This document shows positions 1 through 64,000 of a stretch of 64,000 bases of DNA, one piece after another. Below the pieces are notes generated by a model. The model worked only from the letters and a program-made list of their open reading frames with translations, made no database searches and was not told the DNA's origin. Both the position numbers and the translations under genes were made by a program. Source of the stretch: Sulfurospirillum sp. (GTDB taxonomy: Bacteria; Campylobacterota; Campylobacteria; Campylobacterales; Sulfurospirillaceae); NCBI GenBank assembly GCA_016744795.1, contig JADGDR010000002.1, positions 238,648 through 302,647 of the forward strand. Reading direction: 5' to 3'. Numbering within the stretch: the first letter of the stretch is position 1; each line of letters begins with the position of its first letter.

Positions 1-749
1 AACTCTTGTCCACTTTTACATCTTGTTTGGCATGCTTCATTTTCGTGATGAGGAAAAAGCAAGTCAGCGCCACCTGCGTGAATGTCTATTTGAAAATCAC
101 CTTTATAGGCTAAATGTTTTTCTATCATGGCTGAACATTCAATATGCCATCCAGGACGACCATCTCCAAAAGAGGCTGGGTATGTTGGCTCTCCTTTTTT
201 AGAAAATTTCCATAAGGCAAAATCTTTTTGGTCTCTTTTTTCTTTATTCGCTTCAACCCTTGCTCTTGAGTCATCCATTTTCATATGAGAAAGGCTAAGA
301 TATTTGTCATCTTTAGAAGTATCAAAGTAGATACTATCACTTGTTTTATATGCTTTGTCCTCTTTTAAAAGAGCCTCTATAAATCTAACAATTTCTTCTA
401 TACTCTCAGTCGCTTTTGGTTCAATATCTGCGTCAGTAATGCCAAGAGCATTCATTTCGTTTTTATATCTGCCTATGTAAAAAGTTGTAATTTCTTCAAG
501 AGATTTTCCTGTTTCATTCATCTTTTTGATGATTTTATCATCTATGTCTGTAAAGTTTTTTACAAAAGTAACTTTGTAATTGAGCTCTTTAAATGTTCTT
601 CTAAGTAAATCAAATGCTAAGGCACTTCTTGCATGCCCTAGGTGAGCATCATCATAAACCGTTGGTCCACAAACATAAATCTTTACTTTATTCTCTTTGA
701 TTGGTATAAATTCTACTTTTTTTCTTTGAACGGAATCATAAATATTCAC
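1..749 (-). CDS. cysS: Cysteinyl-tRNA synthetase, 3' part cut by window edge
   Basis: Class I aminoacyl-tRNA synthetase that charges tRNA-Cys in the cytoplasm. The first 249 codons are present; the KMSKS half lies outside the window. Visible are the nucleotide-binding signature HLGHAR, preceded by the zinc-ligand segment CGPTVYDDA, and the other zinc region GRPGWHIEC followed by [16 protein letters not shown] chose a GTG start (protein begins VNIYDSVQ) because AAGGAA lies 7 bases upstream and no in-frame ATG fits. The start overlaps the end of murJ by 14 bases, so the two are probably co-transcribed. The pairing with murJ matches the order I recall in Campylobacter jejuni. Confidence 0.95.
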
Positions 750-2139
750 TGATTATTTCCTTGATATATAGAAGAGTTGGAATGTAAATTATGAGCATTC
801 CAACAAATATAACTAATTTTTTATCGCGTATTATATCTAAAAACTCTTTTATACCAAATGCCCTGATGGTAAAACTAAGTAAAACTATGCCAGCACAAGA
901 GCTTGCTAGTGCTAATCCTTCGACTCCTAGAGGTTTTACTAAAATTGTATAGAGTAATAGATTTGTACCTAGTGCAAATAGTGCAATTTTTGCCGCCTCT
1001 TTTTGTCTATGGTTGGCATAGAGCCATAGTGAAAAAAGTTTGGAAAGACCATAAGGAATAAGTCCTACTAAATACATCTGTAGAACTCCTGCACTTTTTA
1101 TGGTATCTTCGCTGCTAAAAGCACCTCTTTGGAAGAGAATTTTTACTATCTCTTCGCTGAGTATAAAACCACCAATAGCTGAGAGAGTGAGTAAAAATAG
1201 TAAAAACCAAAATCCATTTTTAAAAAGAAGTAAGGCTTTTTGAGTCTCGCTATTTTTAACCAAACGTGCTATTTTTGGAAAAATTCCAACACTAAGAGCA
1301 ATGGCAAAAAGTGCAAGTGGTAGTTGAAATATTCTGTTTGCATAGTAGAGATAACTTATGCTTCCTGTGAGTAAAAAACTCGCTATCCAGGTATCTAAAA
1401 AAGCAGATATTTGTGGTGTAGAATTGCCTAAAATAGCGTGAGAAAAAGAGAAAAAAAATCTTTTTTCTTCATCTTTAGTTTTGTCTTTTTTTCTGTTTTG
1501 AAATCCAAATTTAAAAAGTTTTAAAAGATTTCTATTTTTTATAGCTAAAATGTGAGTTAAAAGTTGTAAAACTCCGCCAATAATAACTGCATAACTCATG
1601 GCATAAATGATGCTTTTTTTATCCATTCCATCAGTAAGTAAAAGTGAACTAATTAAGGCAATATTAAGAAGTGCAGTTGAAAAAGCAGTTGTTGCAAAAT
1701 GGTTTTTGTATTGTAAAAGTGAGCCCATAAATGTAACTGCAAAAATGAGTGGAAGATAGTAAAAATTAATAGCAACTAAAGGAGAGGCTATTTCTATAGT
1801 TTTTTCATCAAAACCTAGGGCAATAAGTTTTGCAAAAAAACCACTAAAAATTGTGACAATAAATGAGGCAAATATTAGAAAAATGAAAAATCTTACAAAT
1901 ATTTTATAAGTAAATATAGATTTATTTTTAGAGTTTATAAATGCTGGAATAAAACTTTGGGTAAATGCACCCTCAGCGAATATGCGTCTAAAAAGGTTTG
2001 GTAATTTAAATGCAACAAAAAATATGTCACTATATATGTTAGCACCAAGGACTGAAGCCATCAGCAAATCACGAATCAGACCAAAGATACGAGATATTAG
2101 TATACCTATGCTATTTGTAAAAAAGTTTTTAAAAATCAT
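736..2139 (-). CDS. murJ: Lipid II flippase MurJ (MviN)
   Basis: Polytopic inner-membrane protein of the MOP superfamily that flips lipid II for peptidoglycan synthesis. About 467 residues with many hydrophobic segments; the N-terminus ([20 protein letters not shown]) is typical of MurJ, with the conserved stretch [18 protein letters not shown] soon after. A TTG at 2154 would extend the protein by five residues, but the ATG at 2139 gives the usual family start; neither has a strong ribosome-binding site. It overlaps cysS downstream and is divergent from the FapA-like gene. Family assignment is secure; only the start is open. Confidence 0.93.
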
Positions 2140-2202
2140 AAATAATTTTACCAAAAGAACTGTTAAATAGGGCTGTTTTTAGGTTTATTAATCTTTTTTT
2201 AG

Positions 2203-2208
2203 TATAAT
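2203..2208 (+). promoter_or_regulatory. Probable -10 box for the FapA-like/ruvA/ddl/murF chain
   Basis: TATAAT sits after a T-rich run in the murJ / FapA-like divergent gap, 32 bases before the ATG at 2240. This is the usual form of a vegetative promoter in Campylobacterota (T-tracts plus -10, weak -35). AGAGGTGA upstream of the ATG is the ribosome-binding site. Confidence 0.55.
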
Positions 2209-2239
2209 GAGGCTATTAAATAGCAAGAGGTGATACATA

Positions 2240-4168
2240 ATGGGCCTGTTTGACAAAATTATGGGTGATAATTCTGCTGAAGAAAAAGAAGAAAATAAAA
2301 AGCCAGAATTTAAATCTATGATAGTAGAAAGCGAAAATATACCAAGAGAGATAAAAGGCATAGCATCTGCAAATAATTTGTCTTTATCTCAGCTTGATTT
2401 TAAAATCATAAAAGTCAAAACATCATATAGTATTGGCAAAGAAGATGGTTGGATAGCTGTTGATGAAGATAAGTTAAAGCAGTTTAAAGATAAAGATTTT
2501 ATTTTAAAATCTGATTTGAAAATCAAACAGATGTATAAGGTAGATATTTTTAAAATTCAAGAAGATGAAAATGCCTTTTTACTTCCTCCTATTGTTCTTG
2601 GCGGAAACAAGTCACTTACAAAGATAATTGTAACCATAAAAAAAGATGTAAAAGTTAAATATTTTTCTAAGATAGAAAGTAAAATCATAGAAGAGATAAA
2701 TAAAAAAAAGATACGAGCTGGAGTACTTGTTGGCATGCATGATGAGTCTATGTATAAAGAGATAAAGACAATAGTCTCAGGTATAAGAGTTAATGGAGTT
2801 ATGAGTGAAGATAGTATGTTTGTTGTTTGTCAAGGTATTGACCCAGTAACACCAGTAAATGATAATTTTATATATCATTATAAAAAAAACTTATCTAATG
2901 AAGATGACCATGGTAGAGTTGATTACTCAAAAAGAGGGTATATATTGGCGGTCTCTAAGGATGACTGTATTATGGAATATATTAAGCCTAAGATTGGTAT
3001 AGCTGGAAGAAACTGTAAAGGTAAATATATGCCTGTAAAAGAGCCTCAATCTGATCATGAGATGCTTATTAATCATAGTGAAAATATTTTGAAAAAAGAA
3101 GATGACGAAAAGATAAAATATGTTTCGCAAAAAAATGGTTATGTTACAGAAGAAAACTCTGGTTCATATGACATTCAAGACAATATGGAAGTTGATGAGA
3201 TAAGCTTTAAGACAACAGGTTCAATTGAGACAGATATGAGTGCTGAAGTAAAGATTAATATAACAGAAGATGATGTTTTTAAAGATGCTATAGGACCTGG
3301 TATGAGTGTTGAAACATATGAGCTTAATATTCAAGGTAATGTAGCTAGTGGTGCAAAGATAAAAGCTGAGAAGTTAACTATTGGTGGACAGACTCATCAA
3401 ACATCGATTATTGAAGCTAAAACTGCCCAAATCACTATTCACCATGGGACTGTAATTGCTGAAGAAGCTAATGTGGATAGGCTTGAAGGTGGTAAGATAA
3501 TTGGTGATATTATTAATGTTAAACAAGCTATTGGTGGGGAGATTATTGGAAAAAATATTATTATAGAAGAGTTAGCTTCTAATGTTCTTATAACAGCTTC
3601 AGATACTATTGAAATAAAAAATTTAAAAGGTATAAATAATAAGTTTTTGATTGATCCAAGTATGACTAAAGAGTTCAATGAAAATATAGATAAAATAACA
3701 TTAAAGATAAAAGAGTTGTCTTTAAAACTAAAGCAGGTTCCAAAAGCACTTGAAGATAAAAAAAGAGTAATAGATAAAACAAAAGTAACTGTAAAAATGG
3801 TACAAGAAAAGATACTGGAGTTAAAAAAAGATGGGAAAAAACCTCCAGCAACACTTTTAGCTAAAATAAAAGAGTTTCAAAAGAGTGTAAATGAGTATAA
3901 TGAATCTTTAAAAAAATTCAAGGACGATAAACTTCAACACAAAAATCTTAGAGAAGATTTAAATCAAGTTCAGATGAAAGTATTTTCAGCAAAAATCATA
4001 AATCATTCTCCATGGAAAGAGTACAATGAGATAAAATTTAAACTTATGTCTCCTGCCATTGAAAAAGTATATAATACGAAAGAACATGAGATAATAAGAG
4101 AAATATCTTTAATAGAAAATAGTGAAGGTGAATACGAAATTAAAAGATTAAGCGAGTACAGTAGTTAA
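2240..4168 (+). CDS. FapA-like (DUF342) protein
   Basis: 642-residue protein of the DUF342 / FapA (flagellar assembly protein A) family. The N-terminal ~170 residues are variable. The middle part carries the family-type segment YILAVSKDDCIMEYIKPKIG followed by GIAGRNCKGK. Next come a repetitive glycine/isoleucine-rich region (about 320-480) that looks like a right-handed beta-helix, and a charged helical C-terminal region (about 500-610) likely to form a coiled coil. No signal peptide or membrane segment, so cytoplasmic. In Vibrio FapA is linked to polar flagellar assembly; the role here is inferred. Its stop overlaps the ruvA start by one base (TAATG). Confidence 0.75.
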   Translation: MGLFDKIMGDNSAEEKEENKKPEFKSMIVESENIPREIKGIASANNLSLSQLDFKIIKVKTSYSIGKEDGWIAVDEDKLKQFKDKDFILKSDLKIKQMYKVDIFKIQEDENAFLLPPIVLGGNKSLTKIIVTIKKDVKVKYFSKIESKIIEEINKKKIRAGVLVGMHDESMYKEIKTIVSGIRVNGVMSEDSMFVVCQGIDPVTPVNDNFIYHYKKNLSNEDDHGRVDYSKRGYILAVSKDDCIMEYIKPKIGIAGRNCKGKYMPVKEPQSDHEMLINHSENILKKEDDEKIKYVSQKNGYVTEENSGSYDIQDNMEVDEISFKTTGSIETDMSAEVKINITEDDVFKDAIGPGMSVETYELNIQGNVASGAKIKAEKLTIGGQTHQTSIIEAKTAQITIHHGTVIAEEANVDRLEGGKIIGDIINVKQAIGGEIIGKNIIIEELASNVLITASDTIEIKNLKGINNKFLIDPSMTKEFNENIDKITLKIKELSLKLKQVPKALEDKKRVIDKTKVTVKMVQEKILELKKDGKKPPATLLAKIKEFQKSVNEYNESLKKFKDDKLQHKNLREDLNQVQMKVFSAKIINHSPWKEYNEIKFKLMSPAIEKVYNTKEHEIIREISLIENSEGEYEIKRLSEYSS

Positions 4169-4722
4169 TGATAGTAGCAATAGAAGGTAAAATTGTAAAA
4201 AAAGAACCTACATTTTTACATATAAAAACAGATTCAGGGTTAACATATAGAGTAAATGTGTCTCTATTTTGTTCTTCAGGTATATGTACAGAGAATATCT
4301 CTTTACATGTAACACAAATTTTAAGAGAAGATGCAGACAACCTTTATGGTTTTGTTAATAATGATGAAAAAAGGGTATTTGATACTCTTATAAAAGTTAA
4401 TGGGGTAGGACCCTCAACAGCCCTTGCTGTTTGTTCTACTCTTTCTCCTTCAGATTTTGCTAGTGCACTTACTTCAAACTCTATTGAGGCTTTTAAAAAG
4501 GTACCTGGAATAGGACCTAAAAGTGCTAAAAGAATTTTAGTAGAACTAAGTGATTTTGAGTTAGAGAGTGAAAGCTTGGGCTCAAATACATTTATAAATG
4601 ATACTATTATGGCATTGGAGAGTTTAGGATTTAAAAAAGAGAGAATTAGAAAAGTGCTGTCTACATGTAAAGGTGAAGATACAAGTTCTCTTATAAAAGA
4701 AGCATTAAAAAAGTTAGGATAG
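4168..4722 (+). CDS. ruvA: Holliday junction DNA helicase subunit RuvA
   Basis: RuvA binds four-way junctions and directs the RuvB motor. At 184 residues it is close to the family norm of about 185-200. An N-terminal OB fold (MIVAIEGKIVKK..., 1-64) is followed by two helix-hairpin-helix motifs (VNGVGPSTA near 77-85 and VPGIGPKSAKRI near 112-123) and a short C-terminal RuvB-binding domain (145-184). Translation is coupled to the FapA-like gene by a one-base overlap, and the next gene, ddl, follows after 20 bases. Confidence 0.96.
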   Translation: MIVAIEGKIVKKEPTFLHIKTDSGLTYRVNVSLFCSSGICTENISLHVTQILREDADNLYGFVNNDEKRVFDTLIKVNGVGPSTALAVCSTLSPSDFASALTSNSIEAFKKVPGIGPKSAKRILVELSDFELESESLGSNTFINDTIMALESLGFKKERIRKVLSTCKGEDTSSLIKEALKKLG

Positions 4723-4742
4723 AAATAAATGAAGAGTGTTAA

Positions 4743-5777
4743 ATGAAAATTGGAATTTTATTTGGTGGAAAAAGTTTTGAACATGAGATTAGCATAGTAA
4801 GTGCTATCTCTATGAAAAAAGTTTTAAAAGCAGAGTTGGTTTATATTTTTTGTGATTATAATAGAGATTTTTATCTTATACCGACTGATAAAATTAATTC
4901 GAAAAGATTTAGTAGTGGTGCGTATAAAAAAGATAAAAAACTTACACTTAAAAATGGTGGGTTTTTTCAAAAAAATATGATGAGTGAGAAAAAAATTGAG
5001 TTTGATATAGCCCTTAATCTTAGTCATGGTGCTGATGGTGAAGATGGAAAATTTGCTTCACTTTTAGAGTTTTTTGAGATACCTTTTATTGGTCCAAGGG
5101 TTGAAGCTAGCTCAATGAGTTGCAATAAACTTTTTACAAAGATGTATGCAAAAGAGTTTGGAGTAAAAACTTTAGATTATAAAACTTTAGAAAAAAGTTC
5201 ATCTAGGGATATTGACTTAGAGTATCCTGTTATTGTTAAACCCACAAGATTAGGTAGTTCTATTGGTATTAGTATTCTTAAAAATCAAGAGGAGTTAGAT
5301 TATGCACTTGATGTTGCATTTGAATTTGATACTCAGGTAATAATTGAGCCTTTTATTAAGGGTATTAAAGAGTACAATTTAGCAGGATGTAAAACAGATT
5401 CTTATAAATTTTCCATAGTTGAAGAGCCACAAAAAGAGGAGTTTTTAGATTTTGATAAAAAATACTTAGATTTTTCAAGAACAAAAAGAGTAAATGAAGC
5501 TAAACTTAGTGATAAAATGGTAGAAAAACTTCAAATAGCATTCAAAAAACTTTATGAGCCACTTTTTGCAGGTGCTCTTATACGTTGTGATTTTTTTGTT
5601 TTAGAGGATGAAGTCTATTTAAATGAGATAAACTCAGTTCCTGGGAGCATGGCAAATTATCTTTTTGATGATTTTAATTCAACTATAATTGATTTAGCAA
5701 ATTTTTTACCAAGATGTACAAAAGTATCGGCTCAGTATAAATATATTAATTCAATACAAGCTGCAAAAGGCAAATAA
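4743..5777 (+). CDS. ddl: D-alanine--D-alanine ligase
   Basis: ATP-grasp enzyme making D-Ala-D-Ala, the dipeptide that MurF, encoded downstream, adds to the peptidoglycan precursor. The N-terminus GILFGGKSFEHEISIVSA is the Ddl signature, VIVKPTRLGSSIGI is the ATP-grasp lysine region, and EINSVPGSM supplies the metal/substrate residues. 344 residues, near normal length. The stop overlaps the next start by one base. Sits in a cell-wall cluster with murJ and murF. Confidence 0.96.
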   Translation: MKIGILFGGKSFEHEISIVSAISMKKVLKAELVYIFCDYNRDFYLIPTDKINSKRFSSGAYKKDKKLTLKNGGFFQKNMMSEKKIEFDIALNLSHGADGEDGKFASLLEFFEIPFIGPRVEASSMSCNKLFTKMYAKEFGVKTLDYKTLEKSSSRDIDLEYPVIVKPTRLGSSIGISILKNQEELDYALDVAFEFDTQVIIEPFIKGIKEYNLAGCKTDSYKFSIVEEPQKEEFLDFDKKYLDFSRTKRVNEAKLSDKMVEKLQIAFKKLYEPLFAGALIRCDFFVLEDEVYLNEINSVPGSMANYLFDDFNSTIIDLANFLPRCTKVSAQYKYINSIQAAKGK

Positions 5778-6001
5778 TGACAAGCTTTACACAAGAAGAA
5801 GTTATAACTGCGACGGATGTTGTGCGTAATTTTAGTAGTGAATTAAAAAGCTTGACTAGTGGAGAAAAAGAGAAACTTGTTATTGTGAAAAATAATCGTT
5901 TTGAAGCTGTTATTATTCCAATTGAAGAGTATGAACGTATGAGTGAAGCAGTTAAGATTTTAGAAAAAATATACCAAAAGACAAAAAAAAATGGCAGTTA
6001 A
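5777..6001 (+). CDS. Phd/YefM-like small protein without a partner toxin
   Basis: 74 residues resembling the Phd/YefM antitoxin fold: a short strand-helix start with the typical phrase TATDVVRNFS, a basic KLVIVKNNRFEAVIIP segment and an EEYERM helix, ending in a helical tail. In this family the N-terminal half binds DNA and the tail neutralises a toxin. No toxin gene (RelE, Doc, PIN) is adjacent: the flanks are ddl (one-base overlap) and a hydrolase (11-base overlap). C. jejuni has, as I recall, a small gene at the same place, which argues for a conserved chromosomal role rather than a mobile toxin-antitoxin pair. Confidence 0.7.
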   Translation: MTSFTQEEVITATDVVRNFSSELKSLTSGEKEKLVIVKNNRFEAVIIPIEEYERMSEAVKILEKIYQKTKKNGS

Positions 6002-6707
6002 AGAGTTAGTTTATAATTCTCAAACTTATTGTATAAGTTATGAGATTCTAAATCAAAATAAGAGTAAAGTTATGGTATTTCTTCACGGTTGGGGAAGTAA
6101 CAAAGAGATAATGAAACAGGCTTTTGGAAAGAGTTTAAAAGAGTTTCGTTTGATTTTTCTAGATCTTCCTGGTTTTGGTAGTTCATCCATTAACTCTTCA
6201 ATAAAAACATCAGATTATGCAAGTATTGTAAAACTTTTTTTGAACTCTTTACATGTAGAGACTTTTAGTGTTGTTGGGCACTCTTTTGGTGGAAAAGTTG
6301 GAGCTATTTTAAATCCTAAAAATCTTATACTTTTAAGTAGTGCAGGAATTATTGTAGAGAAATCTTTAAAAATAAAGATGAAAATAAAAATTTTTAAAAT
6401 TTTAAAAAATATAATTCCTCAGAACATGCATAAGTTATTTGCGAGTGAAGATGTTAGTGGTATGAGTCAAACTATGTATGAAATCTTAAAAAGTGTAGTT
6501 GATGAAGATTTTAGACCTCTGTTTCAAAAAGTAACTTCAAAAACTTTGATTTTTTGGGGAAAAGATGATAAGGCAACGCCACTTAGTAGTGGAAAAGAGA
6601 TATCAAAAATTATTAAAAAGAGTCAGTTTTATCCACTTGATGGGGATCACTTCTTTTTCATAAAAAATTCAAAATTTATTGCAAGGGTGATAGATGAACA
6701 GTTATAG
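5991..6707 (+). CDS. Alpha/beta-hydrolase
   Basis: 238-residue serine hydrolase. Visible catalytic elements: oxyanion HGWG (32-35), nucleophile elbow GHSFGG with Ser98, a candidate acid in WGKDDKATP (Asp192/193) and His220 in DGDHFF. No signal peptide, so cytoplasmic. The substrate is not evident. It overlaps the Phd-like gene by 11 bases and the acylphosphatase-like gene by 14, all inside the ddl-murF operon, and a hydrolase sits at the same place in C. jejuni from memory. That suggests a link to cell-wall metabolism, which is inference only. Confidence 0.85.
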   Translation: MAVKELVYNSQTYCISYEILNQNKSKVMVFLHGWGSNKEIMKQAFGKSLKEFRLIFLDLPGFGSSSINSSIKTSDYASIVKLFLNSLHVETFSVVGHSFGGKVGAILNPKNLILLSSAGIIVEKSLKIKMKIKIFKILKNIIPQNMHKLFASEDVSGMSQTMYEILKSVVDEDFRPLFQKVTSKTLIFWGKDDKATPLSSGKEISKIIKKSQFYPLDGDHFFFIKNSKFIARVIDEQL

Positions 6708-6966
6708 ATTTATAGTTTTTGGGAGGCTTCAATATGTTTGGTATACAAAGTATGTAATGCAAATAGCTGAATCTTTGGGTTTTGTTGGTTATATAAGAAA
6801 TTTACCAACTGGCAATATTGAAGTAGTAATAAATTTAGATCTTCAAAGTGAATTAGAAGCTTTTGTAAGTAAGTTATATGAGGGAAGTACATTTTCTAAT
6901 GTAACTGATGTTGAGTGTATAAAAGTTGATTTTGTAGATTTTGAAAAGTTTGAAAAGAGAGATTAG
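6694..6966 (+). CDS. Acylphosphatase-like protein lacking the catalytic arginine
   Basis: 90 residues with acylphosphatase layout: FGRLQYVWYTKY aligns with the family loop GRVQGVGFR, and VGYIRNLPTGNIEV aligns with GWVRNLPDGRVEV. The catalytic Asn is kept (Asn36), but the phosphate-binding Arg is replaced by Thr18 and the loop glycines by Tyr14 and Trp16. Classical acylphosphatase activity is therefore unlikely, and the fold may serve a binding role. AAGGGTGATAG precedes the ATG. The start overlaps the hydrolase and the stop overlaps the GTG start of murF, so expression is coupled. Confidence 0.72.
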   Translation: MNSYRFIVFGRLQYVWYTKYVMQIAESLGFVGYIRNLPTGNIEVVINLDLQSELEAFVSKLYEGSTFSNVTDVECIKVDFVDFEKFEKRD

Positions 6967-8396
6967 TGGATATATTTTATTTTGTTTCACATGTTTTATT
7001 TGTTTTGATTGTTGGCTATTATACTATTAGTTCTTTACAGTGGTATAGTTACAAGTTAGATAGAGTAGTTTTACATTTTAACAGATATGATTGGCATCTG
7101 TTTTTCTTTTTGATTCCTATTTTTGTCTATTATTTGTCTGATAATTTTTTCTGGATTTATCTGTATGTGATTTTAATTCCTACAATGATTTTATGGTATA
7201 GAAAATTAGATAAAAAGTTAGTTTTTACATCACGAGTGAAAAGATTTTTTCTTTTTCTTTTTTTAGCAACAATTTTTCAAAATATTCTATGTTTAGCTAC
7301 CTCTGCTTGTGTGATTTTTGGAGTCATTTTACCTCTTTTTGTAGCTGTTTTTATAAGTATGTTATTTGAAAAAATTCTTTTTGAAGGATTTAAACAAAGA
7401 GCAAAGAAAAAACTTGAAGCTAATAATAAGCTTATGATAGTGGCTATAACTGCAAGTTTTGGAAAAACAAGTATAAAAAATTATCTTTTTCAAATTTTAT
7501 CAAAAAAATATAACTGTTATATGACACCAAGAAGTGTAAATACTCTTGGTGGAATAATGAAAGATATAAATGATGATTTACCTAATAATACAGATATATA
7601 TATTGTTGAAGCTGGGGCAAGATTAAGGGGTGATATAAACGATATTACAACATTAATAAATCCACATTACGCGATAGTAGGAAAAATTGGTGAACAGCAT
7701 ATAGAGTACTTTAAAACTTTAGAAAATATAAGAAATACTAAAATGGAACTTTTAAATTCCAATAGACTTAAAAATGCCTATGTACATGTAAGTGCAAATG
7801 TAAATCCTGATGCTAAAACTACAGTTTTTGGTGATGAGTTAAAAAACATACGCTCTACATTAGATGGATTATATTTTGATATTCAATTAGATGGTAAAAT
7901 TGAAAGTTTTTATACGCCTTTGCTTGGTTCATTTAATGCTATGAATATTTTGGCATGCATACAGATGAGCAGATCTAAAATGAGTATACAAGAGATAAAA
8001 GATGCAGTAGCAAATCTAAAAGGAGTTGAGCATAGACTTCAACGAATTGATGCTGGAGGAAAAGTTATTATTGATGATAGTTTTAATGGTAACCTTGAGG
8101 GAATGCTAGCTTCTTATGAATTAGCTTCTACTTATGAGGGTAGACGTGTCATAATAACACCTGGCATTGTTGAGAGTACGCAAGAAGCAAATATAGAGTT
8201 AGCTAAAAGAATTGATGAAGTTTTTGATATAGTTATACTCACCGGTAAAACTAATTTAGATTTATTATCACAAAATATAAAAAAAGCAGAAAAAATTATT
8301 GTAAAAGATAAGAGAGAAATAGAAAACATACTTGTTGAGTTTACATGTAAAGGTGATTTGATACTTTTTTCAAATGATACACCAAGTTTTATGTGA
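6966..8396 (+). CDS. murF: UDP-MurNAc-tripeptide--D-Ala-D-Ala ligase MurF with membrane N-terminus
   Basis: Mur ligase that adds D-Ala-D-Ala to the UDP-MurNAc-tripeptide. Residues 1-135 form several hydrophobic helices absent from classical MurF, so the enzyme is predicted to sit on the inner membrane; Campylobacter and Helicobacter MurF also carry extra N-terminal sequence as far as I recall. The ATP loop is ITASFGKTS (161-169), a variant of the usual GxxGKTT. VNTLGGIMKD, GEQHIEYF and the ending GDLILFSNDTPSF are typical of MurF. The GTG start overlaps the preceding stop (TAGTG). Confidence 0.9.
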   Translation: MDIFYFVSHVLFVLIVGYYTISSLQWYSYKLDRVVLHFNRYDWHLFFFLIPIFVYYLSDNFFWIYLYVILIPTMILWYRKLDKKLVFTSRVKRFFLFLFLATIFQNILCLATSACVIFGVILPLFVAVFISMLFEKILFEGFKQRAKKKLEANNKLMIVAITASFGKTSIKNYLFQILSKKYNCYMTPRSVNTLGGIMKDINDDLPNNTDIYIVEAGARLRGDINDITTLINPHYAIVGKIGEQHIEYFKTLENIRNTKMELLNSNRLKNAYVHVSANVNPDAKTTVFGDELKNIRSTLDGLYFDIQLDGKIESFYTPLLGSFNAMNILACIQMSRSKMSIQEIKDAVANLKGVEHRLQRIDAGGKVIIDDSFNGNLEGMLASYELASTYEGRRVIITPGIVESTQEANIELAKRIDEVFDIVILTGKTNLDLLSQNIKKAEKIIVKDKREIENILVEFTCKGDLILFSNDTPSFM

Positions 8397-8460
8397 TTTC
8401 ATTTTTTTTACATATGATTATTATATTATCTGTTTATAAAACACATGGAGGGAGTTTGTA

Positions 8461-10551
8461 ATGGGAGTTAAAAGTCTTTATATTTCATCAATAGAATCAT
8501 CTGCAGGTAGTCTTATCGTGACTATGGGCATGATGGAGATATTGAAAAGAAGATTGGGAAGAGTGGCATTTTTCAGACCTATCATAGAAGATAAGGAAGA
8601 GAAAGACCATGATATTGAGTTTGTTTTAGAAAAATACGACATAGATATGAGATATTCTCAGTCTTATGGTTATACAGTAAATGAAGCTGAAGCCATGATA
8701 GCAGATAATAGGTTAAATGAACTTATAGAGAACCTTATAGAAAAGTTTAAAAATCTTGAAAATAATAATGATTTCGTTTTAGTAGAGGGACTAAATCAAG
8801 CATGTTTTACCCAAAGTCTTGATTTTGATATCAACTTAGTAATTGCAAAGAATATAGGAAGTCCAGTTGTAAGTGTATTAAAAGGTAAAAATAAGACTCA
8901 AAAAGAAGTTTTAGGTGAAATCAACATAGAATCTGAGGTTATAAAAAAAGCAGGATGTAGTCATTTTGCTACTTTTGTAAATCGAATGGATGATGCTGTT
9001 TTAAGTAAATTATCTAATGAAATATTTGATATACCAACATATTATTTACCTGAAGTAGCTGAGCTTGATACCCCAACCATGGGTGAAATCATGAATAAAC
9101 TTAATTGTATGTTAGTTTTAGGTGAGCAAAAAGATCTAAAACGTGTGGTTCGCCAAAGTAAAATTGCTGCAATGAAACTTGAAAACTTTTTAGAACACAT
9201 AGAAGATGGAGATTTAATAATTGTTCCTGGGGATCGTGCTGATGTTATAGTTGGTTCAATCTCGACAATTCAGTCAAGAAATTATCCAAATATTGCAGGG
9301 CTTCTTCTAACCGGAGGAATGACACCAAATAAAGCAATTAAAAATCTTTTTGAAGGATTTAATTCATTCCCTATGCCAATTTTAAGTGTTACAGAAGATA
9401 CCTATACAACAGCAATGAAAGTAAATAATGTTCCAGCTAAGATAGGTGCTAAAAGTGAAAGAAAAATAGCACTTGCACAAGGTCTTTTTACTGCTAATGT
9501 AGATATAAAAAGAGTTGAAGAAGAAATTGCATCTGTTTCATCAAAAACAATAACACCTATAATGTTTGAGTACAATTTGTTTGAAAGAGCTAGATCAAAT
9601 AGAAAGAAAATCGTACTTCCAGAGAGTGAAGATGAAAGAATTTTAAGAGCAACAGAAATACTTTTAAGACGTGATGTTGTTGATATAGTTTTATTAGGAA
9701 ACAAAGAAGAAATTGAACATAAAAGCGCTTCTTTAGGACTAGATATCAGTAAGGCTGAAATTATTTCTCCTTCAGAATCACCTTTAATGGAAACATTTAC
9801 AAATGAATTTTTTGAACTTAGACGTAAAAAAGGTCTAACAATAGAAGCTGCGAGAGATGCAATGATGCATGTAACTTATTTTGCTACAATGATGGTTCAT
9901 TTAGGTTATGCTGATGGTATGGTTTCTGGTGCAATTCACACAACAGGTGACACCATTAGACCTGCTCTTCAAATCATTAAAACTAAACCAGGTATTTCAA
10001 CTGTTTCAAGTATATTTTTTATGTGCTTAGACACTCAAGTTTTAGTTTATGGAGATTGTGCTGTAAATCCAGATCCAAATGCTAATGATTTAGCACAAAT
10101 TGCTATATCTTCTAATGATACTGCAAAAATATTTGGAATAGATGCAAAAGTTGCAATGCTATCATACTCTACAGGAAATTCTGGACAGGGTGCAGATGTA
10201 GAAAAAGTAATAGAAGCTACTAAAATAGTAAGAGAGCTAAGAGATGATGTTGTTGTTGATGGTCCTATCCAATACGATGCAGCAATTGATCCAAAAGTGG
10301 CTAAGAAAAAATTGCCAGATTCTGAAGTAGCTGGAAAGGCTAATGTATTTATTTTCCCTGATCTCAATACTGGGAATAATACATATAAAGCTGTTCAACG
10401 TAGTTCAAATGCTGTTGCAATTGGTCCAGTCTTACAAGGACTTAAAAAACCTGTAAATGATTTAAGCCGTGGTTGTCTTGTAGCAGACATAGTTAATACT
10501 GTTGCGATTACTGTGATTCAAGCGCAAGAGAATGATGGGAGCAATATATGA
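8461..10551 (+). CDS. pta: Phosphate acetyltransferase, long (three-domain) form
   Basis: Interconverts acetyl-CoA and acetyl-phosphate. 696 residues: an N-terminal P-loop-fold domain resembling dethiobiotin synthetase (about 1-210, degenerate), a DRTGG-type regulatory domain (about 215-340) and the catalytic PTA_PTB domain (about 370-690, from ARSNRKKIVLPESEDERILR). The strong site GGAGGG lies 10 bases before the ATG, and a TATATT candidate -10 is at 8422-8427. It overlaps ackA by four bases (ATGA), so the pair is one operon as usual. Confidence 0.96.
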   Translation: MGVKSLYISSIESSAGSLIVTMGMMEILKRRLGRVAFFRPIIEDKEEKDHDIEFVLEKYDIDMRYSQSYGYTVNEAEAMIADNRLNELIENLIEKFKNLENNNDFVLVEGLNQACFTQSLDFDINLVIAKNIGSPVVSVLKGKNKTQKEVLGEINIESEVIKKAGCSHFATFVNRMDDAVLSKLSNEIFDIPTYYLPEVAELDTPTMGEIMNKLNCMLVLGEQKDLKRVVRQSKIAAMKLENFLEHIEDGDLIIVPGDRADVIVGSISTIQSRNYPNIAGLLLTGGMTPNKAIKNLFEGFNSFPMPILSVTEDTYTTAMKVNNVPAKIGAKSERKIALAQGLFTANVDIKRVEEEIASVSSKTITPIMFEYNLFERARSNRKKIVLPESEDERILRATEILLRRDVVDIVLLGNKEEIEHKSASLGLDISKAEIISPSESPLMETFTNEFFELRRKKGLTIEAARDAMMHVTYFATMMVHLGYADGMVSGAIHTTGDTIRPALQIIKTKPGISTVSSIFFMCLDTQVLVYGDCAVNPDPNANDLAQIAISSNDTAKIFGIDAKVAMLSYSTGNSGQGADVEKVIEATKIVRELRDDVVVDGPIQYDAAIDPKVAKKKLPDSEVAGKANVFIFPDLNTGNNTYKAVQRSSNAVAIGPVLQGLKKPVNDLSRGCLVADIVNTVAITVIQAQENDGSNI

Positions 10552-11729
10552 AAATTTTAGTTTTAAATTCAGGTAGTTCATCGATAAAGTTTCAACTTTT
10601 TCAAATGGACGATAATAGATCAATAGCAAGTGGTTTGGTTGAACAAATTGGTGAGAATGATTCATTAGCAAAAATTGAATATAACGGTACTGTTATTGAA
10701 AAAAGAGAGCCTATTGCAGACCATAAAATTGGTTTAAAAATTATGAATCAGTTATTAATAGAATCCACAGCTATTAGTAGTTTAAATGAGTTAGGTGGAG
10801 TTGGACATAGAATCGTTCAAGGTGGTGGTAGCTTTTCAGAACCAGTTATTGTTGATGAAGCTGTTGCAAAAGAGATAGAAAATCTTATTCCTCTTGCTCC
10901 TTTACATAACAGAGCTCATCTCAATGGTATAGAAGTTATGATGGAAGAAATTCCAAATGTAAAACAAGTAGTTGTATTTGATACAGCTTTTCATGCAACA
11001 ATTCCAAAATATGCTCATATGTATGCAATTCCATATAAGTATTATGAGACAGATGGTGTAAGAAAATATGGTTTTCATGGAACTTCTCATAAATATGTTG
11101 TTGAAGAAGCTTCAAAATACCTAGGTATAGAAAATTTAAATGCAATAACTTTACATCTAGGTAATGGTGCTAGTATGGCAGCAGTTAAAGATGGTAAGTG
11201 TATTGATACATCAATGGGTCTAACACCTTTAGCAGGACTAATGATGGGTACTAGAAGTGGTGATATTGATCCCGCATTACTTTTTTACTTAGGTAGAAAA
11301 TATGACTTAAATATTGAAGATCTAGATGAACTTTTAAATAAAAAAAGTGGTTTAAAAGGTGTTTGTGGTAGTAATGATATGAGAGAAGTAGAAAGTATGG
11401 CTGACAAAGGTGATGAAAATGCTCAATTAGCCTTAGATATGTTTGCTTATCGTATTAAAAAATATATTGGCTCATATAATGCTATTATTGGAAAAACTGA
11501 TTGTATTATTTTTACTGGTGGTATTGGTGAAAATGATATTGATACTAGAGCAAGAAGTTGTAGTGAATTAGAACATATAGGAATGGAATTAGATTTAGTA
11601 AAAAACAATCAAAGATCAAAAGAAATTTTAGAAATATCTTCTAAAAATAGTAAAATTAAAATACTTGTTATTCCAACAAATGAAGAGCTAGAAATAGCAA
11701 TGCAAACATATTCACTTTTAGGAACTTAA
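10548..11729 (+). CDS. ackA: Acetate kinase
   Basis: Makes ATP and acetate from acetyl-phosphate, or the reverse for acetate activation. 393 residues with the two ASKHA signatures: VLNSGSSSIKFQLF at the N-terminus and the YGFHGTSHKYV region with the adenosine motif FTGGIGEND near residue 322. GTRSGDIDPALL and KSGLKGVCG are also typical. Coupled to pta by a four-base overlap. Confidence 0.97.
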   Translation: MKILVLNSGSSSIKFQLFQMDDNRSIASGLVEQIGENDSLAKIEYNGTVIEKREPIADHKIGLKIMNQLLIESTAISSLNELGGVGHRIVQGGGSFSEPVIVDEAVAKEIENLIPLAPLHNRAHLNGIEVMMEEIPNVKQVVVFDTAFHATIPKYAHMYAIPYKYYETDGVRKYGFHGTSHKYVVEEASKYLGIENLNAITLHLGNGASMAAVKDGKCIDTSMGLTPLAGLMMGTRSGDIDPALLFYLGRKYDLNIEDLDELLNKKSGLKGVCGSNDMREVESMADKGDENAQLALDMFAYRIKKYIGSYNAIIGKTDCIIFTGGIGENDIDTRARSCSELEHIGMELDLVKNNQRSKEILEISSKNSKIKILVIPTNEELEIAMQTYSLLGT

Positions 11730-11767
11730 ATTGCTTTACATGTAAAAGTAAATAATTTGGAGTTTAA

Positions 11768-12454
11768 ATGAAAATATTTTTTTCAGTGGTTTTAGTTGGA
11801 ATGTGGTTTTCAGGGTGTTCAACTCATCCTGTTGACCCTGAGATAGAGATGAAACCTCCAGTTTATGTAGAACAACTTCCACCTAAAACAAAACAGCAAG
11901 TAATTGTAAATCCTGGCAGTATTTTTGGACAAGGAGACAATCCTTTGTTTTCTGATTTAAAAGCAATGAATCCAAATGATATTGTAACAGTAGTAATTAG
12001 TGAATCAATTGCTCAGAGTTCTAATGGCAAAAAAACTATTTCTGAAGAAAATAGTGATAAGTTAGGAGCCGGTGTGTTTAGTGGTATTGGAGGTACTGTT
12101 TTAAATAAAGCAGGTAAAATTGGTTTTGAAGCAGGTTCAACAAATACATATGCTGGTAGTGGAATAAATACAAGGAATGAATCTTTTACAACAACAATTT
12201 CAGCAAGAATAATTAAAATATTAAATAATGGCAATTATTTTATTGAAGGTAATCGTGAACTTCTTGTAAATGGTGAAAAGCAGATTATTCAGATAAGTGG
12301 TGTTATTAGACCATATGATATTGGTCCTACAAATACTATAGATTCAAAGTTTATTGCTGATGCAAAGGTACTTTACAAAACAGAAGGCGAAATAGATAGA
12401 GCAACCAATAAACCATGGGGTTCAAAGTTCGTAGAATCTATTTGGCCATTTTAG
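11768..12454 (+). CDS. flgH: Flagellar L-ring lipoprotein FlgH
   Basis: Outer-membrane L-ring subunit of the flagellar basal body. A lipoprotein signal ends in FSGC with Cys17 as the acylation site. The conserved segment SIFGQGDNPLFSDLKAMNPNDIVTV followed by a Ser/Asn/Gly-rich region and GNYFIEGNRELLVNGEKQ is diagnostic. 228 residues is normal. It is the only structural flagellar gene in the window and sits alone between ackA and the pilus operon. No sigma-28 or sigma-54 promoter was recognised in the 38-base gap from ackA. Confidence 0.95.
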   Translation: MKIFFSVVLVGMWFSGCSTHPVDPEIEMKPPVYVEQLPPKTKQQVIVNPGSIFGQGDNPLFSDLKAMNPNDIVTVVISESIAQSSNGKKTISEENSDKLGAGVFSGIGGTVLNKAGKIGFEAGSTNTYAGSGINTRNESFTTTISARIIKILNNGNYFIEGNRELLVNGEKQIIQISGVIRPYDIGPTNTIDSKFIADAKVLYKTEGEIDRATNKPWGSKFVESIWPF

Positions 12455-12474
12455 GTTTTACATGTAAAGCACAG

Positions 12475-12503
12475 ACTAAAGGGAGTTTATCCCTTTAGTT
12501 TTT
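12475..12503. terminator. Intrinsic terminator between flgH and the pilus-biogenesis operon
   Basis: ACTAAAGGG, a 7-base loop and CCCTTTAGT form a perfect 9-bp stem followed by TTTTT on the plus strand. The stem also covers the stop codon of the minus-strand GspF-like gene, so it probably serves both convergent units. A copy of TTTACATGTAAA lies just upstream. Confidence 0.75.
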
Positions 12504-13736
12504 AACTGCTTGTGCCATATCCCACATTGGCATAAAAATACCAAGTGCCATCAAAAGAACCATTCCTGCAATAAAAGCAAGTAAAACAGGCTCAATATAT
12601 GCGGCGAGATTGTCAATAATTTCATTGAATTTAGATTTAAAATAACCTGTAACTTTATCTAACATTTTATCAAGAGTACCACTTTGTTCACCAGCATGAA
12701 TCATTTGAATAAGCATACCTTCAAAAAGACCAGTATCTTTAAAGGCTTCTGTAAGTGATATACCTCTACTAACAGAAGTTTTAACAGCAGCTAATTGCTT
12801 TTTAAGATGTATGTTTTCAAGTGTTAAAAGTGAAGTATCTAAAGCATCAGAGATAGGGATACCTGCTCTAATAAGTTCTGTAAAAACAAGAGTAAATCTA
12901 CTCATTGTTGCATAAAACGTGATATTTCCTATAAGATATACTTTTAGAATATATTCGTCGTACTTAGCTTTAAATTCTTCATTATTCTTCCGTAAATATT
13001 TAAAAGTTACAATCATAATAAAAAGGCATAGAAGTAGTAGTTGTCCATATGTATTTACCATATGTTCCATAAAAAGCAAAATTTTCGTAGGAATAGGAAG
13101 CTCTGCATGAAATTTAGAAAAAATTTCTTTAAATTTTGGAACAACATAAACCATAAGAATTGTAAATGCTATAGCAATAGCAATCATAACAGTAATAGGG
13201 TATCTAAGTGCTTTTTTAAATTTTTGTCTATTTTCTTCTATTTCTTCTACTATTTCTGCAAGTTTTTCAAGAGATTCAGCCATATTACCTGTACTCTCAC
13301 CAAGTTCAACCATTGCAATAGTTACATCTCCCAATTCATGTCTATAACTCATCATAGATTCAGTCAGGCTAAGTCCAGAGTTTAAATCATCATCTATTCG
13401 TTCAAATATCTCTTTTAGTGTTATATCAGTTGTTGCTTTTGAAACCTCTTTTATACTATCATGAATAGATATACCAGCATCAGTCATAACTGCCAATTGT
13501 CTAATAGCAGCAATTAAGTCTTTCATATTGATGTTTTTTTTAACAATTGCATCCATAATGTTATTTTTTATATTTTCTAGTTGATCTTCTACCGGAGCAG
13601 AAGTCTCTTTTACATTAATGATAATACCAGGGCTTTTTGATTTAGCCATACTTATGGCATCACTTTTATTTGATGCTTTGATAACTTTAAAAACTTTTTT
13701 CCCTTTAAAAAGAGAGTGTATCTCAAAATATTTCAT
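12495..13736 (-). CDS. Type II secretion/type IV pilus inner-membrane platform protein (GspF/PilC/MshG-like)
   Basis: 413 residues with the duplicated GspF domain: QLAVMTDAGISIHDSIKEV near 90-110 and FTELIRAGIPISDALDTS near 285-305, three strongly hydrophobic helices (about 170-190, 220-245 and a C-terminal one) and the PMWDMAQAVK ending found in MshG/PilC. It forms the membrane platform on which the assembly ATPase acts. Last gene of the MSHA-like operon; overlaps the ATPase gene by four bases. The equivalent in Campylobacter is the competence gene ctsF. Confidence 0.92.
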   Translation of the reverse strand: MKYFEIHSLFKGKKVFKVIKASNKSDAISMAKSKSPGIIINVKETSAPVEDQLENIKNNIMDAIVKKNINMKDLIAAIRQLAVMTDAGISIHDSIKEVSKATTDITLKEIFERIDDDLNSGLSLTESMMSYRHELGDVTIAMVELGESTGNMAESLEKLAEIVEEIEENRQKFKKALRYPITVMIAIAIAFTILMVYVVPKFKEIFSKFHAELPIPTKILLFMEHMVNTYGQLLLLCLFIMIVTFKYLRKNNEEFKAKYDEYILKVYLIGNITFYATMSRFTLVFTELIRAGIPISDALDTSLLTLENIHLKKQLAAVKTSVSRGISLTEAFKDTGLFEGMLIQMIHAGEQSGTLDKMLDKVTGYFKSKFNEIIDNLAAYIEPVLLAFIAGMVLLMALGIFMPMWDMAQAVKN

Positions 13737-15481
13737 GATTTTGCTACCCTTATAATCTCATCTAATGTGGTTATTCCTCGTGAAGCTCGTATAACTCCAT
13801 CTTGGAACATATCTGTAAAACCCTCTTTAACTGCTTGGTCATGGATCTCTTTTTTACTGTCACCTTGTGCTATCATACTTGACATCTTTTCACTTATGGG
13901 AAGAATTTCTGAGAGCATTTCTCTTCCTTTATATCCTGTTTGTGCACATTTTTCACAGCCATGATGTTTGTAAAATTGATAATTTTCTGGAAGATATTGT
14001 TTTATATCATTAAACGTTGATTGTGGGAGAGTAGTTTTAGTTCTACAATGAGTGCAAAGTTTTCTAACAAGCCTTTGAGCTTCAATAGCCACTAAGGAAC
14101 CACTTAATAGATAGGGTTCTATTCCCATATCCATAACTCTTGTAATTGCACTAACAGAGTCATTTGTATGTAGGGTTGAAAATACTAAGTGACCAGTTAG
14201 TGCGGCTTGAACGGCTATACGAAGAGTGTCTGAATCTCTAACCTCACCAATCATAATAATATCAGGATCTTGTCTTAAAATAGATTTAAGTGCACTTGCA
14301 AAAGTTAATCCTGCTTTTTGATTTACTTGAACTTGTTGTGTAAGATTTAATTGATATTCTACTGGATCTTCAACTGTAATAATTTTAGTTTGTACATTTT
14401 TTATAGCATTTAATGCTGCATAAAGCGTAGTTGTTTTACCGCTTCCTGTTGGTCCTGTTACAAAGATGATACCATAAGGTGCTTTCATAGCTTTACTAAA
14501 TTTTTTGTAGTTATTTGGGTGCATTCCCAAATCTTCTATTTTGATCATAACTTTTGATTTATCAAGTATACGTATAACTATTGACTCTCCGTTTAGTATA
14601 GGAAGAGTAGAGATTCTAAAGTCAAACTCTTTTCCAAGTATGGTTGCCGAAAAACGTCCATCTTGTGGTTTCCTTTTTTCTGCTATATCCATATTAGATA
14701 ATAGTTTCATCCTAGAAGCTAAAGGAGGGTAAATATCTTTGTCAAATATAAATGTTTCATTAAGCATACCATCTATTCTTCCTCTTACTATACAGTTGTT
14801 TTCTGATGGTTCTATATGTATATCACTTGCACCTGAGAGTATAGTACTTTTAAGAATCATCTCTATAAGTTTAAGTATACCTGAGGACTCTTGTGGATTT
14901 TCTGCTGCACTTGAAGTTATCTCTTTTCTTATTTCAGCAATTAGACCTTTGATACTCTCACTCATCTCTACTTTATTGATATATTTTTCTATTTGAGTTG
15001 GCTCTGAAATAACAAATTTTACTAGTTTTCTAGGAAAAATTCGTTGAACACCTTCTTGAGCATGCATATCCATGGGATCTCTAAGGGCTATGTAAACATT
15101 TATTTCATCTTCTCTAATAGGAAGTGCATTAAATTTTTTGAGTTGAGCAAATGGAAGTTTTGCCACCATTCTGTAATCAATATCAATAGAGTCTAAATCT
15201 ATATATTCTAGTTTTAGATTTTTAGATAAAGTATAAAGAAATGCTTCAATTTCAATTGCAAAATTACTATTTACTTCATCTAAGGTAAGATACCCTTTTT
15301 TATAAAATTCAATGACTAAGATAAGCATATCTTCTTTAGCAAAAAAGCCATTTTTTATAAGGATATCACCTAAAGTGTCTTTAGAGTTTTCTAACTGTTT
15401 AGATATGTCATTTGCACTATTTTTATCAACAATACGATTTTGTATAAAATAGTTTAAAAGATTATTTGTTGCGCTGCTCAT
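13733..15481 (-). CDS. Type II secretion/type IV pilus assembly ATPase (GspE/PilB/MshE-like)
   Basis: 582 residues. The N-terminal MshEN/T2SSE-N domain (about 1-170) is followed by the hexameric ATPase with Walker A GPTGSGKTT (343-351), an Asp-box ITVEDPVEY, Walker B DPDIIMIGEVRD (405-416) and His-box TGHLVFSTLHTND. The zinc element is CTHC (476-479) plus CEKC (509-512). It energises pilus or pseudopilus assembly from the cytoplasm. Coupled to the platform gene downstream. Corresponds to MshE or Campylobacter CtsE. Confidence 0.94.
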   Translation of the reverse strand: MSSATNNLLNYFIQNRIVDKNSANDISKQLENSKDTLGDILIKNGFFAKEDMLILVIEFYKKGYLTLDEVNSNFAIEIEAFLYTLSKNLKLEYIDLDSIDIDYRMVAKLPFAQLKKFNALPIREDEINVYIALRDPMDMHAQEGVQRIFPRKLVKFVISEPTQIEKYINKVEMSESIKGLIAEIRKEITSSAAENPQESSGILKLIEMILKSTILSGASDIHIEPSENNCIVRGRIDGMLNETFIFDKDIYPPLASRMKLLSNMDIAEKRKPQDGRFSATILGKEFDFRISTLPILNGESIVIRILDKSKVMIKIEDLGMHPNNYKKFSKAMKAPYGIIFVTGPTGSGKTTTLYAALNAIKNVQTKIITVEDPVEYQLNLTQQVQVNQKAGLTFASALKSILRQDPDIIMIGEVRDSDTLRIAVQAALTGHLVFSTLHTNDSVSAITRVMDMGIEPYLLSGSLVAIEAQRLVRKLCTHCRTKTTLPQSTFNDIKQYLPENYQFYKHHGCEKCAQTGYKGREMLSEILPISEKMSSMIAQGDSKKEIHDQAVKEGFTDMFQDGVIRASRGITTLDEIIRVAKS

Positions 15482-15495
15482 TTATAGTGCCTTTG

Positions 15496-16047
15496 TTACC
15501 AGTATGTACGTACTTTTGTTATTTGACCATTTTTATAGGTTCTTAAAAATATTTTTTTAGCCTTTTGATGAGTTTCTGTTGATAATTTGTAAGATAATTC
15601 ACTATTGTTATCATCATTAAACCAATAAGCACCATTTTTGTAGTTGTAATCTCCACTTACAAATTTGTTAAAAATAATAGAAAGGATATATTTGGTTTTT
15701 GGTAGATTAATATAAGATATATCAACATCATCTACTAATGCATGATATAAAAGTTTTTTTTGATAAAGAATAGTAGCAAAATATGCTGCATTTTCTCTTG
15801 ATTGGGCTGTTTTATGTAATTTAACTATAGGTAGTATAGTTCTATTTATCATATCAACTTCCAAACAAGAGTGAGCATATATGTTAAGGAATTCTTCATC
15901 AGTTTTATATTTTTGATATAAGTCTCCAGCTTTTATGCAAACTTTTCTATAGTCTTTTTCCTTATAAAGTTTTAGAATATCTTCTTTATTAGTTGCATTT
16001 AAAAGTGTTGTTAATAGTATAAAAATTAGACCTATTTTATTAATCAT
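15496..16047 (-). CDS. Exported protein of unknown function in pilus operon
   Basis: 183 residues with a signal-peptide-like start (MINKIGLIFILLTTLLNA). The body is helical with TPR-like spacing and the C-terminus ends in ...NGQITKVRTYW. I chose ATG 16047, not the TTG at 16059, because TTGGAG then serves as a ribosome-binding site 6 bases before the ATG. It overlaps the MshN-like stop by eight bases. MSHA operons have no equivalent between N and E that I know. Probably a periplasmic accessory factor; function not recognised. Confidence 0.75.
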   Translation of the reverse strand: MINKIGLIFILLTTLLNATNKEDILKLYKEKDYRKVCIKAGDLYQKYKTDEEFLNIYAHSCLEVDMINRTILPIVKLHKTAQSRENAAYFATILYQKKLLYHALVDDVDISYINLPKTKYILSIIFNKFVSGDYNYKNGAYWFNDDNNSELSYKLSTETHQKAKKIFLRTYKNGQITKVRTYW

Positions 16048-16846
16048 CAGTATCTCCAAGTTCTATTTTGTGTAGTAAAGTATTTAATCTTTTAGAGTCA
16101 TTATTAGCAAGATAGGCTTTTAATGCTCTTAGTGCATCTTTTTTTTGATTTAATTTTACTTTTGATTTAGCAAACCAATACCAACTTTTAGTATTTTGTG
16201 CATCAATATCATTTGCAATTAATGCCCATCTTAGAGTATCTTTATAATTTTTATTATTATAATACTCTTCAGCTAGCATTAAGGCAAAAACTATACTAGA
16301 GGTTGAATAGTATTTATCTTTTAGGTATGCAATTGTATCTACTTCTTGCATATCAATTGATATTTTTGGTTTAGTTGTTTTAATGACTTTTGTAGGTACA
16401 GTCTCTTCCATTTCACTTATTGGAAAAATTATATCTTTTTTATTTGTATTAACAAGCATATCATCCTTATCTGTTGTATTAAGCGTTAAAAAACCATTTG
16501 AGCTAAAAAGTTCACTCTCTTGTTCCCTTGGCTCAAGTTTAAAGTAATAGGGGTTTGATTCTTCTTTTTTAGCAATTTTTTTTATTGTTTTATTTATATC
16601 TACAATGACTTTTTTTACAGTATGCTTGTTTTTAGATTCATCAATAAGTTTTTTTTCTTTTTTTATTACTGTTTTAGCTATGTTTTTAACAGGCAATTTA
16701 ACATGTTGTTCGATTAAGATTTTATAAGCAATAAACGATGAAGTAGAAACAAAAAGAAGAATAAAAATACACAATTTGACTTTTTGTTTTATTTTGTACT
16801 TAAACCATTTTTCTTCAAGCTCAATTATCTCCTCAGCATTAAACAT
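16040..16846 (-). CDS. MshN-like membrane-anchored TPR protein
   Basis: 268 residues: a short cytoplasmic N-terminus, one membrane segment (about 23-44, LCIFILLFVSTSSFIAYKIL), a lysine-rich periplasmic linker and a C-terminal TPR region (about 190-260, YYNNKNYKDTLRWALIANDI...). Position between the AAA ATPase and the GspE-type ATPase matches mshN. Overlaps both neighbours by eight bases. Sequence identity to known MshN cannot be judged here, so the call rests on topology and order. Confidence 0.68.
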   Translation of the reverse strand: MFNAEEIIELEEKWFKYKIKQKVKLCIFILLFVSTSSFIAYKILIEQHVKLPVKNIAKTVIKKEKKLIDESKNKHTVKKVIVDINKTIKKIAKKEESNPYYFKLEPREQESELFSSNGFLTLNTTDKDDMLVNTNKKDIIFPISEMEETVPTKVIKTTKPKISIDMQEVDTIAYLKDKYYSTSSIVFALMLAEEYYNNKNYKDTLRWALIANDIDAQNTKSWYWFAKSKVKLNQKKDALRALKAYLANNDSKRLNTLLHKIELGDTDD

Positions 16847-17645
16847 TTATCATTCCTAAATTTATAGCTGCCATTTCAAGAAATTTAAGTTTTAGAGTTT
16901 TAGCATTTACCATGGATGGTTTATTTTTATCATAGTACTCTAATATTTCAAATAACTTATACATTAGCTTATTTATTGTTCTTAAATTACCTTTTGTTAT
17001 TTTCATAAGAAGTTTATAGTGGGAATCCTTAAATAAAGAAAGATACTCAAATTTATTATGAAAAAGCATTTTTTTCTCTATATAAGTTTTTACTTCATTT
17101 AGCGAAGAATTGTGTAGTTCTATAGTTTCCCAAATTCTAGTTTTAAAATAATCCTTTGCCAAAACATTCTCTTTTTCAGTTTTATGAACTGTAAAAAGGA
17201 ATTTGAATTTTCTTGAATCAGACATAAGCCTAATTTTCTCAATAAGTTCTTCTGGATAAAGTTGAGCTTCATCTAAAAGTACTGTTACTGATCTTTTTTC
17301 ATCTAACTTTTCAGTTGCAGCAGATAAAAATTCATTATAACCAGAAAACTTTGGAGATTTTTCTTTAAATATTTTTTGATATAACTCTTTTAAAAACTCT
17401 TTTTCATCAAAAAAAGGTCTTGGAAAAAAGACAATATCTTTTTTACCTTTAAAATCATTATAAATCTTTTGGAGAAGAAAAGTTTTACCAGTACCAGGTT
17501 TTCCAAAAAAAAGAATTAGTTTTAATGGTTTATCAAGAGTTTGGACAAGTCTTTCATATGCAAAAACTGATTTATCTAAATTTACATAATCAAAAACTTC
17601 TCCATCAATGAAGATGTTTTTGATTTCTGCATAGTTACTGTTCAT
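16839..17645 (-). CDS. ExeA/MshM-like AAA ATPase of pilus/competence operon
   Basis: 268 residues with Walker A GKPGTGKT (48-55) and Walker B VTVLLDEAQL (120-129), the layout of the ExeA/MshM family of AAA ATPases that help assemble the secretin. No membrane segment. The start overlaps the secretin gene by 11 bases. The Campylobacter cts locus also has an ATP/GTP-binding protein (CtsP) beside its secretin, probably the counterpart. Confidence 0.85.
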   Translation of the reverse strand: MNSNYAEIKNIFIDGEVFDYVNLDKSVFAYERLVQTLDKPLKLILFFGKPGTGKTFLLQKIYNDFKGKKDIVFFPRPFFDEKEFLKELYQKIFKEKSPKFSGYNEFLSAATEKLDEKRSVTVLLDEAQLYPEELIEKIRLMSDSRKFKFLFTVHKTEKENVLAKDYFKTRIWETIELHNSSLNEVKTYIEKKMLFHNKFEYLSLFKDSHYKLLMKITKGNLRTINKLMYKLFEILEYYDKNKPSMVNAKTLKLKFLEMAAINLGMINV

Positions 17646-19155
17646 ATATTCTCTTAGAAAAACCTAAATCTTTTAGAGTTGCTTTTGTATCATCTTTAGC
17701 CCCAATTATTCTAGGGGTAATAACAAATATTAACTCTTGTGTTGTTTTAGTTTTTGCAGAGTGTTTAAAGGCTTTACCTAAAAGTGGAATATCACTTAGA
17801 AAAGGAACATTATTTTCATCTACACCCTCATTTGTGGTTATAAGTCCTCCAAGTATAATAGTATTTCCATTTTTAACTTTTACTACCGTTGATAATTTCT
17901 TTTCTGCAGTATCTGGCGCAATTTCTCTAATGCCACTTTGTTTTGCATCATCTTCATTATATTTAAAATTACTTACTGAAGGGTTTATTCTTAAGATAAT
18001 TTCATTATTGTCAGTTATTTCTGGGGTAATATTTAGTAGTACTCCTATGAAAATAGTATAACTACTATAAGTAATAGTTATTTTACCATTTTCATCTTCA
18101 TCTCTATTTGTTTGAAGTCTATAGTTAACATTGTCACCAATTGTAATTAATGATTGCTGGTTATTCATAGTTAATACTTTTGGACTTGAAACAACTTTTG
18201 TTTCACCATTTGTATTTAAAAAATTAATTAAACCAGTCATAGAAAATAGTGCATCATTTACTACAGATAGTTTGCTATTAGCAAATGTTGCAGCGTCAGA
18301 TACAATAGAAGGGTTATCCTCTATTTTATCTTTAGAAAAAGTGTGAGTAGCTCCAGATTTTGCATTTCTACTTTTATTATTGAATTTAGCAGTACTTGCT
18401 AATTCTAATTGCATTTTAGACCAGTTAATACCTGTTTCTTTGGCATTCGTCATTTCAACAGATAATATAGTTACATCAATTAGGACTTGTTTATGTAGAT
18501 TTTTTTCTAATACCTTTATATACTTTTTTACTCTTTCTAGCTGTTGTTTAGTCCCTGTGACAGTAATTAAACCAGCATTCGAATTAATTATTGGACTTTT
18601 TGCTTTATACTCTTCAGATCCTGTATTCATTATTGCTGTTATTTCTGTTAATATTGTTGACCAAAAATCAAATTTATCTGCAGATTCAATAGTATTATCC
18701 GTAGAGATGTCTTTTTTCCCACCTTCTTGTGGTGTAGAATCAACTGAAGCATTAAAGTTAGCGGTTCCTTGTCTAATAGACGTTATATAATCAAGTTTAA
18801 AAGTCTTAGTTTTGAGAGCAGATATTTTTAGAAAGTTTTTATCATACGTATAATAAAGATCATTATCCGAGATAAGTACTTCAAAAATTTCATCAAGTGA
18901 AAGATCTTTGATATTTATGCCATACAACTTTTTTTGTATAAGAGTAGAAGCAATATCGTCTTTTATGATGATACTAAAATCACAACTATCAGCTATTTGA
19001 GTTAAGAGTTCAATACCTGTTACTTTCTCTGAAGTCTTTATATTAAACGCCCTATAATCACAACTCTTCGCAGCATTAAGTGGTTGAGTTAACATTGCCA
19101 CTAAGGCAAGTGCTAAGATATACCTACTTTGAAGAAAATTTAATTTTGCTAACAT
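17635..19155 (-). CDS. Outer-membrane secretin (MshL/PilQ/CtsD-like)
   Basis: 506 residues with a Sec signal peptide (about 1-29), an STN/N0 domain (about 40-110, LLTQIADSCDFSIIIKDDI), a NolW-type segment (GLITVTGTKQQLERVKKYI, about 195-215) and a C-terminal secretin barrel domain with VVSSPKVLTMNNQQSLITIG and ending in ELIFVITPRII. Forms the outer-membrane pore for a type IV pilus or DNA-uptake pseudopilus. AAGGAATAGCG precedes the ATG. The start lies 32 bases inside the MshK-like gene. Confidence 0.93.
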   Translation of the reverse strand: MLAKLNFLQSRYILALALVAMLTQPLNAAKSCDYRAFNIKTSEKVTGIELLTQIADSCDFSIIIKDDIASTLIQKKLYGINIKDLSLDEIFEVLISDNDLYYTYDKNFLKISALKTKTFKLDYITSIRQGTANFNASVDSTPQEGGKKDISTDNTIESADKFDFWSTILTEITAIMNTGSEEYKAKSPIINSNAGLITVTGTKQQLERVKKYIKVLEKNLHKQVLIDVTILSVEMTNAKETGINWSKMQLELASTAKFNNKSRNAKSGATHTFSKDKIEDNPSIVSDAATFANSKLSVVNDALFSMTGLINFLNTNGETKVVSSPKVLTMNNQQSLITIGDNVNYRLQTNRDEDENGKITITYSSYTIFIGVLLNITPEITDNNEIILRINPSVSNFKYNEDDAKQSGIREIAPDTAEKKLSTVVKVKNGNTIILGGLITTNEGVDENNVPFLSDIPLLGKAFKHSAKTKTTQELIFVITPRIIGAKDDTKATLKDLGFSKRIYEQ

Positions 19156-19570
19156 CGCTATTCCTTATAAAAAGTTCCTTTTTAGAGTGCTCATTTTTTA
19201 TGATTACACTATTACTTCTAATATTTGTCAATTTAAAATCCCCAATTTCACTGTTTATTTTGTGCCACTGTCCATTCACTTTCGCCTTATTATTAAAGGT
19301 TGCATTTAATATGTACATAGGTTTTTTTACTTTTACCGTTTTATTACCATCTTTTATAACTAGCCTTTTATCAGTTAGTATAAAAGGGGTTTTTACCTTA
19401 TCTATCTTTGAATCAGGCACACCAATACGTTTTTTACCAATTTGCGTAAAAAACTTGTCATATTTTATTAGTTTACTTTTAAAGTTCTTAGTAAATCTAT
19501 CATTTTTTGCTGCCACTAAAGCAGAAGATAAAATCAACGATAGCATTAATGTTAAAATAATTTTTTTCAA
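19124..19570 (-). CDS. MshK-like exported protein
   Basis: About 148 residues: Sec signal KKIILTLMLSLILSSALVAA, then a small basic beta-rich domain (LVIKDGNKTVKVKKPMYILN...). TTG 19570 makes a TTGA overlap with the upstream stop and places the signal peptide right at the N-terminus, with GGGGATGAAG as ribosome-binding site. An ATG at 19585 would add five residues. Its place between the PilO-like and secretin genes matches mshK; the Campylobacter analogue may be ctsR. Probably a periplasmic partner of the secretin. Confidence 0.72.
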   Translation of the reverse strand: MKKIILTLMLSLILSSALVAAKNDRFTKNFKSKLIKYDKFFTQIGKKRIGVPDSKIDKVKTPFILTDKRLVIKDGNKTVKVKKPMYILNATFNNKAKVNGQWHKINSEIGDFKLTNIRSNSVIIKNEHSKKELFIRNSDVSKIKFSSK

Positions 19571-20211
19571 TACTTCATCCCCCATACAGCTATATCAAGT
19601 GTCGTATCAATGGTATCACTACTCTTTAATTTTAAGTTGTTTATATCAACGACAAGTTCACTCTCTTCTAATTCATTTATAAATTTTAATATGTTTCTGA
19701 ATTTACCATTAAAGTTTATATGCACTGTTAAAACTTGTTTAATCTCTTGTAAGTTTGGTTCAAAAAACTTATTACTTATTAATCCAATTTCTATATGATA
19801 TTTTTGTGCTGTTAAAGCAATAGAATCTAAAAATTTAGCCCAGTTTTTATCATTAAAAAGCAAGTATGATAACTCTTTTAGCTTTTTATCTACATAGGCA
19901 TTAGCATATTTTGTCTCTTCTAAAAGCTTTTTTTGGTTTTTTAATTCTATTGATATCCTTTTGATCATAAAGTTTTCATCACCATTTCTTGTGACAGAAT
20001 TTAGATATGCAATTTCTTGACTCAATTTACTTTTGATACTTTTATGGGCATTTTTTGTTTGTTTTAACATCTTTTCAGTAACAGGAAAAACAGATGAGTA
20101 GATAACAAATCCGATTGTAACAAAAAGCATTAAAAAAATCAATGAGAGTTCACTACTTTTTTTTCCTTTAAGATTATTATCAATCTTATCAAATATACTA
20201 GGTCCACTCAT
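19567..20211 (-). CDS. PilO/MshJ-like inner-membrane alignment protein
   Basis: 214 residues with one membrane helix (about 22-42, SLIFLMLFVTIGFVIYSSVF), a coiled-coil stretch (about 50-110) and a C-terminal ferredoxin-like domain (about 125-214) as in PilO/GspM. It would bridge the inner-membrane platform and the periplasmic proteins. Follows the MshI-like gene after two bases and precedes the MshK-like gene. Confidence 0.8.
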   Translation of the reverse strand: MSGPSIFDKIDNNLKGKKSSELSLIFLMLFVTIGFVIYSSVFPVTEKMLKQTKNAHKSIKSKLSQEIAYLNSVTRNGDENFMIKRISIELKNQKKLLEETKYANAYVDKKLKELSYLLFNDKNWAKFLDSIALTAQKYHIEIGLISNKFFEPNLQEIKQVLTVHINFNGKFRNILKFINELEESELVVDINNLKLKSSDTIDTTLDIAVWGMKY

Positions 20212-20213
20212 AA

Positions 20214-21731
20214 TTAAAGTCCTACCACTATCTGACTAAGATAAAAATTGTTTTTTGCATCTTTTTTAATTTTGTCAGTAGTTATTTTGTATTTTTTTAG
20301 TTTTGTTAACTCTTTAATAAACTCAGTTATCTTTTTTTCACTTCTATTTTGAATCGAAAGCTTTATATCGTTTTTATCATAACTAATAACATCCATTTTA
20401 GATTTGTATTTATTTGATATGTTGATTAATTCAACTAATATAAGCGCTTTCATGGAATAATCTGTTTTTTTCTTATATATTTCAGTTAGTAGTTTTTTTC
20501 TAAATTCCAATTTTTCAGACTCTTTTTTGACTAAACCTACTATTTTAGCTTTAGCTTTTTTTAATTTAGCAATTTTAGCTCTTATTAGATTTGCTTTAGA
20601 ATTTGCTTTTCTATATTTATTTGTAGTTTGATTTATCTGAATTTGTAAAAATTGAGAATAGCCATACTGATAAGCTGGATATGCAGTAGTTAGTATAAGG
20701 CTAGCCACAATAATACCTATAAGTTTTCCAACAGGCCTTTCCTTGAACGGAGGTGGTCTTTGATATATGGAAAAATTTAATTTATCATCTCTGTTTTCAA
20801 AATATACCTGAGCAGTTAAAATCATAAGAATATGGATTTGGTCAACATACCACTCTTTTGAGTTAATAGCTATACTAAAATTGAATTCATAAGATTCTAG
20901 CCCTAAATAACTTTTTGCATATTCATCAACACCAATAAATGAACCAATTTCAGAACCCATATATATTTTATCAATAGTCTCAATAGAATATGAACGTTTT
21001 GCAAAAACAATAACGTCATTAATATATAAAAATAATTCTCCAAAAAGTTGCATTAAAAATGATTGGTAAGAGATATTTGTGCTTTTTAACCCTTCTGTTG
21101 TTAAGAGCTTATAAAAATCTTCTTCGTCTATTCTCTCTCCAATAAGTTCACAAAATTTTTCTGTTAATTCTGTTAATGAGTAGTGAAGTGATTTGGAATA
21201 TAGATACTCTCCTCCTCTATATATTGCTAAAAATGCATCATTTTTTTGGAAGTATACAAAACAATCTGTACCTTCTGACTCTAAAAGAGTTTTTTGATAT
21301 AAAGATGATATCAAAAATGGTGCAGTTGTCACGTAGTCTATATAATGAGTTTTTTTTCTTATATCAGATAATTGTGTATTTACAAGAGCAGTATCAATTA
21401 CAAAGACATTGAAAATTCTATTTTTAGTATCATTTGTTTCTGTTTCAAGATATGTAATTGTATACTCAATTGCTGAATCAAGCCCTAGTTCATCATAAAC
21501 TTTTATCTCAATAGCATCTTTGAGATCACTATCTGGGATGTTTTTGCTTATGTCTACAGTTGCACTTATGACATCTTTACTTTGTATATAAGATATAAAA
21601 AATGAGTTTTTATTACTCTTTTCTAATCTAAAAGGTTGAATCTCATTTTTAGCATATTTGTATGATTGTAATGATATTGGGTCAATTGAAACAATTTCTG
21701 AGAAATTATTTTTATTACTTTTTTCCGGCAT
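20214..21731 (-). CDS. MshI-like protein, apparent PilM-PilN fusion
   Basis: 505 residues. Residues 1-320 look like a diverged actin-fold PilM/GspL-type domain without an obvious signal peptide. A PilN-like junction follows (NFSIYQRPPPFKERP, 319-333), then one membrane helix (334-354), a coiled coil rich in Lys/Ala and a C-terminal small alpha/beta domain (about 430-505). First gene of the pilus operon; AGGTGGGGAC precedes the ATG. Domain assignment is from topology and position (mshI); the sequence itself is strongly diverged. Confidence 0.7.
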   Translation of the reverse strand: MPEKSNKNNFSEIVSIDPISLQSYKYAKNEIQPFRLEKSNKNSFFISYIQSKDVISATVDISKNIPDSDLKDAIEIKVYDELGLDSAIEYTITYLETETNDTKNRIFNVFVIDTALVNTQLSDIRKKTHYIDYVTTAPFLISSLYQKTLLESEGTDCFVYFQKNDAFLAIYRGGEYLYSKSLHYSLTELTEKFCELIGERIDEEDFYKLLTTEGLKSTNISYQSFLMQLFGELFLYINDVIVFAKRSYSIETIDKIYMGSEIGSFIGVDEYAKSYLGLESYEFNFSIAINSKEWYVDQIHILMILTAQVYFENRDDKLNFSIYQRPPPFKERPVGKLIGIIVASLILTTAYPAYQYGYSQFLQIQINQTTNKYRKANSKANLIRAKIAKLKKAKAKIVGLVKKESEKLEFRKKLLTEIYKKKTDYSMKALILVELINISNKYKSKMDVISYDKNDIKLSIQNRSEKKITEFIKELTKLKKYKITTDKIKKDAKNNFYLSQIVVGL

Positions 21732-21749
21732 GTCCCCACCTAAATTTGT

Positions 21750-21755
21750 ATTATA
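21750..21755 (-). promoter_or_regulatory. Probable -10 box of the pilus-biogenesis operon
   Basis: On the minus strand GGTTATAATAC carries a perfect TATAAT about 19 bases before the MshI-like ATG, in the 64-base gap to era. No convincing -35 was seen. Confidence 0.5.
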
Positions 21756-21795
21756 ACCTAAACTTTACTTACATTGTAACACAAGTAAAATTAAA

Positions 21796-22689
21796 CTACT
21801 CTATAATGTAACCTATTTTTGTTAATAAGTCTTTGTCTTGACTCCAACCTTGCTTTACAACAACAAAGAGTTTTAAAAAAATCCTTTTCCCCGCAAGATT
21901 TTCTATTGATTTTCTAGCTTCAAAACCAATTCGTTGTAAGGTTCTACCATCTTTTCCGATGATAATTCCTTTTTGACTCTTTTTGTCGACTATAATAGTA
22001 GCATAAATATTATCAATTTCATCACTTTCTTCAACTTTTTCCACCATTACATCGGCAAAATAAGGAATTTCTTCACTTGTATTATTGAAAATCGCTTCTC
22101 TTATGTACTCTTTATATAAATCTTTCACAGGATCCGTTGTTAAAATATCTGTATCATAGAGATAAGGGTGTTGGGGTAATTCTTTAATTACTTCATCTAA
22201 AAGATATGATTGTGTAATCCCTTTTTTGATTGATACTGGTACAAGTGCTTTAAATTTATCTTGGTATTTTGAATATTCTTCAATTTTTTTAAATAGGCTT
22301 TTTTTATCTATACTATCTACTTTTGTTAAAAGTAATATATGTGGGATATTTTTTACATTTCTTTCTAGAAATTTTATATAGTCTTTTAAATTATCACTTG
22401 CAGGTGCAAGAAAAAGTATTAAATCACAATCTCCCATAGCTTTTAATGCTTCGTCCATCATAAACTTATTAAGAAGTCTCTCTTTTTCATGTATTCCAGG
22501 AGTATCAACAAATATGATTTGAGCATTATTATGCATTGCAATGATATTTGAACGTTTTCTTGTTGCATTTGCTTTATGAGAAACCATAGCAATTTTTTCA
22601 CCAATAAGCCAATTTAGAAGAGAGCTTTTACCTGCATTTGGCCGTCCTATAACTGAAACGAATCCAGCTTTTGTTTTTATCTCACTCAT
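21796..22689 (-). CDS. era: Ribosome-assembly GTPase Era
   Basis: 297 residues. GTPase domain with G1 GRPNAGKSS, G3 DTPGIHE and G4 TKVD, then a C-terminal KH domain with GIIIGKDGRTLQRIG that binds the 3' end of 16S rRNA. Involved in 30S maturation. The start overlaps hslU by four bases, giving an argG-rplI-hslV-hslU-era transcription unit, an order I recall from C. jejuni. Confidence 0.97.
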   Translation of the reverse strand: MSEIKTKAGFVSVIGRPNAGKSSLLNWLIGEKIAMVSHKANATRKRSNIIAMHNNAQIIFVDTPGIHEKERLLNKFMMDEALKAMGDCDLILFLAPASDNLKDYIKFLERNVKNIPHILLLTKVDSIDKKSLFKKIEEYSKYQDKFKALVPVSIKKGITQSYLLDEVIKELPQHPYLYDTDILTTDPVKDLYKEYIREAIFNNTSEEIPYFADVMVEKVEESDEIDNIYATIIVDKKSQKGIIIGKDGRTLQRIGFEARKSIENLAGKRIFLKLFVVVKQGWSQDKDLLTKIGYIIE

Positions 22690-24011
22690 AATATATACTT
22701 ACTTACATCTTCGTCTTCTGCAATTTCATCAAGTCTTTCATGCACTAATTCTTTTGATACAGTGATATCTTCACCACTATGCTCATTTGCACTATAGCTT
22801 ATATCTTCAATGACTTTTTCTATAACTGTGTGAAGTCTTCTAGCTCCAATATCTTCCATTTTTTCATTTGCCATTTGTGATATCTTTGCAATTGCTTTTA
22901 TGGCATCGTCTTCAAAAGTTAGTTTTACTTTTTCTGTTTTTAGTAATGCTTCATATTGGCGTAGAAGAGAATTCTTAGCTTTTGTCAATATTTGGTAGAG
23001 TACATCTTCCGTTAGAGAGTCAAGTTCTACTCTTAGTGGAAATCTCCCTTGAAGTTCTGGTATCAAATCACTTGGTTTACTAAGATGAAATGCACCAGCA
23101 GCAATGAAGAGTATATGGTCAGTCTTAACCATTCCATACTTTGTATTAACATCACTTCCTTCAACAATAGGAAGAAGGTCACGTTGAACTCCTTCTTTGC
23201 TAGGATCACTTCTATGACTTGCACTTGAACTTACTGCTACTTTGTCTATTTCATCTAAAAATATAATTCCACCATTTTGTGCTCGCTCAATTGCTTCTAC
23301 TTTTATAGCTTCAAAATCTAAGAGTTTTTCACTAGCATCATGTTTTAGTGCTTCTTTAGCATTTTTGACTTTTAACTCTTTTTTTATACTATCTTTTCCA
23401 GTTCCTAAAATTTTAATAAAAGACTCTTGAACTTTTATCATTTCAGGGGGAAGAGAACTATCACTCATATCAGAGTTACCGCCAGTTATTTCAACTTCTA
23501 TGCTAAGCTCATCGAGTTCACCATTTCTTAATTTTTCTTCCATTCGAGCATAACTTTTTTTATAATCTTCTTTTTTTTCATCACTTGCCCCTTTTGGAAG
23601 AGGTGGAAGAAGTTTTTCTATGATAGTCTTTTCAACATGAGAATCTATGGAGCCAATATTTTTTTCTCTATGCTCATTTCTTACTAAGTTTACTGATGCC
23701 ATAACTAAATCTCTTACCATAGATTCTACATCACGACCGACAAAACCGACCTCTGTGTATTTACTAGCTTCCACTTTTACAAAAGGAAGATTCATCATTT
23801 TAGCTAGTCTTCTTGCAATCTCAGTCTTACCAACACCAGTATTTCCTATCATTAGAATATTTTTTGGCATAACTTCTTCTTGCATCTCGCTATCAAGTTG
23901 TAATCTTCTATATCTATTACGAAGTGCAATAGCAATCGCTTTTTTTGCATCAAATTGACCTATTATATACTCATCTAAGTAAGTAACAATCTCTTTAGGT
24001 GTCATATTCAT
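22686..24011 (-). CDS. hslU: HslU, ATPase of the HslUV protease
   Basis: 441 residues. AAA+ unfoldase: Walker A GNTGVGKTE, Walker B IIFLDEIDKV, the family pore-loop region near VEASKYTEVGFVGRDV, and the C-terminal segment ending EDVSKYIL that inserts into HslV. MTPKEIVTYLDEYIIGQ is the standard N-terminus. Directly follows hslV. Confidence 0.98.
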   Translation of the reverse strand: MNMTPKEIVTYLDEYIIGQFDAKKAIAIALRNRYRRLQLDSEMQEEVMPKNILMIGNTGVGKTEIARRLAKMMNLPFVKVEASKYTEVGFVGRDVESMVRDLVMASVNLVRNEHREKNIGSIDSHVEKTIIEKLLPPLPKGASDEKKEDYKKSYARMEEKLRNGELDELSIEVEITGGNSDMSDSSLPPEMIKVQESFIKILGTGKDSIKKELKVKNAKEALKHDASEKLLDFEAIKVEAIERAQNGGIIFLDEIDKVAVSSSASHRSDPSKEGVQRDLLPIVEGSDVNTKYGMVKTDHILFIAAGAFHLSKPSDLIPELQGRFPLRVELDSLTEDVLYQILTKAKNSLLRQYEALLKTEKVKLTFEDDAIKAIAKISQMANEKMEDIGARRLHTVIEKVIEDISYSANEHSGEDITVSKELVHERLDEIAEDEDVSKYIL

Positions 24012-24554
24012 CTATTTATTGTCCTCTAAAACAAAAGTTTTTATATTTGTATTTGTGTATATACAAAGTTCACCAGCTACTAAAAGACTCTCTTTTACTA
24101 GTTCTTCTGGATCTAATTTAGCATGTTTTTCCAGTGCTCGAGCTGCTGAAATGGCAAAGTTACCTCCACTGCCAATAGCTGCTATTTTACCATCTTCAGG
24201 TTCAACAACATCACCAGTTCCACTAAGTATATATATATGCTTAGTATCAAGAACTATCATCATAGCCTCTAAGCGTCTTAGCATTTTATCTTTACGCCAC
24301 TCTTTTGAAAATTCTATAACAGATTTAAAAAGATCACCTTTTTTTTGTTCTAAAATTCCCTCAAACATATCAAAAAGGTTAAAAGCATCAGCTGTGCTTC
24401 CTGCAAAACCAGCTAGAATTTTTCCATTGTGCAGTTTTCTAATTTTTGTTGCATTTCCTTTTAAAATTGCATTACCAAAAGTTACTTGTCCATCTCCACC
24501 AATGACAGCTTTACCATCAGCTTTATATCCAAGTATGGTTGTAGCATCAAACAT
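24012..24554 (-). CDS. hslV: HslV, peptidase of the HslUV protease
   Basis: 180 residues, proteasome beta-type fold. A four-residue propeptide (MFDA) precedes the catalytic Thr5 in [21 protein letters not shown], unlike the E. coli enzyme where only Met is removed. [14 protein letters not shown] is the conserved later segment. Adjacent to hslU with no gap. Confidence 0.97.
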
Positions 24555-24556
24555 AC

Positions 24557-25003
24557 TTACTCTCCGATTATTTCTAGTTGTAAAGGTGCATGGATACCAT
24601 GACCTAATTTAATGGTTATATCAAAAATACCAGTCATTTTAATAGCATTTTTAATCTCTATAGTTTTTTTATCTATTTCAATTTTACATTGGTTTTGTAA
24701 TTCATGAGCAATTTCATCTTTTGTAACAGCTCCGAAAAGACTACCATTTGCTCCAAGTTTTCTTTTTATTTTAAGTTTAGCTTCTCCAAGTGCTGTTTGT
24801 GTCTCTTTCAATTTTTTCATTTCAGCTTCATTGGTAGCTGCTTGTTTTCTTAGAGTTGCTTCATGTTTTTTAAGTACTTCATTTGTTGCGTGAAGGGCAA
24901 GTTTATTTCCTATAAGAAAGTTTTTTCCATAACCATCTTTTACTTCTTTCATCTCTCCAGCTTTTCCTAAACCCTTGACATCTTTAATTAATAAAACTTT
25001 CAT
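24557..25003 (-). CDS. rplI: Ribosomal protein bL9
   Basis: 148 residues. The N-terminal domain [21 protein letters not shown] with GYGKNFLI binds 23S rRNA; a long helix and a C-terminal domain follow. Overlaps argG by four bases and precedes hslV by two. Confidence 0.98.
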
Positions 25004-26232
25004 TCTTGTTCTCCATAAAATTTCTTATTTTTCCCACCAATTATAAATCTAAGAGCATTTAGTTTTATAAAACCTTCTGCATCTTTTTGATTATAAACCT
25101 CGTCTTCTTCAAACGTACAAAACTCTTCACTAAAAAGGTTGTTTTTTTCGCTGTTACGACCTACAACTATTACATTTCCTTTGTATAGTTTTAGTTTTAC
25201 TGTTCCATTTACTGTTTCTTGCGATTTATCAATCATAGCTTGCATCATTTCACGCTCTGGAGCAAACCAAAAACCGTTGTAGATGGTTTTTGCATATCTT
25301 GGCATAAGTTCATCTTTTAGATGAGCAGCTTCACGGTCAAGCGTGATACTTTCAATTGCTCTATGGGCTTTTAACATAATAGTTCCACCAGGAGTCTCAT
25401 AACAACCACGGCTCTTCATACCTACAAATCTATTTTCAACTATGTCTATTCTTCCTATACCATGTTTATTTCCAAGAGTATTAAGAGTTTCAAGCATTTT
25501 TGCAGGACTTAGTTGAACACCATTTAGCGCAACTGGGTCACCATTTTTGTATTCAAGCTCAATTCTTTCCGCTTTATCAGGTGCCTCTTCAGGACTTACT
25601 GACCATCTCCACATATCATCTTCTGGTTCTTGGTTTGGATTTTCCAAAACCAGTCCTTCATAAGAAATATGAAGTAAGTTTGCATCCATAGAGTAAGGAG
25701 ATTTTCCTTTTTTCTTTTCTATTGGTATATTATGTTCTTTGGCATAAGCTAAAAGCTTTTCTCTTGAGTTTAAGTCCCATTCTCTCCAAGGAGCGATAAT
25801 AGTCAAGTCTGAGTTGATTCCAAGATAACCTAGCTCAAATCTAACTTGATCATTTCCTTTTCCAGTTGCCCCATGACTAACGGCATCAGCCCCTGTAAGT
25901 GCAGCAATCTCAGCTTGGCGTTTTGCTATTAGTGGACGAGCTATACTAGTTCCTAGTAGATATTCACCTTCATAAATTGCATTTGCTCTAAACATTGGAA
26001 ATACATAGTCTCTAACAAACTCTTCTTTTAAGTCTTCTATAAAAATATTTTCTGGTTTTATACCAAGTTCAATCGCCTTTTTTCTAGCAGGTTCAAGTTC
26101 TTCTCCTTGTCCAACGTCTGCTGTAAAAGTTACTACTTCACAGTTAAATTCATCTTGTAGCCATTTTAAAATTATACTTGTGTCAAGCCCACCTGAGTAA
26201 GCTAAAACTACTTTTTTTACATCTTTACGCAT
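25000..26232 (-). CDS. argG: Argininosuccinate synthase
   Basis: Joins citrulline and aspartate in arginine synthesis. 410 residues. The N-terminal ATP pyrophosphatase loop [14 protein letters not shown] and the [14 protein letters not shown] signature are present. CAGGAAG precedes the ATG. Heads the argG-rplI-hslV-hslU-era unit, divergent from the S4 gene. Confidence 0.98.
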
Positions 26233-26363
26233 ACATCTTCCTGTAATTTAATTTAATTGTAGAGATTCTACCAAAAGTAATTAAAATATTTGCTTATTTG
26301 GGTAAAAAATGTTTTTACCGCAAAAAGTGTTCCATAAAAAAGAAAATTTAACTTTAGTTTTGT

Positions 26364-26369
26364 TAGAAT
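26364..26369 (+). promoter_or_regulatory. Probable -10 box before the S4-domain gene
   Basis: TTGTTAGAAT: a TAGAAT box 17 bases before the proposed TTG start in the argG/S4 divergent gap. A short leader of about 10 bases would leave AAAGGA as ribosome-binding site. Confidence 0.45.
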
Positions 26370-26386
26370 GCCCAAAAGGAATAATT

Positions 26387-26632
26387 TTGAGAATAGATAA
26401 ATTTTTAAATTCAGTAAACATTACTAAACGTAGAGCTGTTTCAGAAGATATGTGTAGAAATGGTGTGGTTGAGATAAATGCTAAGGTTGTAAAAGCTGCA
26501 AAAGATGTAAAAGTTGGTGATAAAATTACTATCAATTATCTTCAAAAAACAGTAAGTTATTCTGTGCTACAAATTCCAACAACAAAAACAATTCCAAAAT
26601 CAAAACAGAGTGAGTATGTCAATGAACTATAA
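26387..26632 (+). CDS. S4-domain RNA-binding protein (Hsp15/RqcP-like)
   Basis: 81 residues when started at TTG 26387 (protein MRIDKFLNSVNITKRRAVSED). This is the normal N-terminus of the family and places AAAGGA six bases upstream; a longer ATG-initiated reading frame from 26309 adds an unrelated N-terminus. The S4 fold covers residues 1-60. Such proteins bind rRNA/tRNA on stalled 50S subunits. It overlaps trpD by 11 bases. Confidence 0.85.
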   Translation: MRIDKFLNSVNITKRRAVSEDMCRNGVVEINAKVVKAAKDVKVGDKITINYLQKTVSYSVLQIPTTKTIPKSKQSEYVNEL

Positions 26633-27608
26633 TGAGTCAAAAAAAGTATTTGAAGAACTTTTTAAACATGAAATGAGTGATGCTCAAATGAGAGATTTTT
26701 TGGTTTCTTTGAAGTTAGATGAAACTACTTCTGTTGAGTCAATTGCAGCAGCAGCTAGTGTTATGAGAGCTCATGCTTTACCTTTAGATGTAGATGATGA
26801 ATTAAAGCCAAAACTACTTGATATTGTGGGTACTGGTGGAGATAAAATAGGTAGTTTTAATATCTCTTCAACTGTTGCTCTTTTATGTGCAGCTGCTGGT
26901 TGTTTTGTAGCGAAACATGGAAGCAGATCAGCCACTAGCAAATCTGGTAGTGCAGATATGTTTGAAAAACTTGGTGTTAGACTTGATTTGAGTGTAGATG
27001 ATACTGCAAAATTACTTGAAGATACAGGTTTTACTTTTATGTTTTCACAAAATCATCATCCTGCTATGAAGTTTATCATGCCAGTGAGAAAGTCCATATC
27101 TGAAAAAACTATTTTTAATATACTTGGTCCATTGACAAATCCTGCAAGTGTGCAAAAAAGTATGTTGGGAGTTTTTGACAAAGTTTTTGTTCCAAAAATA
27201 GCAGAAGCTTTGCGTATAAATAGTATAAAATCAGCTTTAGTAGTTAGTTCTCGTGAGCATATGGATGAGATTAGCATAAGTGATATAACTTATGCGGCAA
27301 AACTTTTAAATAACAATGTAGAAGAGTTTGAAATTAACCCTCAAAATTATGGTATAAAAAAAGCACCTCTTGAAGCTATAGTCGGAGGTAGTTCAGATTT
27401 TAATGCTGCTTTGGTTCATAATATTTTTACAAATGAAGCTACAGATGCGCAACGAGATATAGTTTTAATAAATTGTGCTGCTTCTTTAATTGTAGATGGT
27501 AAAGCTAGAGATTTTCAAGATGGACTTGAAATTGCAAGAGAAACTATAGATAGTAAAAAAGCAATAAAAAAACTAGAACTTATTATAAAGGTGTCAAGCT
27601 CTTTATGA
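26622..27608 (+). CDS. trpD: Anthranilate phosphoribosyltransferase
   Basis: Second step of tryptophan synthesis. About 328 residues. The glycine-rich motif DIVGTGGDKIGSFNIST-like (DIVGTGGDKIGSFNISS) and KHGSRSATSKSGSADM mark the PRPP/anthranilate site, with ILGPLTNPA later. ATG 26622 is preferred over GTG 26610 or ATG 26616 because AGAGTGAG lies 7 bases upstream. It stands between the S4 gene and tsaE, apart from other trp genes except trpC at 48.2 kb; trp genes are therefore dispersed. Confidence 0.95.
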   Translation: MNYNESKKVFEELFKHEMSDAQMRDFLVSLKLDETTSVESIAAAASVMRAHALPLDVDDELKPKLLDIVGTGGDKIGSFNISSTVALLCAAAGCFVAKHGSRSATSKSGSADMFEKLGVRLDLSVDDTAKLLEDTGFTFMFSQNHHPAMKFIMPVRKSISEKTIFNILGPLTNPASVQKSMLGVFDKVFVPKIAEALRINSIKSALVVSSREHMDEISISDITYAAKLLNNNVEEFEINPQNYGIKKAPLEAIVGGSSDFNAALVHNIFTNEATDAQRDIVLINCAASLIVDGKARDFQDGLEIARETIDSKKAIKKLELIIKVSSSL

Positions 27609-28015
27609 TAATTTGTAATATTGAAGAGTTAAGTGGATTTGTAAAAGAGATAATAAAAGAGCTTGGTGCTGACGGTATTGTTCTTCTTCAAGGAAATCTT
27701 GCTTCAGGAAAGACAACTTTTGTAAGAGAATTTGTAAAAAAATTAGGTTTACATGTAGAGGTTTCTTCTCCTACATTTTCTATTTTAAATGAGTATGAAG
27801 ATAGAGTTTGTCATTATGATATTTATCAAAATGGAGTTGATGGTTTCTTACAAAGTGGGCTGCTTGAAAAATTAGATGAGCCAAAATACCATTTGGTAGA
27901 GTGGGCAGATGATAGATTTGAGGATATTTTAAAAAAAATGGGATTTGATTATATGAAGATTGAAATAAAACCAATAGAAGATAAAAGAGGATATATATGC
28001 ACGCACTCAAAGTAG
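27605..28015 (+). CDS. tsaE: tRNA threonylcarbamoyladenosine biosynthesis ATPase TsaE
   Basis: 136 residues with P-loop LASGKTTFVREFVK, the SSPTFSILNEYED segment and HYDIYQ. Helps TsaD/TsaB form t6A37 in ANN-reading tRNAs. Four-base overlap with trpD and 19-base overlap with lptB. A TTTACATGTAGA copy lies inside the gene. Confidence 0.95.
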   Translation: MIICNIEELSGFVKEIIKELGADGIVLLQGNLASGKTTFVREFVKKLGLHVEVSSPTFSILNEYEDRVCHYDIYQNGVDGFLQSGLLEKLDEPKYHLVEWADDRFEDILKKMGFDYMKIEIKPIEDKRGYICTHSK

Positions 28016-28719
28016 AAAAATTAGTAAAAACAATAAAAAAGACTACTATTATCACAGATATATCTTTACATGTAAAAAGTGGAGAGATAGTTGGACTTTT
28101 AGGTCCAAATGGGGCTGGAAAAACTACCACATTTTATATGATATGTGGTCTTATATCACCTACAAAAGGTGAAGTTTATCTTGATAATTTAAATCTTACA
28201 AAGATGCCTTTACATGAGCGTTCAAAACTTGGCATTGGTTATTTGCCACAAGAGTCTAGCATTTTTAAAGAGCTTAGTGTTGAAGAAAATTTAATGCTGG
28301 CTGCTGAGATCATCTATGAAAGACAAGAAGATAGAGAAAAAAGAGTTGAAGAGCTTTTAAATATGTTAAATATTGAACCAATTCGTCAAAGAAAAGGTTT
28401 GAGTTTGAGTGGTGGAGAGAGGCGTAGATGTGAAATAGCTCGTTCACTTGCTATTCGTCCAAAATTTTTGCTTCTTGATGAGCCTTTTGCAGGTGTTGAC
28501 CCTATAGCAGTTGCTGATATACAAAATATTGTAAGAGATTTAGTAAAGATTAATATAGGTGTTTTGATAACTGATCATAATGTAAGAGAAACTTTAGATA
28601 TATGTGATAGAGCCTATGTTATAAAAGATGGTTCACTTCTTGCAAGTGGAACAAGTGCTGAAGTAGCACAAGATAAGTTAGTAAGAAAGTTTTATCTTGG
28701 AGAGGAATTTAAGCTTTAA
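27997..28719 (+). CDS. lptB: LPS export ABC ATPase LptB
   Basis: 240 residues: Walker A GPNGAGKTT, signature LSGGERRRCEIARS, Walker B FLLLDEPFAGVDP. The LptB motif and the neighbouring rpoN are the usual arrangement in Proteobacteria and Campylobacterota. Powers LPS or LOS transport with LptFG. Its stop overlaps rpoN by one base. Confidence 0.95.
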   Translation: MHALKVEKLVKTIKKTTIITDISLHVKSGEIVGLLGPNGAGKTTTFYMICGLISPTKGEVYLDNLNLTKMPLHERSKLGIGYLPQESSIFKELSVEENLMLAAEIIYERQEDREKRVEELLNMLNIEPIRQRKGLSLSGGERRRCEIARSLAIRPKFLLLDEPFAGVDPIAVADIQNIVRDLVKINIGVLITDHNVRETLDICDRAYVIKDGSLLASGTSAEVAQDKLVRKFYLGEEFKL

Positions 28720-29984
28720 TGAAATTAAGAGTAAATCAGAGTCAAAAACAAAAATTATCATCAACTTTACGTGGTTGGTTGCCAATTTTACAATCTGACT
28801 TAGATTCTCTTACAGAGGCAATTGAGCCTTTTGTTCAAGCAAATCCATTTATCCAAGTTAGAGCTGGTAATGAAAAACCAGATAAAAAGTTTGCTAAAAA
28901 AAGTTTTTTTAATGAACTTAGTAAAAATAGTGTTTCTGAAACAATTGAAGCCCTAACTATAAATAAAAAAACACTTTTTGAAACTTTAGATGAGCAGATA
29001 AATCCTCCACTTTTTCCTACTAAAATTTCACAAGATATTGCATATAAAATCATAGAAAACATAAACACTGAGGGCTACTTTGAAAAAGATAGACTTGATG
29101 AAATAGCTGATGTTTTAGGCGTAGATATAGAACGTGTAGAGAAAATAAGAGAAAGGTTTGCTTATCTTGAACCACTTGGCATAGGAGCAGTTAATTTAAA
29201 AGAAGCCTTTTTATTTCAGCTTGAAAATGTTGAAGTTGAAGAGGGTTTATGTAGATACATTAAAAAGCTTATAAATGAATTTGAATCTATAGAAAACTAC
29301 TCTAAAGAAGAGCTGTTTGGAAATGCTTTAAAAGTTATAAAGAAATTTAGAAATCCTCCAGCTATAGATTTTTTAGAAGATGAACTGCAAGTTATACCTG
29401 ATATATTTGTTTATGATAGCAAAGGTGTTATTGAAGTTGCCCTTAATGATGCTTATTATCCTGAAATTATTATTGAGACTGATGGTTTAGATGAAAAACA
29501 TGAATTTGTAGCGAATAAGATAAAAGATGCAAAAGATTTGGTAGATGCATTGGAAATGAGAAAAGCAACTTTATATAAGATAGGACTTATGATAGTGGAG
29601 TATCAATATGATTTTTTCTTTGGTAAAGCTATTAAACCTATGAAATTAAAAGATATAGCAGATGATTTACAAAGAAATCCATCTACAATATCTAGGGCAA
29701 TATCAGGAAAATATCTCTCTTGTAGTAGAGGTATTATCCCTTTAAAACAGTTTTTTGCAACAGCTGTTGAGGAAAATATCTCAAATAGTGCTATTAAAGA
29801 GTATATGCGAGAACTTGTAAAATACGAATCTCATAACAAACCGTTAAGTGATATAAAAATATTATCTTTTATAGAAAAAAAGTTTGGGGTAAAGATGGTG
29901 AGAAGAACTATAACAAAGTATAGAAAAGAGTTTAATATAGCAGGCTCATCAGAGCGAAAAAAACTTTATGCTCTAAAATACTAA
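28719..29984 (+). CDS. rpoN: RNA polymerase sigma-54 factor
   Basis: 421 residues. The N-terminal Gln-rich activator-interacting region is short; the core-binding and HTH regions follow, and the C-terminal RpoN box reads VRRTITKYRKEF (usually ARRTVAKYRE) close to the end. Controls middle flagellar genes in Campylobacterota. Translationally coupled to lptB. Confidence 0.97.
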   Translation: MKLRVNQSQKQKLSSTLRGWLPILQSDLDSLTEAIEPFVQANPFIQVRAGNEKPDKKFAKKSFFNELSKNSVSETIEALTINKKTLFETLDEQINPPLFPTKISQDIAYKIIENINTEGYFEKDRLDEIADVLGVDIERVEKIRERFAYLEPLGIGAVNLKEAFLFQLENVEVEEGLCRYIKKLINEFESIENYSKEELFGNALKVIKKFRNPPAIDFLEDELQVIPDIFVYDSKGVIEVALNDAYYPEIIIETDGLDEKHEFVANKIKDAKDLVDALEMRKATLYKIGLMIVEYQYDFFFGKAIKPMKLKDIADDLQRNPSTISRAISGKYLSCSRGIIPLKQFFATAVEENISNSAIKEYMRELVKYESHNKPLSDIKILSFIEKKFGVKMVRRTITKYRKEFNIAGSSERKKLYALKY

Positions 29985-29990
29985 AAGGTT

Positions 29991-30821
29991 TTAAGCACTT
30001 TTTTCATGTTCAAAATGAATTTTTATCATTTTATATGCATATTGAATAGTTTGGAACTTGTGACTATAGTGTGAGCTAAGAGATGGATTTGTATGTGAGA
30101 CCATATCTGGGTGATATTGTTTTACTAGAGTTAAGTAGTTTTTTCTTATGGTTTCAAAAGTATCATCCGCTTTACAATCAAGAATTTCATAAAATTCCTC
30201 TAGTAATGAGAAAAGAGCATTAAATTTTTTTCTTCTTTCCATTTTATTCGTAAGGCTATTTTTATAAGTTAAAAATTCATTTATATCATAACTAAAGTCA
30301 ACATAACATCCTATAATCTCTTTCTGATTTAACAGCTTTTCTAGCAACTTTGCTGTGTTATTAGAGTGAGGATAGAGTGTTACAGTATTATTTCTAAGTC
30401 TATATTTTATAAGATGATTCTTAAAGTAATTCCTAAGATAAGAGACAAGCACAGAATTTTTAGAAGCAATATAAAAAACAACAGCATAGTTGTCTTCTAT
30501 TTTCATAATAATTTTTAGTTGTTGTTGGAGTTGATTTGATTTTAGGTGTGTAATTTTTATTGTTTTATCTAAAGAATCTTTAATGCGAGTTGATATTTCA
30601 TTATCAAAAAGTTTCTTTTTTCTTTTGTAAATTTTAGCTATAAGTTTTAAAAAATATCTTCTTTGAACTTCCTCATCTTCTTGTTTAAAAAGTATGGTTT
30701 TATTTTTTCTTCCTATGCGTTTTGAAAAGTTTTTTTCTATAGTATTTTGTAAATGATAAAAGGTACTAGCATCGTCTTCTATCGTAACAGCAAGCATTTC
30801 AGGTGAAAATGATATTTGCAT
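29991..30821 (-). CDS. J-domain protein with uncharacterised N-terminal region
   Basis: 276 residues. The last 65 residues form a J domain (YEILDCKADDTFETIRKNYL... with HPD near residue 245), which stimulates DnaK-type chaperones. The first ~200 residues are a basic region I do not recognise (IENTIEKNFS-type helices and YLRNYFKNHLIKYRLR). No signal peptide or membrane segment. TAGGAGATTTTT precedes the ATG. Convergent with rpoN, with six bases between the stops. A C-terminal J domain is unusual, since the domain is generally N-terminal. Confidence 0.8.
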   Translation of the reverse strand: MQISFSPEMLAVTIEDDASTFYHLQNTIEKNFSKRIGRKNKTILFKQEDEEVQRRYFLKLIAKIYKRKKKLFDNEISTRIKDSLDKTIKITHLKSNQLQQQLKIIMKIEDNYAVVFYIASKNSVLVSYLRNYFKNHLIKYRLRNNTVTLYPHSNNTAKLLEKLLNQKEIIGCYVDFSYDINEFLTYKNSLTNKMERRKKFNALFSLLEEFYEILDCKADDTFETIRKNYLTLVKQYHPDMVSHTNPSLSSHYSHKFQTIQYAYKMIKIHFEHEKSA

Positions 30822-30871
30822 AAAAATCTCCTAAATAGATATGTCAAACAACAAGCAAAAACAGTTCCAGA

Positions 30872-30901
30872 GTTATATATCAATATATCTTGATATATAA
30901 C
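30872..30901. promoter_or_regulatory. Palindromic operator, probable ArsR box
   Basis: GTTATATATCAA, six bases, TTGATATATAAC: a perfect 12-bp inverted repeat immediately before a TATAAT. It lies 48 bases upstream of an ArsR-type regulator, the expected place for autoregulation. ArsR boxes are typically AT-rich dyads of this kind. Confidence 0.75.
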
Positions 30902-30907
30902 TATAAT
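30902..30907 (+). promoter_or_regulatory. Candidate -10 box of the arsenic operon
   Basis: TATAAT abuts the palindrome at 30872-30901; GATAAAAT at 30911-30918 is an alternative -10. Repressor on the dyad would block polymerase in either case. Confidence 0.5.
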
Positions 30908-30948
30908 TATGATAAAATGCTGAATAAGGATTTGATATTAACAATTTT

Positions 30949-31650
30949 TTGACAACAATAAGTGCCATAAACGATGAAACAAGAGTGAAACTTCTTTGCT
31001 TTATTGACAAATATGGAGAGACCTGTGTTTGTGACATTGAAAGTAGTTTTGAAATGATACAGTCTCGTATATCAAGACATTTAAAAATTTTAAAAGATGC
31101 AGGATATTTAAGGGTAGACAGAAGAGGGCGTTGGGCATATTATTCAATTCGTTCACCTTTAGATAAATTTAGAACAGAGATTTTAAAAGAGATTGCTTAT
31201 CTTGACTTAAATGTTCCTACTCTTACATGTAGTTGTACTATGGGGAAAAAAGTTTTAATACTTTGCACTGGAAATAGTTGCCGCTCTATCATGGCAGAAG
31301 CTTTAATAAATAAATATATTGATGGTATAAAAGCATATAGCAGTGGTGTAAAACCTTCTTTACATGTAAACATAAATGCAATCAAAGTTTTAAAAGAAGA
31401 AGAGGCATGGAATGAAAATTATCACTCAAAAAATATCAATGAGCTTTGTGATATTGAGTTTGATTTAGTAATTACAGTTTGTGATAATGCTAAAGAGCAT
31501 TGTCCGTTGTTTTGTGAAAATACAAAGGTCTTACATGTAGGTTTTGAAAATCCAGATGGGAAAGATTTTAAAGAGTTTAAAAAAATTATGCAAGATATAA
31601 AAAATGAGTTGTTACCAGTAGTAAAGGATTATTTAGATGTGGTTAAGTAG
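30949..31650 (+). CDS. ArsR regulator fused to LMW-phosphatase-type arsenate reductase
   Basis: 233 residues. Residues 1-90 are an ArsR winged helix with the metal site ETCVCDIE (Cys26, Cys28) and recognition region SRISRHLKILKDAGYL. Residues 100-233 are a thioredoxin-coupled ArsC: P-loop CTGNSCR (106-112) and the resolving pair VCDNAKEHC (Cys178, Cys185). The linker adds TCSC. TTG 30949 is the first conventional start, but AAGGA at 30926-30930 fits an ATT codon at 30937 better (INNFLTTISAINDETR), restoring a normal ArsR first helix. Overlaps arsP by 14 bases. Confidence 0.9.
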   Translation: MTTISAINDETRVKLLCFIDKYGETCVCDIESSFEMIQSRISRHLKILKDAGYLRVDRRGRWAYYSIRSPLDKFRTEILKEIAYLDLNVPTLTCSCTMGKKVLILCTGNSCRSIMAEALINKYIDGIKAYSSGVKPSLHVNINAIKVLKEEEAWNENYHSKNINELCDIEFDLVITVCDNAKEHCPLFCENTKVLHVGFENPDGKDFKEFKKIMQDIKNELLPVVKDYLDVVK

Positions 31651-32581
31651 CGTAGATTTTTTTGTTTATGATTTTTTAGCTTTGCATGGCAGTTTTGCTG
31701 ATTCTTTACATTTTTTTATTTATGATTTTGTAAAAATTCTGACTCTGATTTTAGTCATTATATATGTAATATCTTTTATACAAACTTATATTAAAACAGA
31801 AACATTAAGAGATTTTATAAGAGGAAAATCACAATTTGTTGGTAATCTTTGTGCTGCTATATTTGGGATACTTACACCATTTTGTTCTTGTTCTTCAATA
31901 CCTCTATTTTTAGGTTTCTCTCAAGCTAGAATTCCAAGAAGTGCTACTTTTTCGTTTCTTATTAGTAGTCCCATGAATAATGAGATTGCAATAGCGATAC
32001 TTTTTGCAACTTTTGGTTGGAAGATAGCTTTGCTGTATACACTCTTTGGACTAATTACAGCAGTTGTTGGAGGTTATATTGTAGCTAAAGTTAGTACAGA
32101 TGAAGATATACTAATAAGTGTTCCTTATATGAAACATGGTGGTAAGGTTCATTTTGAAAAGTTGCCATTTTTCAAAAGAGTTAATTCTGCTTGGCAAAGT
32201 GCTCTAAAGGTCATAAAAGATATATATCTTTATGTAATTGCTGGTATCTTTATTGGTAGCGTGATTCATGGTTTTGTGCCAGCTGATTTTATAGCCAAAT
32301 ATGCAGGAGCTGATAATCCATTTGCAGTTTTAATAGCAGTTATTGCTGGGATTCCTATGTATTCAGGAGCCGCTACCGTTGCACCACTAATAGAGCCTTT
32401 GACAAGCAAGGGTATGCTTATGGGCACTGCACTTAGTTTTATGATGGCAGTTGTGGCTTTGTCATTACCTGAGGCGATGATACTTAAAAAAGTTATGAGT
32501 TGGAGACTAATATGTCTCTTTTTTTCTATAGTTGGAGTTGGCATAATCTTAGTAGGTTATCTTTTTAATATAATACTATAA
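31637..32581 (+). CDS. arsP: ArsP-type organoarsenical/heavy-metal permease
   Basis: 314 residues with about eight hydrophobic helices. The signature TPFCSCSSIPLFLGF with its vicinal cysteines and SSPMNNEIAIAILF places it in the ArsP/DUF318 permease family; in Campylobacter ArsP exports trivalent organoarsenicals. The start lies inside the end of the ArsR-ArsC gene, so it belongs to the arsenic operon. Confidence 0.88.
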   Translation: MWLSSVDFFVYDFLALHGSFADSLHFFIYDFVKILTLILVIIYVISFIQTYIKTETLRDFIRGKSQFVGNLCAAIFGILTPFCSCSSIPLFLGFSQARIPRSATFSFLISSPMNNEIAIAILFATFGWKIALLYTLFGLITAVVGGYIVAKVSTDEDILISVPYMKHGGKVHFEKLPFFKRVNSAWQSALKVIKDIYLYVIAGIFIGSVIHGFVPADFIAKYAGADNPFAVLIAVIAGIPMYSGAATVAPLIEPLTSKGMLMGTALSFMMAVVALSLPEAMILKKVMSWRLICLFFSIVGVGIILVGYLFNIIL

Positions 32582-32595
32582 AATAAGGAAGTAAA

Positions 32596-32829
32596 ATGCA
32601 TATAAAAGTATTGGGTAGTGGATGTTGTTCTAACTGTGAAACACAAATGGAAATAGTAAAAAAGGCATTATCTACAACAGGAAAATTTGCAAAATTAGAG
32701 AAAGTTGTAGATTTAGTAGAAGTTATGAATTATGGAGTTATGAGTACACCTGCTATTGTTATTAATGGAAAAGTTAAAGCTAGAGGAAAAGTATTAAATG
32801 AGCAAGAGGTTATTGCTCTTTTTGAGTAG
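32596..32829 (+). CDS. Small thioredoxin-fold protein
   Basis: 77 residues of the thioredoxin_3 type: MHIKVLGSGCCSNCET with redox pair Cys11/Cys14 and an extra Cys10, and the cis-proline loop MSTPAIVING (Pro52). Such proteins commonly accompany ArsP-type permeases and may supply reducing power or hand over the metalloid. AAGGAAG precedes the ATG. The 3' end overlaps the convergent bpt gene by 20 bases. Confidence 0.88.
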   Translation: MHIKVLGSGCCSNCETQMEIVKKALSTTGKFAKLEKVVDLVEVMNYGVMSTPAIVINGKVKARGKVLNEQEVIALFE

Positions 32830-33547
32830 TCCAAATGGGAGATTCTGCGAGAGTAGGGTCTCCTTTTAAAATTTCATATGGTTTATAATCTGCCTTATAG
32901 CTCAATGATGGGCATTTTTCAACATAATAACCAAGATAAACCCATGGAAGTTTGTTTGTTTGTGCTAGATATATCTGTTGGTACATTGAAAATCTTCCTA
33001 AAGATAGATGTGAATATTCAGGATCATAAAAGAAATATATAGAAGATATTCCATCACTCAAAATATCAACTAAATCAACGCCTATAAGTTTATTCTCAAC
33101 AAAATATAGTATCTCTTTTCCAAATTTCATAGCACCACTAGCATATAATTCATGGTAACTATTTGGACTTAAAGAGTAGTGTTTCCAGCCTTTTTTTTCT
33201 TCCATATATTTGTGGTATTTTTCATATAAATTTAAATGTTGCATTGTTATTGTAGGTTTTTGTATCATAAACTTTGTAAATTTATTTTTACGTATAGTTC
33301 TTCTTGCACTTTTTGAAAAACGGTAGTTTGTTGCATCTATACGAAGAGAAAGGCAGTCATTACAATTAAGACATTTTGGTCTAGAGTAGTACTCTCCAAA
33401 ACGTCTCCAACCTCGTTGAATAAGCTTTTGGTTAAGAAGCTCTGGACAATCTTCAATAAACTTATATTCCATACGCATGCGTTTATTATCTAAGTATGCA
33501 CACTTGGCCTCAAGTGTTGAAAATTCTACAAGACGACTTGGCTGCAT
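32810..33547 (-). CDS. bpt: Aspartate/glutamate leucyltransferase (N-end rule)
   Basis: 245 residues. Transfers Leu from Leu-tRNA to proteins with N-terminal Asp or Glu, marking them for ClpS/ClpAP. CPELLNQKLIQRGWRRFGEYYSRP, the paired cysteines CLNCNDC, LRIDATNYRFSKSARR and YLGYYVEKCPSLSYKADY are diagnostic of the Bpt/Ate family. The ATG directly follows the stop of the 52-residue gene. Last gene of a three-gene minus-strand operon. Confidence 0.95.
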   Translation of the reverse strand: MQPSRLVEFSTLEAKCAYLDNKRMRMEYKFIEDCPELLNQKLIQRGWRRFGEYYSRPKCLNCNDCLSLRIDATNYRFSKSARRTIRKNKFTKFMIQKPTITMQHLNLYEKYHKYMEEKKGWKHYSLSPNSYHELYASGAMKFGKEILYFVENKLIGVDLVDILSDGISSIYFFYDPEYSHLSLGRFSMYQQIYLAQTNKLPWVYLGYYVEKCPSLSYKADYKPYEILKGDPTLAESPIWTTQKEQ

Positions 33548-33706
33548 TTAAATCTTTTTTATGCCTGATTGCTTCATGAAAGATTCAAAGTCATTTTTTA
33601 GTTTTTTCTCTTTATGCTCTTTTAATTCATTCTCTTTTTTTTCATTTTCGTCTTGTTCATTTTTAGCCATATCTTTTTTCAAATCTTTTAAATCATCAAA
33701 TAACAT
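33548..33706 (-). CDS. Small highly charged protein (52 aa)
   Basis: Begins MLFDDLKDLKKDMAKNEQDE and ends SFMKQSGIKKI; more than half the residues are Lys, Glu, Asp or Asn, suggesting a single helix. AAGGATGAAA gives a good ribosome-binding site seven bases before the ATG. The gene starts two bases after the upstream stop and ends immediately before the bpt ATG, which strongly supports real translation. Function not recognised. Confidence 0.75.
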   Translation of the reverse strand: MLFDDLKDLKKDMAKNEQDENEKKENELKEHKEKKLKNDFESFMKQSGIKKI

Positions 33707-33708
33707 TT

Positions 33709-34152
33709 TCATCCTTCATATTCTGTGAGTAGATTATCTTTTAGTTCTTCTGCTAAAAGTTCTCCATCTTCACAATTTTGTTTTATAAATTCGTCTAACT
33801 CACTTAATATCCCAAAAAGTTCACCTTCTATTTCATTAGAAGTTTTCTTTTTTGCCAAAAGTGTTTCAAAAAATACTAATTTTCTTAAAAAATCAGATAG
33901 TTTTTCAATAGAATTTTCTTCATTACAATCTTTAATTAAAATATATCTAGGATTTTCTATCTGTTTTGTACTATCAATATCAAGTTTGATAGCTCTTATA
34001 TGATTTTGAATAGCAACAGAAAATTGTGAGTATTTATCAAAAGCATTAGTATCACCTTGTAAGTTTAAGTTACCTGTAATGTGTCCTACTTGTTTCATCA
34101 TAACAAAAGCTATCAGAGCTGCTACGAAAAGTACAGGAAATAATTGTTCCAT
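33709..34152 (-). CDS. Membrane-anchored protein of unknown function
   Basis: 147 residues: an N-terminal membrane helix (about 4-20, LFPVLFVAALIAFVMM), then a soluble helical, acidic region. No recognisable domain. First gene of the unit leading to the 52-residue gene and bpt, so the three are probably co-expressed. Confidence 0.75.
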   Translation of the reverse strand: MEQLFPVLFVAALIAFVMMKQVGHITGNLNLQGDTNAFDKYSQFSVAIQNHIRAIKLDIDSTKQIENPRYILIKDCNEENSIEKLSDFLRKLVFFETLLAKKKTSNEIEGELFGILSELDEFIKQNCEDGELLAEELKDNLLTEYEG

Positions 34153-34198
34153 AAAATAAAGTCCTTATCATGTAAATATAAAATTATAGCGAGTTAAA

Positions 34199-34226
34199 GT
34201 AAAGGGCTAATTAATATACCCTTTAC
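34199..34226 (-). terminator. Hairpin after the aap transporter operon
   Basis: GTAAAGGG, a 12-base loop and CCCTTTAC: a perfect 8-bp stem just downstream of the aapP stop. On the minus strand it is followed by a loosely T-rich stretch. The right arm runs into a TTTACATGTAGA copy. Confidence 0.5.
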
Positions 34227-34236
34227 ATGTAGAGAT

Positions 34237-34980
34237 TTAATGAGAAAGTATTTGATCTAGGAATAGTTTTAATCTATCAGATTCTGGATTGTCAAAAAAA
34301 TTATTAGGAGTGTTCTCTTCCACTATTTGTCCTTCATCCATAAATATAACTCTATCCGCTACTTTTTTTGCAAAACCCATTTCATGAGTTACACAAATCA
34401 TGGTACGACCCTCTTGGGCAAGTTCAATCATAACATCAAGTACTTCTGAAACCATTTCTGGATCAAGTGCTGAAGTTGGTTCATCAAATAACATTATACT
34501 TGGGTTTTTACATAGACTTCTTGCAATTGCAACACGTTGTTGCTGTCCACCTGAAAGTTGATTTGGGTATTTTTCTGCTTGTTCGGCAATACCAACACGT
34601 TCAAGGAATTTCATTGCAGTTTTTTTAGCCTCTTTTTTTGGTTTTTTCTTTACCCAAATTGGAGAAAGTGTTAAGTTATCTAAAATACTAAGATGAGGAA
34701 ATAAGTTAAAGTGTTGAAAAACCATAGCAACATCTTCTCTAAGGGCTTTAATTTTTTTAATATCGTTAATTACTTCTATACCATCAACAACTATAGTTCC
34801 TTCTTGAAACTGTTCAAGATAGTTAATGCATCTAATTAATGTTGATTTTCCACTGCCTGAAGGTCCACATATGACAATAATCTCACCTTTTTTTACTTCA
34901 AAATTTATATCTTTTAAAACGTGAAAATCTCCATACCATTTATTTAAATTATTAATTTCAATTATATTATCATTTTTCAT
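34237..34980 (-). CDS. aapP: General amino-acid ABC transporter ATPase
   Basis: 247 residues: Walker [13 protein letters not shown], signature [14 protein letters not shown], Walker [14 protein letters not shown], with the polar-amino-acid family phrase [18 protein letters not shown]. Follows the two permease genes by eight bases. Provides energy for import of the solute bound by the periplasmic protein encoded at 37331-38341. Confidence 0.93.
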
Positions 34981-34988
34981 CTTTTTTC

Positions 34989-36074
34989 CTATTTCAAGTT
35001 TGTATTAAACTGTTTTTCTAATTTATTAGAATATCTACTCATTCCGTAACAAAATGCCCAAAATACAATTGTTACAAATACATAACCTTCTGTTTCCATT
35101 CCAAGCCAAGTTGAATCAGCTGCGGTGATACGAACCATAGCAAGCAGGTCAAATAAACCAATTATAAGAACAAGAGTTGTATCTTGAAATAGAGATATAA
35201 AAGCTCCAACTAAATTTGGAATAGCAACTTTTAAAGCCTGTGGTAAAATTACAAGTAGCATTTTTTGCCAATAAGATAGCCCTATAGCGTCAGCTGCTTC
35301 ATATTGTCCTGTTGAAATTGATTGAAGTCCACCTCTAATGATTTCAGCAACATAAGCAGCTTGAAACAGTGTAATACCTATTAAAGCTCGAAGAAGTTTG
35401 TCAAATGTTATGCCTTCAGGAAAAAACAGAGGTAATATAACAGAAGACATAAATAAAATAGTAATTAAAGGTACACCTCTAATAAATTCAATATAAGTAA
35501 CACATACACTTCTAATTATAGGCAAGTTAGATGCTCTACCAAATGCAACAATAATTCCTATGGGAAAGGAAAATACAATACCAACTACTGCAACAACAAT
35601 AGTTAGCATCAATCCACCCCATTTGTCAGTAGGAACAATTTCTAATCCAAAAATTCCGCCGTTTATTAGTATAAAAGCAATAATTAAGTATATTGAAAAT
35701 GAAATAAATTTGTGTTTTATGCTTTTAAAAAATTTAAATGCAAAAAGTTGAACTACAAATAGTCCTAATACACTTTTAAGTCTCCATAACTCTTCTTGGG
35801 GATAAAATCCATACATAAAGAGATCTAGTTTCATTTTGACAAATACCCAACATGCCCCATCACCAGTACAATCTGACCTTGTTTCTCCTGAAAAATTAGC
35901 ATCAGTATAAGCCCACTGAACAAATGGAGGAATTATCCAAAAAAGAATTGCAAGACCTAGTAGCGTCATTGCAACATTAAGTGGTGTAGAAAAAAGATTG
36001 CTTTTTAGCCAGTGAATAACTCCTTTTGAGTTAGAAGGAGCTTTTTTTACAGCTTTTTGTTCATATACAGCCAC
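34989..36074 (-). CDS. aapM: General amino-acid ABC transporter permease (AapM-type)
   Basis: 361 residues, longer than simple HisM-type permeases, with an N-terminal extension carrying two or three extra helices as in AapM/BztC. The EAA loop region [24 protein letters not shown] is present. Pairs with AapQ encoded one base away. Confidence 0.9.
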
Positions 36075-36075
36075 T

Positions 36076-37230
36076 TTATCTTTCCTTAATTTTCATTTTG
36101 TGATTAAACCAGTTTAACAGTGCTGAGACAACTAAACTAATAGTTAAATAAACAAGCATTGTCATAGCAATAATCTCTATTGCTTGACCAACTTGATTGA
36201 GTGATGTTCCTGAAAAAAGAGTAACAATTTCAGGATAACCAATAGCCGTTGCTAAAGATGAGTTTTTGATTAGGTTTAGATATTGGTTAATTGTAGGAGG
36301 AATAGCAATTCTAATCGCTTGAGGAAGTATAACAAGTTTTAGTGCTTGAAATTGAGTCAATCCAATAGAAGCAGCCGCCTCTTTTTGCCCTTTACTTACC
36401 GCTTCTATACCACTTCTTACTGCTTCAGCAATAAAAGTTGCAGTATATATTACAAGTGAAAATGTAAGGGCCAAAAATTCTGGTGATATGCTTTTACCAC
36501 CTCTGTAATTAAATCCTTTAAGAGCAGGGATGTCAAAGTTGAAGTTTGCTCCACCTATAAAATAAGCCAAAATTGGAAATACTATTAACATGCAAATACC
36601 AGTTATAAATACAGGAAAATCTTCTCCTGTATTCTCTTGTTTTTTGTTTGCCCATCTATTTAAAAAAATGATAGATATAATAGCAATTCCTAAACTAACT
36701 AGAATTGATATAGTTGTTGAATTTAAATCAGGTTGGGGGAAATATAAGCCACGGTTATTTAAAAATATATCTCCTGCAAATTCTAAACTTTTTTTAGGAA
36801 CTGGTAAGCTTTTTAAAACAACGTTATACCAAAAAAGAATTTGAAGAAGAATAGGTATATTTCTAAATATATCAATATAAGTTGCAGCCATTTTTCTAAT
36901 GAGCCAGTTATTTGATAACCTTAAAACTCCTATAATGAGTCCTAAAATGGTAGAAAAAATTATGCCGACAAAACCGATTATAAGAGTATTTGATAGTCCT
37001 ACCAAAAAGACTCTTCCATGAGTATCAGTTTCGGTGTAAGCAATAGGAGTCTCATCGATTCCAAAACCAGCTGTACTATCTAAAAATTCAAAACCAGTTT
37101 TTATGCCTCTTTGTTCTATATTGTGCATTGTATTTGAGCCAATATACCACAAAAAAGCAACTAAACCTATAACAGTTAATATTTGAAATAGTATCCCTCT
37201 AACCTTTTGATTTCTTAAAGCACTCATCAT
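36076..37230 (-). CDS. aapQ: General amino-acid ABC transporter permease (AapQ-type)
   Basis: 384 residues with the AapQ/BztB-like extended periplasmic loop and the EAA motif EAVRSGIEAVSKGQKEAAASIGLT. About eight hydrophobic segments. The first two codons are both ATG; no strong ribosome-binding site was seen upstream. Follows the binding-protein gene across a hairpin. Confidence 0.9.
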   Translation of the reverse strand: MMSALRNQKVRGILFQILTVIGLVAFLWYIGSNTMHNIEQRGIKTGFEFLDSTAGFGIDETPIAYTETDTHGRVFLVGLSNTLIIGFVGIIFSTILGLIIGVLRLSNNWLIRKMAATYIDIFRNIPILLQILFWYNVVLKSLPVPKKSLEFAGDIFLNNRGLYFPQPDLNSTTISILVSLGIAIISIIFLNRWANKKQENTGEDFPVFITGICMLIVFPILAYFIGGANFNFDIPALKGFNYRGGKSISPEFLALTFSLVIYTATFIAEAVRSGIEAVSKGQKEAAASIGLTQFQALKLVILPQAIRIAIPPTINQYLNLIKNSSLATAIGYPEIVTLFSGTSLNQVGQAIEIIAMTMLVYLTISLVVSALLNWFNHKMKIKER

Positions 37231-37275
37231 TGTGATAGCCTGTTTGAAGGTAATGACATTTATATCCTTTTATTA

Positions 37276-37309
37276 CACAAAGGTAAGATTTTACAATCTT
37301 ACCTTTGTG
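37276..37309. terminator. Strong hairpin between aapJ and aapQ
   Basis: CACAAAGGTAAGAT, a six-base loop, then ATCTTACCTTTGTG: a perfect 14-bp stem in the 100-base gap. No clean T-run follows on the coding (minus) strand, so it is more likely a partial terminator or mRNA-stabilising element that raises binding-protein expression over the permeases. Confidence 0.65.
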
Positions 37310-37330
37310 ATTTTTATATTAAAATTATTA

Positions 37331-38341
37331 CTATCTAAAAGGAGGAGAGTACTGTAATCCACCTTTTGTCCATAGTGCATTTATTCCTCTTTTAATATTT
37401 AAAGGTGTATTTACACCAATATTTCTTTCAAATACTTCACCATAATTACCAACTTGTTTAATGATTTGATAAGCAAAATCAGCACTTAATCCAAGATTTG
37501 CACCCATTTTACCTTCGGTTCCAAGAATTCTTTTTGCAGTTGGATTAGAAGACATTTTCATTTCATCTACATTTTTGCTTGTAATTCCAGCTTCTTCAGC
37601 TGCAACCATAGCATTAAATGACCATTTAACTATATTGAACCAAGCATCATCACCTTGTCTTACAACAGGTCCTAAAGGCTCTTTAGAAATGATTTCAGGA
37701 AGAACTATATGATTTGCTTTATCTTTTAATTTTGTTCTTAGACCGTATAATTGTGATGCATCAGATGTAAGAATGTCACATCTTCCATTCTCATAACTTG
37801 CTACGACCTGATCATTTGTATCATATGCAACAGTTTTGTATTTCATATTATGTGCTCTAAAATAATCAGCAACATTTAGTTCCGTTGTAGTACCAGTTTG
37901 AAGACAAACAGAAGCACCATCAAGTTCTAAAGCACTTTTAACACCTAGGTCTTTTCTTACCATAAAACCTTGACCATCATAGTAATTTACTCCAGCAAAA
38001 TTCAAACCTAAAGTGGTGTCACGACTTTGAGTCCAAGTTGTATTTCTTACAAGTAAATCAATCTCACCTGATTGAAGAGCGGCCAATCTTTCTTTAGCAT
38101 TTAACGAAATAAATTTAACCTTAGAAGCATCACCTAAAACAGCTGCAGAAACAGCACGACAACCATCAACGTCTATACCTACATATTTACCGCCACTTAG
38201 AATTTCTGAAAATCCAGGTAAAGCACCATCAATACCACACTTAACAAAGCCTTGTTTCTTTGTATCTTCCAATGTACCAGCTGTTGCACTTAAACCAATA
38301 AGAACAATTGCAGCTAATGATAACTTAGCTAATTTAGTCAT
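37331..38341 (-). CDS. aapJ: Periplasmic amino-acid-binding protein (AapJ-type)
   Basis: 336 residues: Sec signal MTKLAKLSLAAIVLIGLSATAG, then a bilobed SBP_bac_3 domain (GFVKCGIDGALPGFSEI..., DVDGCRAVSAAVLGD, ERLAALQSGEIDLLVRNTTWT). Long for the family, as in AapJ/BztA. AAAAGGATTCGC precedes the ATG. First gene of the aap operon. Confidence 0.93.
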   Translation of the reverse strand: MTKLAKLSLAAIVLIGLSATAGTLEDTKKQGFVKCGIDGALPGFSEILSGGKYVGIDVDGCRAVSAAVLGDASKVKFISLNAKERLAALQSGEIDLLVRNTTWTQSRDTTLGLNFAGVNYYDGQGFMVRKDLGVKSALELDGASVCLQTGTTTELNVADYFRAHNMKYKTVAYDTNDQVVASYENGRCDILTSDASQLYGLRTKLKDKANHIVLPEIISKEPLGPVVRQGDDAWFNIVKWSFNAMVAAEEAGITSKNVDEMKMSSNPTAKRILGTEGKMGANLGLSADFAYQIIKQVGNYGEVFERNIGVNTPLNIKRGINALWTKGGLQYSPPFR

Positions 38342-38413
38342 GCGAATCCTTTTAAATTTTTATTTAGACGTTTTTAATATGGAAATTTAATTTTAAAAAT
38401 GCCTAATTAAAGT

Positions 38414-38419
38414 ATTGTA
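38414..38419 (-). promoter_or_regulatory. Candidate -10 box of the aap operon
   Basis: On the minus strand TGTACAATAC gives an extended -10 (TACAAT) about 72 bases before the aapJ ATG, in the 177-base gap to rarD. Confidence 0.4.
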
Positions 38420-38518
38420 CATAAATATTTAACGAGTTTTATTAAAAGTGAGTATAAAAAATAAGCATGGTATAAAAATAACAAAGTTGTTTCATAGTGT
38501 AACAGTGTTTCATTTTTG

Positions 38519-39391
38519 TTACTTTTTAATATTGTTTGTTCTTGTTGAAAAAAGTATGAGGGCAAACCATATCATTGTAAATGTTATAAGTTTATCTGAA
38601 TTAAGAGGTTCATTGTAAATAAATATAGCCAGTAAAAATGAAATGCTTGGTCCAATATATTGTAAAAATCCAAGTTTTACCATGGAAATTCTAGTTGCAG
38701 CAGAATTGAACCATATAAGTGGAATTATAGTGACTAAGCCTGCTGAAATTAATAATAAAGAGGTTGTATCTAGGGGAATAGTGAAAGCATTTTTTTCTAT
38801 ATAAATTAAATATATAAAATAACCGAGTGCAAAAGGTGATATAAGGAGAGTTTCTACTAGCAATCCAGACACTGATTCTACATTTACTTTTTTTCTTGCT
38901 AAGCCATAAAATGCAAAACTAAAAGCAAGGATTAGCGATATTGTTGGCAAACTTCCTAGTGTGTAAATTTGATACACTATTGCAAAAAAAGCTATGCTAA
39001 TAGCTAGTATTTGTATTTTTGTCATTCTCTCTTTGAAAAATAAAAATCCTAAAAGAACAGAAATAAGAGGGTTAATATAATAACCCAAACTAGCTTCTAC
39101 AATCATATTGTTTGAAATAGCCCATATAAATGTAAGCCAATTTATTGAAACTAGAATGGCAGATATAAAAAGTATTTTCAGTTTTTTTCTATCTTTTAAT
39201 ATAAAAATTAGATTATCAAATGATTTTGTTAACAAAAGAATTAGAGTTAAAAATAAAACTGACCATAATATTCTATGAATTAAAACTTCAAAAGGGGCTA
39301 CATGACTAACAAGTTTGAAGTATATTGGAACTAAACCCCAAAATACAAATGCTAAAATGGCATAAATAGTACCTTTTTTCTCTTCGCTCAA
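38519..39391 (-). CDS. rarD: RarD/EamA-family permease
   Basis: About 290 residues with ten hydrophobic helices; YAILAFVFWGLVPIYFKL near the N-terminus is characteristic of RarD. I start it at TTG 39391 (MSEEKKGTIYA) because AAAGGA lies six bases upstream and the longer ATG frame from 39487 runs through the aroF-type gene's promoter and start. Substrate unknown (drug/metabolite transporter superfamily). Divergent from the DAHP synthase. Confidence 0.85.
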   Translation of the reverse strand: MSEEKKGTIYAILAFVFWGLVPIYFKLVSHVAPFEVLIHRILWSVLFLTLILLLTKSFDNLIFILKDRKKLKILFISAILVSINWLTFIWAISNNMIVEASLGYYINPLISVLLGFLFFKERMTKIQILAISIAFFAIVYQIYTLGSLPTISLILAFSFAFYGLARKKVNVESVSGLLVETLLISPFALGYFIYLIYIEKNAFTIPLDTTSLLLISAGLVTIIPLIWFNSAATRISMVKLGFLQYIGPSISFLLAIFIYNEPLNSDKLITFTMIWFALILFSTRTNNIKK

Positions 39392-39432
39392 AAAATATCC
39401 TTTAAAAAGATAAATTATATCTGATTTTTTGG

Positions 39433-39438
39433 TATAAT
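39433..39438 (+). promoter_or_regulatory. Probable -10 box for the DAHP synthase gene
   Basis: TTTTTTGGTATAATCA: an extended -10 (TATAAT) 27 bases before the ATG at 39466. Confidence 0.6.
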
Positions 39439-39465
39439 CATAAAATTTCAAAAAAAGGTAATCAT

Positions 39466-40827
39466 ATGAAGTGGTCAAGAGAGTCATGGAGAGAGTTTAA
39501 TATAAAGCAACAACCAACTTATCCAGACATGAATCAATTAAAAGTTGTTGAAAAAGAGTTAAATAACTTTCCACCACTTGTTTTTGCTGGTGAAGTTAGA
39601 AAATTAAAAGAAGAGTTAGCCAAAGTTGGTCGTGGTGAAGCATTTTTACTTCAAGGTGGAGATTGTGCTGAAAGTTTTAGTGAATTTAATGCTGACAATA
39701 TAAAAGATATGTTTAAAGTTATGATGCAAATGGCAGTTGTTCTTACATTTGCTGGTGGCTGTCCTGTTGTAAAGGTCGGACGCCTAGCTGGTCAATTTGC
39801 TAAACCTCGTTCAAGTGATTTTGAAGAGATTGATGGAGTAAGCCTTCCTAGTTACCGAGGTGATATTATTAATGATAATGAGTTTACCTCAGATTCAAGA
39901 ATCCCAGATCCACACAGAATGACAAAAGCATATAATCAGTCAAGTGGAACTATGAACTTACTTCGTGCTTTTGCTCGTGGTGGTATGGCTGATCTTCATA
40001 AAGTTCATAAATGGAATTTAGATTTTGTTAAAGAGGGTAAACTTGGTGAAAAGTACCAGAATCTTGCAGATAAAATTACAGAGACTTTAGAATTTATGGA
40101 AGCTTGTGGAATTACATCTGTAAATACTCCTACTATAAATGAAACAACACTTTATACTTCTCATGAAGCTCTTTTAATGAATTACGAAGAAGCACTCACA
40201 AGAGAAGATAGTTTAACAGGTGATTGGTATGATTGTTCTGCTCATATGCTTTGGATAGGTGATAGAACAAGAGATGTTAATGATGCACATGTAGAATTTT
40301 TAAGAGGTGTTAAAAATCCTATTGGCATAAAAGCTGGTCCAACCATGACTGCTGAGGGTTTGATAGAATTAATTGAAAAAGTTAATCCCAAAAATGAAGA
40401 GGGAAGATTAAACATCATTGTAAGAATGGGTGCTCAAAAAATAGAAAATGAATTTCCTAAACTTGTTCAAGCAGTGAAAAAACATGGTAAGAATGTTGTT
40501 TGGAGTATAGACCCTATGCATGGCAATACTATAAAAACATCAAATAACTATAAAACAAGAGAGTTTAAAGAGATTCTTCGTGAAGTAAAAGGATTCTTTA
40601 GAGTTCATAAAGAAGAGGGCACTTTCCCTGGTGGAGTCCACTTGGAAATGACAGGTCAAGATGTTACTGAGTGTACTGGTGGATATAAAGATTTGACAGA
40701 AAAAGATTTAGAAGATAGATACCATACTCACTGTGATCCAAGGTTAAATGCAGACCAAGCATTAGAACTTGCATTTTTAATAGCAGAGTCATTAAAAGAG
40801 GCTAGAAACGATAGAAAAGAGAGATAG
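39466..40827 (+). CDS. Class II (plant-type) DAHP synthase
   Basis: First step of the shikimate pathway (PEP + erythrose-4-P). 453 residues. [53 protein letters not shown] and [11 protein letters not shown] are hallmarks of the class II enzymes; the Cys in GGDCAE is a metal ligand. Monocistronic: own promoter and a terminator hairpin at its stop. Confidence 0.97.
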
Positions 40828-40839
40828 TCTCTCTTTTCT
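40813..40839. terminator. Bidirectional terminator after the DAHP synthase
   Basis: AGAAAAGAGAGA-TAG-TCTCTCTTTTCT: a perfect 12-bp stem with a three-base loop that is the stop codon itself. The A-rich left arm and T-rich right arm allow termination of both this gene and the convergent ABC ATPase gene. Confidence 0.75.
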
Positions 40840-40847
40840 TAAGTAAA

Positions 40848-41423
40848 TTATAGTTTTATGATTCTATCACTGCACCAAGAAGCAAGATTTTCATCATGAG
40901 TTATAAGAAGTATTCCAACTCTATTCAGGAATTTTACTAATAACTTCATAACTTCTAATTGAGTAATGTTATCTAAGGCACTTGTAGGTTCATCTGCTAA
41001 AATAATTTTTGGTTTCATTAAAAGTGCTCTTAAAATTGAACAACGCTGGAGTTGACCACCACTTAGTTTATGAGGTTTTTGTTCTAGTAGCGAGATGTCA
41101 AGTTCAAGTGAGTTGCAAATGTCTTCATAACCTTCTAGTGAAGCTACATCTCCAATTTGATTTTTAATTGTATATGTGGGATGAAAAGATGTATATGGGT
41201 CTTGAAAAACCTGTGTTATCTCTTTACATGTAATAGTTCCCTTTAATGGGACTAAATTGTTTGTTATTAGTTCAAATAAAGTACTTTTTCCAGATCCACT
41301 AGCCCCTAAAACAGATACGACTTCACCTATGTTTACATGTAAAGATAAATCTTTATATAATATAGGCGAATTTTTATATCCAAAAGTTAGATTGTCTACA
41401 TGTAAAACTCTATGCTCTTGCAT
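40848..41423 (-). CDS. Orphan dipeptide/nickel-type ABC ATPase
   Basis: 191 residues from ATG 41423 (MQEHRVLHVDNLTFGYKN), with GGAAAGG just upstream; the longer frame from 41489 only reads through the end of proA. Walker A GASGSGKST, signature LSGGQLQRCSILRAL, Walker [13 protein letters not shown]: closest in style to DppF/NikE/GsiA. It is shorter than DppF (about 320) and lacks the C-terminal oligopeptide domain. No permease or binding protein is adjacent, and it overlaps proA by 14 bases. Confidence 0.8.
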   Translation of the reverse strand: MQEHRVLHVDNLTFGYKNSPILYKDLSLHVNIGEVVSVLGASGSGKSTLFELITNNLVPLKGTITCKEITQVFQDPYTSFHPTYTIKNQIGDVASLEGYEDICNSLELDISLLEQKPHKLSGGQLQRCSILRALLMKPKIILADEPTSALDNITQLEVMKLLVKFLNRVGILLITHDENLASWCSDRIIKL

Positions 41424-42645
41424 GACCTTTCCCGTATATCTTAAATTTGTATGTTGTAAGGTCATTGATGCCCATAGGACCACGAGCATGGAGTTTATTT
41501 GTACTTATACCAACTTCTGCTCCAAATCCAAATTCTGCACCATCTGTGTATCTTGTGCTAGCATTTATATAAACACAAGCTGAATCAACACCATTTAAGA
41601 AGTTTTCTCCTGTTGTATAGTTCTCAGTTATGATAGCTTCTGAGTGACCTGAGCCAAATTTATTTATATGTTTTATTGCTTCGTCAACATTTTTGACTAT
41701 TTTAATGGAGAGAATGTTTTCTAAATATTCTGTACTAAAATCTTCTTCGCAAGCTAGTTTAACATCTATAGAATTAAGTGTAAGTTCACACCCTCTCAGT
41801 TCTGTTCCAAACTTATCGAATTCTACTTTTAGAAGTTTTAAAACTCTTTTGGCAACATCTTCATGGACTAAAAGAGTTTCCATTGCATTACAAACTCCAG
41901 TTCTTTGGCATTTTGCATTTATTGATATTTTTACTGCACTTTGAATGTTAGCATCTTTATCAATATAAGTATGGCAAAGACCTTTGTCGTGTTTGATTAC
42001 TGGCATAGTTGCATTTTCACTAATATAGCGTATTAGTCCTTCCCCTCCACGAGGAATAACTAAGTCTATATACTGATTCATTTTTATCAGTTTTGCAACT
42101 CCTTCTCTAGTATTATCAGGGATAAGAGAGATTATATCTTTTGGTAAATCATTTTGTATAAGAACACTTTGAAGAATTTTTGCAATAAAATGGTTAGAGT
42201 TATGTGCTTCTTTGCCACCTTTTAATACGCATACATTACCACTTTTAAAACATAGGGCTGCTGTATCACTTGTTACATTTGGTCTACTTTCATATATGAT
42301 AGCTATAACTCCAATAGGAACTGATACTTTTTCAATACGAAGTCCACTAGGTACAACCCATCCGTCCAGTACACGACCAACTGGTTCTTTTAATATTGCT
42401 ATTTCATCTATGGCTTTTGCCATATCTTCTACTCTTGAATCATCTAAAAAAAGTCTATCAAGAAGAGCAGGATTTAATCCACTATTTTTTCCTGCTAATA
42501 TGTCTTTTCTATTCTCTTTTATGATATTAGTACTATTTTGTCTTAAAGCATCTGCCATTAAATGCAAAATTTTATTTTTTTTATTTGGTTCTAGAGAAGA
42601 AATTATATAACTAGAGTGTTTTAGATTTTTTAAGAAAATGTCCAT
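41410..42645 (-). CDS. proA: Gamma-glutamyl phosphate reductase
   Basis: Second step of proline synthesis from glutamate. 411 residues of the ALDH fold: VIYESRPNVTSDTAALCFKSGN, VIPRGGEGLIRYI, the catalytic cysteine in KCQRTGVCNAMETLLVH, and the C-terminal FGFGAEVGISTNKLHARGPMG. No proB is in the window. Shares its 3' end with the orphan ABC ATPase gene. Confidence 0.97.
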   Translation of the reverse strand: MDIFLKNLKHSSYIISSLEPNKKNKILHLMADALRQNSTNIIKENRKDILAGKNSGLNPALLDRLFLDDSRVEDMAKAIDEIAILKEPVGRVLDGWVVPSGLRIEKVSVPIGVIAIIYESRPNVTSDTAALCFKSGNVCVLKGGKEAHNSNHFIAKILQSVLIQNDLPKDIISLIPDNTREGVAKLIKMNQYIDLVIPRGGEGLIRYISENATMPVIKHDKGLCHTYIDKDANIQSAVKISINAKCQRTGVCNAMETLLVHEDVAKRVLKLLKVEFDKFGTELRGCELTLNSIDVKLACEEDFSTEYLENILSIKIVKNVDEAIKHINKFGSGHSEAIITENYTTGENFLNGVDSACVYINASTRYTDGAEFGFGAEVGISTNKLHARGPMGINDLTTYKFKIYGKGHARA

Positions 42646-42692
42646 TTTTAGCCTTATATATTAGGTATTTATTTTATTTTACTATTTTTTGC

Positions 42693-42698
42693 TATAAT
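42693..42698 (+). promoter_or_regulatory. Probable -10 box for the YpdA-like gene
   Basis: TTTTTTGCTATAATAA, an extended TATAAT 29 bases before the ATG at 42728, in the gap divergent to proA. Confidence 0.6.
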
Positions 42699-42727
42699 AA
42701 TCTATTAAATCAAAATATGGATACAAA

Positions 42728-43681
42728 ATGCAACAAGTTTATGATATGGTTATAATTGGTGGTGGTCCTGGTGGAATTGGTGCTGCTGTTGAAGCTAAGG
42801 TATTAGGATTAGATAAAATCTTAATGATAGAAAAGGGAGATAACCATTCTCAAACAATTAGAAAGTTTTATAAAGACAATAAAAGAGTAGACAAAGACTA
42901 TAAAGGACAAGTCGTAGAGTTAGCTGGTAATGTTGACTTTAAAGATGGTACTAAAGAGACTACACTTAACTATTTTGATGAACTTTTAGATAATGACGAG
43001 ATAGATACGTCATTTAATTCAGAAGTTGAAAAAATAAAAAAAGATGGTGATATTTTTCAAATCATCACTTCTAGTGCTGGATATATGTCAAAAAATGTGA
43101 TAATAGCTATAGGAACCATGGGTAAACCAAATAAGCCAAATTATAAAATACCACCTTCTGTTCGCCAAAGAGTAAATTTTAATCTTGATAAGTGTTCAAG
43201 TGGAGAAAAACTTCTTATGGTTGGAGGAGGAAATTCAGCAGCTGAGTATGCAATAGAACTCTCAAAAACGAATACACTGACATTAAACTATAGAAGAGAT
43301 AAGTTTAACAGACTTAATGAAATTAATGAAAAAATGATATATGAATATAATGGACAAGAAAAACTTAGATTAAGAATGTCAACAGATATTGAATCACTAG
43401 AGAATGAAAATGGTTTAGTTAAAGTTAATTTTAATGACGGCTATTACACTCTTTACGATAGAATAATCTACGCGATAGGTGGAACAACACCTGTTGATTT
43501 CTTAAAGCTTTGTGGTATAACTTTTGATGAAAAAAATAAACCAGAATTTGATGAAAATTTTGAATCAAAAACAAAAGGGCTATATCTTGCGGGAGATATA
43601 GCAGTACAAAGTGGTGGCTCAATTGCTATAGCGTTAAATCATGCTCATCATATAATTATGCATATCCTAAATAAGAAATAG
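42728..43681 (+). CDS. YpdA-like FAD/NAD(P)-dependent oxidoreductase
   Basis: 317 residues with two Rossmann motifs: IIGGGPGGIGAAVEA (FAD) and MVGGGNSAAEYAIEL (NAD(P)), and the FAD closing motif GLYLAGDIA. No CxxC redox pair, so it is not a thioredoxin reductase; the length and lack of CxxC resemble YpdA (bacillithiol disulfide reductase) and ferredoxin-NADP reductase relatives. The electron acceptor here is unknown. A similar lone gene exists in C. jejuni as far as I recall. Followed after four bases by the coiled-coil gene. Confidence 0.82.
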   Translation: MQQVYDMVIIGGGPGGIGAAVEAKVLGLDKILMIEKGDNHSQTIRKFYKDNKRVDKDYKGQVVELAGNVDFKDGTKETTLNYFDELLDNDEIDTSFNSEVEKIKKDGDIFQIITSSAGYMSKNVIIAIGTMGKPNKPNYKIPPSVRQRVNFNLDKCSSGEKLLMVGGGNSAAEYAIELSKTNTLTLNYRRDKFNRLNEINEKMIYEYNGQEKLRLRMSTDIESLENENGLVKVNFNDGYYTLYDRIIYAIGGTTPVDFLKLCGITFDEKNKPEFDENFESKTKGLYLAGDIAVQSGGSIAIALNHAHHIIMHILNKK

Positions 43682-43685
43682 CTGT

Positions 43686-45920
43686 ATGAAAAATAGTTCT
43701 TTTTCTATCTTTTTAAACATAATATTTGGTTTTTTACTTGTTGGCAGTATTTCTTTTTCTTATATTTTTGGAAACTTTGGTGGAATAAGTATAAAAGAAT
43801 TAAATGATGGCTATTTATTAAAAAAAGAATTAAGGTTTTCAGACCTTTCAGCTTCTTTACAAAAAAGATATATAGATAGAAAAAAATTTAAGACAAAAAA
43901 TTCACAGAACACACCTTTAAAAGTTTTTGACGATGATGGAAATCCTCTATTTGAAGATGTAGAAGAGTTCAAAGAGATAGTAAACTCTTTAAAAAACAGA
44001 GTAACTTTTTTAGAAAGGCAAAATATAATTATTTCAACTGATAAAAGTGAATTACTTAAAATAGTTGCACATGAAAAATCTAAAAATAGTACAAAACAAA
44101 AAGCGTTACTTTCAAATAATCTAGAAAAAATCAATGAAGCTGAACAACAGCATTATAAAAACATAAGTGAACTTACGAAAAAAATTAATGATTTACAAAG
44201 AGAAAACATAAATTTATCTCAACAATTAAACAAAAAAGATGATAGTTCAAAAGATATGATTGATAGTGTTAAAAAGCAAATTAATGAACAAAATAACCTA
44301 GCTATAGATAGAGAAGAAAAATTAAAAAAGTCATACGATATTAAATTTTCTACTTTGCAAAGTGAAAATAATTCACTAATAAAGCAGGTTAAAGAATCGA
44401 CAAATAAACTTAAATCTCAGCAATCAACTACTGTTTTGGAACTTGCTAAAAAAGATCAGCGAATAACATTACTAGAGAATAAAATCAATAAAATGTTAAT
44501 AGATAAAAATAGTATGTTAACTAAAAATTCACAAGACATATTGAAGATAGAGAATTATAACAGTAAGAAGTTAGAAGAATTTAATAATATAATTAAAAAT
44601 AGTAGTTCAGAAAAAGATGCCATTAAAGAAGAGTATAAAAAAACATTAACAAGGGTTGAAGATAAATATAAACTTTTGATAAATTCAAAGAAAGATGAGA
44701 TTCAAATCTTAACTCAAAAACTATCGGATGAAAAGCAAAATAGTGTAATTGTACTTGAAAATAGTCAAAAAGAAATTCTAAAAAATAAAAAAGAGAATAC
44801 GAATAAAGTATCAAAAATAACTCAGAAAAACAAGATTAAAGCAGATGAATTAATATTAAAGACAGAAGATTTGACTCAAGAATTAAAGTCTTTACAGTCT
44901 AAAGAAAAAAGAGTTTTATCAGAATTAGAAAGTAAAAAAATAGCGATTGTTTTGGATAAAGACAAGATTTCACAATTACAAGCTAAGATAAAAAAACTAC
45001 AGAGTAATGAAAGAATTGTAGATGATGAAGTAAATGGATTAGTATTACAAAATGAAGAAAAGCATAATAAAAATTATAAGATATTAAATCATAAAATTGC
45101 AGTTCTTGAAATGGATGTAAAATCACAACAAGAAACAAAGGCAAAAGTAGTATCAAATTTTAATACTAAGAAAACAGAGCTAATTAATCAACTAAGTAGT
45201 GCAACTGACAATAATAAAAAGAAAGATATACTTATTGAAGAATTAAAAAAAGATATAAGTAAAGTAGAAAAAAAGAAAAAAGAACTTGAACAGAGTGAGC
45301 ATGAAAAACTTGCATCTATAAGACAATCTTTTGATGATTTGAAGTCAAGTATAGATTTGAGGGAAAAAAATTACGAAAGCAAAATAAAAACATTAAAAAT
45401 TGATATTTCTAATAAAGATATTGAACTTAGCCAAAAACATAAAGATAAGAAGAAACTAGGACAGTATGTACGTGAAATAACATCTTTAAAGAAAATATTA
45501 AAAGAGATGGATAGTGGGAAAAAAGTTCTAAAGATAAGAAGTACTTTAGAAAAATTAGGAAAAGTTGAATGTGGAGATATGGTTAGTGGTAATTTTAAGA
45601 TAAGCTCTACATGTAAAGCTAAAGTTGAGAAGTTTTTAAATCAATATGATAACACGTACTATTTTGAAGTAATCCCAATTATTGGTACTGGTGGTTTTGC
45701 TTCTTTAAATAAAGTAAAAAGAGATGGTAGACTAGGTATCCCTGATAGTGAAATAAAAAGATTAACAAGACTCTCTAACATAGGACTTGGACGTGATAGG
45801 GCAAAAGAAGGTGGTTGGTTAATTCGTGATAGATTTGGTGATGATGTTAAGATAAGTTACACTGTTTATAGTATTGAGTCAAAAAGTAAGAGGGGTTTTG
45901 TTATACGTGCCTATAGATAA
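43686..45920 (+). CDS. Large membrane-anchored coiled-coil protein
   Basis: 744 residues: an N-terminal membrane helix (about 7-30), a long Lys/Glu/Asn/Ser-rich helical region (about 85-605) with heptad character, and a compact C-terminal domain (about 615-744) with two cysteines (ECGDMV, SSTCKA) and a segment FEVIPIIGTG...LSNIGLGRDRAKEGGWLIRDRFG that recalls an OmpA-like peptidoglycan-binding domain. The overall plan fits an inner-membrane protein spanning the periplasm, but no family was recognised. Overlaps the methylase gene. Confidence 0.7.
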   Translation: MKNSSFSIFLNIIFGFLLVGSISFSYIFGNFGGISIKELNDGYLLKKELRFSDLSASLQKRYIDRKKFKTKNSQNTPLKVFDDDGNPLFEDVEEFKEIVNSLKNRVTFLERQNIIISTDKSELLKIVAHEKSKNSTKQKALLSNNLEKINEAEQQHYKNISELTKKINDLQRENINLSQQLNKKDDSSKDMIDSVKKQINEQNNLAIDREEKLKKSYDIKFSTLQSENNSLIKQVKESTNKLKSQQSTTVLELAKKDQRITLLENKINKMLIDKNSMLTKNSQDILKIENYNSKKLEEFNNIIKNSSSEKDAIKEEYKKTLTRVEDKYKLLINSKKDEIQILTQKLSDEKQNSVIVLENSQKEILKNKKENTNKVSKITQKNKIKADELILKTEDLTQELKSLQSKEKRVLSELESKKIAIVLDKDKISQLQAKIKKLQSNERIVDDEVNGLVLQNEEKHNKNYKILNHKIAVLEMDVKSQQETKAKVVSNFNTKKTELINQLSSATDNNKKKDILIEELKKDISKVEKKKKELEQSEHEKLASIRQSFDDLKSSIDLREKNYESKIKTLKIDISNKDIELSQKHKDKKKLGQYVREITSLKKILKEMDSGKKVLKIRSTLEKLGKVECGDMVSGNFKISSTCKAKVEKFLNQYDNTYYFEVIPIIGTGGFASLNKVKRDGRLGIPDSEIKRLTRLSNIGLGRDRAKEGGWLIRDRFGDDVKISYTVYSIESKSKRGFVIRAYR

Positions 45921-46608
45921 GGCTCTCTACCTTTTTCAATATGAAAATGGGTATAGGTACAATAGTGACTCATTGGTATTGTATGATTTTATAGCTATGT
46001 TAAATCCAAAAGGTTTAGTTTTAGACGTTGGTAGTGGTAGTGGTATAGTTGGGCTTCTTTTAAAACGTGATTTCCCTAATATATCTTTAACACAGATTGA
46101 TATTCAGTCTTTACATGTAGAGCTTACATGTAAAAGTGCGAAATACAATAATTTAGAATCTGAAGTATTCCAAGCTGACATAAGAGAGTATGATTTTGAT
46201 AAAAAATTTGATTTCATAGTTTCTAATCCACCTTTTTATCATGAAGGAAGTCAACAAAGCATAAATGAACCTTTAAGAATAAGTAGATATTCGCAAGCAC
46301 TTCCTTTTGATGAATTATGTAAATCTGTCTCATCAAATATGAGACCAAGAGGCTCTTTTGTTTTTTGTTATGATGCAAAACAGATTGATTTTTTGTTAAG
46401 TATACTTTTGCAAAACAAGTTTAAGGTTAATCATCTTAGATTTATTCATACAAAAGAGGATAAAGATGCCTCAGTAGTTTTAGTTCATGCAAAAAAGAGT
46501 TCAAAATCTCTATGTAAAATTTTAGCACCTATTTATATGAATTCTAAAGAAGTACAGAGTATCTATAAAAATACAAAAACCAAGAGTTTAATATGTCCGA
46601 ATTTATAA
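45907..46608 (+). CDS. TrmN6-like tRNA/adenine N6-methyltransferase
   Basis: About 233 residues. The class I SAM motif LVLDVGSGSGIVGLLL and the N6-adenine catalytic motif SNPPFY identify it, as does the GYRYNSDSLVLYDF N-terminus. The start is unclear: GTG 45907, TTG 45898 (directly after AGAGGGG) and TTG 45874 are all possible and all overlap the coiled-coil gene. Likely tRNA1(Val) A37 methylase. Two copies of the ACATGTA palindrome lie within 25 bases inside this gene. Confidence 0.85.
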   Translation: MPIDKALYLFQYENGYRYNSDSLVLYDFIAMLNPKGLVLDVGSGSGIVGLLLKRDFPNISLTQIDIQSLHVELTCKSAKYNNLESEVFQADIREYDFDKKFDFIVSNPPFYHEGSQQSINEPLRISRYSQALPFDELCKSVSSNMRPRGSFVFCYDAKQIDFLLSILLQNKFKVNHLRFIHTKEDKDASVVLVHAKKSSKSLCKILAPIYMNSKEVQSIYKNTKTKSLICPNL

Positions 46609-46973
46609 AAAAAGATGGTTTTGACTTTTCCTTTGATGTCAAAGCTTGTGAAGTGTGTGGAGGTAGGTGTTGTATAGGTGAAAGTGGATATATTTGGGTT
46701 AATCAATCAGAGATAATTGCACTTAGTGAAAGGTTAAATTTAAAAAGAGATGAGTTTATAAATAAGTATTTATCTAAAATTGGGTATCGTTATACTCTTA
46801 AAGAGTTAGGTTTTAACGGTGGCTTTAGATGTGTTTTTTTTGATATAGAAAAAAAACAGTGTAGTGTTTACGAAGATAGACCAACACAATGTAGAACTTT
46901 TCCTTTTTGGGAATATTTTAAAAACAATATAAGAGAGGTAGAAAAAGAGTGTCCAGGTATATACAAGCTTTAG
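46593..46973 (+). CDS. YkgJ-family cysteine-cluster protein
   Basis: 126 residues with CEVCGGRCC near 18-26, and later FRCVFFDIEKKQCSVYEDRP and TQCRTFPFW: eight or more conserved cysteines, probably binding zinc or an iron-sulfur cluster (UPF0153). Cytoplasmic. Overlaps both neighbours, and sits in the order trmN6-like, YkgJ, lipoprotein, trpC that I recall from C. jejuni. Confidence 0.85.
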   Translation: MSEFIKKDGFDFSFDVKACEVCGGRCCIGESGYIWVNQSEIIALSERLNLKRDEFINKYLSKIGYRYTLKELGFNGGFRCVFFDIEKKQCSVYEDRPTQCRTFPFWEYFKNNIREVEKECPGIYKL

Positions 46974-48220
46974 TTATAATTCTAGTTGTGTTTTTTGCAG
47001 GGTGTTCTGTAAAACAATCAACTACCAGTCAAGTAGGTAAAAAGTCTTTTGAAAAAGAAGATTATATGATATTAGAAGCGTTGGAGCAACAACAAGCTGG
47101 TAATCCTAAAAATGCTATACAGATATATAAAGTACTATATAAAAGAAGTGATAAAATCAACTATCTTATAGAAGCAACAAAAATATCTTTTGTATCAGCC
47201 GATACCAAGCAAACTAAAGAGTTATTGAAGATTGCTTTAGAAAAATACCCAAATAATAGTGAGTTTAAACGAATAGAGATAGGTTTTTTAATTAATCAAA
47301 AGAAGAATAAAGAAGCTGAAGAAAAAGTTTTATTACTTTTAGAAAATGATAAAAGTGAAATAAACCTAAAAATAGCAGGAAGCATATACTTACAGACTAA
47401 ATCTTATGATTTAGCATTAAAGTATTTTGAGAGTGCGTATAGAATTAGCATGGATGAAAACTCTTTATTACATATAATTGATATAGAGTATAATTATCTG
47501 GATAAAAAAGATGATGCCATAGCTCTTTTAGAAACTCATATACGAATGCAAACTTGCGAGATAAATAGTTGTTTTAAACTCATAGAAATATATGGCAAAG
47601 AGAAAAATATTAACGGAGTAATATCAACATATAAAAAACTATATTTTCGTTTTAAAAATGAGGCATATGCAAAAAAAGTTGTAGAACTTCTTATATATAT
47701 TAAAGACAAAAATGCTGCTATAAGATTTTTAGAAAAGAGTGGATATAACCAAGAGATGTTACTTGGCATCTATGTCTCTTCTCGTGATTTTAAGGCTGCA
47801 TATACAGTAGCTAAACGTCTTTACGAGAAGACTTCAAATATTAATTATCTTGGAAGAATGGCAATTTATGAGTATGAATCCAATAAAAATAAACTCAACG
47901 ATAAAATTTTAAAATCAGTATCAAATAAATTTGAGAAGGTGATTACAAAATTACATGATCCTTTATATTTTAACTATTATGGTTACCTTTTGATTGATCA
48001 TAATATAGATATAAAAAGAGGTATAGGACTTGTACAAGAGGCTCTTTTAAAAGAGCCTAATTCTCTGTTTTATCTTGATTCTTTAGCTTGGGGATATTAT
48101 AAACTTGGACGTTGTAAAGAGGCGAAAGAAATTATGGACAAACTAATTAAAGTTAGTAAAGAAGCAGAGTTGCTAGGGCATTCAAAAAAAATAAACAGAT
48201 GTGTAAAAGGCAAAAAATAG
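46949..48220 (+). CDS. TPR-repeat lipoprotein
   Basis: 423 residues from a GTG start inside the preceding gene. Lipoprotein signal RYIQALVIILVVFFAGC, then TPR-like helical pairs throughout (for example LKYFESAYRISMDENSLLHI and FKAAYTVAKRLYEKTSNINYL) and a final TPR NSLFYLDSLAWGYYKLGRCKEA. Probably an outer-membrane-anchored periplasmic scaffold. Directly followed by trpC with no gap. Confidence 0.85.
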   Translation: MSRYIQALVIILVVFFAGCSVKQSTTSQVGKKSFEKEDYMILEALEQQQAGNPKNAIQIYKVLYKRSDKINYLIEATKISFVSADTKQTKELLKIALEKYPNNSEFKRIEIGFLINQKKNKEAEEKVLLLLENDKSEINLKIAGSIYLQTKSYDLALKYFESAYRISMDENSLLHIIDIEYNYLDKKDDAIALLETHIRMQTCEINSCFKLIEIYGKEKNINGVISTYKKLYFRFKNEAYAKKVVELLIYIKDKNAAIRFLEKSGYNQEMLLGIYVSSRDFKAAYTVAKRLYEKTSNINYLGRMAIYEYESNKNKLNDKILKSVSNKFEKVITKLHDPLYFNYYGYLLIDHNIDIKRGIGLVQEALLKEPNSLFYLDSLAWGYYKLGRCKEAKEIMDKLIKVSKEAELLGHSKKINRCVKGKK

Positions 48221-49006
48221 ATGATTTTAGATGAGATAATAGAAAAAACAAAATATGATTTAGAAAAAAGAAAAAAAGAGTTTACCTTAGATTGGCTAGG
48301 AAGAAGCTTAGCATTTAACCCCTTTGCCCCAAGAGATATAAAACCATATCTTACAGCGACCAAAGAAAACCCATATAGAATCATAGCAGAAGTAAAAAAA
48401 GCAAGTCCAAGTAAAGGCATTATAAGAGAAGATTTTGATCCACTTTTTATAGCCCAAGAGTATGAAAAAGGTGGAGCAAGTGCTATTTCAGTTTTAACTG
48501 AGCCTCATTATTTTAAGGGAAATATAGAGTATTTAACAGGTATAAGAAGATACGTTTCCACACCACTTTTAAGAAAAGATTTTATAATAGATGAGTATCA
48601 GGTTCTTGAAGCGGTTGTTTATGGAGCTGATTTTATTTTACTTATTGCAAAAGCACTTAGTAAAAAAGAGTTAAAATCTTTACTAGAGTACACATGGCGA
48701 CTTGGTATGGACGCTTTAGTTGAAATTCATGATAAAGAAGATTTAACAAAGGCTATTTTTGCTGGAGCAAATATAATTGGAATTAATCACAGAAATCTAG
48801 ATACTTTTGAGATGGATATGAATTTGACAGAGAAACTTATGCCTCTTATTCCAAATGGAAAAATAATAGTTGCTGAGAGTGGATTAAATGATAAAGAGAC
48901 CATAGAACGGTTAAGTAAAGTTGGAGCCGATGCATTTTTAATTGGCGAACATTTTATGAAAAAAGATAATATAAAAGAATCTTTAAAAGAGTTAATAAAG
49001 GTATAA
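48221..49006 (+). CDS. trpC: Indole-3-glycerol-phosphate synthase
   Basis: TIM barrel of tryptophan synthesis, 261 residues: [41 protein letters not shown] with the catalytic Lys, [16 protein letters not shown] and [15 protein letters not shown]. It is separate from trpD (26.6 kb). Placed between the TPR lipoprotein and HIT genes. Confidence 0.97.
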
Positions 49007-49007
49007 A

Positions 49008-49493
49008 ATGGACTATATGTATGCCCCTTGGAGAGATGATTATATAAATGGCAAAGAAAGGGGCTGTCCTTTTTGTAATATTGTAAACGACAATACTCTT
49101 GATAACGAAAGACATGTTTTGTACCGTGGGAAAAAATGTTTTTTGGTTATGAATAAATATCCATATACTCCAGGGCATTTTATGGTAATTCCTGATTTAC
49201 ATGTAGATGCTATTGAAGTTTTGCCAAGTGAAGTTTGGTTGGAGATGAGTGAGCTTGTGCAAAAATCAGTAAAATTATTAAAAAATGAGTTTAAAGTAGA
49301 TGGGGTCAATATAGGTATGAATTTAGGGGAATGTGGAGGTGCTGGTATTGCTGAGCATGTTCATTATCATGTAGTTCCTAGATGGAAAAAAGATATGAAT
49401 TTTATTACAACTATTGCAAACACAAGAGTTTACTCAACAGATTTTGAAAAGATATATATTAAATTAAAAGATTTAATAATATCAAATTTTTAG
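49008..49493 (+). CDS. HIT-family nucleotide hydrolase/phosphorylase
   Basis: 161 residues. HIT motif EHVHYHVVPRW (His117, His119, His121), zinc-type CPFC at 20-23 and GHFMVIPDLHV. Long HIT proteins of this kind act on Ap4A or related nucleotides. Coupled to trpC by a two-base gap. Confidence 0.92.
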   Translation: MDYMYAPWRDDYINGKERGCPFCNIVNDNTLDNERHVLYRGKKCFLVMNKYPYTPGHFMVIPDLHVDAIEVLPSEVWLEMSELVQKSVKLLKNEFKVDGVNIGMNLGECGGAGIAEHVHYHVVPRWKKDMNFITTIANTRVYSTDFEKIYIKLKDLIISNF

Positions 49494-49505
49494 GTGTGAT
49501 TAAAA

Positions 49506-50522
49506 ATGTTAAATGAAATAAATATAAATGATTTTTATAAAGATATAAATAATTATGATTTGATAATAGATGCTAGAAGCCCAAAAGAGTTTGAAGATTC
49601 ACATCTTCCAACTGCCCTAAACCTTTACTCTTTAAATGATGAAGAACATCATGAGATAGGAGAAATGTATGTGCAATACTCAAAACAAAATGCAAAAGTA
49701 TTGGGAGCTAGTTATATTTGTCAAAATGCTTCAAATCATCTCAAAACAATCAACAAACTATGCTCACTTGGTGCAAAAATAGGAATTTACTGTGCAAGAG
49801 GAGGGCTTCGTTCAACTTCACTTGCAACTATACTTTCCATAACAGGATATAGAGTTTACAAGATTGAAAAAGGATACAAAGACTATAGACAATATGTTTT
49901 AAATTACATACAAGAATTTGAGCATGAGAATTTTATTGTTCTTGGAGGTAACACTGGATGTGGAAAAAGTGAACTGATACGAAAACTTTCTCCTTCCCTT
50001 GATCTTGAAGGTTTAGCAAATCATTTTGGTTCTACTTTTGGACTTATGAATGGTTCACAACCTACACAAAAAGCTTTTGAAAATAATTTAGCGTATGAAT
50101 TACAAAACATAGATGAAAAAAGCTGGATTTTTGTAGAAGGCGAAAGCAAAAGAATAGGCTCAGTGACTCAACCAAGTCTACTTTATAGTAGACTTCAAAG
50201 TAGTCTTAGAGTGGAAATAACTGCTCCTTTAGAACAACGCGTAAAACGTATATTGAAAGATTATATAAACATAGATGATGAGTATTTTTTTGCATCCATG
50301 AATAAGATAACACCATATATAAGTAAAAATTCAAAACTTGAAGCTATAAAGAGTTATGAAAATGGTGAGCTCTTTAAAGTAGCAGAAATTCTCTTAGTAG
50401 ATTACTATGACAAGGTATATAGAAAACCTAAAAAGATAGACTATATCATAGATAATACTAATGAGAGTGAGGCTCTACTTGAGTTGAGTAATCTGCAATC
50501 AAAATTAATCCTTCAGGGGTAA
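49506..50522 (+). CDS. selU: tRNA 2-selenouridine/geranyl-2-thiouridine synthase
   Basis: 338 residues. The rhodanese domain (1-130) has catalytic Cys96 in YCARGGLRSTS; the C-terminal P-loop domain has GGNTGCGKS (147-155). Uses selenophosphate to modify U34 of Lys, Glu and Gln tRNAs, implying selenium metabolism in this organism. The last 65 bases overlap the convergent nikO gene. Confidence 0.95.
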   Translation: MLNEININDFYKDINNYDLIIDARSPKEFEDSHLPTALNLYSLNDEEHHEIGEMYVQYSKQNAKVLGASYICQNASNHLKTINKLCSLGAKIGIYCARGGLRSTSLATILSITGYRVYKIEKGYKDYRQYVLNYIQEFEHENFIVLGGNTGCGKSELIRKLSPSLDLEGLANHFGSTFGLMNGSQPTQKAFENNLAYELQNIDEKSWIFVEGESKRIGSVTQPSLLYSRLQSSLRVEITAPLEQRVKRILKDYINIDDEYFFASMNKITPYISKNSKLEAIKSYENGELFKVAEILLVDYYDKVYRKPKKIDYIIDNTNESEALLELSNLQSKLILQG

Positions 50523-51144
50523 TTTCATAGACTTTATCTACAATAGAGTCTATAAACTCTCTATGATGAGATACAATAATAATGCTTTTATCTATTTTTT
50601 TTAGTATTTCTACAAGTTTTATTTGTACTTTATAATCAAGTCCACTAGTAGGTTCATCTAGTAACATCAGTTTTGGTTCAGTTACTAAAACTCCTGCAAG
50701 AGCGACTAGTTTTTTTTCTCCACCTGAAAGATTATATACTACCTTGTCCTTTAGATGTTCTATTCCTAAGTCACTTAACATCATAGTTGCTTTTAACAGG
50801 GCTTCTTTTTGACTCATGCCAGCACTTAGTAGTGAAAAGGCTACATCATCCAAAACTACAGGTGCCAAGAATTGATTGTCTGAGTTTTGAAAAAGATATC
50901 CAATTAAATCTCTCATTGGTTTAAAGTCATCTTCGCTCTCAATTAAGTTATGAAAAAGTTCAAGAGAACCACTAGATTTTTGTTTTAATCCAGCAATTAC
51001 ATCTAAAAGAGTGGTTTTGCCACAACCATTTGGTCCTATAATAGCAATCTTTTCTTTGTGTGTTATATTTAAATCAATGTTTTCACATAATCTATTTCCG
51101 CCATTTTCATACGAAAGTTTTTTTAGTGTTACTGAACAGCTCAT
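50458..51144 (-). CDS. nikO: Nickel ECF transporter ATPase NikO
   Basis: 228 residues: Walker A GPNGCGKTTLLD, signature LSGGEKKLVALAG, Walker B LMLLDEPTSGLDY, CbiO/NikO type with DNQFLAPVVLDDVAFS. The C-terminal ~21 codons lie antiparallel to the end of selU. Overlaps nikQ by four bases. Confidence 0.9.
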   Translation of the reverse strand: MSCSVTLKKLSYENGGNRLCENIDLNITHKEKIAIIGPNGCGKTTLLDVIAGLKQKSSGSLELFHNLIESEDDFKPMRDLIGYLFQNSDNQFLAPVVLDDVAFSLLSAGMSQKEALLKATMMLSDLGIEHLKDKVVYNLSGGEKKLVALAGVLVTEPKLMLLDEPTSGLDYKVQIKLVEILKKIDKSIIIVSHHREFIDSIVDKVYEITPEGLILIADYSTQVEPHSH

Positions 51145-51794
51145 AGGCTTATCTCTCCAAATTTAATGCTTAAAGATATAATTATAATTATAAATATTAT
51201 TAAATCTAATTTTGTAAATTTTTCAGATTTACTTTGGTAAATCTTACCTCTAAAGTTTCTTAGTATCATCGTATTTTTTAACTTTTCTGCTCTATCAAAA
51301 CACTTTACTATTAACATACCTATTATATTCGCATATATTTTGTAACTAAATAGATTGCTTTTTGCTTTAAAATTTCTGATTTTTAATACTTTTTTAGTGA
51401 TTGAATATTCTTCTTTAATGATGATAACAAATTTTGCAACAAAAAAGAATAAACTTGCAAGTTTATCTGGAACTCTTAGCGTTTGCATACCAGTTGCTAT
51501 ATCAAAAAGGCTCTTGTTATAAAAGATGAGTAAAGTAAAAAGTAAAATAGCGTTTGAACGCATAAAAATAAGAAGAGCTAATTCATAATCATCATTAATA
51601 TAAGCACTAGCACTAACCATGACTATAAATATATTCAAAAGTATAAGTCTTTTAAGAGTCACTAATATAGCCTCTTTTTTGAGTACCATAAGCAAAAATG
51701 ATGGTAAAAACATACTAATGTATATGGTCTCAAAAAATGACAATCCAAAACTATAAAGTGCAGTCGCTACAAGTGCAAAAGAAGAAGATATCAC
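51141..51794 (-). CDS. nikQ: Nickel ECF transporter transmembrane subunit NikQ
   Basis: 217 residues, CbiQ/EcfT-type membrane protein: about five helices and a cytoplasmic motif region AEKLKNTMILRNFRGK that takes the place of the conserved A-R-G coupling motifs. Overlaps its neighbours by four bases on each side. Confidence 0.83.
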   Translation of the reverse strand: MISSSFALVATALYSFGLSFFETIYISMFLPSFLLMVLKKEAILVTLKRLILLNIFIVMVSASAYINDDYELALLIFMRSNAILLFTLLIFYNKSLFDIATGMQTLRVPDKLASLFFFVAKFVIIIKEEYSITKKVLKIRNFKAKSNLFSYKIYANIIGMLIVKCFDRAEKLKNTMILRNFRGKIYQSKSEKFTKLDLIIFIIIIISLSIKFGEISL

Positions 51795-52180
51795 TTTTTA
51801 GCAACTCTTAGTATCAAAAAGATAAGAGCAATTATTCCAAGAGACATAAACATTTTTTTAGCAGTTATATTATTGTCTTCTGTAATTACTTCATTTTCAC
51901 TATTATATGTGATTGTATTTTTATGACCCATAGAAGCTGTAACTTCTATCTCAATATTTTTTGCTTTATGCTTAAACGTTATCTCTCCATTAGAATCAGT
52001 TTTTCCACTATCAATAATTTTTTTATTCTTATATATATTGACTTTACAATTTTGACATGGAGAACTTTTTGTAAAATAACTTTTTACATATAAATTTGTT
52101 CCATTATCATCTGCAAGAACATATAGCCTGTGAGCAAATAGCATTGAAGTCAACATAAGGATAAAAAGCAGTATTTTCAT
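51791..52180 (-). CDS. nikL: NikL-like accessory subunit
   Basis: 129 residues: an N-terminal signal/anchor (MKILLFILMLTSMLFAH), a periplasmic beta-sandwich domain with TKSSPCQNCKVNIYK (two cysteines) and a C-terminal membrane helix (about 108-125). This two-helix plan and the place between nikM and nikQ match NikL of the NikKLMQO nickel systems. Confidence 0.75.
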   Translation of the reverse strand: MKILLFILMLTSMLFAHRLYVLADDNGTNLYVKSYFTKSSPCQNCKVNIYKNKKIIDSGKTDSNGEITFKHKAKNIEIEVTASMGHKNTITYNSENEVITEDNNITAKKMFMSLGIIALIFLILRVAKK

Positions 52181-52776
52181 TTAATACTCTTTAAAATCTG
52201 AGGATAAACTCTGTTTAAAAAGATAAGAGCAAACATGGTAATAACACCTTCAATAAACATCACAGGAATATGAGCCAAAAAAGCCACCTTAGAAGCATTT
52301 AAAAATGATTCTCCATTTAGTGCTAATGTGATTGACAAGAATAGAGCAGAGACAGCTACTGACATAAATCCTACTAAAAAATATTGAACTTTTTTAAGTG
52401 AAACACTATTTACATGTAAAGATAATATATACCATCCTATAAGTGCTGGAAGTGCTAAGTTTAGTGTGTTTATACCAAGTGTACTTATACCTCCATAACC
52501 AAATAATACCCCTTGAAGAAGAAGTGCAATAAATATTGATATAAAGGCTCTTACTCCCAAAATACCACCTATAATACCATTTAATATTAGATGAATGGAC
52601 ACTGGACCCACTGGTACATGTATAAATGATGCTAAAAAGAATAGGGCAGAAAATACTGCGACTAAAGGAATGTCTTCATTTTTTAGTTTTTTAAGGGCAT
52701 AAGCAGTAAAAGCAAAAGAGATTACTGCTCCACCTATTAGAATTTCCGGCTTAAGTACACCTTCGCTTATATGCAT
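52177..52776 (-). CDS. nikM: Nickel ECF transporter substrate-binding subunit NikM
   Basis: 199 residues beginning MHISEGVLKPEILIGG; in CbiM/NikM the N-terminal Met-His amino terminus binds the metal ion. FIHVPVGPVSIHL and NGIIGGILG are conserved. About six membrane helices. Cobalt is the main alternative substrate; the accompanying NikK and NikL types favour nickel. Confidence 0.9.
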   Translation of the reverse strand: MHISEGVLKPEILIGGAVISFAFTAYALKKLKNEDIPLVAVFSALFFLASFIHVPVGPVSIHLILNGIIGGILGVRAFISIFIALLLQGVLFGYGGISTLGINTLNLALPALIGWYILSLHVNSVSLKKVQYFLVGFMSVAVSALFLSITLALNGESFLNASKVAFLAHIPVMFIEGVITMFALIFLNRVYPQILKSIK

Positions 52777-52777
52777 A

Positions 52778-53515
52778 TTAGTACGTCTTTACCCAAATTA
52801 GAGCACCGAGTTCTACAGGATACTCTTTGCCATCATGTTTGATTTTGACATCATCTTCAATTAGAGCTGCAAATCCCCACCAACCTTTAAATGGCATAGC
52901 ATAGTGAAAAACACCATTTTTATCTGCTTTGATTACTTGTGTTATATGCCCATCTGTTGGAGCAACTTTTTTTGTATCATTATAAAATTCAATTTCTATC
53001 TCAGCATAAGGAACTGATTTTCCTTTATATAAAACTGTACCACTAAAAATATTACCTTTGTATAGACTGTAAGGACGTGTAAGAGGAATTATTTCTGCTT
53101 TTAGCCCAACTGGTACATCCCAACCTTCTCCTGCATTGTGGACGTCTATTATGGTTTTTGTGAGGTGTCTTATAAACTTTCCTTCACTTGGTTCAAAATA
53201 TGGAACGGGATCAACATAAAAGATGTAATCACCAATTTCTTTGAATTTTTGTTCATAAGTCCATGTTTGAAAATTTTTGATTTTTTCACTTTTTAGTTTA
53301 TTAGTTAAATCAACTTTTTTACCATCTAGGAAGTACCCAAAGCTATTTGGTTTTTTCATCTCCATGTATGTTTGTTCGAAAGGGTGCATAAACCTTAACT
53401 CTATTTTTTGCATTTTTGTATTTGTAACTACGTCATTTTCAGGTTTTATTACTTGAAAATGTGCATTTAAGACAGTAGTAAGAAGTAGAACCAAAGATAG
53501 TATTAATTTCATCAT
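52778..53515 (-). CDS. nikK: Periplasmic DUF4198 protein, NikK-like
   Basis: 245 residues with signal peptide (about 1-19, MKLILSLVLLLTTVLNAHFQ) and a DUF4198 beta-sandwich (MHPFEQTYMEMKKP, YIFYVDPVPYFEPSEGKFIRH, GVFHYAMPFKGWWGFAAL). The mature protein starts near AHF, giving an exposed histidine. Metal-delivery component of NikKLMQO systems. Starts one base upstream of nikM and heads the operon. Confidence 0.8.
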   Translation of the reverse strand: MMKLILSLVLLLTTVLNAHFQVIKPENDVVTNTKMQKIELRFMHPFEQTYMEMKKPNSFGYFLDGKKVDLTNKLKSEKIKNFQTWTYEQKFKEIGDYIFYVDPVPYFEPSEGKFIRHLTKTIIDVHNAGEGWDVPVGLKAEIIPLTRPYSLYKGNIFSGTVLYKGKSVPYAEIEIEFYNDTKKVAPTDGHITQVIKADKNGVFHYAMPFKGWWGFAALIEDDVKIKHDGKEYPVELGALIWVKTY

Positions 53516-53564
53516 TTTATCCTTATTTTGTAATATTAATCTTGATTCCGTATTATGTCACTAT

Positions 53565-54467
53565 TTAGCTTAAGGACGAGTTAATTGCCTCTTTAACCGC
53601 ATTTAAGTAGCTAATTGTAGAGGGTTTTTTATTCTTATATGCTATATCAAAGGCTGTTCCATGGTCTACTGATGTTCTTATTATTCCAGCATTTAAGCTC
53701 ACATTTATACTTTCATCAAAGTATAGTGCTTTAAGTGGTATGAGCCCTTGATCATGGTACATGCAGACGAAGTATTTAAACTCTTTTCTACTTTTCTTCG
53801 TAAATGCTGTATCAGGGACAAGGGGACCTTTAAAGATTTTTTTGCCAAGCTTTTTATTCGCCTTTTCTATTGCCTTTTTTATCTTAAAATCTTCGTCACC
53901 AATGACACCACCATCACCAGCATGAGGGTTTAGTCCCAAAACTCCAATTTTCTTTACATGTAAAGAGTTATTTAGTGTCAATAAAAACTTTGTAAGTTTT
54001 TTTATTTTTATGGTTTGACTGACATCTTTTAAAGGTATATGATGAGTATATAGTATGGTAAAAAGCTTGTCACAACCTAACATCATGATAGCTTTGTCAC
54101 TTAATGCATCAGTATGTCCAATGAAAGGTACATTTGCTTTTTCCCATGATTCTTTGTTGATTGGAAGTGTAACTATGCCATTTACTTTTCCTTTTTTTGC
54201 AAGTTTTACAGCAGTACAAAAACTAACATAGGAGAGTTCACCTGCTTCTTTTGTACTAACTCCTGCTTGTATTTCAAATATATCTCCACACTCTTTACAT
54301 GTAAAGTCCTTAGGTATATCAAGACCAAGTAAAGCAGCACCCCAGTTTAACATGGTCTCATTGATGCAGTAAATAGGTTCACAAATTTTTTTTATATTTT
54401 CGTGAGAACGTAATGCTATCTCTAATCCTATGCCATTTATATCTCCAATGCTAATTGCTAATTTCAT
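53565..54467 (-). CDS. pdxA: 4-hydroxythreonine-4-phosphate dehydrogenase
   Basis: Pyridoxal-5'-phosphate synthesis (DXP-dependent route). 300 residues: MKLAISIGDINGIGLEIAL, PINKESW, FIGHTDALSD, LNPHAGDGGVIGDED and SVDHGTAFDIA are diagnostic. Overlaps pdxJ by 17 bases, so both are expressed together. Confidence 0.96.
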   Translation of the reverse strand: MKLAISIGDINGIGLEIALRSHENIKKICEPIYCINETMLNWGAALLGLDIPKDFTCKECGDIFEIQAGVSTKEAGELSYVSFCTAVKLAKKGKVNGIVTLPINKESWEKANVPFIGHTDALSDKAIMMLGCDKLFTILYTHHIPLKDVSQTIKIKKLTKFLLTLNNSLHVKKIGVLGLNPHAGDGGVIGDEDFKIKKAIEKANKKLGKKIFKGPLVPDTAFTKKSRKEFKYFVCMYHDQGLIPLKALYFDESINVSLNAGIIRTSVDHGTAFDIAYKNKKPSTISYLNAVKEAINSSLS

Positions 54468-55233
54468 TTATCATCTCTTTAACAGCACTCTCAAAACCTG
54501 TAAAAATACTACGGGCAATTATACTTTGACCTATATTTAGCTCTATTATTTCTGGAATCTCAGCAATGACTTTTACATTTTGGTAGTTTAATCCGTGTCC
54601 AGCTGCAACTTTTAGTCCAATATCGTTTGCTAAGGTAGCAGAGCTTTGGAGTTGTTTCGTAGCTTCTTGAAGCTTTACATGTAAAGCATTTCTTGGTAAG
54701 TCTAGTTCTTTTATAGAGTGGTTTGTGTTTTTTAAATTTGAATTAAGCATTGCGTATATATTTGCATATAATCCAGTATGTAATTCAATCCATTGAGCAT
54801 CAAGACTTTTTGCCATTTTTATTTGGAACATATCTGGGTCTATAAAAACAGATAATTCTATATTTGCCTCTTTTAGTCTTGCACTAATATCTTTGATAAC
54901 CTGAAAGTTTTTTATTAAATCAAGTCCACCTTCAGTCGTAACTTCTTCTCTTTTTTCAGGAACAAGCGTAATACGGTGAGGATTCATATCTATAACAGTG
55001 TCAATTATGTCTGGATCAATTGCACATTCCATATTTACAGGTAGTTGTGCATTTTCAATGATACGAAGGGCATCTATGTCTTGTATATGTCGTCTATCTT
55101 CTCTCAAATGTATGGTTATTTGGTCAGCTCCAGCTCTTTTAACTAGACTTATTGCGTCAAGTGGATCTGGGTCATTTATTTTTCTTGCTTCTCTTAAAAC
55201 AGCGATATGGTCTATATTTACACCTAGTAACAT
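54451..55233 (-). CDS. pdxJ: Pyridoxine 5'-phosphate synthase
   Basis: 260 residues: LLGVNIDHIAVLREARKINDPDPL, ITIHLREDRRHIQD, VTLVPEKREEVTTEGGLDL and AAGHGLNYQN. Condenses 1-deoxyxylulose-5-P with the PdxA product. First gene of the pdxJA unit. Confidence 0.97.
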   Translation of the reverse strand: MLLGVNIDHIAVLREARKINDPDPLDAISLVKRAGADQITIHLREDRRHIQDIDALRIIENAQLPVNMECAIDPDIIDTVIDMNPHRITLVPEKREEVTTEGGLDLIKNFQVIKDISARLKEANIELSVFIDPDMFQIKMAKSLDAQWIELHTGLYANIYAMLNSNLKNTNHSIKELDLPRNALHVKLQEATKQLQSSATLANDIGLKVAAGHGLNYQNVKVIAEIPEIIELNIGQSIIARSIFTGFESAVKEMINEISN

Positions 55234-55255
55234 CTCAATCCTTTGCTTTTTTACT

Positions 55256-55261
55256 ATTTTA
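55256..55261 (-). promoter_or_regulatory. Candidate -10 box of pdxJA
   Basis: On the minus strand TTTTTTTGATAAAATAG provides a T-tract and a TAAAAT box about 22 bases before the pdxJ ATG. Confidence 0.45.
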
Positions 55262-55320
55262 TCAAAAAAACAGTTAGTTGTATGTAAAATAGAATTAATA
55301 TCATATTGAAAGGATAGTTT

Positions 55321-56949
55321 ATGAATTTTAAAATTAAGATTATTGGTTCTTATATAGTTATTGTTTTTGTTCTTATTATTTCAAACTTGGTTATCTATAA
55401 TAACCTACAAAATGTAAGTGCAAATGTTAAGTCTTTAGACGAAGAGTTTTTTAAAAGTTCTAGTTATCTTATGAAACTAGAAACTGATATGTATCAGTCA
55501 AATATTGCGATTTTACAAGCAACAAACAGTACTCAACAAAAAAACTTAAAAAAACTGCTTGAAAAAGGAGTATATAAAAATCAGAAACAAGTAAAAGATA
55601 GATTTGCTAAGTTTGAAAAACTTATGTCAAAATATCTTCCTAATAATAAAGCAGAATTTAGTAATTTCCATGAAAAATTTAATATTTGGAAAAAAGATAC
55701 GGAACAAATGGTAGATATGGTGAAAAAAGCATCTCTTATGCAAGCTTCAAAATACTACTATAATGTTTATTATAAAAACTATGAAATACTAAGAGACTCT
55801 TTCGATGGTTTAGGCGGTTTAACAAATAAATTAATGGATGAGAAGTACCTTAATGCAGGCAAACTTTTGGAAAAATCAAAAAACAACTTTATATTCTCTG
55901 CTTTTATAAGTATCTTTTTAGCACTATTTTTCTCTATGATACTTGGACGTGCAGTTAAAAAATCAACAACTATACTAAATTCAAGATTTGAAAACCTTGC
56001 TAGTGCTGACGCTGATCTTTCTACTAGATTAAAAAAAGATGGTTTAGAAAAAGAGTTTGCTGATGTTACAGTAAGTGCAAATAAGTTTATAGAAAAGCTT
56101 CAAATTATAATCAATAATTCTAAAACAGTTTCAAGTAAAAACTCTGTAATAGCCAGTGAATTATCATCTACAGCTTTACTCGTAGGAAAAAACTCTGAAA
56201 AACAAAGTTTTTATGTAAATAGAACAGCAAATAAAGGTAGAGAACTAAGCGAGCAGTTAAAAGGCTCTGTAGTTGCAGCAAAAGAGTCACAAGACGAATT
56301 ATCAAGAACAAATAAACAGATGATAGATATGACAGATAAAGTAAATCTTTTACAAAATGCAATGAGCGAAACAATGCAAAGTGAAATCTCTCTTCAATCT
56401 AAATTGGAACAAGCATCACAAAATGCAAATGAAGTTAAAAATGTACTTGATGTCATACGTGATATTGCAGATCAGACAAATCTACTTGCATTAAATGCCG
56501 CTATTGAAGCAGCCAGAGCAGGTGAGCATGGGCGTGGTTTTGCAGTTGTCGCTGATGAAGTAAGGGCTTTAGCAGAACGTACCCAAAAGTCACTTGGAGA
56601 GATAGATGCTACAACAAACTTAGTTGTGCAAAGTGTTATGGAAAGTACTGATGAAATTAATGCAAATACTAAGAAAGTAGAAGAGTTGACACATATATCT
56701 TCTGAATTACAAGACACCATTAATGGCGTGGTAGAGGTTTTAAATAGTGCTGTAGAATCGGCAGGTCAATCTGTAGAAGAGTATATACAAACAGCAGATA
56801 AGATAAATCATATAGTAGATGAGATAGAAAAATCAAACATATTAACAGAAGAAAATACAAAATCTATCCAAGGAGTTAATGCGGCAACTGATCAATTAGA
56901 TAGTATGAGTGAAAAACTAAATAGTGAACTTATGAAGTTTAAATCTTGA
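55321..56949 (+). CDS. Methyl-accepting chemotaxis protein
   Basis: 542 residues: transmembrane helix 1 (about 5-27), a four-helix-bundle periplasmic sensor (about 30-190), helix 2 (about 194-214), a HAMP-like segment and a signalling domain with the highly conserved hairpin tip [18 protein letters not shown] and [14 protein letters not shown]. No C-terminal pentapeptide. GAAAGGATAG precedes the ATG. The ligand cannot be told. Confidence 0.93.
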
Positions 56950-56960
56950 TAGGAGAAAAT

Positions 56961-57023
56961 ATGAAGTTGTTGGTTACACTTCTTGTTTTTATAACAGTTA
57001 GCATCTCAAAAGAATTAATCTAA
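56961..57023 (+). pseudogene. Truncated exported-protein start after the chemoreceptor
   Basis: TAGGAGAAAAT and ATG begin a 20-residue peptide MKLLVTLLVFITVSISKELI that looks like a bare signal peptide and then stops. It sits 11 bases after the chemoreceptor stop, as a second gene of an operon would. Most likely the remnant of a periplasmic protein lost by deletion at the edge of the decayed zone. A genuine tiny membrane peptide is the alternative. Confidence 0.45.
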
Positions 57024-57124
57024 GCTAAATAAAAGTTTTAAATTAGGCGCCCAAATTTTTCAAAAAGCCATAAATTAAGTTTACTCTTTTTATTTGAATT
57101 TTTATTGTTAATTATTCTATATCA

Positions 57125-57868
57125 CTATCCAAACTGTTGAAGTATTTTTCCTGTTATTTTATTTGACGCAATAGATTTTCTAAATTTTTCATACATTAAA
57201 TCTTGAGTTGTTTTAAGTTTTTCAACGTCTTCATTTTCACCTTTATCCAATTCTGCCATAAGCGTATCAACTAAGTCATTTTTAGAACCATCTTCAAATG
57301 TTGAATCTGCTGTATTTACTGGATTTTCTTCACCTGCATACATTTTCAAGCTATCGTATGTTTGATTGATATAATCTTTAAATTTTGAAAAAGTAGCAGA
57401 CACTTTTTCATCTGCCATATAAATTTCTTCAAATATATCTAATATATTGTTTAAAGCTTCCATGTCACACTCTACTTGAAAAGAAACATTTTTAGCTGTG
57501 ATCATACCCATACTTTGTGTTTCATCAGCACTATAAGAATAATTATCTTTTACTATTCCTAAAACAGCTTTAAGAAGATTTTCATCTGTTCCTTCATCAA
57601 GCATCTTTGTTGTTGTAGCATCAACAGCATCTGTAACTGTTTTAGAAGTTCCTTCAGGTAAAATATATACACCTATTCCTTCACCAGATTCTTTAGATGC
57701 TTTTAACTCTGGAATACTATCTATAATTTCATTTAAATACTCATCTAAACCTTTATACTCTTCTATGGTTAATGAACCGTTTTGCTCACGCTCTTTTGCA
57801 CACAAGTCTGCATATTTATTATTTTGAATAAATAATGTATAACTTGTTCCAGTTTTATCTACATGCAT
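57125..57868 (-). CDS. Acidic protein of unknown function
   Basis: 247 residues from ATG 57868 (MHVDKTGTSYTLFIQNN), chosen because AGGAGAAAAT lies directly upstream; a longer frame to 57958 reads through the 3' end of the neighbouring gene. No signal peptide or membrane helix; predicted mostly helical and acidic (GLDEYLNEIIDSIPELK, NILDIFEEIYMADEK), ending GKILQQFG. No family recognised. It follows the double-glycine protein gene in the same direction, so it might belong with it. Confidence 0.7.
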   Translation of the reverse strand: MHVDKTGTSYTLFIQNNKYADLCAKEREQNGSLTIEEYKGLDEYLNEIIDSIPELKASKESGEGIGVYILPEGTSKTVTDAVDATTTKMLDEGTDENLLKAVLGIVKDNYSYSADETQSMGMITAKNVSFQVECDMEALNNILDIFEEIYMADEKVSATFSKFKDYINQTYDSLKMYAGEENPVNTADSTFEDGSKNDLVDTLMAELDKGENEDVEKLKTTQDLMYEKFRKSIASNKITGKILQQFG

Positions 57869-57884
57869 ATTTTCTCCTATGTGA

Positions 57885-57904
57885 GGGCTATAATAATATA
57901 GCCC
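57885..57904. other. Hairpin between the double-glycine protein gene and the 247-residue gene
   Basis: GGGCTAT, six bases, ATAGCCC: a perfect 7-bp stem just upstream of the AGGAG of the next gene. No T-run follows on the minus strand, so it may modulate translation or mRNA stability rather than terminate. Confidence 0.4.
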
Positions 57905-57942
57905 TTTAGTGTTAACATACAATAAGCAAAATATATTCCTTA

Positions 57943-58341
57943 TTAATATACACCCCACTTAGCTTTTTTACCATATAAGTTTATTAACCGAGTATTTTCA
58001 GTTCCATACCCTTGGTAGCTATACCCATTAACAGTATAACTTATCCATAAAGAAGAACTTCCTGTTTTCATTTTTCGGTAATACATATTAGCTGGAAAAT
58101 TTCCATTATATCCTTCAGTTAGATGACCTTTGGATTGTGTATACATTGAATTTGAAGTAATATAGTCACGTACATAATTACCACCAACAACCTCTTTCAT
58201 TTGATTTGAACTAAGCTCAAATGAAGAACCTGATACTTTGCCAGCTGTTGCTAGATTTAAAAGATCTGATTTAGCAGTATCTACTGCACCTGCGAAACTC
58301 ATTACTGCACATATTGACATTGTGAGTAAAATTTTTTTCAT
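57943..58341 (-). CDS. Sec-exported protein with double-glycine leader motif
   Basis: 132 residues. A Sec signal peptide (1-19, MKKILLTMSICAVMSFAGA) is followed by a propeptide ending FELSSNQMKEVVGG. Counted back from Gly54, the residues Leu-12, Ser-11, Met-7, Val-4, Gly-2, Gly-1 match the consensus of double-glycine leaders cut by C39 peptidases. The 78-residue mature part (from Asn55) is rich in Tyr, Ser, Gly, Asn and Lys with basic charge, like a secreted peptide or fibre subunit. A perfect AGGAGG lies upstream, so it is probably highly translated. The adjacent gene encodes an exported C39-type peptidase. Confidence 0.85.
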   Translation of the reverse strand: MKKILLTMSICAVMSFAGAVDTAKSDLLNLATAGKVSGSSFELSSNQMKEVVGGNYVRDYITSNSMYTQSKGHLTEGYNGNFPANMYYRKMKTGSSSLWISYTVNGYSYQGYGTENTRLINLYGKKAKWGVY

Positions 58342-58388
58342 GTTTTCCTCCTAAGGAAAGATATTGAAAAATATACAAAAAATGCATA

Positions 58389-58431
58389 TTTCCCTAGCTA
58401 AATCTTACAAGCTAAAAATTAGCTAGAGAAA
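58389..58431. other. Imperfect hairpin upstream of the double-glycine protein gene
   Basis: TTTCCCTAGCTAA and TTAGCTAGAGAAA form a 13-bp stem with one mismatch and a 17-base loop, in the 92-base gap between the C39 peptidase and its presumed substrate gene. A second perfect stem (ATCACTTTTT / AAAAAGTGAT, 58433-58456) covers the peptidase stop codon. Together they could attenuate transcription or set separate mRNA levels. Confidence 0.5.
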
Positions 58432-58433
58432 TA

Positions 58434-58988
58434 TCACTTTTTCAATAAAAAGTGATAGCTAGCGATAGGTTTTAATTTTTTCTTTTTTTTAGGAACAATA
58501 ACTAATATATAACCACCTTTGTCGTACCAAATACTGTAAAATTCTGACTTACTCATAAGGCGTTTACCACTTGTTGGGTCGAGTGATAAAAAATAATCTC
58601 CTTTTATATTTTGTATTACAATAAAATGTGGATAATTTTTATGACGAATCACACGTGCAATGACTGGAATAGTAATTTTTTCAAATATTTCTTTGGTTAT
58701 TTTATAACCTTTGGCTTTATATCCGTGAATATTTGCTACTTTTTGTATGTCGTCAAAATTAACCATATTGCTTGTGTTAAAGTCACTAAGTAAATCTTCC
58801 TCAATTACATTTTCATTATACATATTCATTAATGTTGCTAGAGAAGCTGCACCGCATGACTCTTCATATTTTTGAGGAATAACATCTTTAAAACGTACCT
58901 CTTGAAAGGATTTAACATTAAATATACTACTGGCAAATGTGATATTTACCAGTAAAAATAAAATTAAAATTTGTGCCATAATGAACAT
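58434..58988 (-). CDS. Exported stand-alone C39-type cysteine peptidase
   Basis: 184 residues (181 if started at the internal ATG 58979). N-terminal signal peptide (about 1-20, AQILILFLLVNITFAS), then a C39 fold with catalytic Cys45 in EESCGAASLATLM, oxyanion Gln39, His121 in NYPHFIVIQN and Asp137 in LSLDPTSG. There is no ABC transporter domain, unlike bacteriocin exporters, so it should act in the periplasm. FapD of Pseudomonas amyloid operons is a precedent for a periplasmic C39-like protease. The start overlaps the end of the barrel remnant; the likely substrate gene follows. Confidence 0.88.
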   Translation of the reverse strand: MFIMAQILILFLLVNITFASSIFNVKSFQEVRFKDVIPQKYEESCGAASLATLMNMYNENVIEEDLLSDFNTSNMVNFDDIQKVANIHGYKAKGYKITKEIFEKITIPVIARVIRHKNYPHFIVIQNIKGDYFLSLDPTSGKRLMSKSEFYSIWYDKGGYILVIVPKKKKKLKPIASYHFLLKK

Positions 58989-59674
58989 GCGATACTACTA
59001 TCTGGTGCACTTGAGCTATTACCTACAGAAGTAGAAATACTAAAAGCATTATTCTCATTTATGCTATAAGTTATGCCAAATCCCATTGTAGGCAAATTTG
59101 TAGAAGGGTTAACTTCCATTCCATTTTCTTTTACTTCTGTTTGATATCGTTGTTCAAAATTAAGATTAAGTGATATATCAGGGTTAAGTATAAATGATAT
59201 GTCAAGACCAACAGCATAACTATCGGGATAATCTATTTTTGAACTTCCTACTTTTTTTTCAAAGTTCTTTAGAATAGATGCATATACTGTTGTAATTAAT
59301 GGATCAGAAAAATATTGTAGTTTTCCTCTAAGAGAAATTGCTTTAAAATAGTTAGTGCCATATTCTGAATTAAAGTATGGATTTTCATAAATAGGTATTT
59401 GTATGGTTATAGAGGGCTTTAATTTACTATTAATTGAATCAAAAGAATAATCAAAGCCAACCCATAAAGAATCAAAGTTTGCTTTTTCTTCATCTTCATA
59501 ACCAGTAAAACTATTATATTGAAGTACTTGATAAGCTCCTGTTGTACTTAATATAATGTCTAGTTTTTCATTATATGCATATAATAATGTTTCATTTAAT
59601 ACAAATTTTTTACTATCTATAAGTAATTGTCCATCATCAAAACTTACTAAATTTGGATATGTACCAAACTTATT
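58964..59674 (-). pseudogene. Outer-membrane beta-barrel protein, N-terminus missing
   Basis: An open frame of 236 codons with no start codon: TAA at 59675-59677 precedes it and the first Met is about 170 codons in. The translated sequence has alternating strands (LDIILSTTGAYQVLQY, SKLKPSITIQIPIYENPYF, GLDISFILNPDISLNLNFEQRYQ) and ends SSIACSLWHKF, with the C-terminal aromatic residue typical of BAM-assembled barrels. It overlaps the C39 peptidase start by 25 bases, so the two were an operon. Resembles 'transporter'-type barrels; a FapF-like role is a guess. Confidence 0.72.
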
Positions 59675-59740
59675 TTAATATATTATTGTAATATATATTA
59701 TAATAATAAGATTAAAGCAAAAGCTTACGAAAATTAATGG

Positions 59741-59989
59741 TCAGGTCATTCAAATTATTATCGTCTTTCTCTTATCTAGATTAAGATTATATAAAAATTG
59801 ATGGAAATATAAAGAACCTCGATACTGATAAACATTCATTAGCAATATTTGAAACTATTATGACTCTTTGTAAGAAGATGCATTATCCAGTTCTTGCAGA
59901 GTACGTTCATAAAAATTTTTTTAGATATAATTACTACTTACAATGTAGATTATGCTCAAGGCTTTTACATAGAAGCAATATTTAATTAA
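59741..59989 (+). pseudogene. Remnant of an EAL-domain (c-di-GMP phosphodiesterase) gene
   Basis: Three frames in succession read like the C-terminal half of an EAL domain: SGHSNYYRLSL (59741 on; compare DFGSGYSN), DYIKIDGNIKNLDTDKHSLA through MHYPVLAEYVH (59785-59910), and after a frameshift in an A/T run DIITTYNVDYAQGFYIEAIFN (59924-59989). KIDG, AE and DYAQGFY are family hallmarks. In-frame stops and no start show it is dead. It marks a rearranged junction next to the truncated barrel gene. Confidence 0.72.
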
Positions 59990-60157
59990 ATAAACTCTAT
60001 TTTTAATCTTAATTTTTATTTTTTATACACTTAAAAAACGATATAAGACTTTTAAAGAATTCTATTAATATAAAACTTAATAAAAAAAATTAGTTTATTT
60101 TGCAATATTTAATTTTTATTTAGATATTATTAATGCTTTATTTTAGTAAGGAGTTTT
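59990..60157. other. AT-rich intergenic segment before the symporter gene
   Basis: No gene seen. TATTAT at 60125-60130 is a possible -10 box for the symporter gene, and AAGGAG at 60148-60153 its ribosome-binding site. Confidence 0.4.
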
Positions 60158-61504
60158 ATGAGTACGGCAAGATTTAGTAAATTTGGTTTTATTCTAGCAG
60201 CAGTTGGTTCTGCAGTTGGGCTAGGAAATATATGGAAATTTCCTTATGTTACAGGTGAATATGGTGGTGGAGCCTTTGTATTAGTATATTTGATAACAGC
60301 TCTTTTTATAGGAGTTTTTGTTTTAATTAGTGAGTTGCTTATTGGTAAGCTTGGACGTAGTGATGCTGTGAGTATGTTTGAAAACTTAGCAACTAAAAAT
60401 AAAAAGTTTTGGAAATTAGCAGGTTTTGTGATTGTAGTTCCATTAATTATTTTATCTTATTATTCAGTAGTAATTGGTTGGATACTTCATTATATTGTTT
60501 TGTCTTTTCAATTTCTTCCTTCTACTGTAGAAGAGTCAAAAAATATTTTTATGACTCTATTAACCTCTGATGTCAAAACACAACTTTTTTACCATACATT
60601 AGTTTTTTTATTGGTTATGACTATTATTTTACGTGGAGTAAAAGATGGTATTGAAAAAATTAATAAAATTTTAATGCCATTGTTAGCAGTGATTTTATCA
60701 ATTTTATTTATATACTCTATTTCAGTTGAAAGTTTTTCAAAAGCAGTTTATTTTATGTTTAATCCAGATTTTACAAAATTAACATCAACAGCAATAATAG
60801 TAGCAATTGGACAAGCATTTTATACACTCTCACTAGGTATGGGTATAATTATCACTTATGCAGCTTCATTACCAAAAGGAACGAATATTTTTAAATCGTC
60901 TCTTTTAATTACTATAATAGATACTACAGTTGCTCTAGTTGCAGGACTTATAATCTTTACACTTCTGTTTGATAAAGGAGCAGAATCGACTAAAGGAGCT
61001 GGTTTAGTATTTATATCTCTTCCTTCAGTTTTTTATGAGTTTGGTGATATGGGTTCCATTTTAGCAGTTCTGTTTTTTGTGGCTATTGCCTTTGCTGGGA
61101 TTACATCTGCTATATCTATGCTTGAACCTACTGTTTTATATCTTATTTCTAGATTTCATTACTCTAGAAAAAAAGCAGCAGTTATATGCAGTATATTCTT
61201 TTATATTCTTGGAATTGCAGCACTGTTGTCAAATATTACAGATTATGCTCCTATGTTAAAAATTGGAGGTAAGGGTCTATTTGATTGGTTAGATTTTGTG
61301 GCTTCTACTATTTTAGTACCATTGGGCGGTATTTTAGTTGTAGTTTTTGTTGGGCATTTTATGGATGAATCTGAAATTAGAAAAGAACTAGTTCCTTTAA
61401 TGGGTAATCTTTTAACAGAAATTTGGTTTTTAATGGTTAGGTATATTATTCCATGTGCTCTGATCGTCGTGATTTTAAATGAAACAGGACTTTTAAAGTT
61501 CTAA
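60158..61504 (+). CDS. Sodium-dependent transporter (NSS/SNF family)
   Basis: 448 residues, about eleven membrane helices. The N-terminus RFGFILAAVGSAVGLGNIWKFPYV-type segment (here KFGFILAAVGSAVGLGNIW) forms the sodium and substrate site of LeuT-fold neurotransmitter:sodium symporters. AFYTLSLGMGIIITYAA in helix 6 is the other half of the site. Likely imports an amino acid. First of three genes with a binding protein and a class IV aminotransferase. Confidence 0.93.
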   Translation: MSTARFSKFGFILAAVGSAVGLGNIWKFPYVTGEYGGGAFVLVYLITALFIGVFVLISELLIGKLGRSDAVSMFENLATKNKKFWKLAGFVIVVPLIILSYYSVVIGWILHYIVLSFQFLPSTVEESKNIFMTLLTSDVKTQLFYHTLVFLLVMTIILRGVKDGIEKINKILMPLLAVILSILFIYSISVESFSKAVYFMFNPDFTKLTSTAIIVAIGQAFYTLSLGMGIIITYAASLPKGTNIFKSSLLITIIDTTVALVAGLIIFTLLFDKGAESTKGAGLVFISLPSVFYEFGDMGSILAVLFFVAIAFAGITSAISMLEPTVLYLISRFHYSRKKAAVICSIFFYILGIAALLSNITDYAPMLKIGGKGLFDWLDFVASTILVPLGGILVVVFVGHFMDESEIRKELVPLMGNLLTEIWFLMVRYIIPCALIVVILNETGLLKF

Positions 61505-61519
61505 TATAAAGGAAAAAAA

Positions 61520-62320
61520 ATGAAAAAAATTTTACTTACATTAATTTTTATATTAAATGTAAATTTGTTAGCAGATGATATAAATCTATGGGAAAAATCA
61601 ACTTTGAATACAATTATTCAAAGAGGTGAATTAAGAGTTGCAACAGAACCAGGTTATATGCCTTTTGAAATGAAAGATAGAAAAGGTAGAATCGTAGGCT
61701 TTGATATTGATTTAGCTAAGGCTATGGCAAAAGCCATGGATGTAAAATTAAAAATTGTTCCAACTACATTTGATGGTATTCTTGCTGGTTTACTTACCGG
61801 CAAATATGATATTATTATGGCTGGAATGACAATTACACAAAAAAGAAATTTAAAGGTAAATTTTGCAAATTCATATATAAGTGTAGGGCAAACCATTCTT
61901 GCTCAAAAAAAATATGAAGGTAAAAATTGGAAAGATTTAGATATAAAGGGAAATACAATAGTTACAAAATTAGGTCAAACTGGTGAAATTGTTACTAGAC
62001 GATTGTTTAGAAAAGCAAAAATTAGAACATTTGACACCGAAGCTGAGGCTGTTCAAGAAGTAATGAATGGTAAAGCAACAGCTTTTGTATATGATAAACC
62101 ATATAATGCTATACTTGTTTCAAGTAAAGGGAAAAACCTAATTACTCATTTAGATAAAGATTTGAGTTATGAACCACTTGGGTGGGCTATAAGAAAAGGT
62201 GATCCTGATTTTATAAATTGGTTAAATAATTTTTTAAGTCAAATGAAAAATGATGGTAAATATGACAAAATTTATAATAAATGGTTTAAAAGTGATAAAT
62301 GGTTAAAGAAAATTCTTTAA
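61520..62320 (+). CDS. Periplasmic amino-acid-binding protein
   Basis: 266 residues: Sec signal MKKILLTLIFILNVNLLA, then an SBP_bac_3 domain with GELRVATEPGYMPFEMKD, GFDIDLAKAMAKAM, FDGILAGLLTGKYDIIMAGM and a second-lobe GWAIRKGDPDF. No ABC permease or ATPase is adjacent, so it may work with a transporter elsewhere (for example the aap system) or with the adjacent symporter, which would be unusual. Confidence 0.92.
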   Translation: MKKILLTLIFILNVNLLADDINLWEKSTLNTIIQRGELRVATEPGYMPFEMKDRKGRIVGFDIDLAKAMAKAMDVKLKIVPTTFDGILAGLLTGKYDIIMAGMTITQKRNLKVNFANSYISVGQTILAQKKYEGKNWKDLDIKGNTIVTKLGQTGEIVTRRLFRKAKIRTFDTEAEAVQEVMNGKATAFVYDKPYNAILVSSKGKNLITHLDKDLSYEPLGWAIRKGDPDFINWLNNFLSQMKNDGKYDKIYNKWFKSDKWLKKIL

Positions 62321-62358
62321 TCTAGAATATTATAAAAATTTAGTATATGGAGAAAATT

Positions 62359-63219
62359 ATGGATGGGATTGTATTTTTAAATGGTGAGTATTTAAAGGCG
62401 GATGAGGCAAAAGTTTCTATCTTTGATAGAGGTTATATGTTTGGTGATGGTGTTTATGAAGTTGTACCAGTAGTTAATTATACAGTTTTAGATAGAGAAC
62501 CTTTTTTAGAAAGATTTGGTAACAGCCTAAGAGAGCTTGATTTAAAGTGGCCAATGAGTAAAAATGAATTTTTAAAAATGATAGATGAATTGGTCAAAAA
62601 AAATGACATCAAAGAGGGTGGAGTTTATATGCAAGTGACTCGTGGTGTTGCTCCACGTGATTTTGCTTACCCTAAAAATATATCTACAACTTGTACTGCT
62701 TTTGCATTTAAAAAAGAGGTTATTAATAACCCTTATGCTACTAGTGGAGTAAAAGTTGTAACTGTAGAAGATATAAGATGGAAAAGAAGAGATGTTAAAT
62801 CTATAGCACTTTTAGGTCAATGTATAGCAAAAGAAGAAGCTAAGAAAAAAGGTGTTTATGAGGGGTGGATGATAGAAGATGGTTTTATTACAGAAGGAAC
62901 ATCTTCAAGTGCTTACATAGTTAAAGATAACATCATTATAACTAGACCTCTTTCAAACGCAATTTTACCAGGTATTAGAAGAAAACTTTTAATTAAGCTT
63001 GCAAACGAGCATGATATAAAGATACAAGAGCGTCTTTTTACAGCACAAGAGGCACTAAATGCTGATGAAGCATTCTTATCTAGTGCAACTACTTTTGTTC
63101 TTCCTATTGTAGAAATAGATGGACAAAAAATAGGTGATGGAAAACCTGGTCCTGTTTTTAATAAAATGAGAAAGATGTATATTGAATCTGCACTCAAAAT
63201 AGCAGGTGTATCACTATAA
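62359..63219 (+). CDS. Class IV PLP aminotransferase, D-alanine aminotransferase-like
   Basis: 286 residues from ATG 62359 (MDGIVFLNGEYLKADEAKVS). The codons of an upstream ATG (62347) contain GGAGA, which is better read as the ribosome-binding site. Fold-IV hallmarks: FDRGYMFGDGVYEVVP, the PLP lysine in RRDVKSIALLGQ, and EGTSSSAYIV. It is closer in style to D-amino-acid aminotransferase than to IlvE. Lies with a transporter and binding protein and just before ilvB. Confidence 0.88.
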   Translation: MDGIVFLNGEYLKADEAKVSIFDRGYMFGDGVYEVVPVVNYTVLDREPFLERFGNSLRELDLKWPMSKNEFLKMIDELVKKNDIKEGGVYMQVTRGVAPRDFAYPKNISTTCTAFAFKKEVINNPYATSGVKVVTVEDIRWKRRDVKSIALLGQCIAKEEAKKKGVYEGWMIEDGFITEGTSSSAYIVKDNIIITRPLSNAILPGIRRKLLIKLANEHDIKIQERLFTAQEALNADEAFLSSATTFVLPIVEIDGQKIGDGKPGPVFNKMRKMYIESALKIAGVSL

Positions 63220-63440
63220 TATTATTTGGCTACTAATATTTGTGATTATATTCAACTTATGGCGCTTGCTATCATGGGGTGAGTTTTTTTTAGTTATTAA
63301 TATAGCTATAAAGAACTTACTCTTTTTTTAATAGTTGTTTATCAAACTAAATTTCCTACGGCAATTCATATTACTTGGTTTAATTATTAACAGAGTAAAA
63401 GAATGATTTTTTTCAAAATGTAATATTAATGTTATTTTGA

Positions 63441-63446
63441 TATAAT
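63441..63446 (+). promoter_or_regulatory. Probable -10 box for ilvB
   Basis: TTTTGATATAATTAAAG: extended TATAAT 45 bases before the ilvB ATG. The 271-base gap before ilvB holds no gene I can support; no leader peptide rich in branched-chain codons was recognised. Confidence 0.55.
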
Positions 63447-63490
63447 TAAAGTCTTTTTTTAAAGTAAATTAATGTAGTAAAGGAGAAGTC

Positions 63491-64000
63491 ATGGAGTTAA
63501 ACGGTTCCCAAATGGTTGTTGAAGCACTAGCAAAGGAGAACGTAAGTGTAGTCTTTGGCTATCCTGGTGGTGCTATAATGAATGTTTACGATGAAATATA
63601 TAAACAAAAGCATTTTCAACATATATTAACAAGACATGAACAAGCAGCAATTCATGCAGCAGATGGATATGCAAGAAGTAGTGGAGATGTTGGAGTGGCT
63701 TTCGTTACTAGTGGACCTGGATTTACAAATGCAGTTACTGGTTTAGCTACAGCATATATGGATTCTGTTCCAATGGTTATTATAAGTGGGCAGGTTCCTA
63801 TTAGCGTGATTGGAACTGATGCATTTCAAGAGATTGATGCAGTTGGAATTTCAAGGCCATGTGTTAAGCACAACTATCTTGTAAAAGATGTAAAAGATTT
63901 GGCACGTATACTTAAAGAGGCATTTTTTATTGCTAGAAGTGGGCGTCCTGGTCCAGTTCATGTGGACATTCCTAAAGATGTCACAGCTCAAATTGGAAAA
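63491..64000 (+). CDS. ilvB: Acetolactate synthase large subunit, 5' part
   Basis: First 170 codons, cut by the window end. Thiamine-diphosphate enzyme of branched-chain amino-acid synthesis: [16 protein letters not shown], the cofactor-activating glutamate in [15 protein letters not shown] and the [14 protein letters not shown] segment. AAAGGAGAAGTC precedes the ATG. ilvH would be expected beyond the window. Confidence 0.95.

What the first reader, a model, noticed from the sequence alone, without database searches (positions are those of the whole stretch)
57943..58988. Possible periplasmic double-glycine maturation system: exported peptide precursor plus exported stand-alone C39 peptidase
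Double-glycine leaders are normally cut in the cytoplasm by a C39 domain fused to an ABC exporter. Here the precursor has a Sec signal peptide in front of a propeptide ending ELSSNQMKEVVGG, which matches the leader consensus at -12, -11, -7, -4, -2 and -1. The adjacent peptidase also has a Sec signal, keeps Cys45, His121, Asp137 and Gln39, and lacks any transporter domain. Both would meet in the periplasm, releasing a 78-residue Tyr/Ser/Gly-rich product. FapD of Pseudomonas functional-amyloid operons is a precedent for a periplasmic C39-like protease; a double-glycine substrate next door would be a distinct design that I do not know as described.
Basis: partly seen in the sequence, partly recalled or inferred. 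Interest (0 to 1): 0.88.

Follow-up and report, generated by a model that had tools for sequence, protein, structure and literature searches.

The report
Periplasmic double-glycine peptide maturation cassette
The window carries part of a gene cassette, found across Campylobacterota and on Campylobacter plasmids, in which a small protein appears to be exported by the Sec pathway, trimmed after a Gly-Gly motif by its own exported C39 peptidase, and in complete copies released through a FapF-like outer-membrane channel; it shows what such exported peptidases probably recognise, although a similar arrangement was published for Neisseria in 2025.

Summary
The 132-residue protein has a Sec signal, a propeptide ending LSSNQMKEVVGG and a 78-residue product; the peptidase is an exported stand-alone C39 enzyme with intact active site. 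Relatives in Campylobacter, Helicobacter, Sulfurimonas and Arcobacteraceae give 75 distinct precursors sharing the leader (GG in 74, L-12 in 69, E-8 in 65), with identity falling from about 95% to 15% exactly after GG. Of 24 leader-bearing genomes, 22 have the C39 gene; so do all 42 precursor-bearing plasmids. A FapF-like outer-membrane gene overlaps the C39 start, completing a plausible export route. In this genome, however, the channel gene lacks its 5' end, the usual companion is absent, and the precursor's last codons lie in native chromosomal sequence: the copy is partial and may be inactive. The design has a precedent: the gonococcal nap island (PLoS Biol 2025) pairs GG peptides with NapP (C39) and NapF (FapF-like), with periplasmic cleavage proposed. 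New here: the tandem Sec plus double-glycine leader as a family signature, shuffled folded products, Cj0814-type companions, and spread on Campylobacter plasmids. Cleavage and function are untested; a bacteriocin-like role is most likely.

The parts
57943..58341 (-). Precursor, 132 aa: Sec signal + propeptide + Gly-Gly + 78-aa product
   Evidence: ORF; leader model hit; only such leader in the genome
58285..58341 (-). Sec-type signal peptide MKKILLTMSICAVMSFAGA (cut site AGA|VDTAK inferred by eye)
   Evidence: sequence; the 63 precursors with a complete N-terminus all have a hydrophobic one
58180..58284 (-). Propeptide VDTAKSDLLNLATAGKVSGSSFELSSNQMKEVVGG with double-glycine leader pattern
57946..58179 (-). 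Predicted mature product, 78 aa, net charge +6, 12 Tyr; matches no other core found
58434..58979 (-). Exported stand-alone C39 peptidase (start at MAQIL; the 58988 start adds MFI)
   Evidence: PF03412 E 3.4e-25; FapD-like; active site conserved
58964..59674 (-). FapF-like outer-membrane channel gene, 5' end (about 63 codons, signal included) missing: probable pseudogene
   Evidence: NF058560 E 4e-5; 45% identity to L052 homologue from residue 64
58964..58979 (-). Overlap of channel stop and C39 start, repeated in many loci
58345..58436 (-). Intergenic hairpin region between C39 and precursor, followed by a strong ribosome-binding site
   Evidence: RNA fold z -4.6
57125..57868 (-). 247-aa genus gene downstream; NOT the cassette's companion
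   Evidence: 89% identical in same-genus genome G091 without the cassette; unlike the companions
57943..57955 (-). Native sequence forming the last codons of the precursor (cassette junction at about 57956)
   Evidence: homology to G091 ends at 57955

Best explanation
A two-signal secretion cassette. The precursor enters the periplasm by Sec and loses its first signal. The remaining propeptide, with the classic double-glycine leader pattern, is recognised by the Sec-exported C39 peptidase and cut after Gly-Gly in the periplasm. In complete relatives the mature protein then leaves through the FapF-like outer-membrane channel whose gene overlaps the peptidase gene. The leader stays constant because one peptidase reads it, while the product behind it is exchanged like a cassette; a bacteriocin-like or kin/competitor-directed role is the most likely use. 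In this genome the channel is truncated and the companion absent, so the copy may be silent. Shown: anatomy, linkage, conservation. Inferred: Sec export, cleavage, channel use, function.
For: Held-out leader score. 75 precursors with fixed leader positions. Model without the GG motif still finds GG/GA/GS behind 72 of 76 ORFs, three of the others being truncated frames. Identity drop exactly at GG. 22 of 24 leader genomes have C39; 42 of 42 plasmids. Active site intact. Channel gene FapF-like and overlapping C39. No other C39 and so no C39-ABC exporter in the genome. [quoted passage not shown] Same parts in the nap island (PMC11798529).
Against: No experiment shows cleavage. Channel truncated here, with no second copy. 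Some genomes have a window-type C39 without a recognisable precursor (G154, G268, G050, G157). Co-occurrence is not corrected for shared ancestry. Signal peptides were judged by hydrophobicity only.
Confidence: 0.78

Rival explanations
1. In this genome the locus is a decaying fragment: the family works as described, but the truncated channel and lost companion leave no functional system here.
For: Channel lacks its 5' end and there is no second copy; precursor 3' end lies in native DNA and the companion is absent; broken channel or C39 copies are common in relatives.
Against: Precursor and C39 frames are complete, with intact catalytic residues, signal peptides and leader.
Confidence: 0.5
2. 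The product is not antibacterial: it is a signal, an autolysis factor or a surface protein.
For: Nap peptides did not inhibit other bacteria in plate tests but promoted stationary-phase autolysis (PMC11798529). The main companion class matches a family named flagellar-dependent secreted rather than an immunity protein. The main product family is a folded domain of unknown type.
Against: Cationic products in 66 of 75; small plasmids with little cargo besides the cassette; matched core and companion types; Acinetobacter version with a small membrane protein in the immunity position.
Confidence: 0.4
3. A Fap-type functional amyloid system, with the precursor as fibre subunit.
For: FapD-like peptidase and FapF-like channel; Tyr/Ser/Gly-rich window product.
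Against: Main product family predicted as a compact folded domain, pLDDT 91; no Fap subunit family hit on the precursor; products are exchanged and short, without amyloid repeats.
Confidence: 0.07
4. The C39 peptidase cuts something else (for example the channel) and the leader only serves as a docking tag.
For: FapD's target was unknown and FapF itself was considered (PMC5557850).
Against: Canonical leader positions and the abrupt loss of identity exactly after GG.
Confidence: 0.06

Closest known systems
nap island of Neisseria gonorrhoeae (NapA/B/C, NapP, NapF; PMC11798529)
   Same: GG peptides, stand-alone C39 peptidase, FapF-like channel; cleavage in the periplasm proposed; horizontally acquired; cationic products
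   Different: Nap products are 16-36 aa, here mostly about 80-160 aa and folded; the authors suggest a holin-like NapH for the inner membrane, whereas the precursors here carry a Sec signal; here Cj0814-type or EF-hand-type companions instead of NapI/NapH/NapR
Fap functional amyloid system (FapD, FapF; PMC5557850)
   Same: Sec-exported C39 peptidase encoded with a FapF-like channel
   Different: No FapB/FapC-type amyloid subunit; canonical GG leader present (absent from Fap proteins according to the paper); channel about 285 aa and matched only to the C-terminal part of a 420-position model; FapD score below cut-off
Class II microcins / double-glycine bacteriocins with C39-ABC exporters (PCAT)
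   Same: Leader consensus L-12, S-11, E-8, M/L-7, V/I-4, GG and a C39 peptidase of the same family
   Different: No ABC exporter; [quoted passage not shown]
FilB, putative pilus-system C39 peptidase (NF050078)
   Same: C39 peptidase outside an ABC exporter; E 1e-10
   Different: Far below its cut-off (41 of 475 bits); no paper found

Membership tests
nap-type cassette (GG peptide, C39, FapF-like channel) | Small cationic precursor with GG motif | tested here: met
   GG leader; product net charge +6, though longer than Nap peptides
nap-type cassette (GG peptide, C39, FapF-like channel) | Stand-alone C39 peptidase | tested here: met
nap-type cassette (GG peptide, C39, FapF-like channel) | Intact FapF-like channel | tested here: not met
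   Truncated in the window; complete in many relatives
nap-type cassette (GG peptide, C39, FapF-like channel) | NapI/NapH/NapR accessory genes | not tested
   Not searched for with models; other companions found instead
Fap functional amyloid | FapD above the curated cut-off | tested here: not met
   74.7 of 330 bits
Fap functional amyloid | FapF channel with long N-terminal periplasmic part | tested here: not met
   Relatives about 285 aa; matches only positions 315-416 of 420
Fap functional amyloid | FapB/FapC amyloid subunits with repeats | tested here: not met
   No such family hit on the precursor; main core family predicted as a folded domain
PCAT / type I secretion class II microcin | C39 fused to an ABC exporter | tested here: not met
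   184-aa peptidase alone; only C39 in the genome
PCAT / type I secretion class II microcin | N-terminal double-glycine leader without Sec signal | tested here: not met
   Leader pattern met, but a hydrophobic Sec-type signal precedes it
Bacteriocin | Kills or inhibits related cells, with cognate immunity | not testable with these tools
   needs growth-inhibition assays
Periplasmic maturation at GG | Cleavage after GG by the C39 peptidase in the periplasm | not testable with these tools
   needs N-terminal mass spectrometry in wild type and C39 mutant

The most novel reading that the evidence does not exclude
A distinct secretion route (Sec, then periplasmic C39, then FapF-like channel) with a tandem Sec plus double-glycine leader, dedicated to rapidly exchanged folded proteins of undescribed fold, each paired with a matched partner protein and spread by Campylobacter conjugative and small plasmids; the same rule (leader-like motif behind a Sec signal, next to an exported C39) would hold for FapD-, NapP- and FilB-like peptidases in general.
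Probability: 0.35. Interest if true: 0.82.

Novelty: new variant of a known kind. Interest (0 to 1): 0.64.

Why it matters
The substrate of FapD-type periplasmic C39 peptidases was left open in 2017. This family offers a clear substrate signature conserved over many genera, which makes the question directly testable with purified parts. It also gives a likely role to gene cassettes annotated as hypothetical on widespread Campylobacter jejuni and C. coli conjugative plasmids, and a set of exchanged secreted proteins with an undescribed fold.

Tried and rejected
The 247-aa gene downstream of the precursor was first taken as its companion and rejected: it is unlike the companion families and occurs in a same-genus genome without the cassette. 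The two main companion families are not detectably related. PDB fold searches with the core and the companion gave nothing significant. Pfam gave nothing useful for the cores. No second channel or C39 copy was found in the genome. Literature searches on FilB, Cj0814 and Campylobacter C39 brought nothing relevant; the nap paper was listed and read. The Neisseria stretch fetched for comparison contained a C39 gene but was not analysed further. Base composition gave no sign of recent transfer (28.6% against 29.8% G+C).

Full report
Observation. The 132-aa precursor has a Sec-type signal, a propeptide ending ELSSNQMKEVVGG and a 78-aa remainder. The neighbour is a C39 peptidase (PF03412, E 3.4e-25). 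Its nearest named families are FapD (NF058616, 74.7 bits, cut-off 330) and then ABC-fused C39 domains. Gln39, Cys45, His121 and Asp137 are invariant among 12 relatives. It is the only C39 gene in the genome.

Is the leader real? A profile of propeptides taken only from distant relatives, with the signal peptide left out, scores the window at 23.8 bits; the best of 2000 shuffles reaches 8.7, and the next of 429 window ORFs has E 1.2 against 8e-7.

Relatives. In a sample of 399 genomes of the order, 51 have C39 relatives. A scan of named genomes gave 49 loci, nearly all in Campylobacter, Helicobacter, Sulfurimonas, Sulfuricurvum and Arcobacteraceae. Around these lie 75 distinct precursors. Position counts: L-12 69, S or N-11 64, E-8 65, V or I-4 68, GG 74 of 75. 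To avoid circularity a model without the last 13 residues was used: 76 ORFs reach its end and 72 carry GG, GA or GS behind it. Of the other four, three are truncated frames and one has KG.

Modularity. Within a locus, precursors with near-identical leaders differ in the product: identity is about 95% up to Gly-1, 38% at +1 and about 15% from +2 on (29 pairs). Leader DNA is 91-100% identical, and the 60 nt upstream are sometimes identical too. A shared processing signal with exchanged cargo would leave this trace, and the drop exactly at Gly-Gly is the best in-silico evidence for the cleavage site.

Co-occurrence. The leader reaches GG at E < 1e-6 in 24 of 399 genomes, and 22 of these have the C39 gene; the hypergeometric P is 4.5e-20 without correction for phylogeny. 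Among 72,556 plasmid records, 42 hold a relative of a C. jejuni plasmid precursor, and all 42 are among the 47 Campylobacter records with the C39 gene (many are clonal). The 7.1-kb C. volucris plasmid p9726 carries channel, C39, companion and precursor besides replication and mobilisation genes. A 10.4-kb C. jejuni plasmid carries three precursors, two of them annotated bacteriocin.

Channel. The C39 gene overlaps an upstream outer-membrane protein gene. The profile of that protein finds FapF crystal structures as its only hits below E 0.01 (9e-5), and NCBIfam also names FapF for it. In many loci its stop codon overlaps the C39 start in the same way, which argues for joint translation.

State of the window copy. 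The channel gene begins only at residue 64 of its homologue, behind a stop codon and an AT-rich stretch, and there is no second copy. The 247-aa gene behind the precursor belongs to the genus and occurs in G091 without the cassette. DNA homology to G091 runs to position 57955, into the last codons of the precursor. A cassette fragment therefore sits beside native DNA, and the precursor's C-terminus may have been altered at the junction. The C39 and precursor frames are intact, so activity cannot be excluded.

Companions. 57 of 75 precursors are followed within 150 bp by a same-strand gene, mostly without a signal peptide. All 22 aligned members of the largest class match NF046095, the Cj0814 family called flagellar-dependent secreted; the basis of that name was not checked. 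A second class has weak EF-hand matches. Core type and companion type go together (35:0 against 5:8, Fisher P 3e-6), as for toxin and immunity or for substrate and chaperone.

Product. The largest core family (41 sequences) is predicted as a compact alpha/beta domain, pLDDT 91, without a PDB counterpart. The window core belongs to no cluster, so its structure is unknown. Most cores are cationic (66 of 75). Two Helicobacter MAG loci have cationic cores of 18-25 aa, several with Cys.

Wider rule. Ten more distant exported-C39 loci in the order were examined. Leader-like motifs ending GQ, GE, GA or AQ occur in 14 of 42 exported neighbours of the C39 gene and in 0 of 14 exported proteins farther away (small sample, crude signal test). 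The Acinetobacter plasmid pTR11_4 has the same layout, with GA and a small membrane protein between precursor and peptidase.

Known systems. FapD acts in the periplasm, needs its cysteine, and its target was unknown in 2017 (PMC5557850). The gonococcal nap island combines GG peptides, NapP (C39) and NapF (FapF-like); its authors propose cleavage in the periplasm and found stationary-phase autolysis rather than killing of other bacteria (PMC11798529). The finding is a new variant of a described kind, not a new kind.

Verdict. The mechanism has strong comparative support and no direct test, and the biological role is open.

Noticed in passing
L131:4156-7520; 47 Campylobacter plasmid records: The full cassette, annotated mostly as hypothetical proteins, lies on many Campylobacter jejuni and C. 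coli conjugative plasmids.
   Followed up: partly
L134:4314-5943: Acinetobacter plasmid pTR11_4 (6.3 kb): exported C39, exported precursor with LSNQEMKDTQGA and a Gly-rich product, and a small membrane protein between them.
   Followed up: partly
L044, L045, L047, L048, L049, L050, L063, L069, L070 near the C39 gene: Exported neighbours of more distant C39 peptidases carry leader-like motifs ending GQ, GE, GA or AQ.
   Followed up: partly
L033:117-530, L082:344-3600: Very short cationic products (18-25 aa, several with Cys) behind the same leader in Helicobacter MAGs.
   Followed up: no
window 58345-58436: Stable hairpin between C39 and precursor (fold z -4.6); possible attenuator, processing site or terminator.
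   Followed up: no
L039, L040, L041, L051, L058, L092, L102, L106, L109, L114: Channel gene (in some loci also C39 or precursor) broken into several frames in many relatives: frequent decay or phase variation.
   Followed up: no
window 59675-60157: AT-rich stretch (20% G+C) between the truncated channel gene and the transporter gene at 60158, where the channel's missing 5' end would lie.
   Followed up: partly
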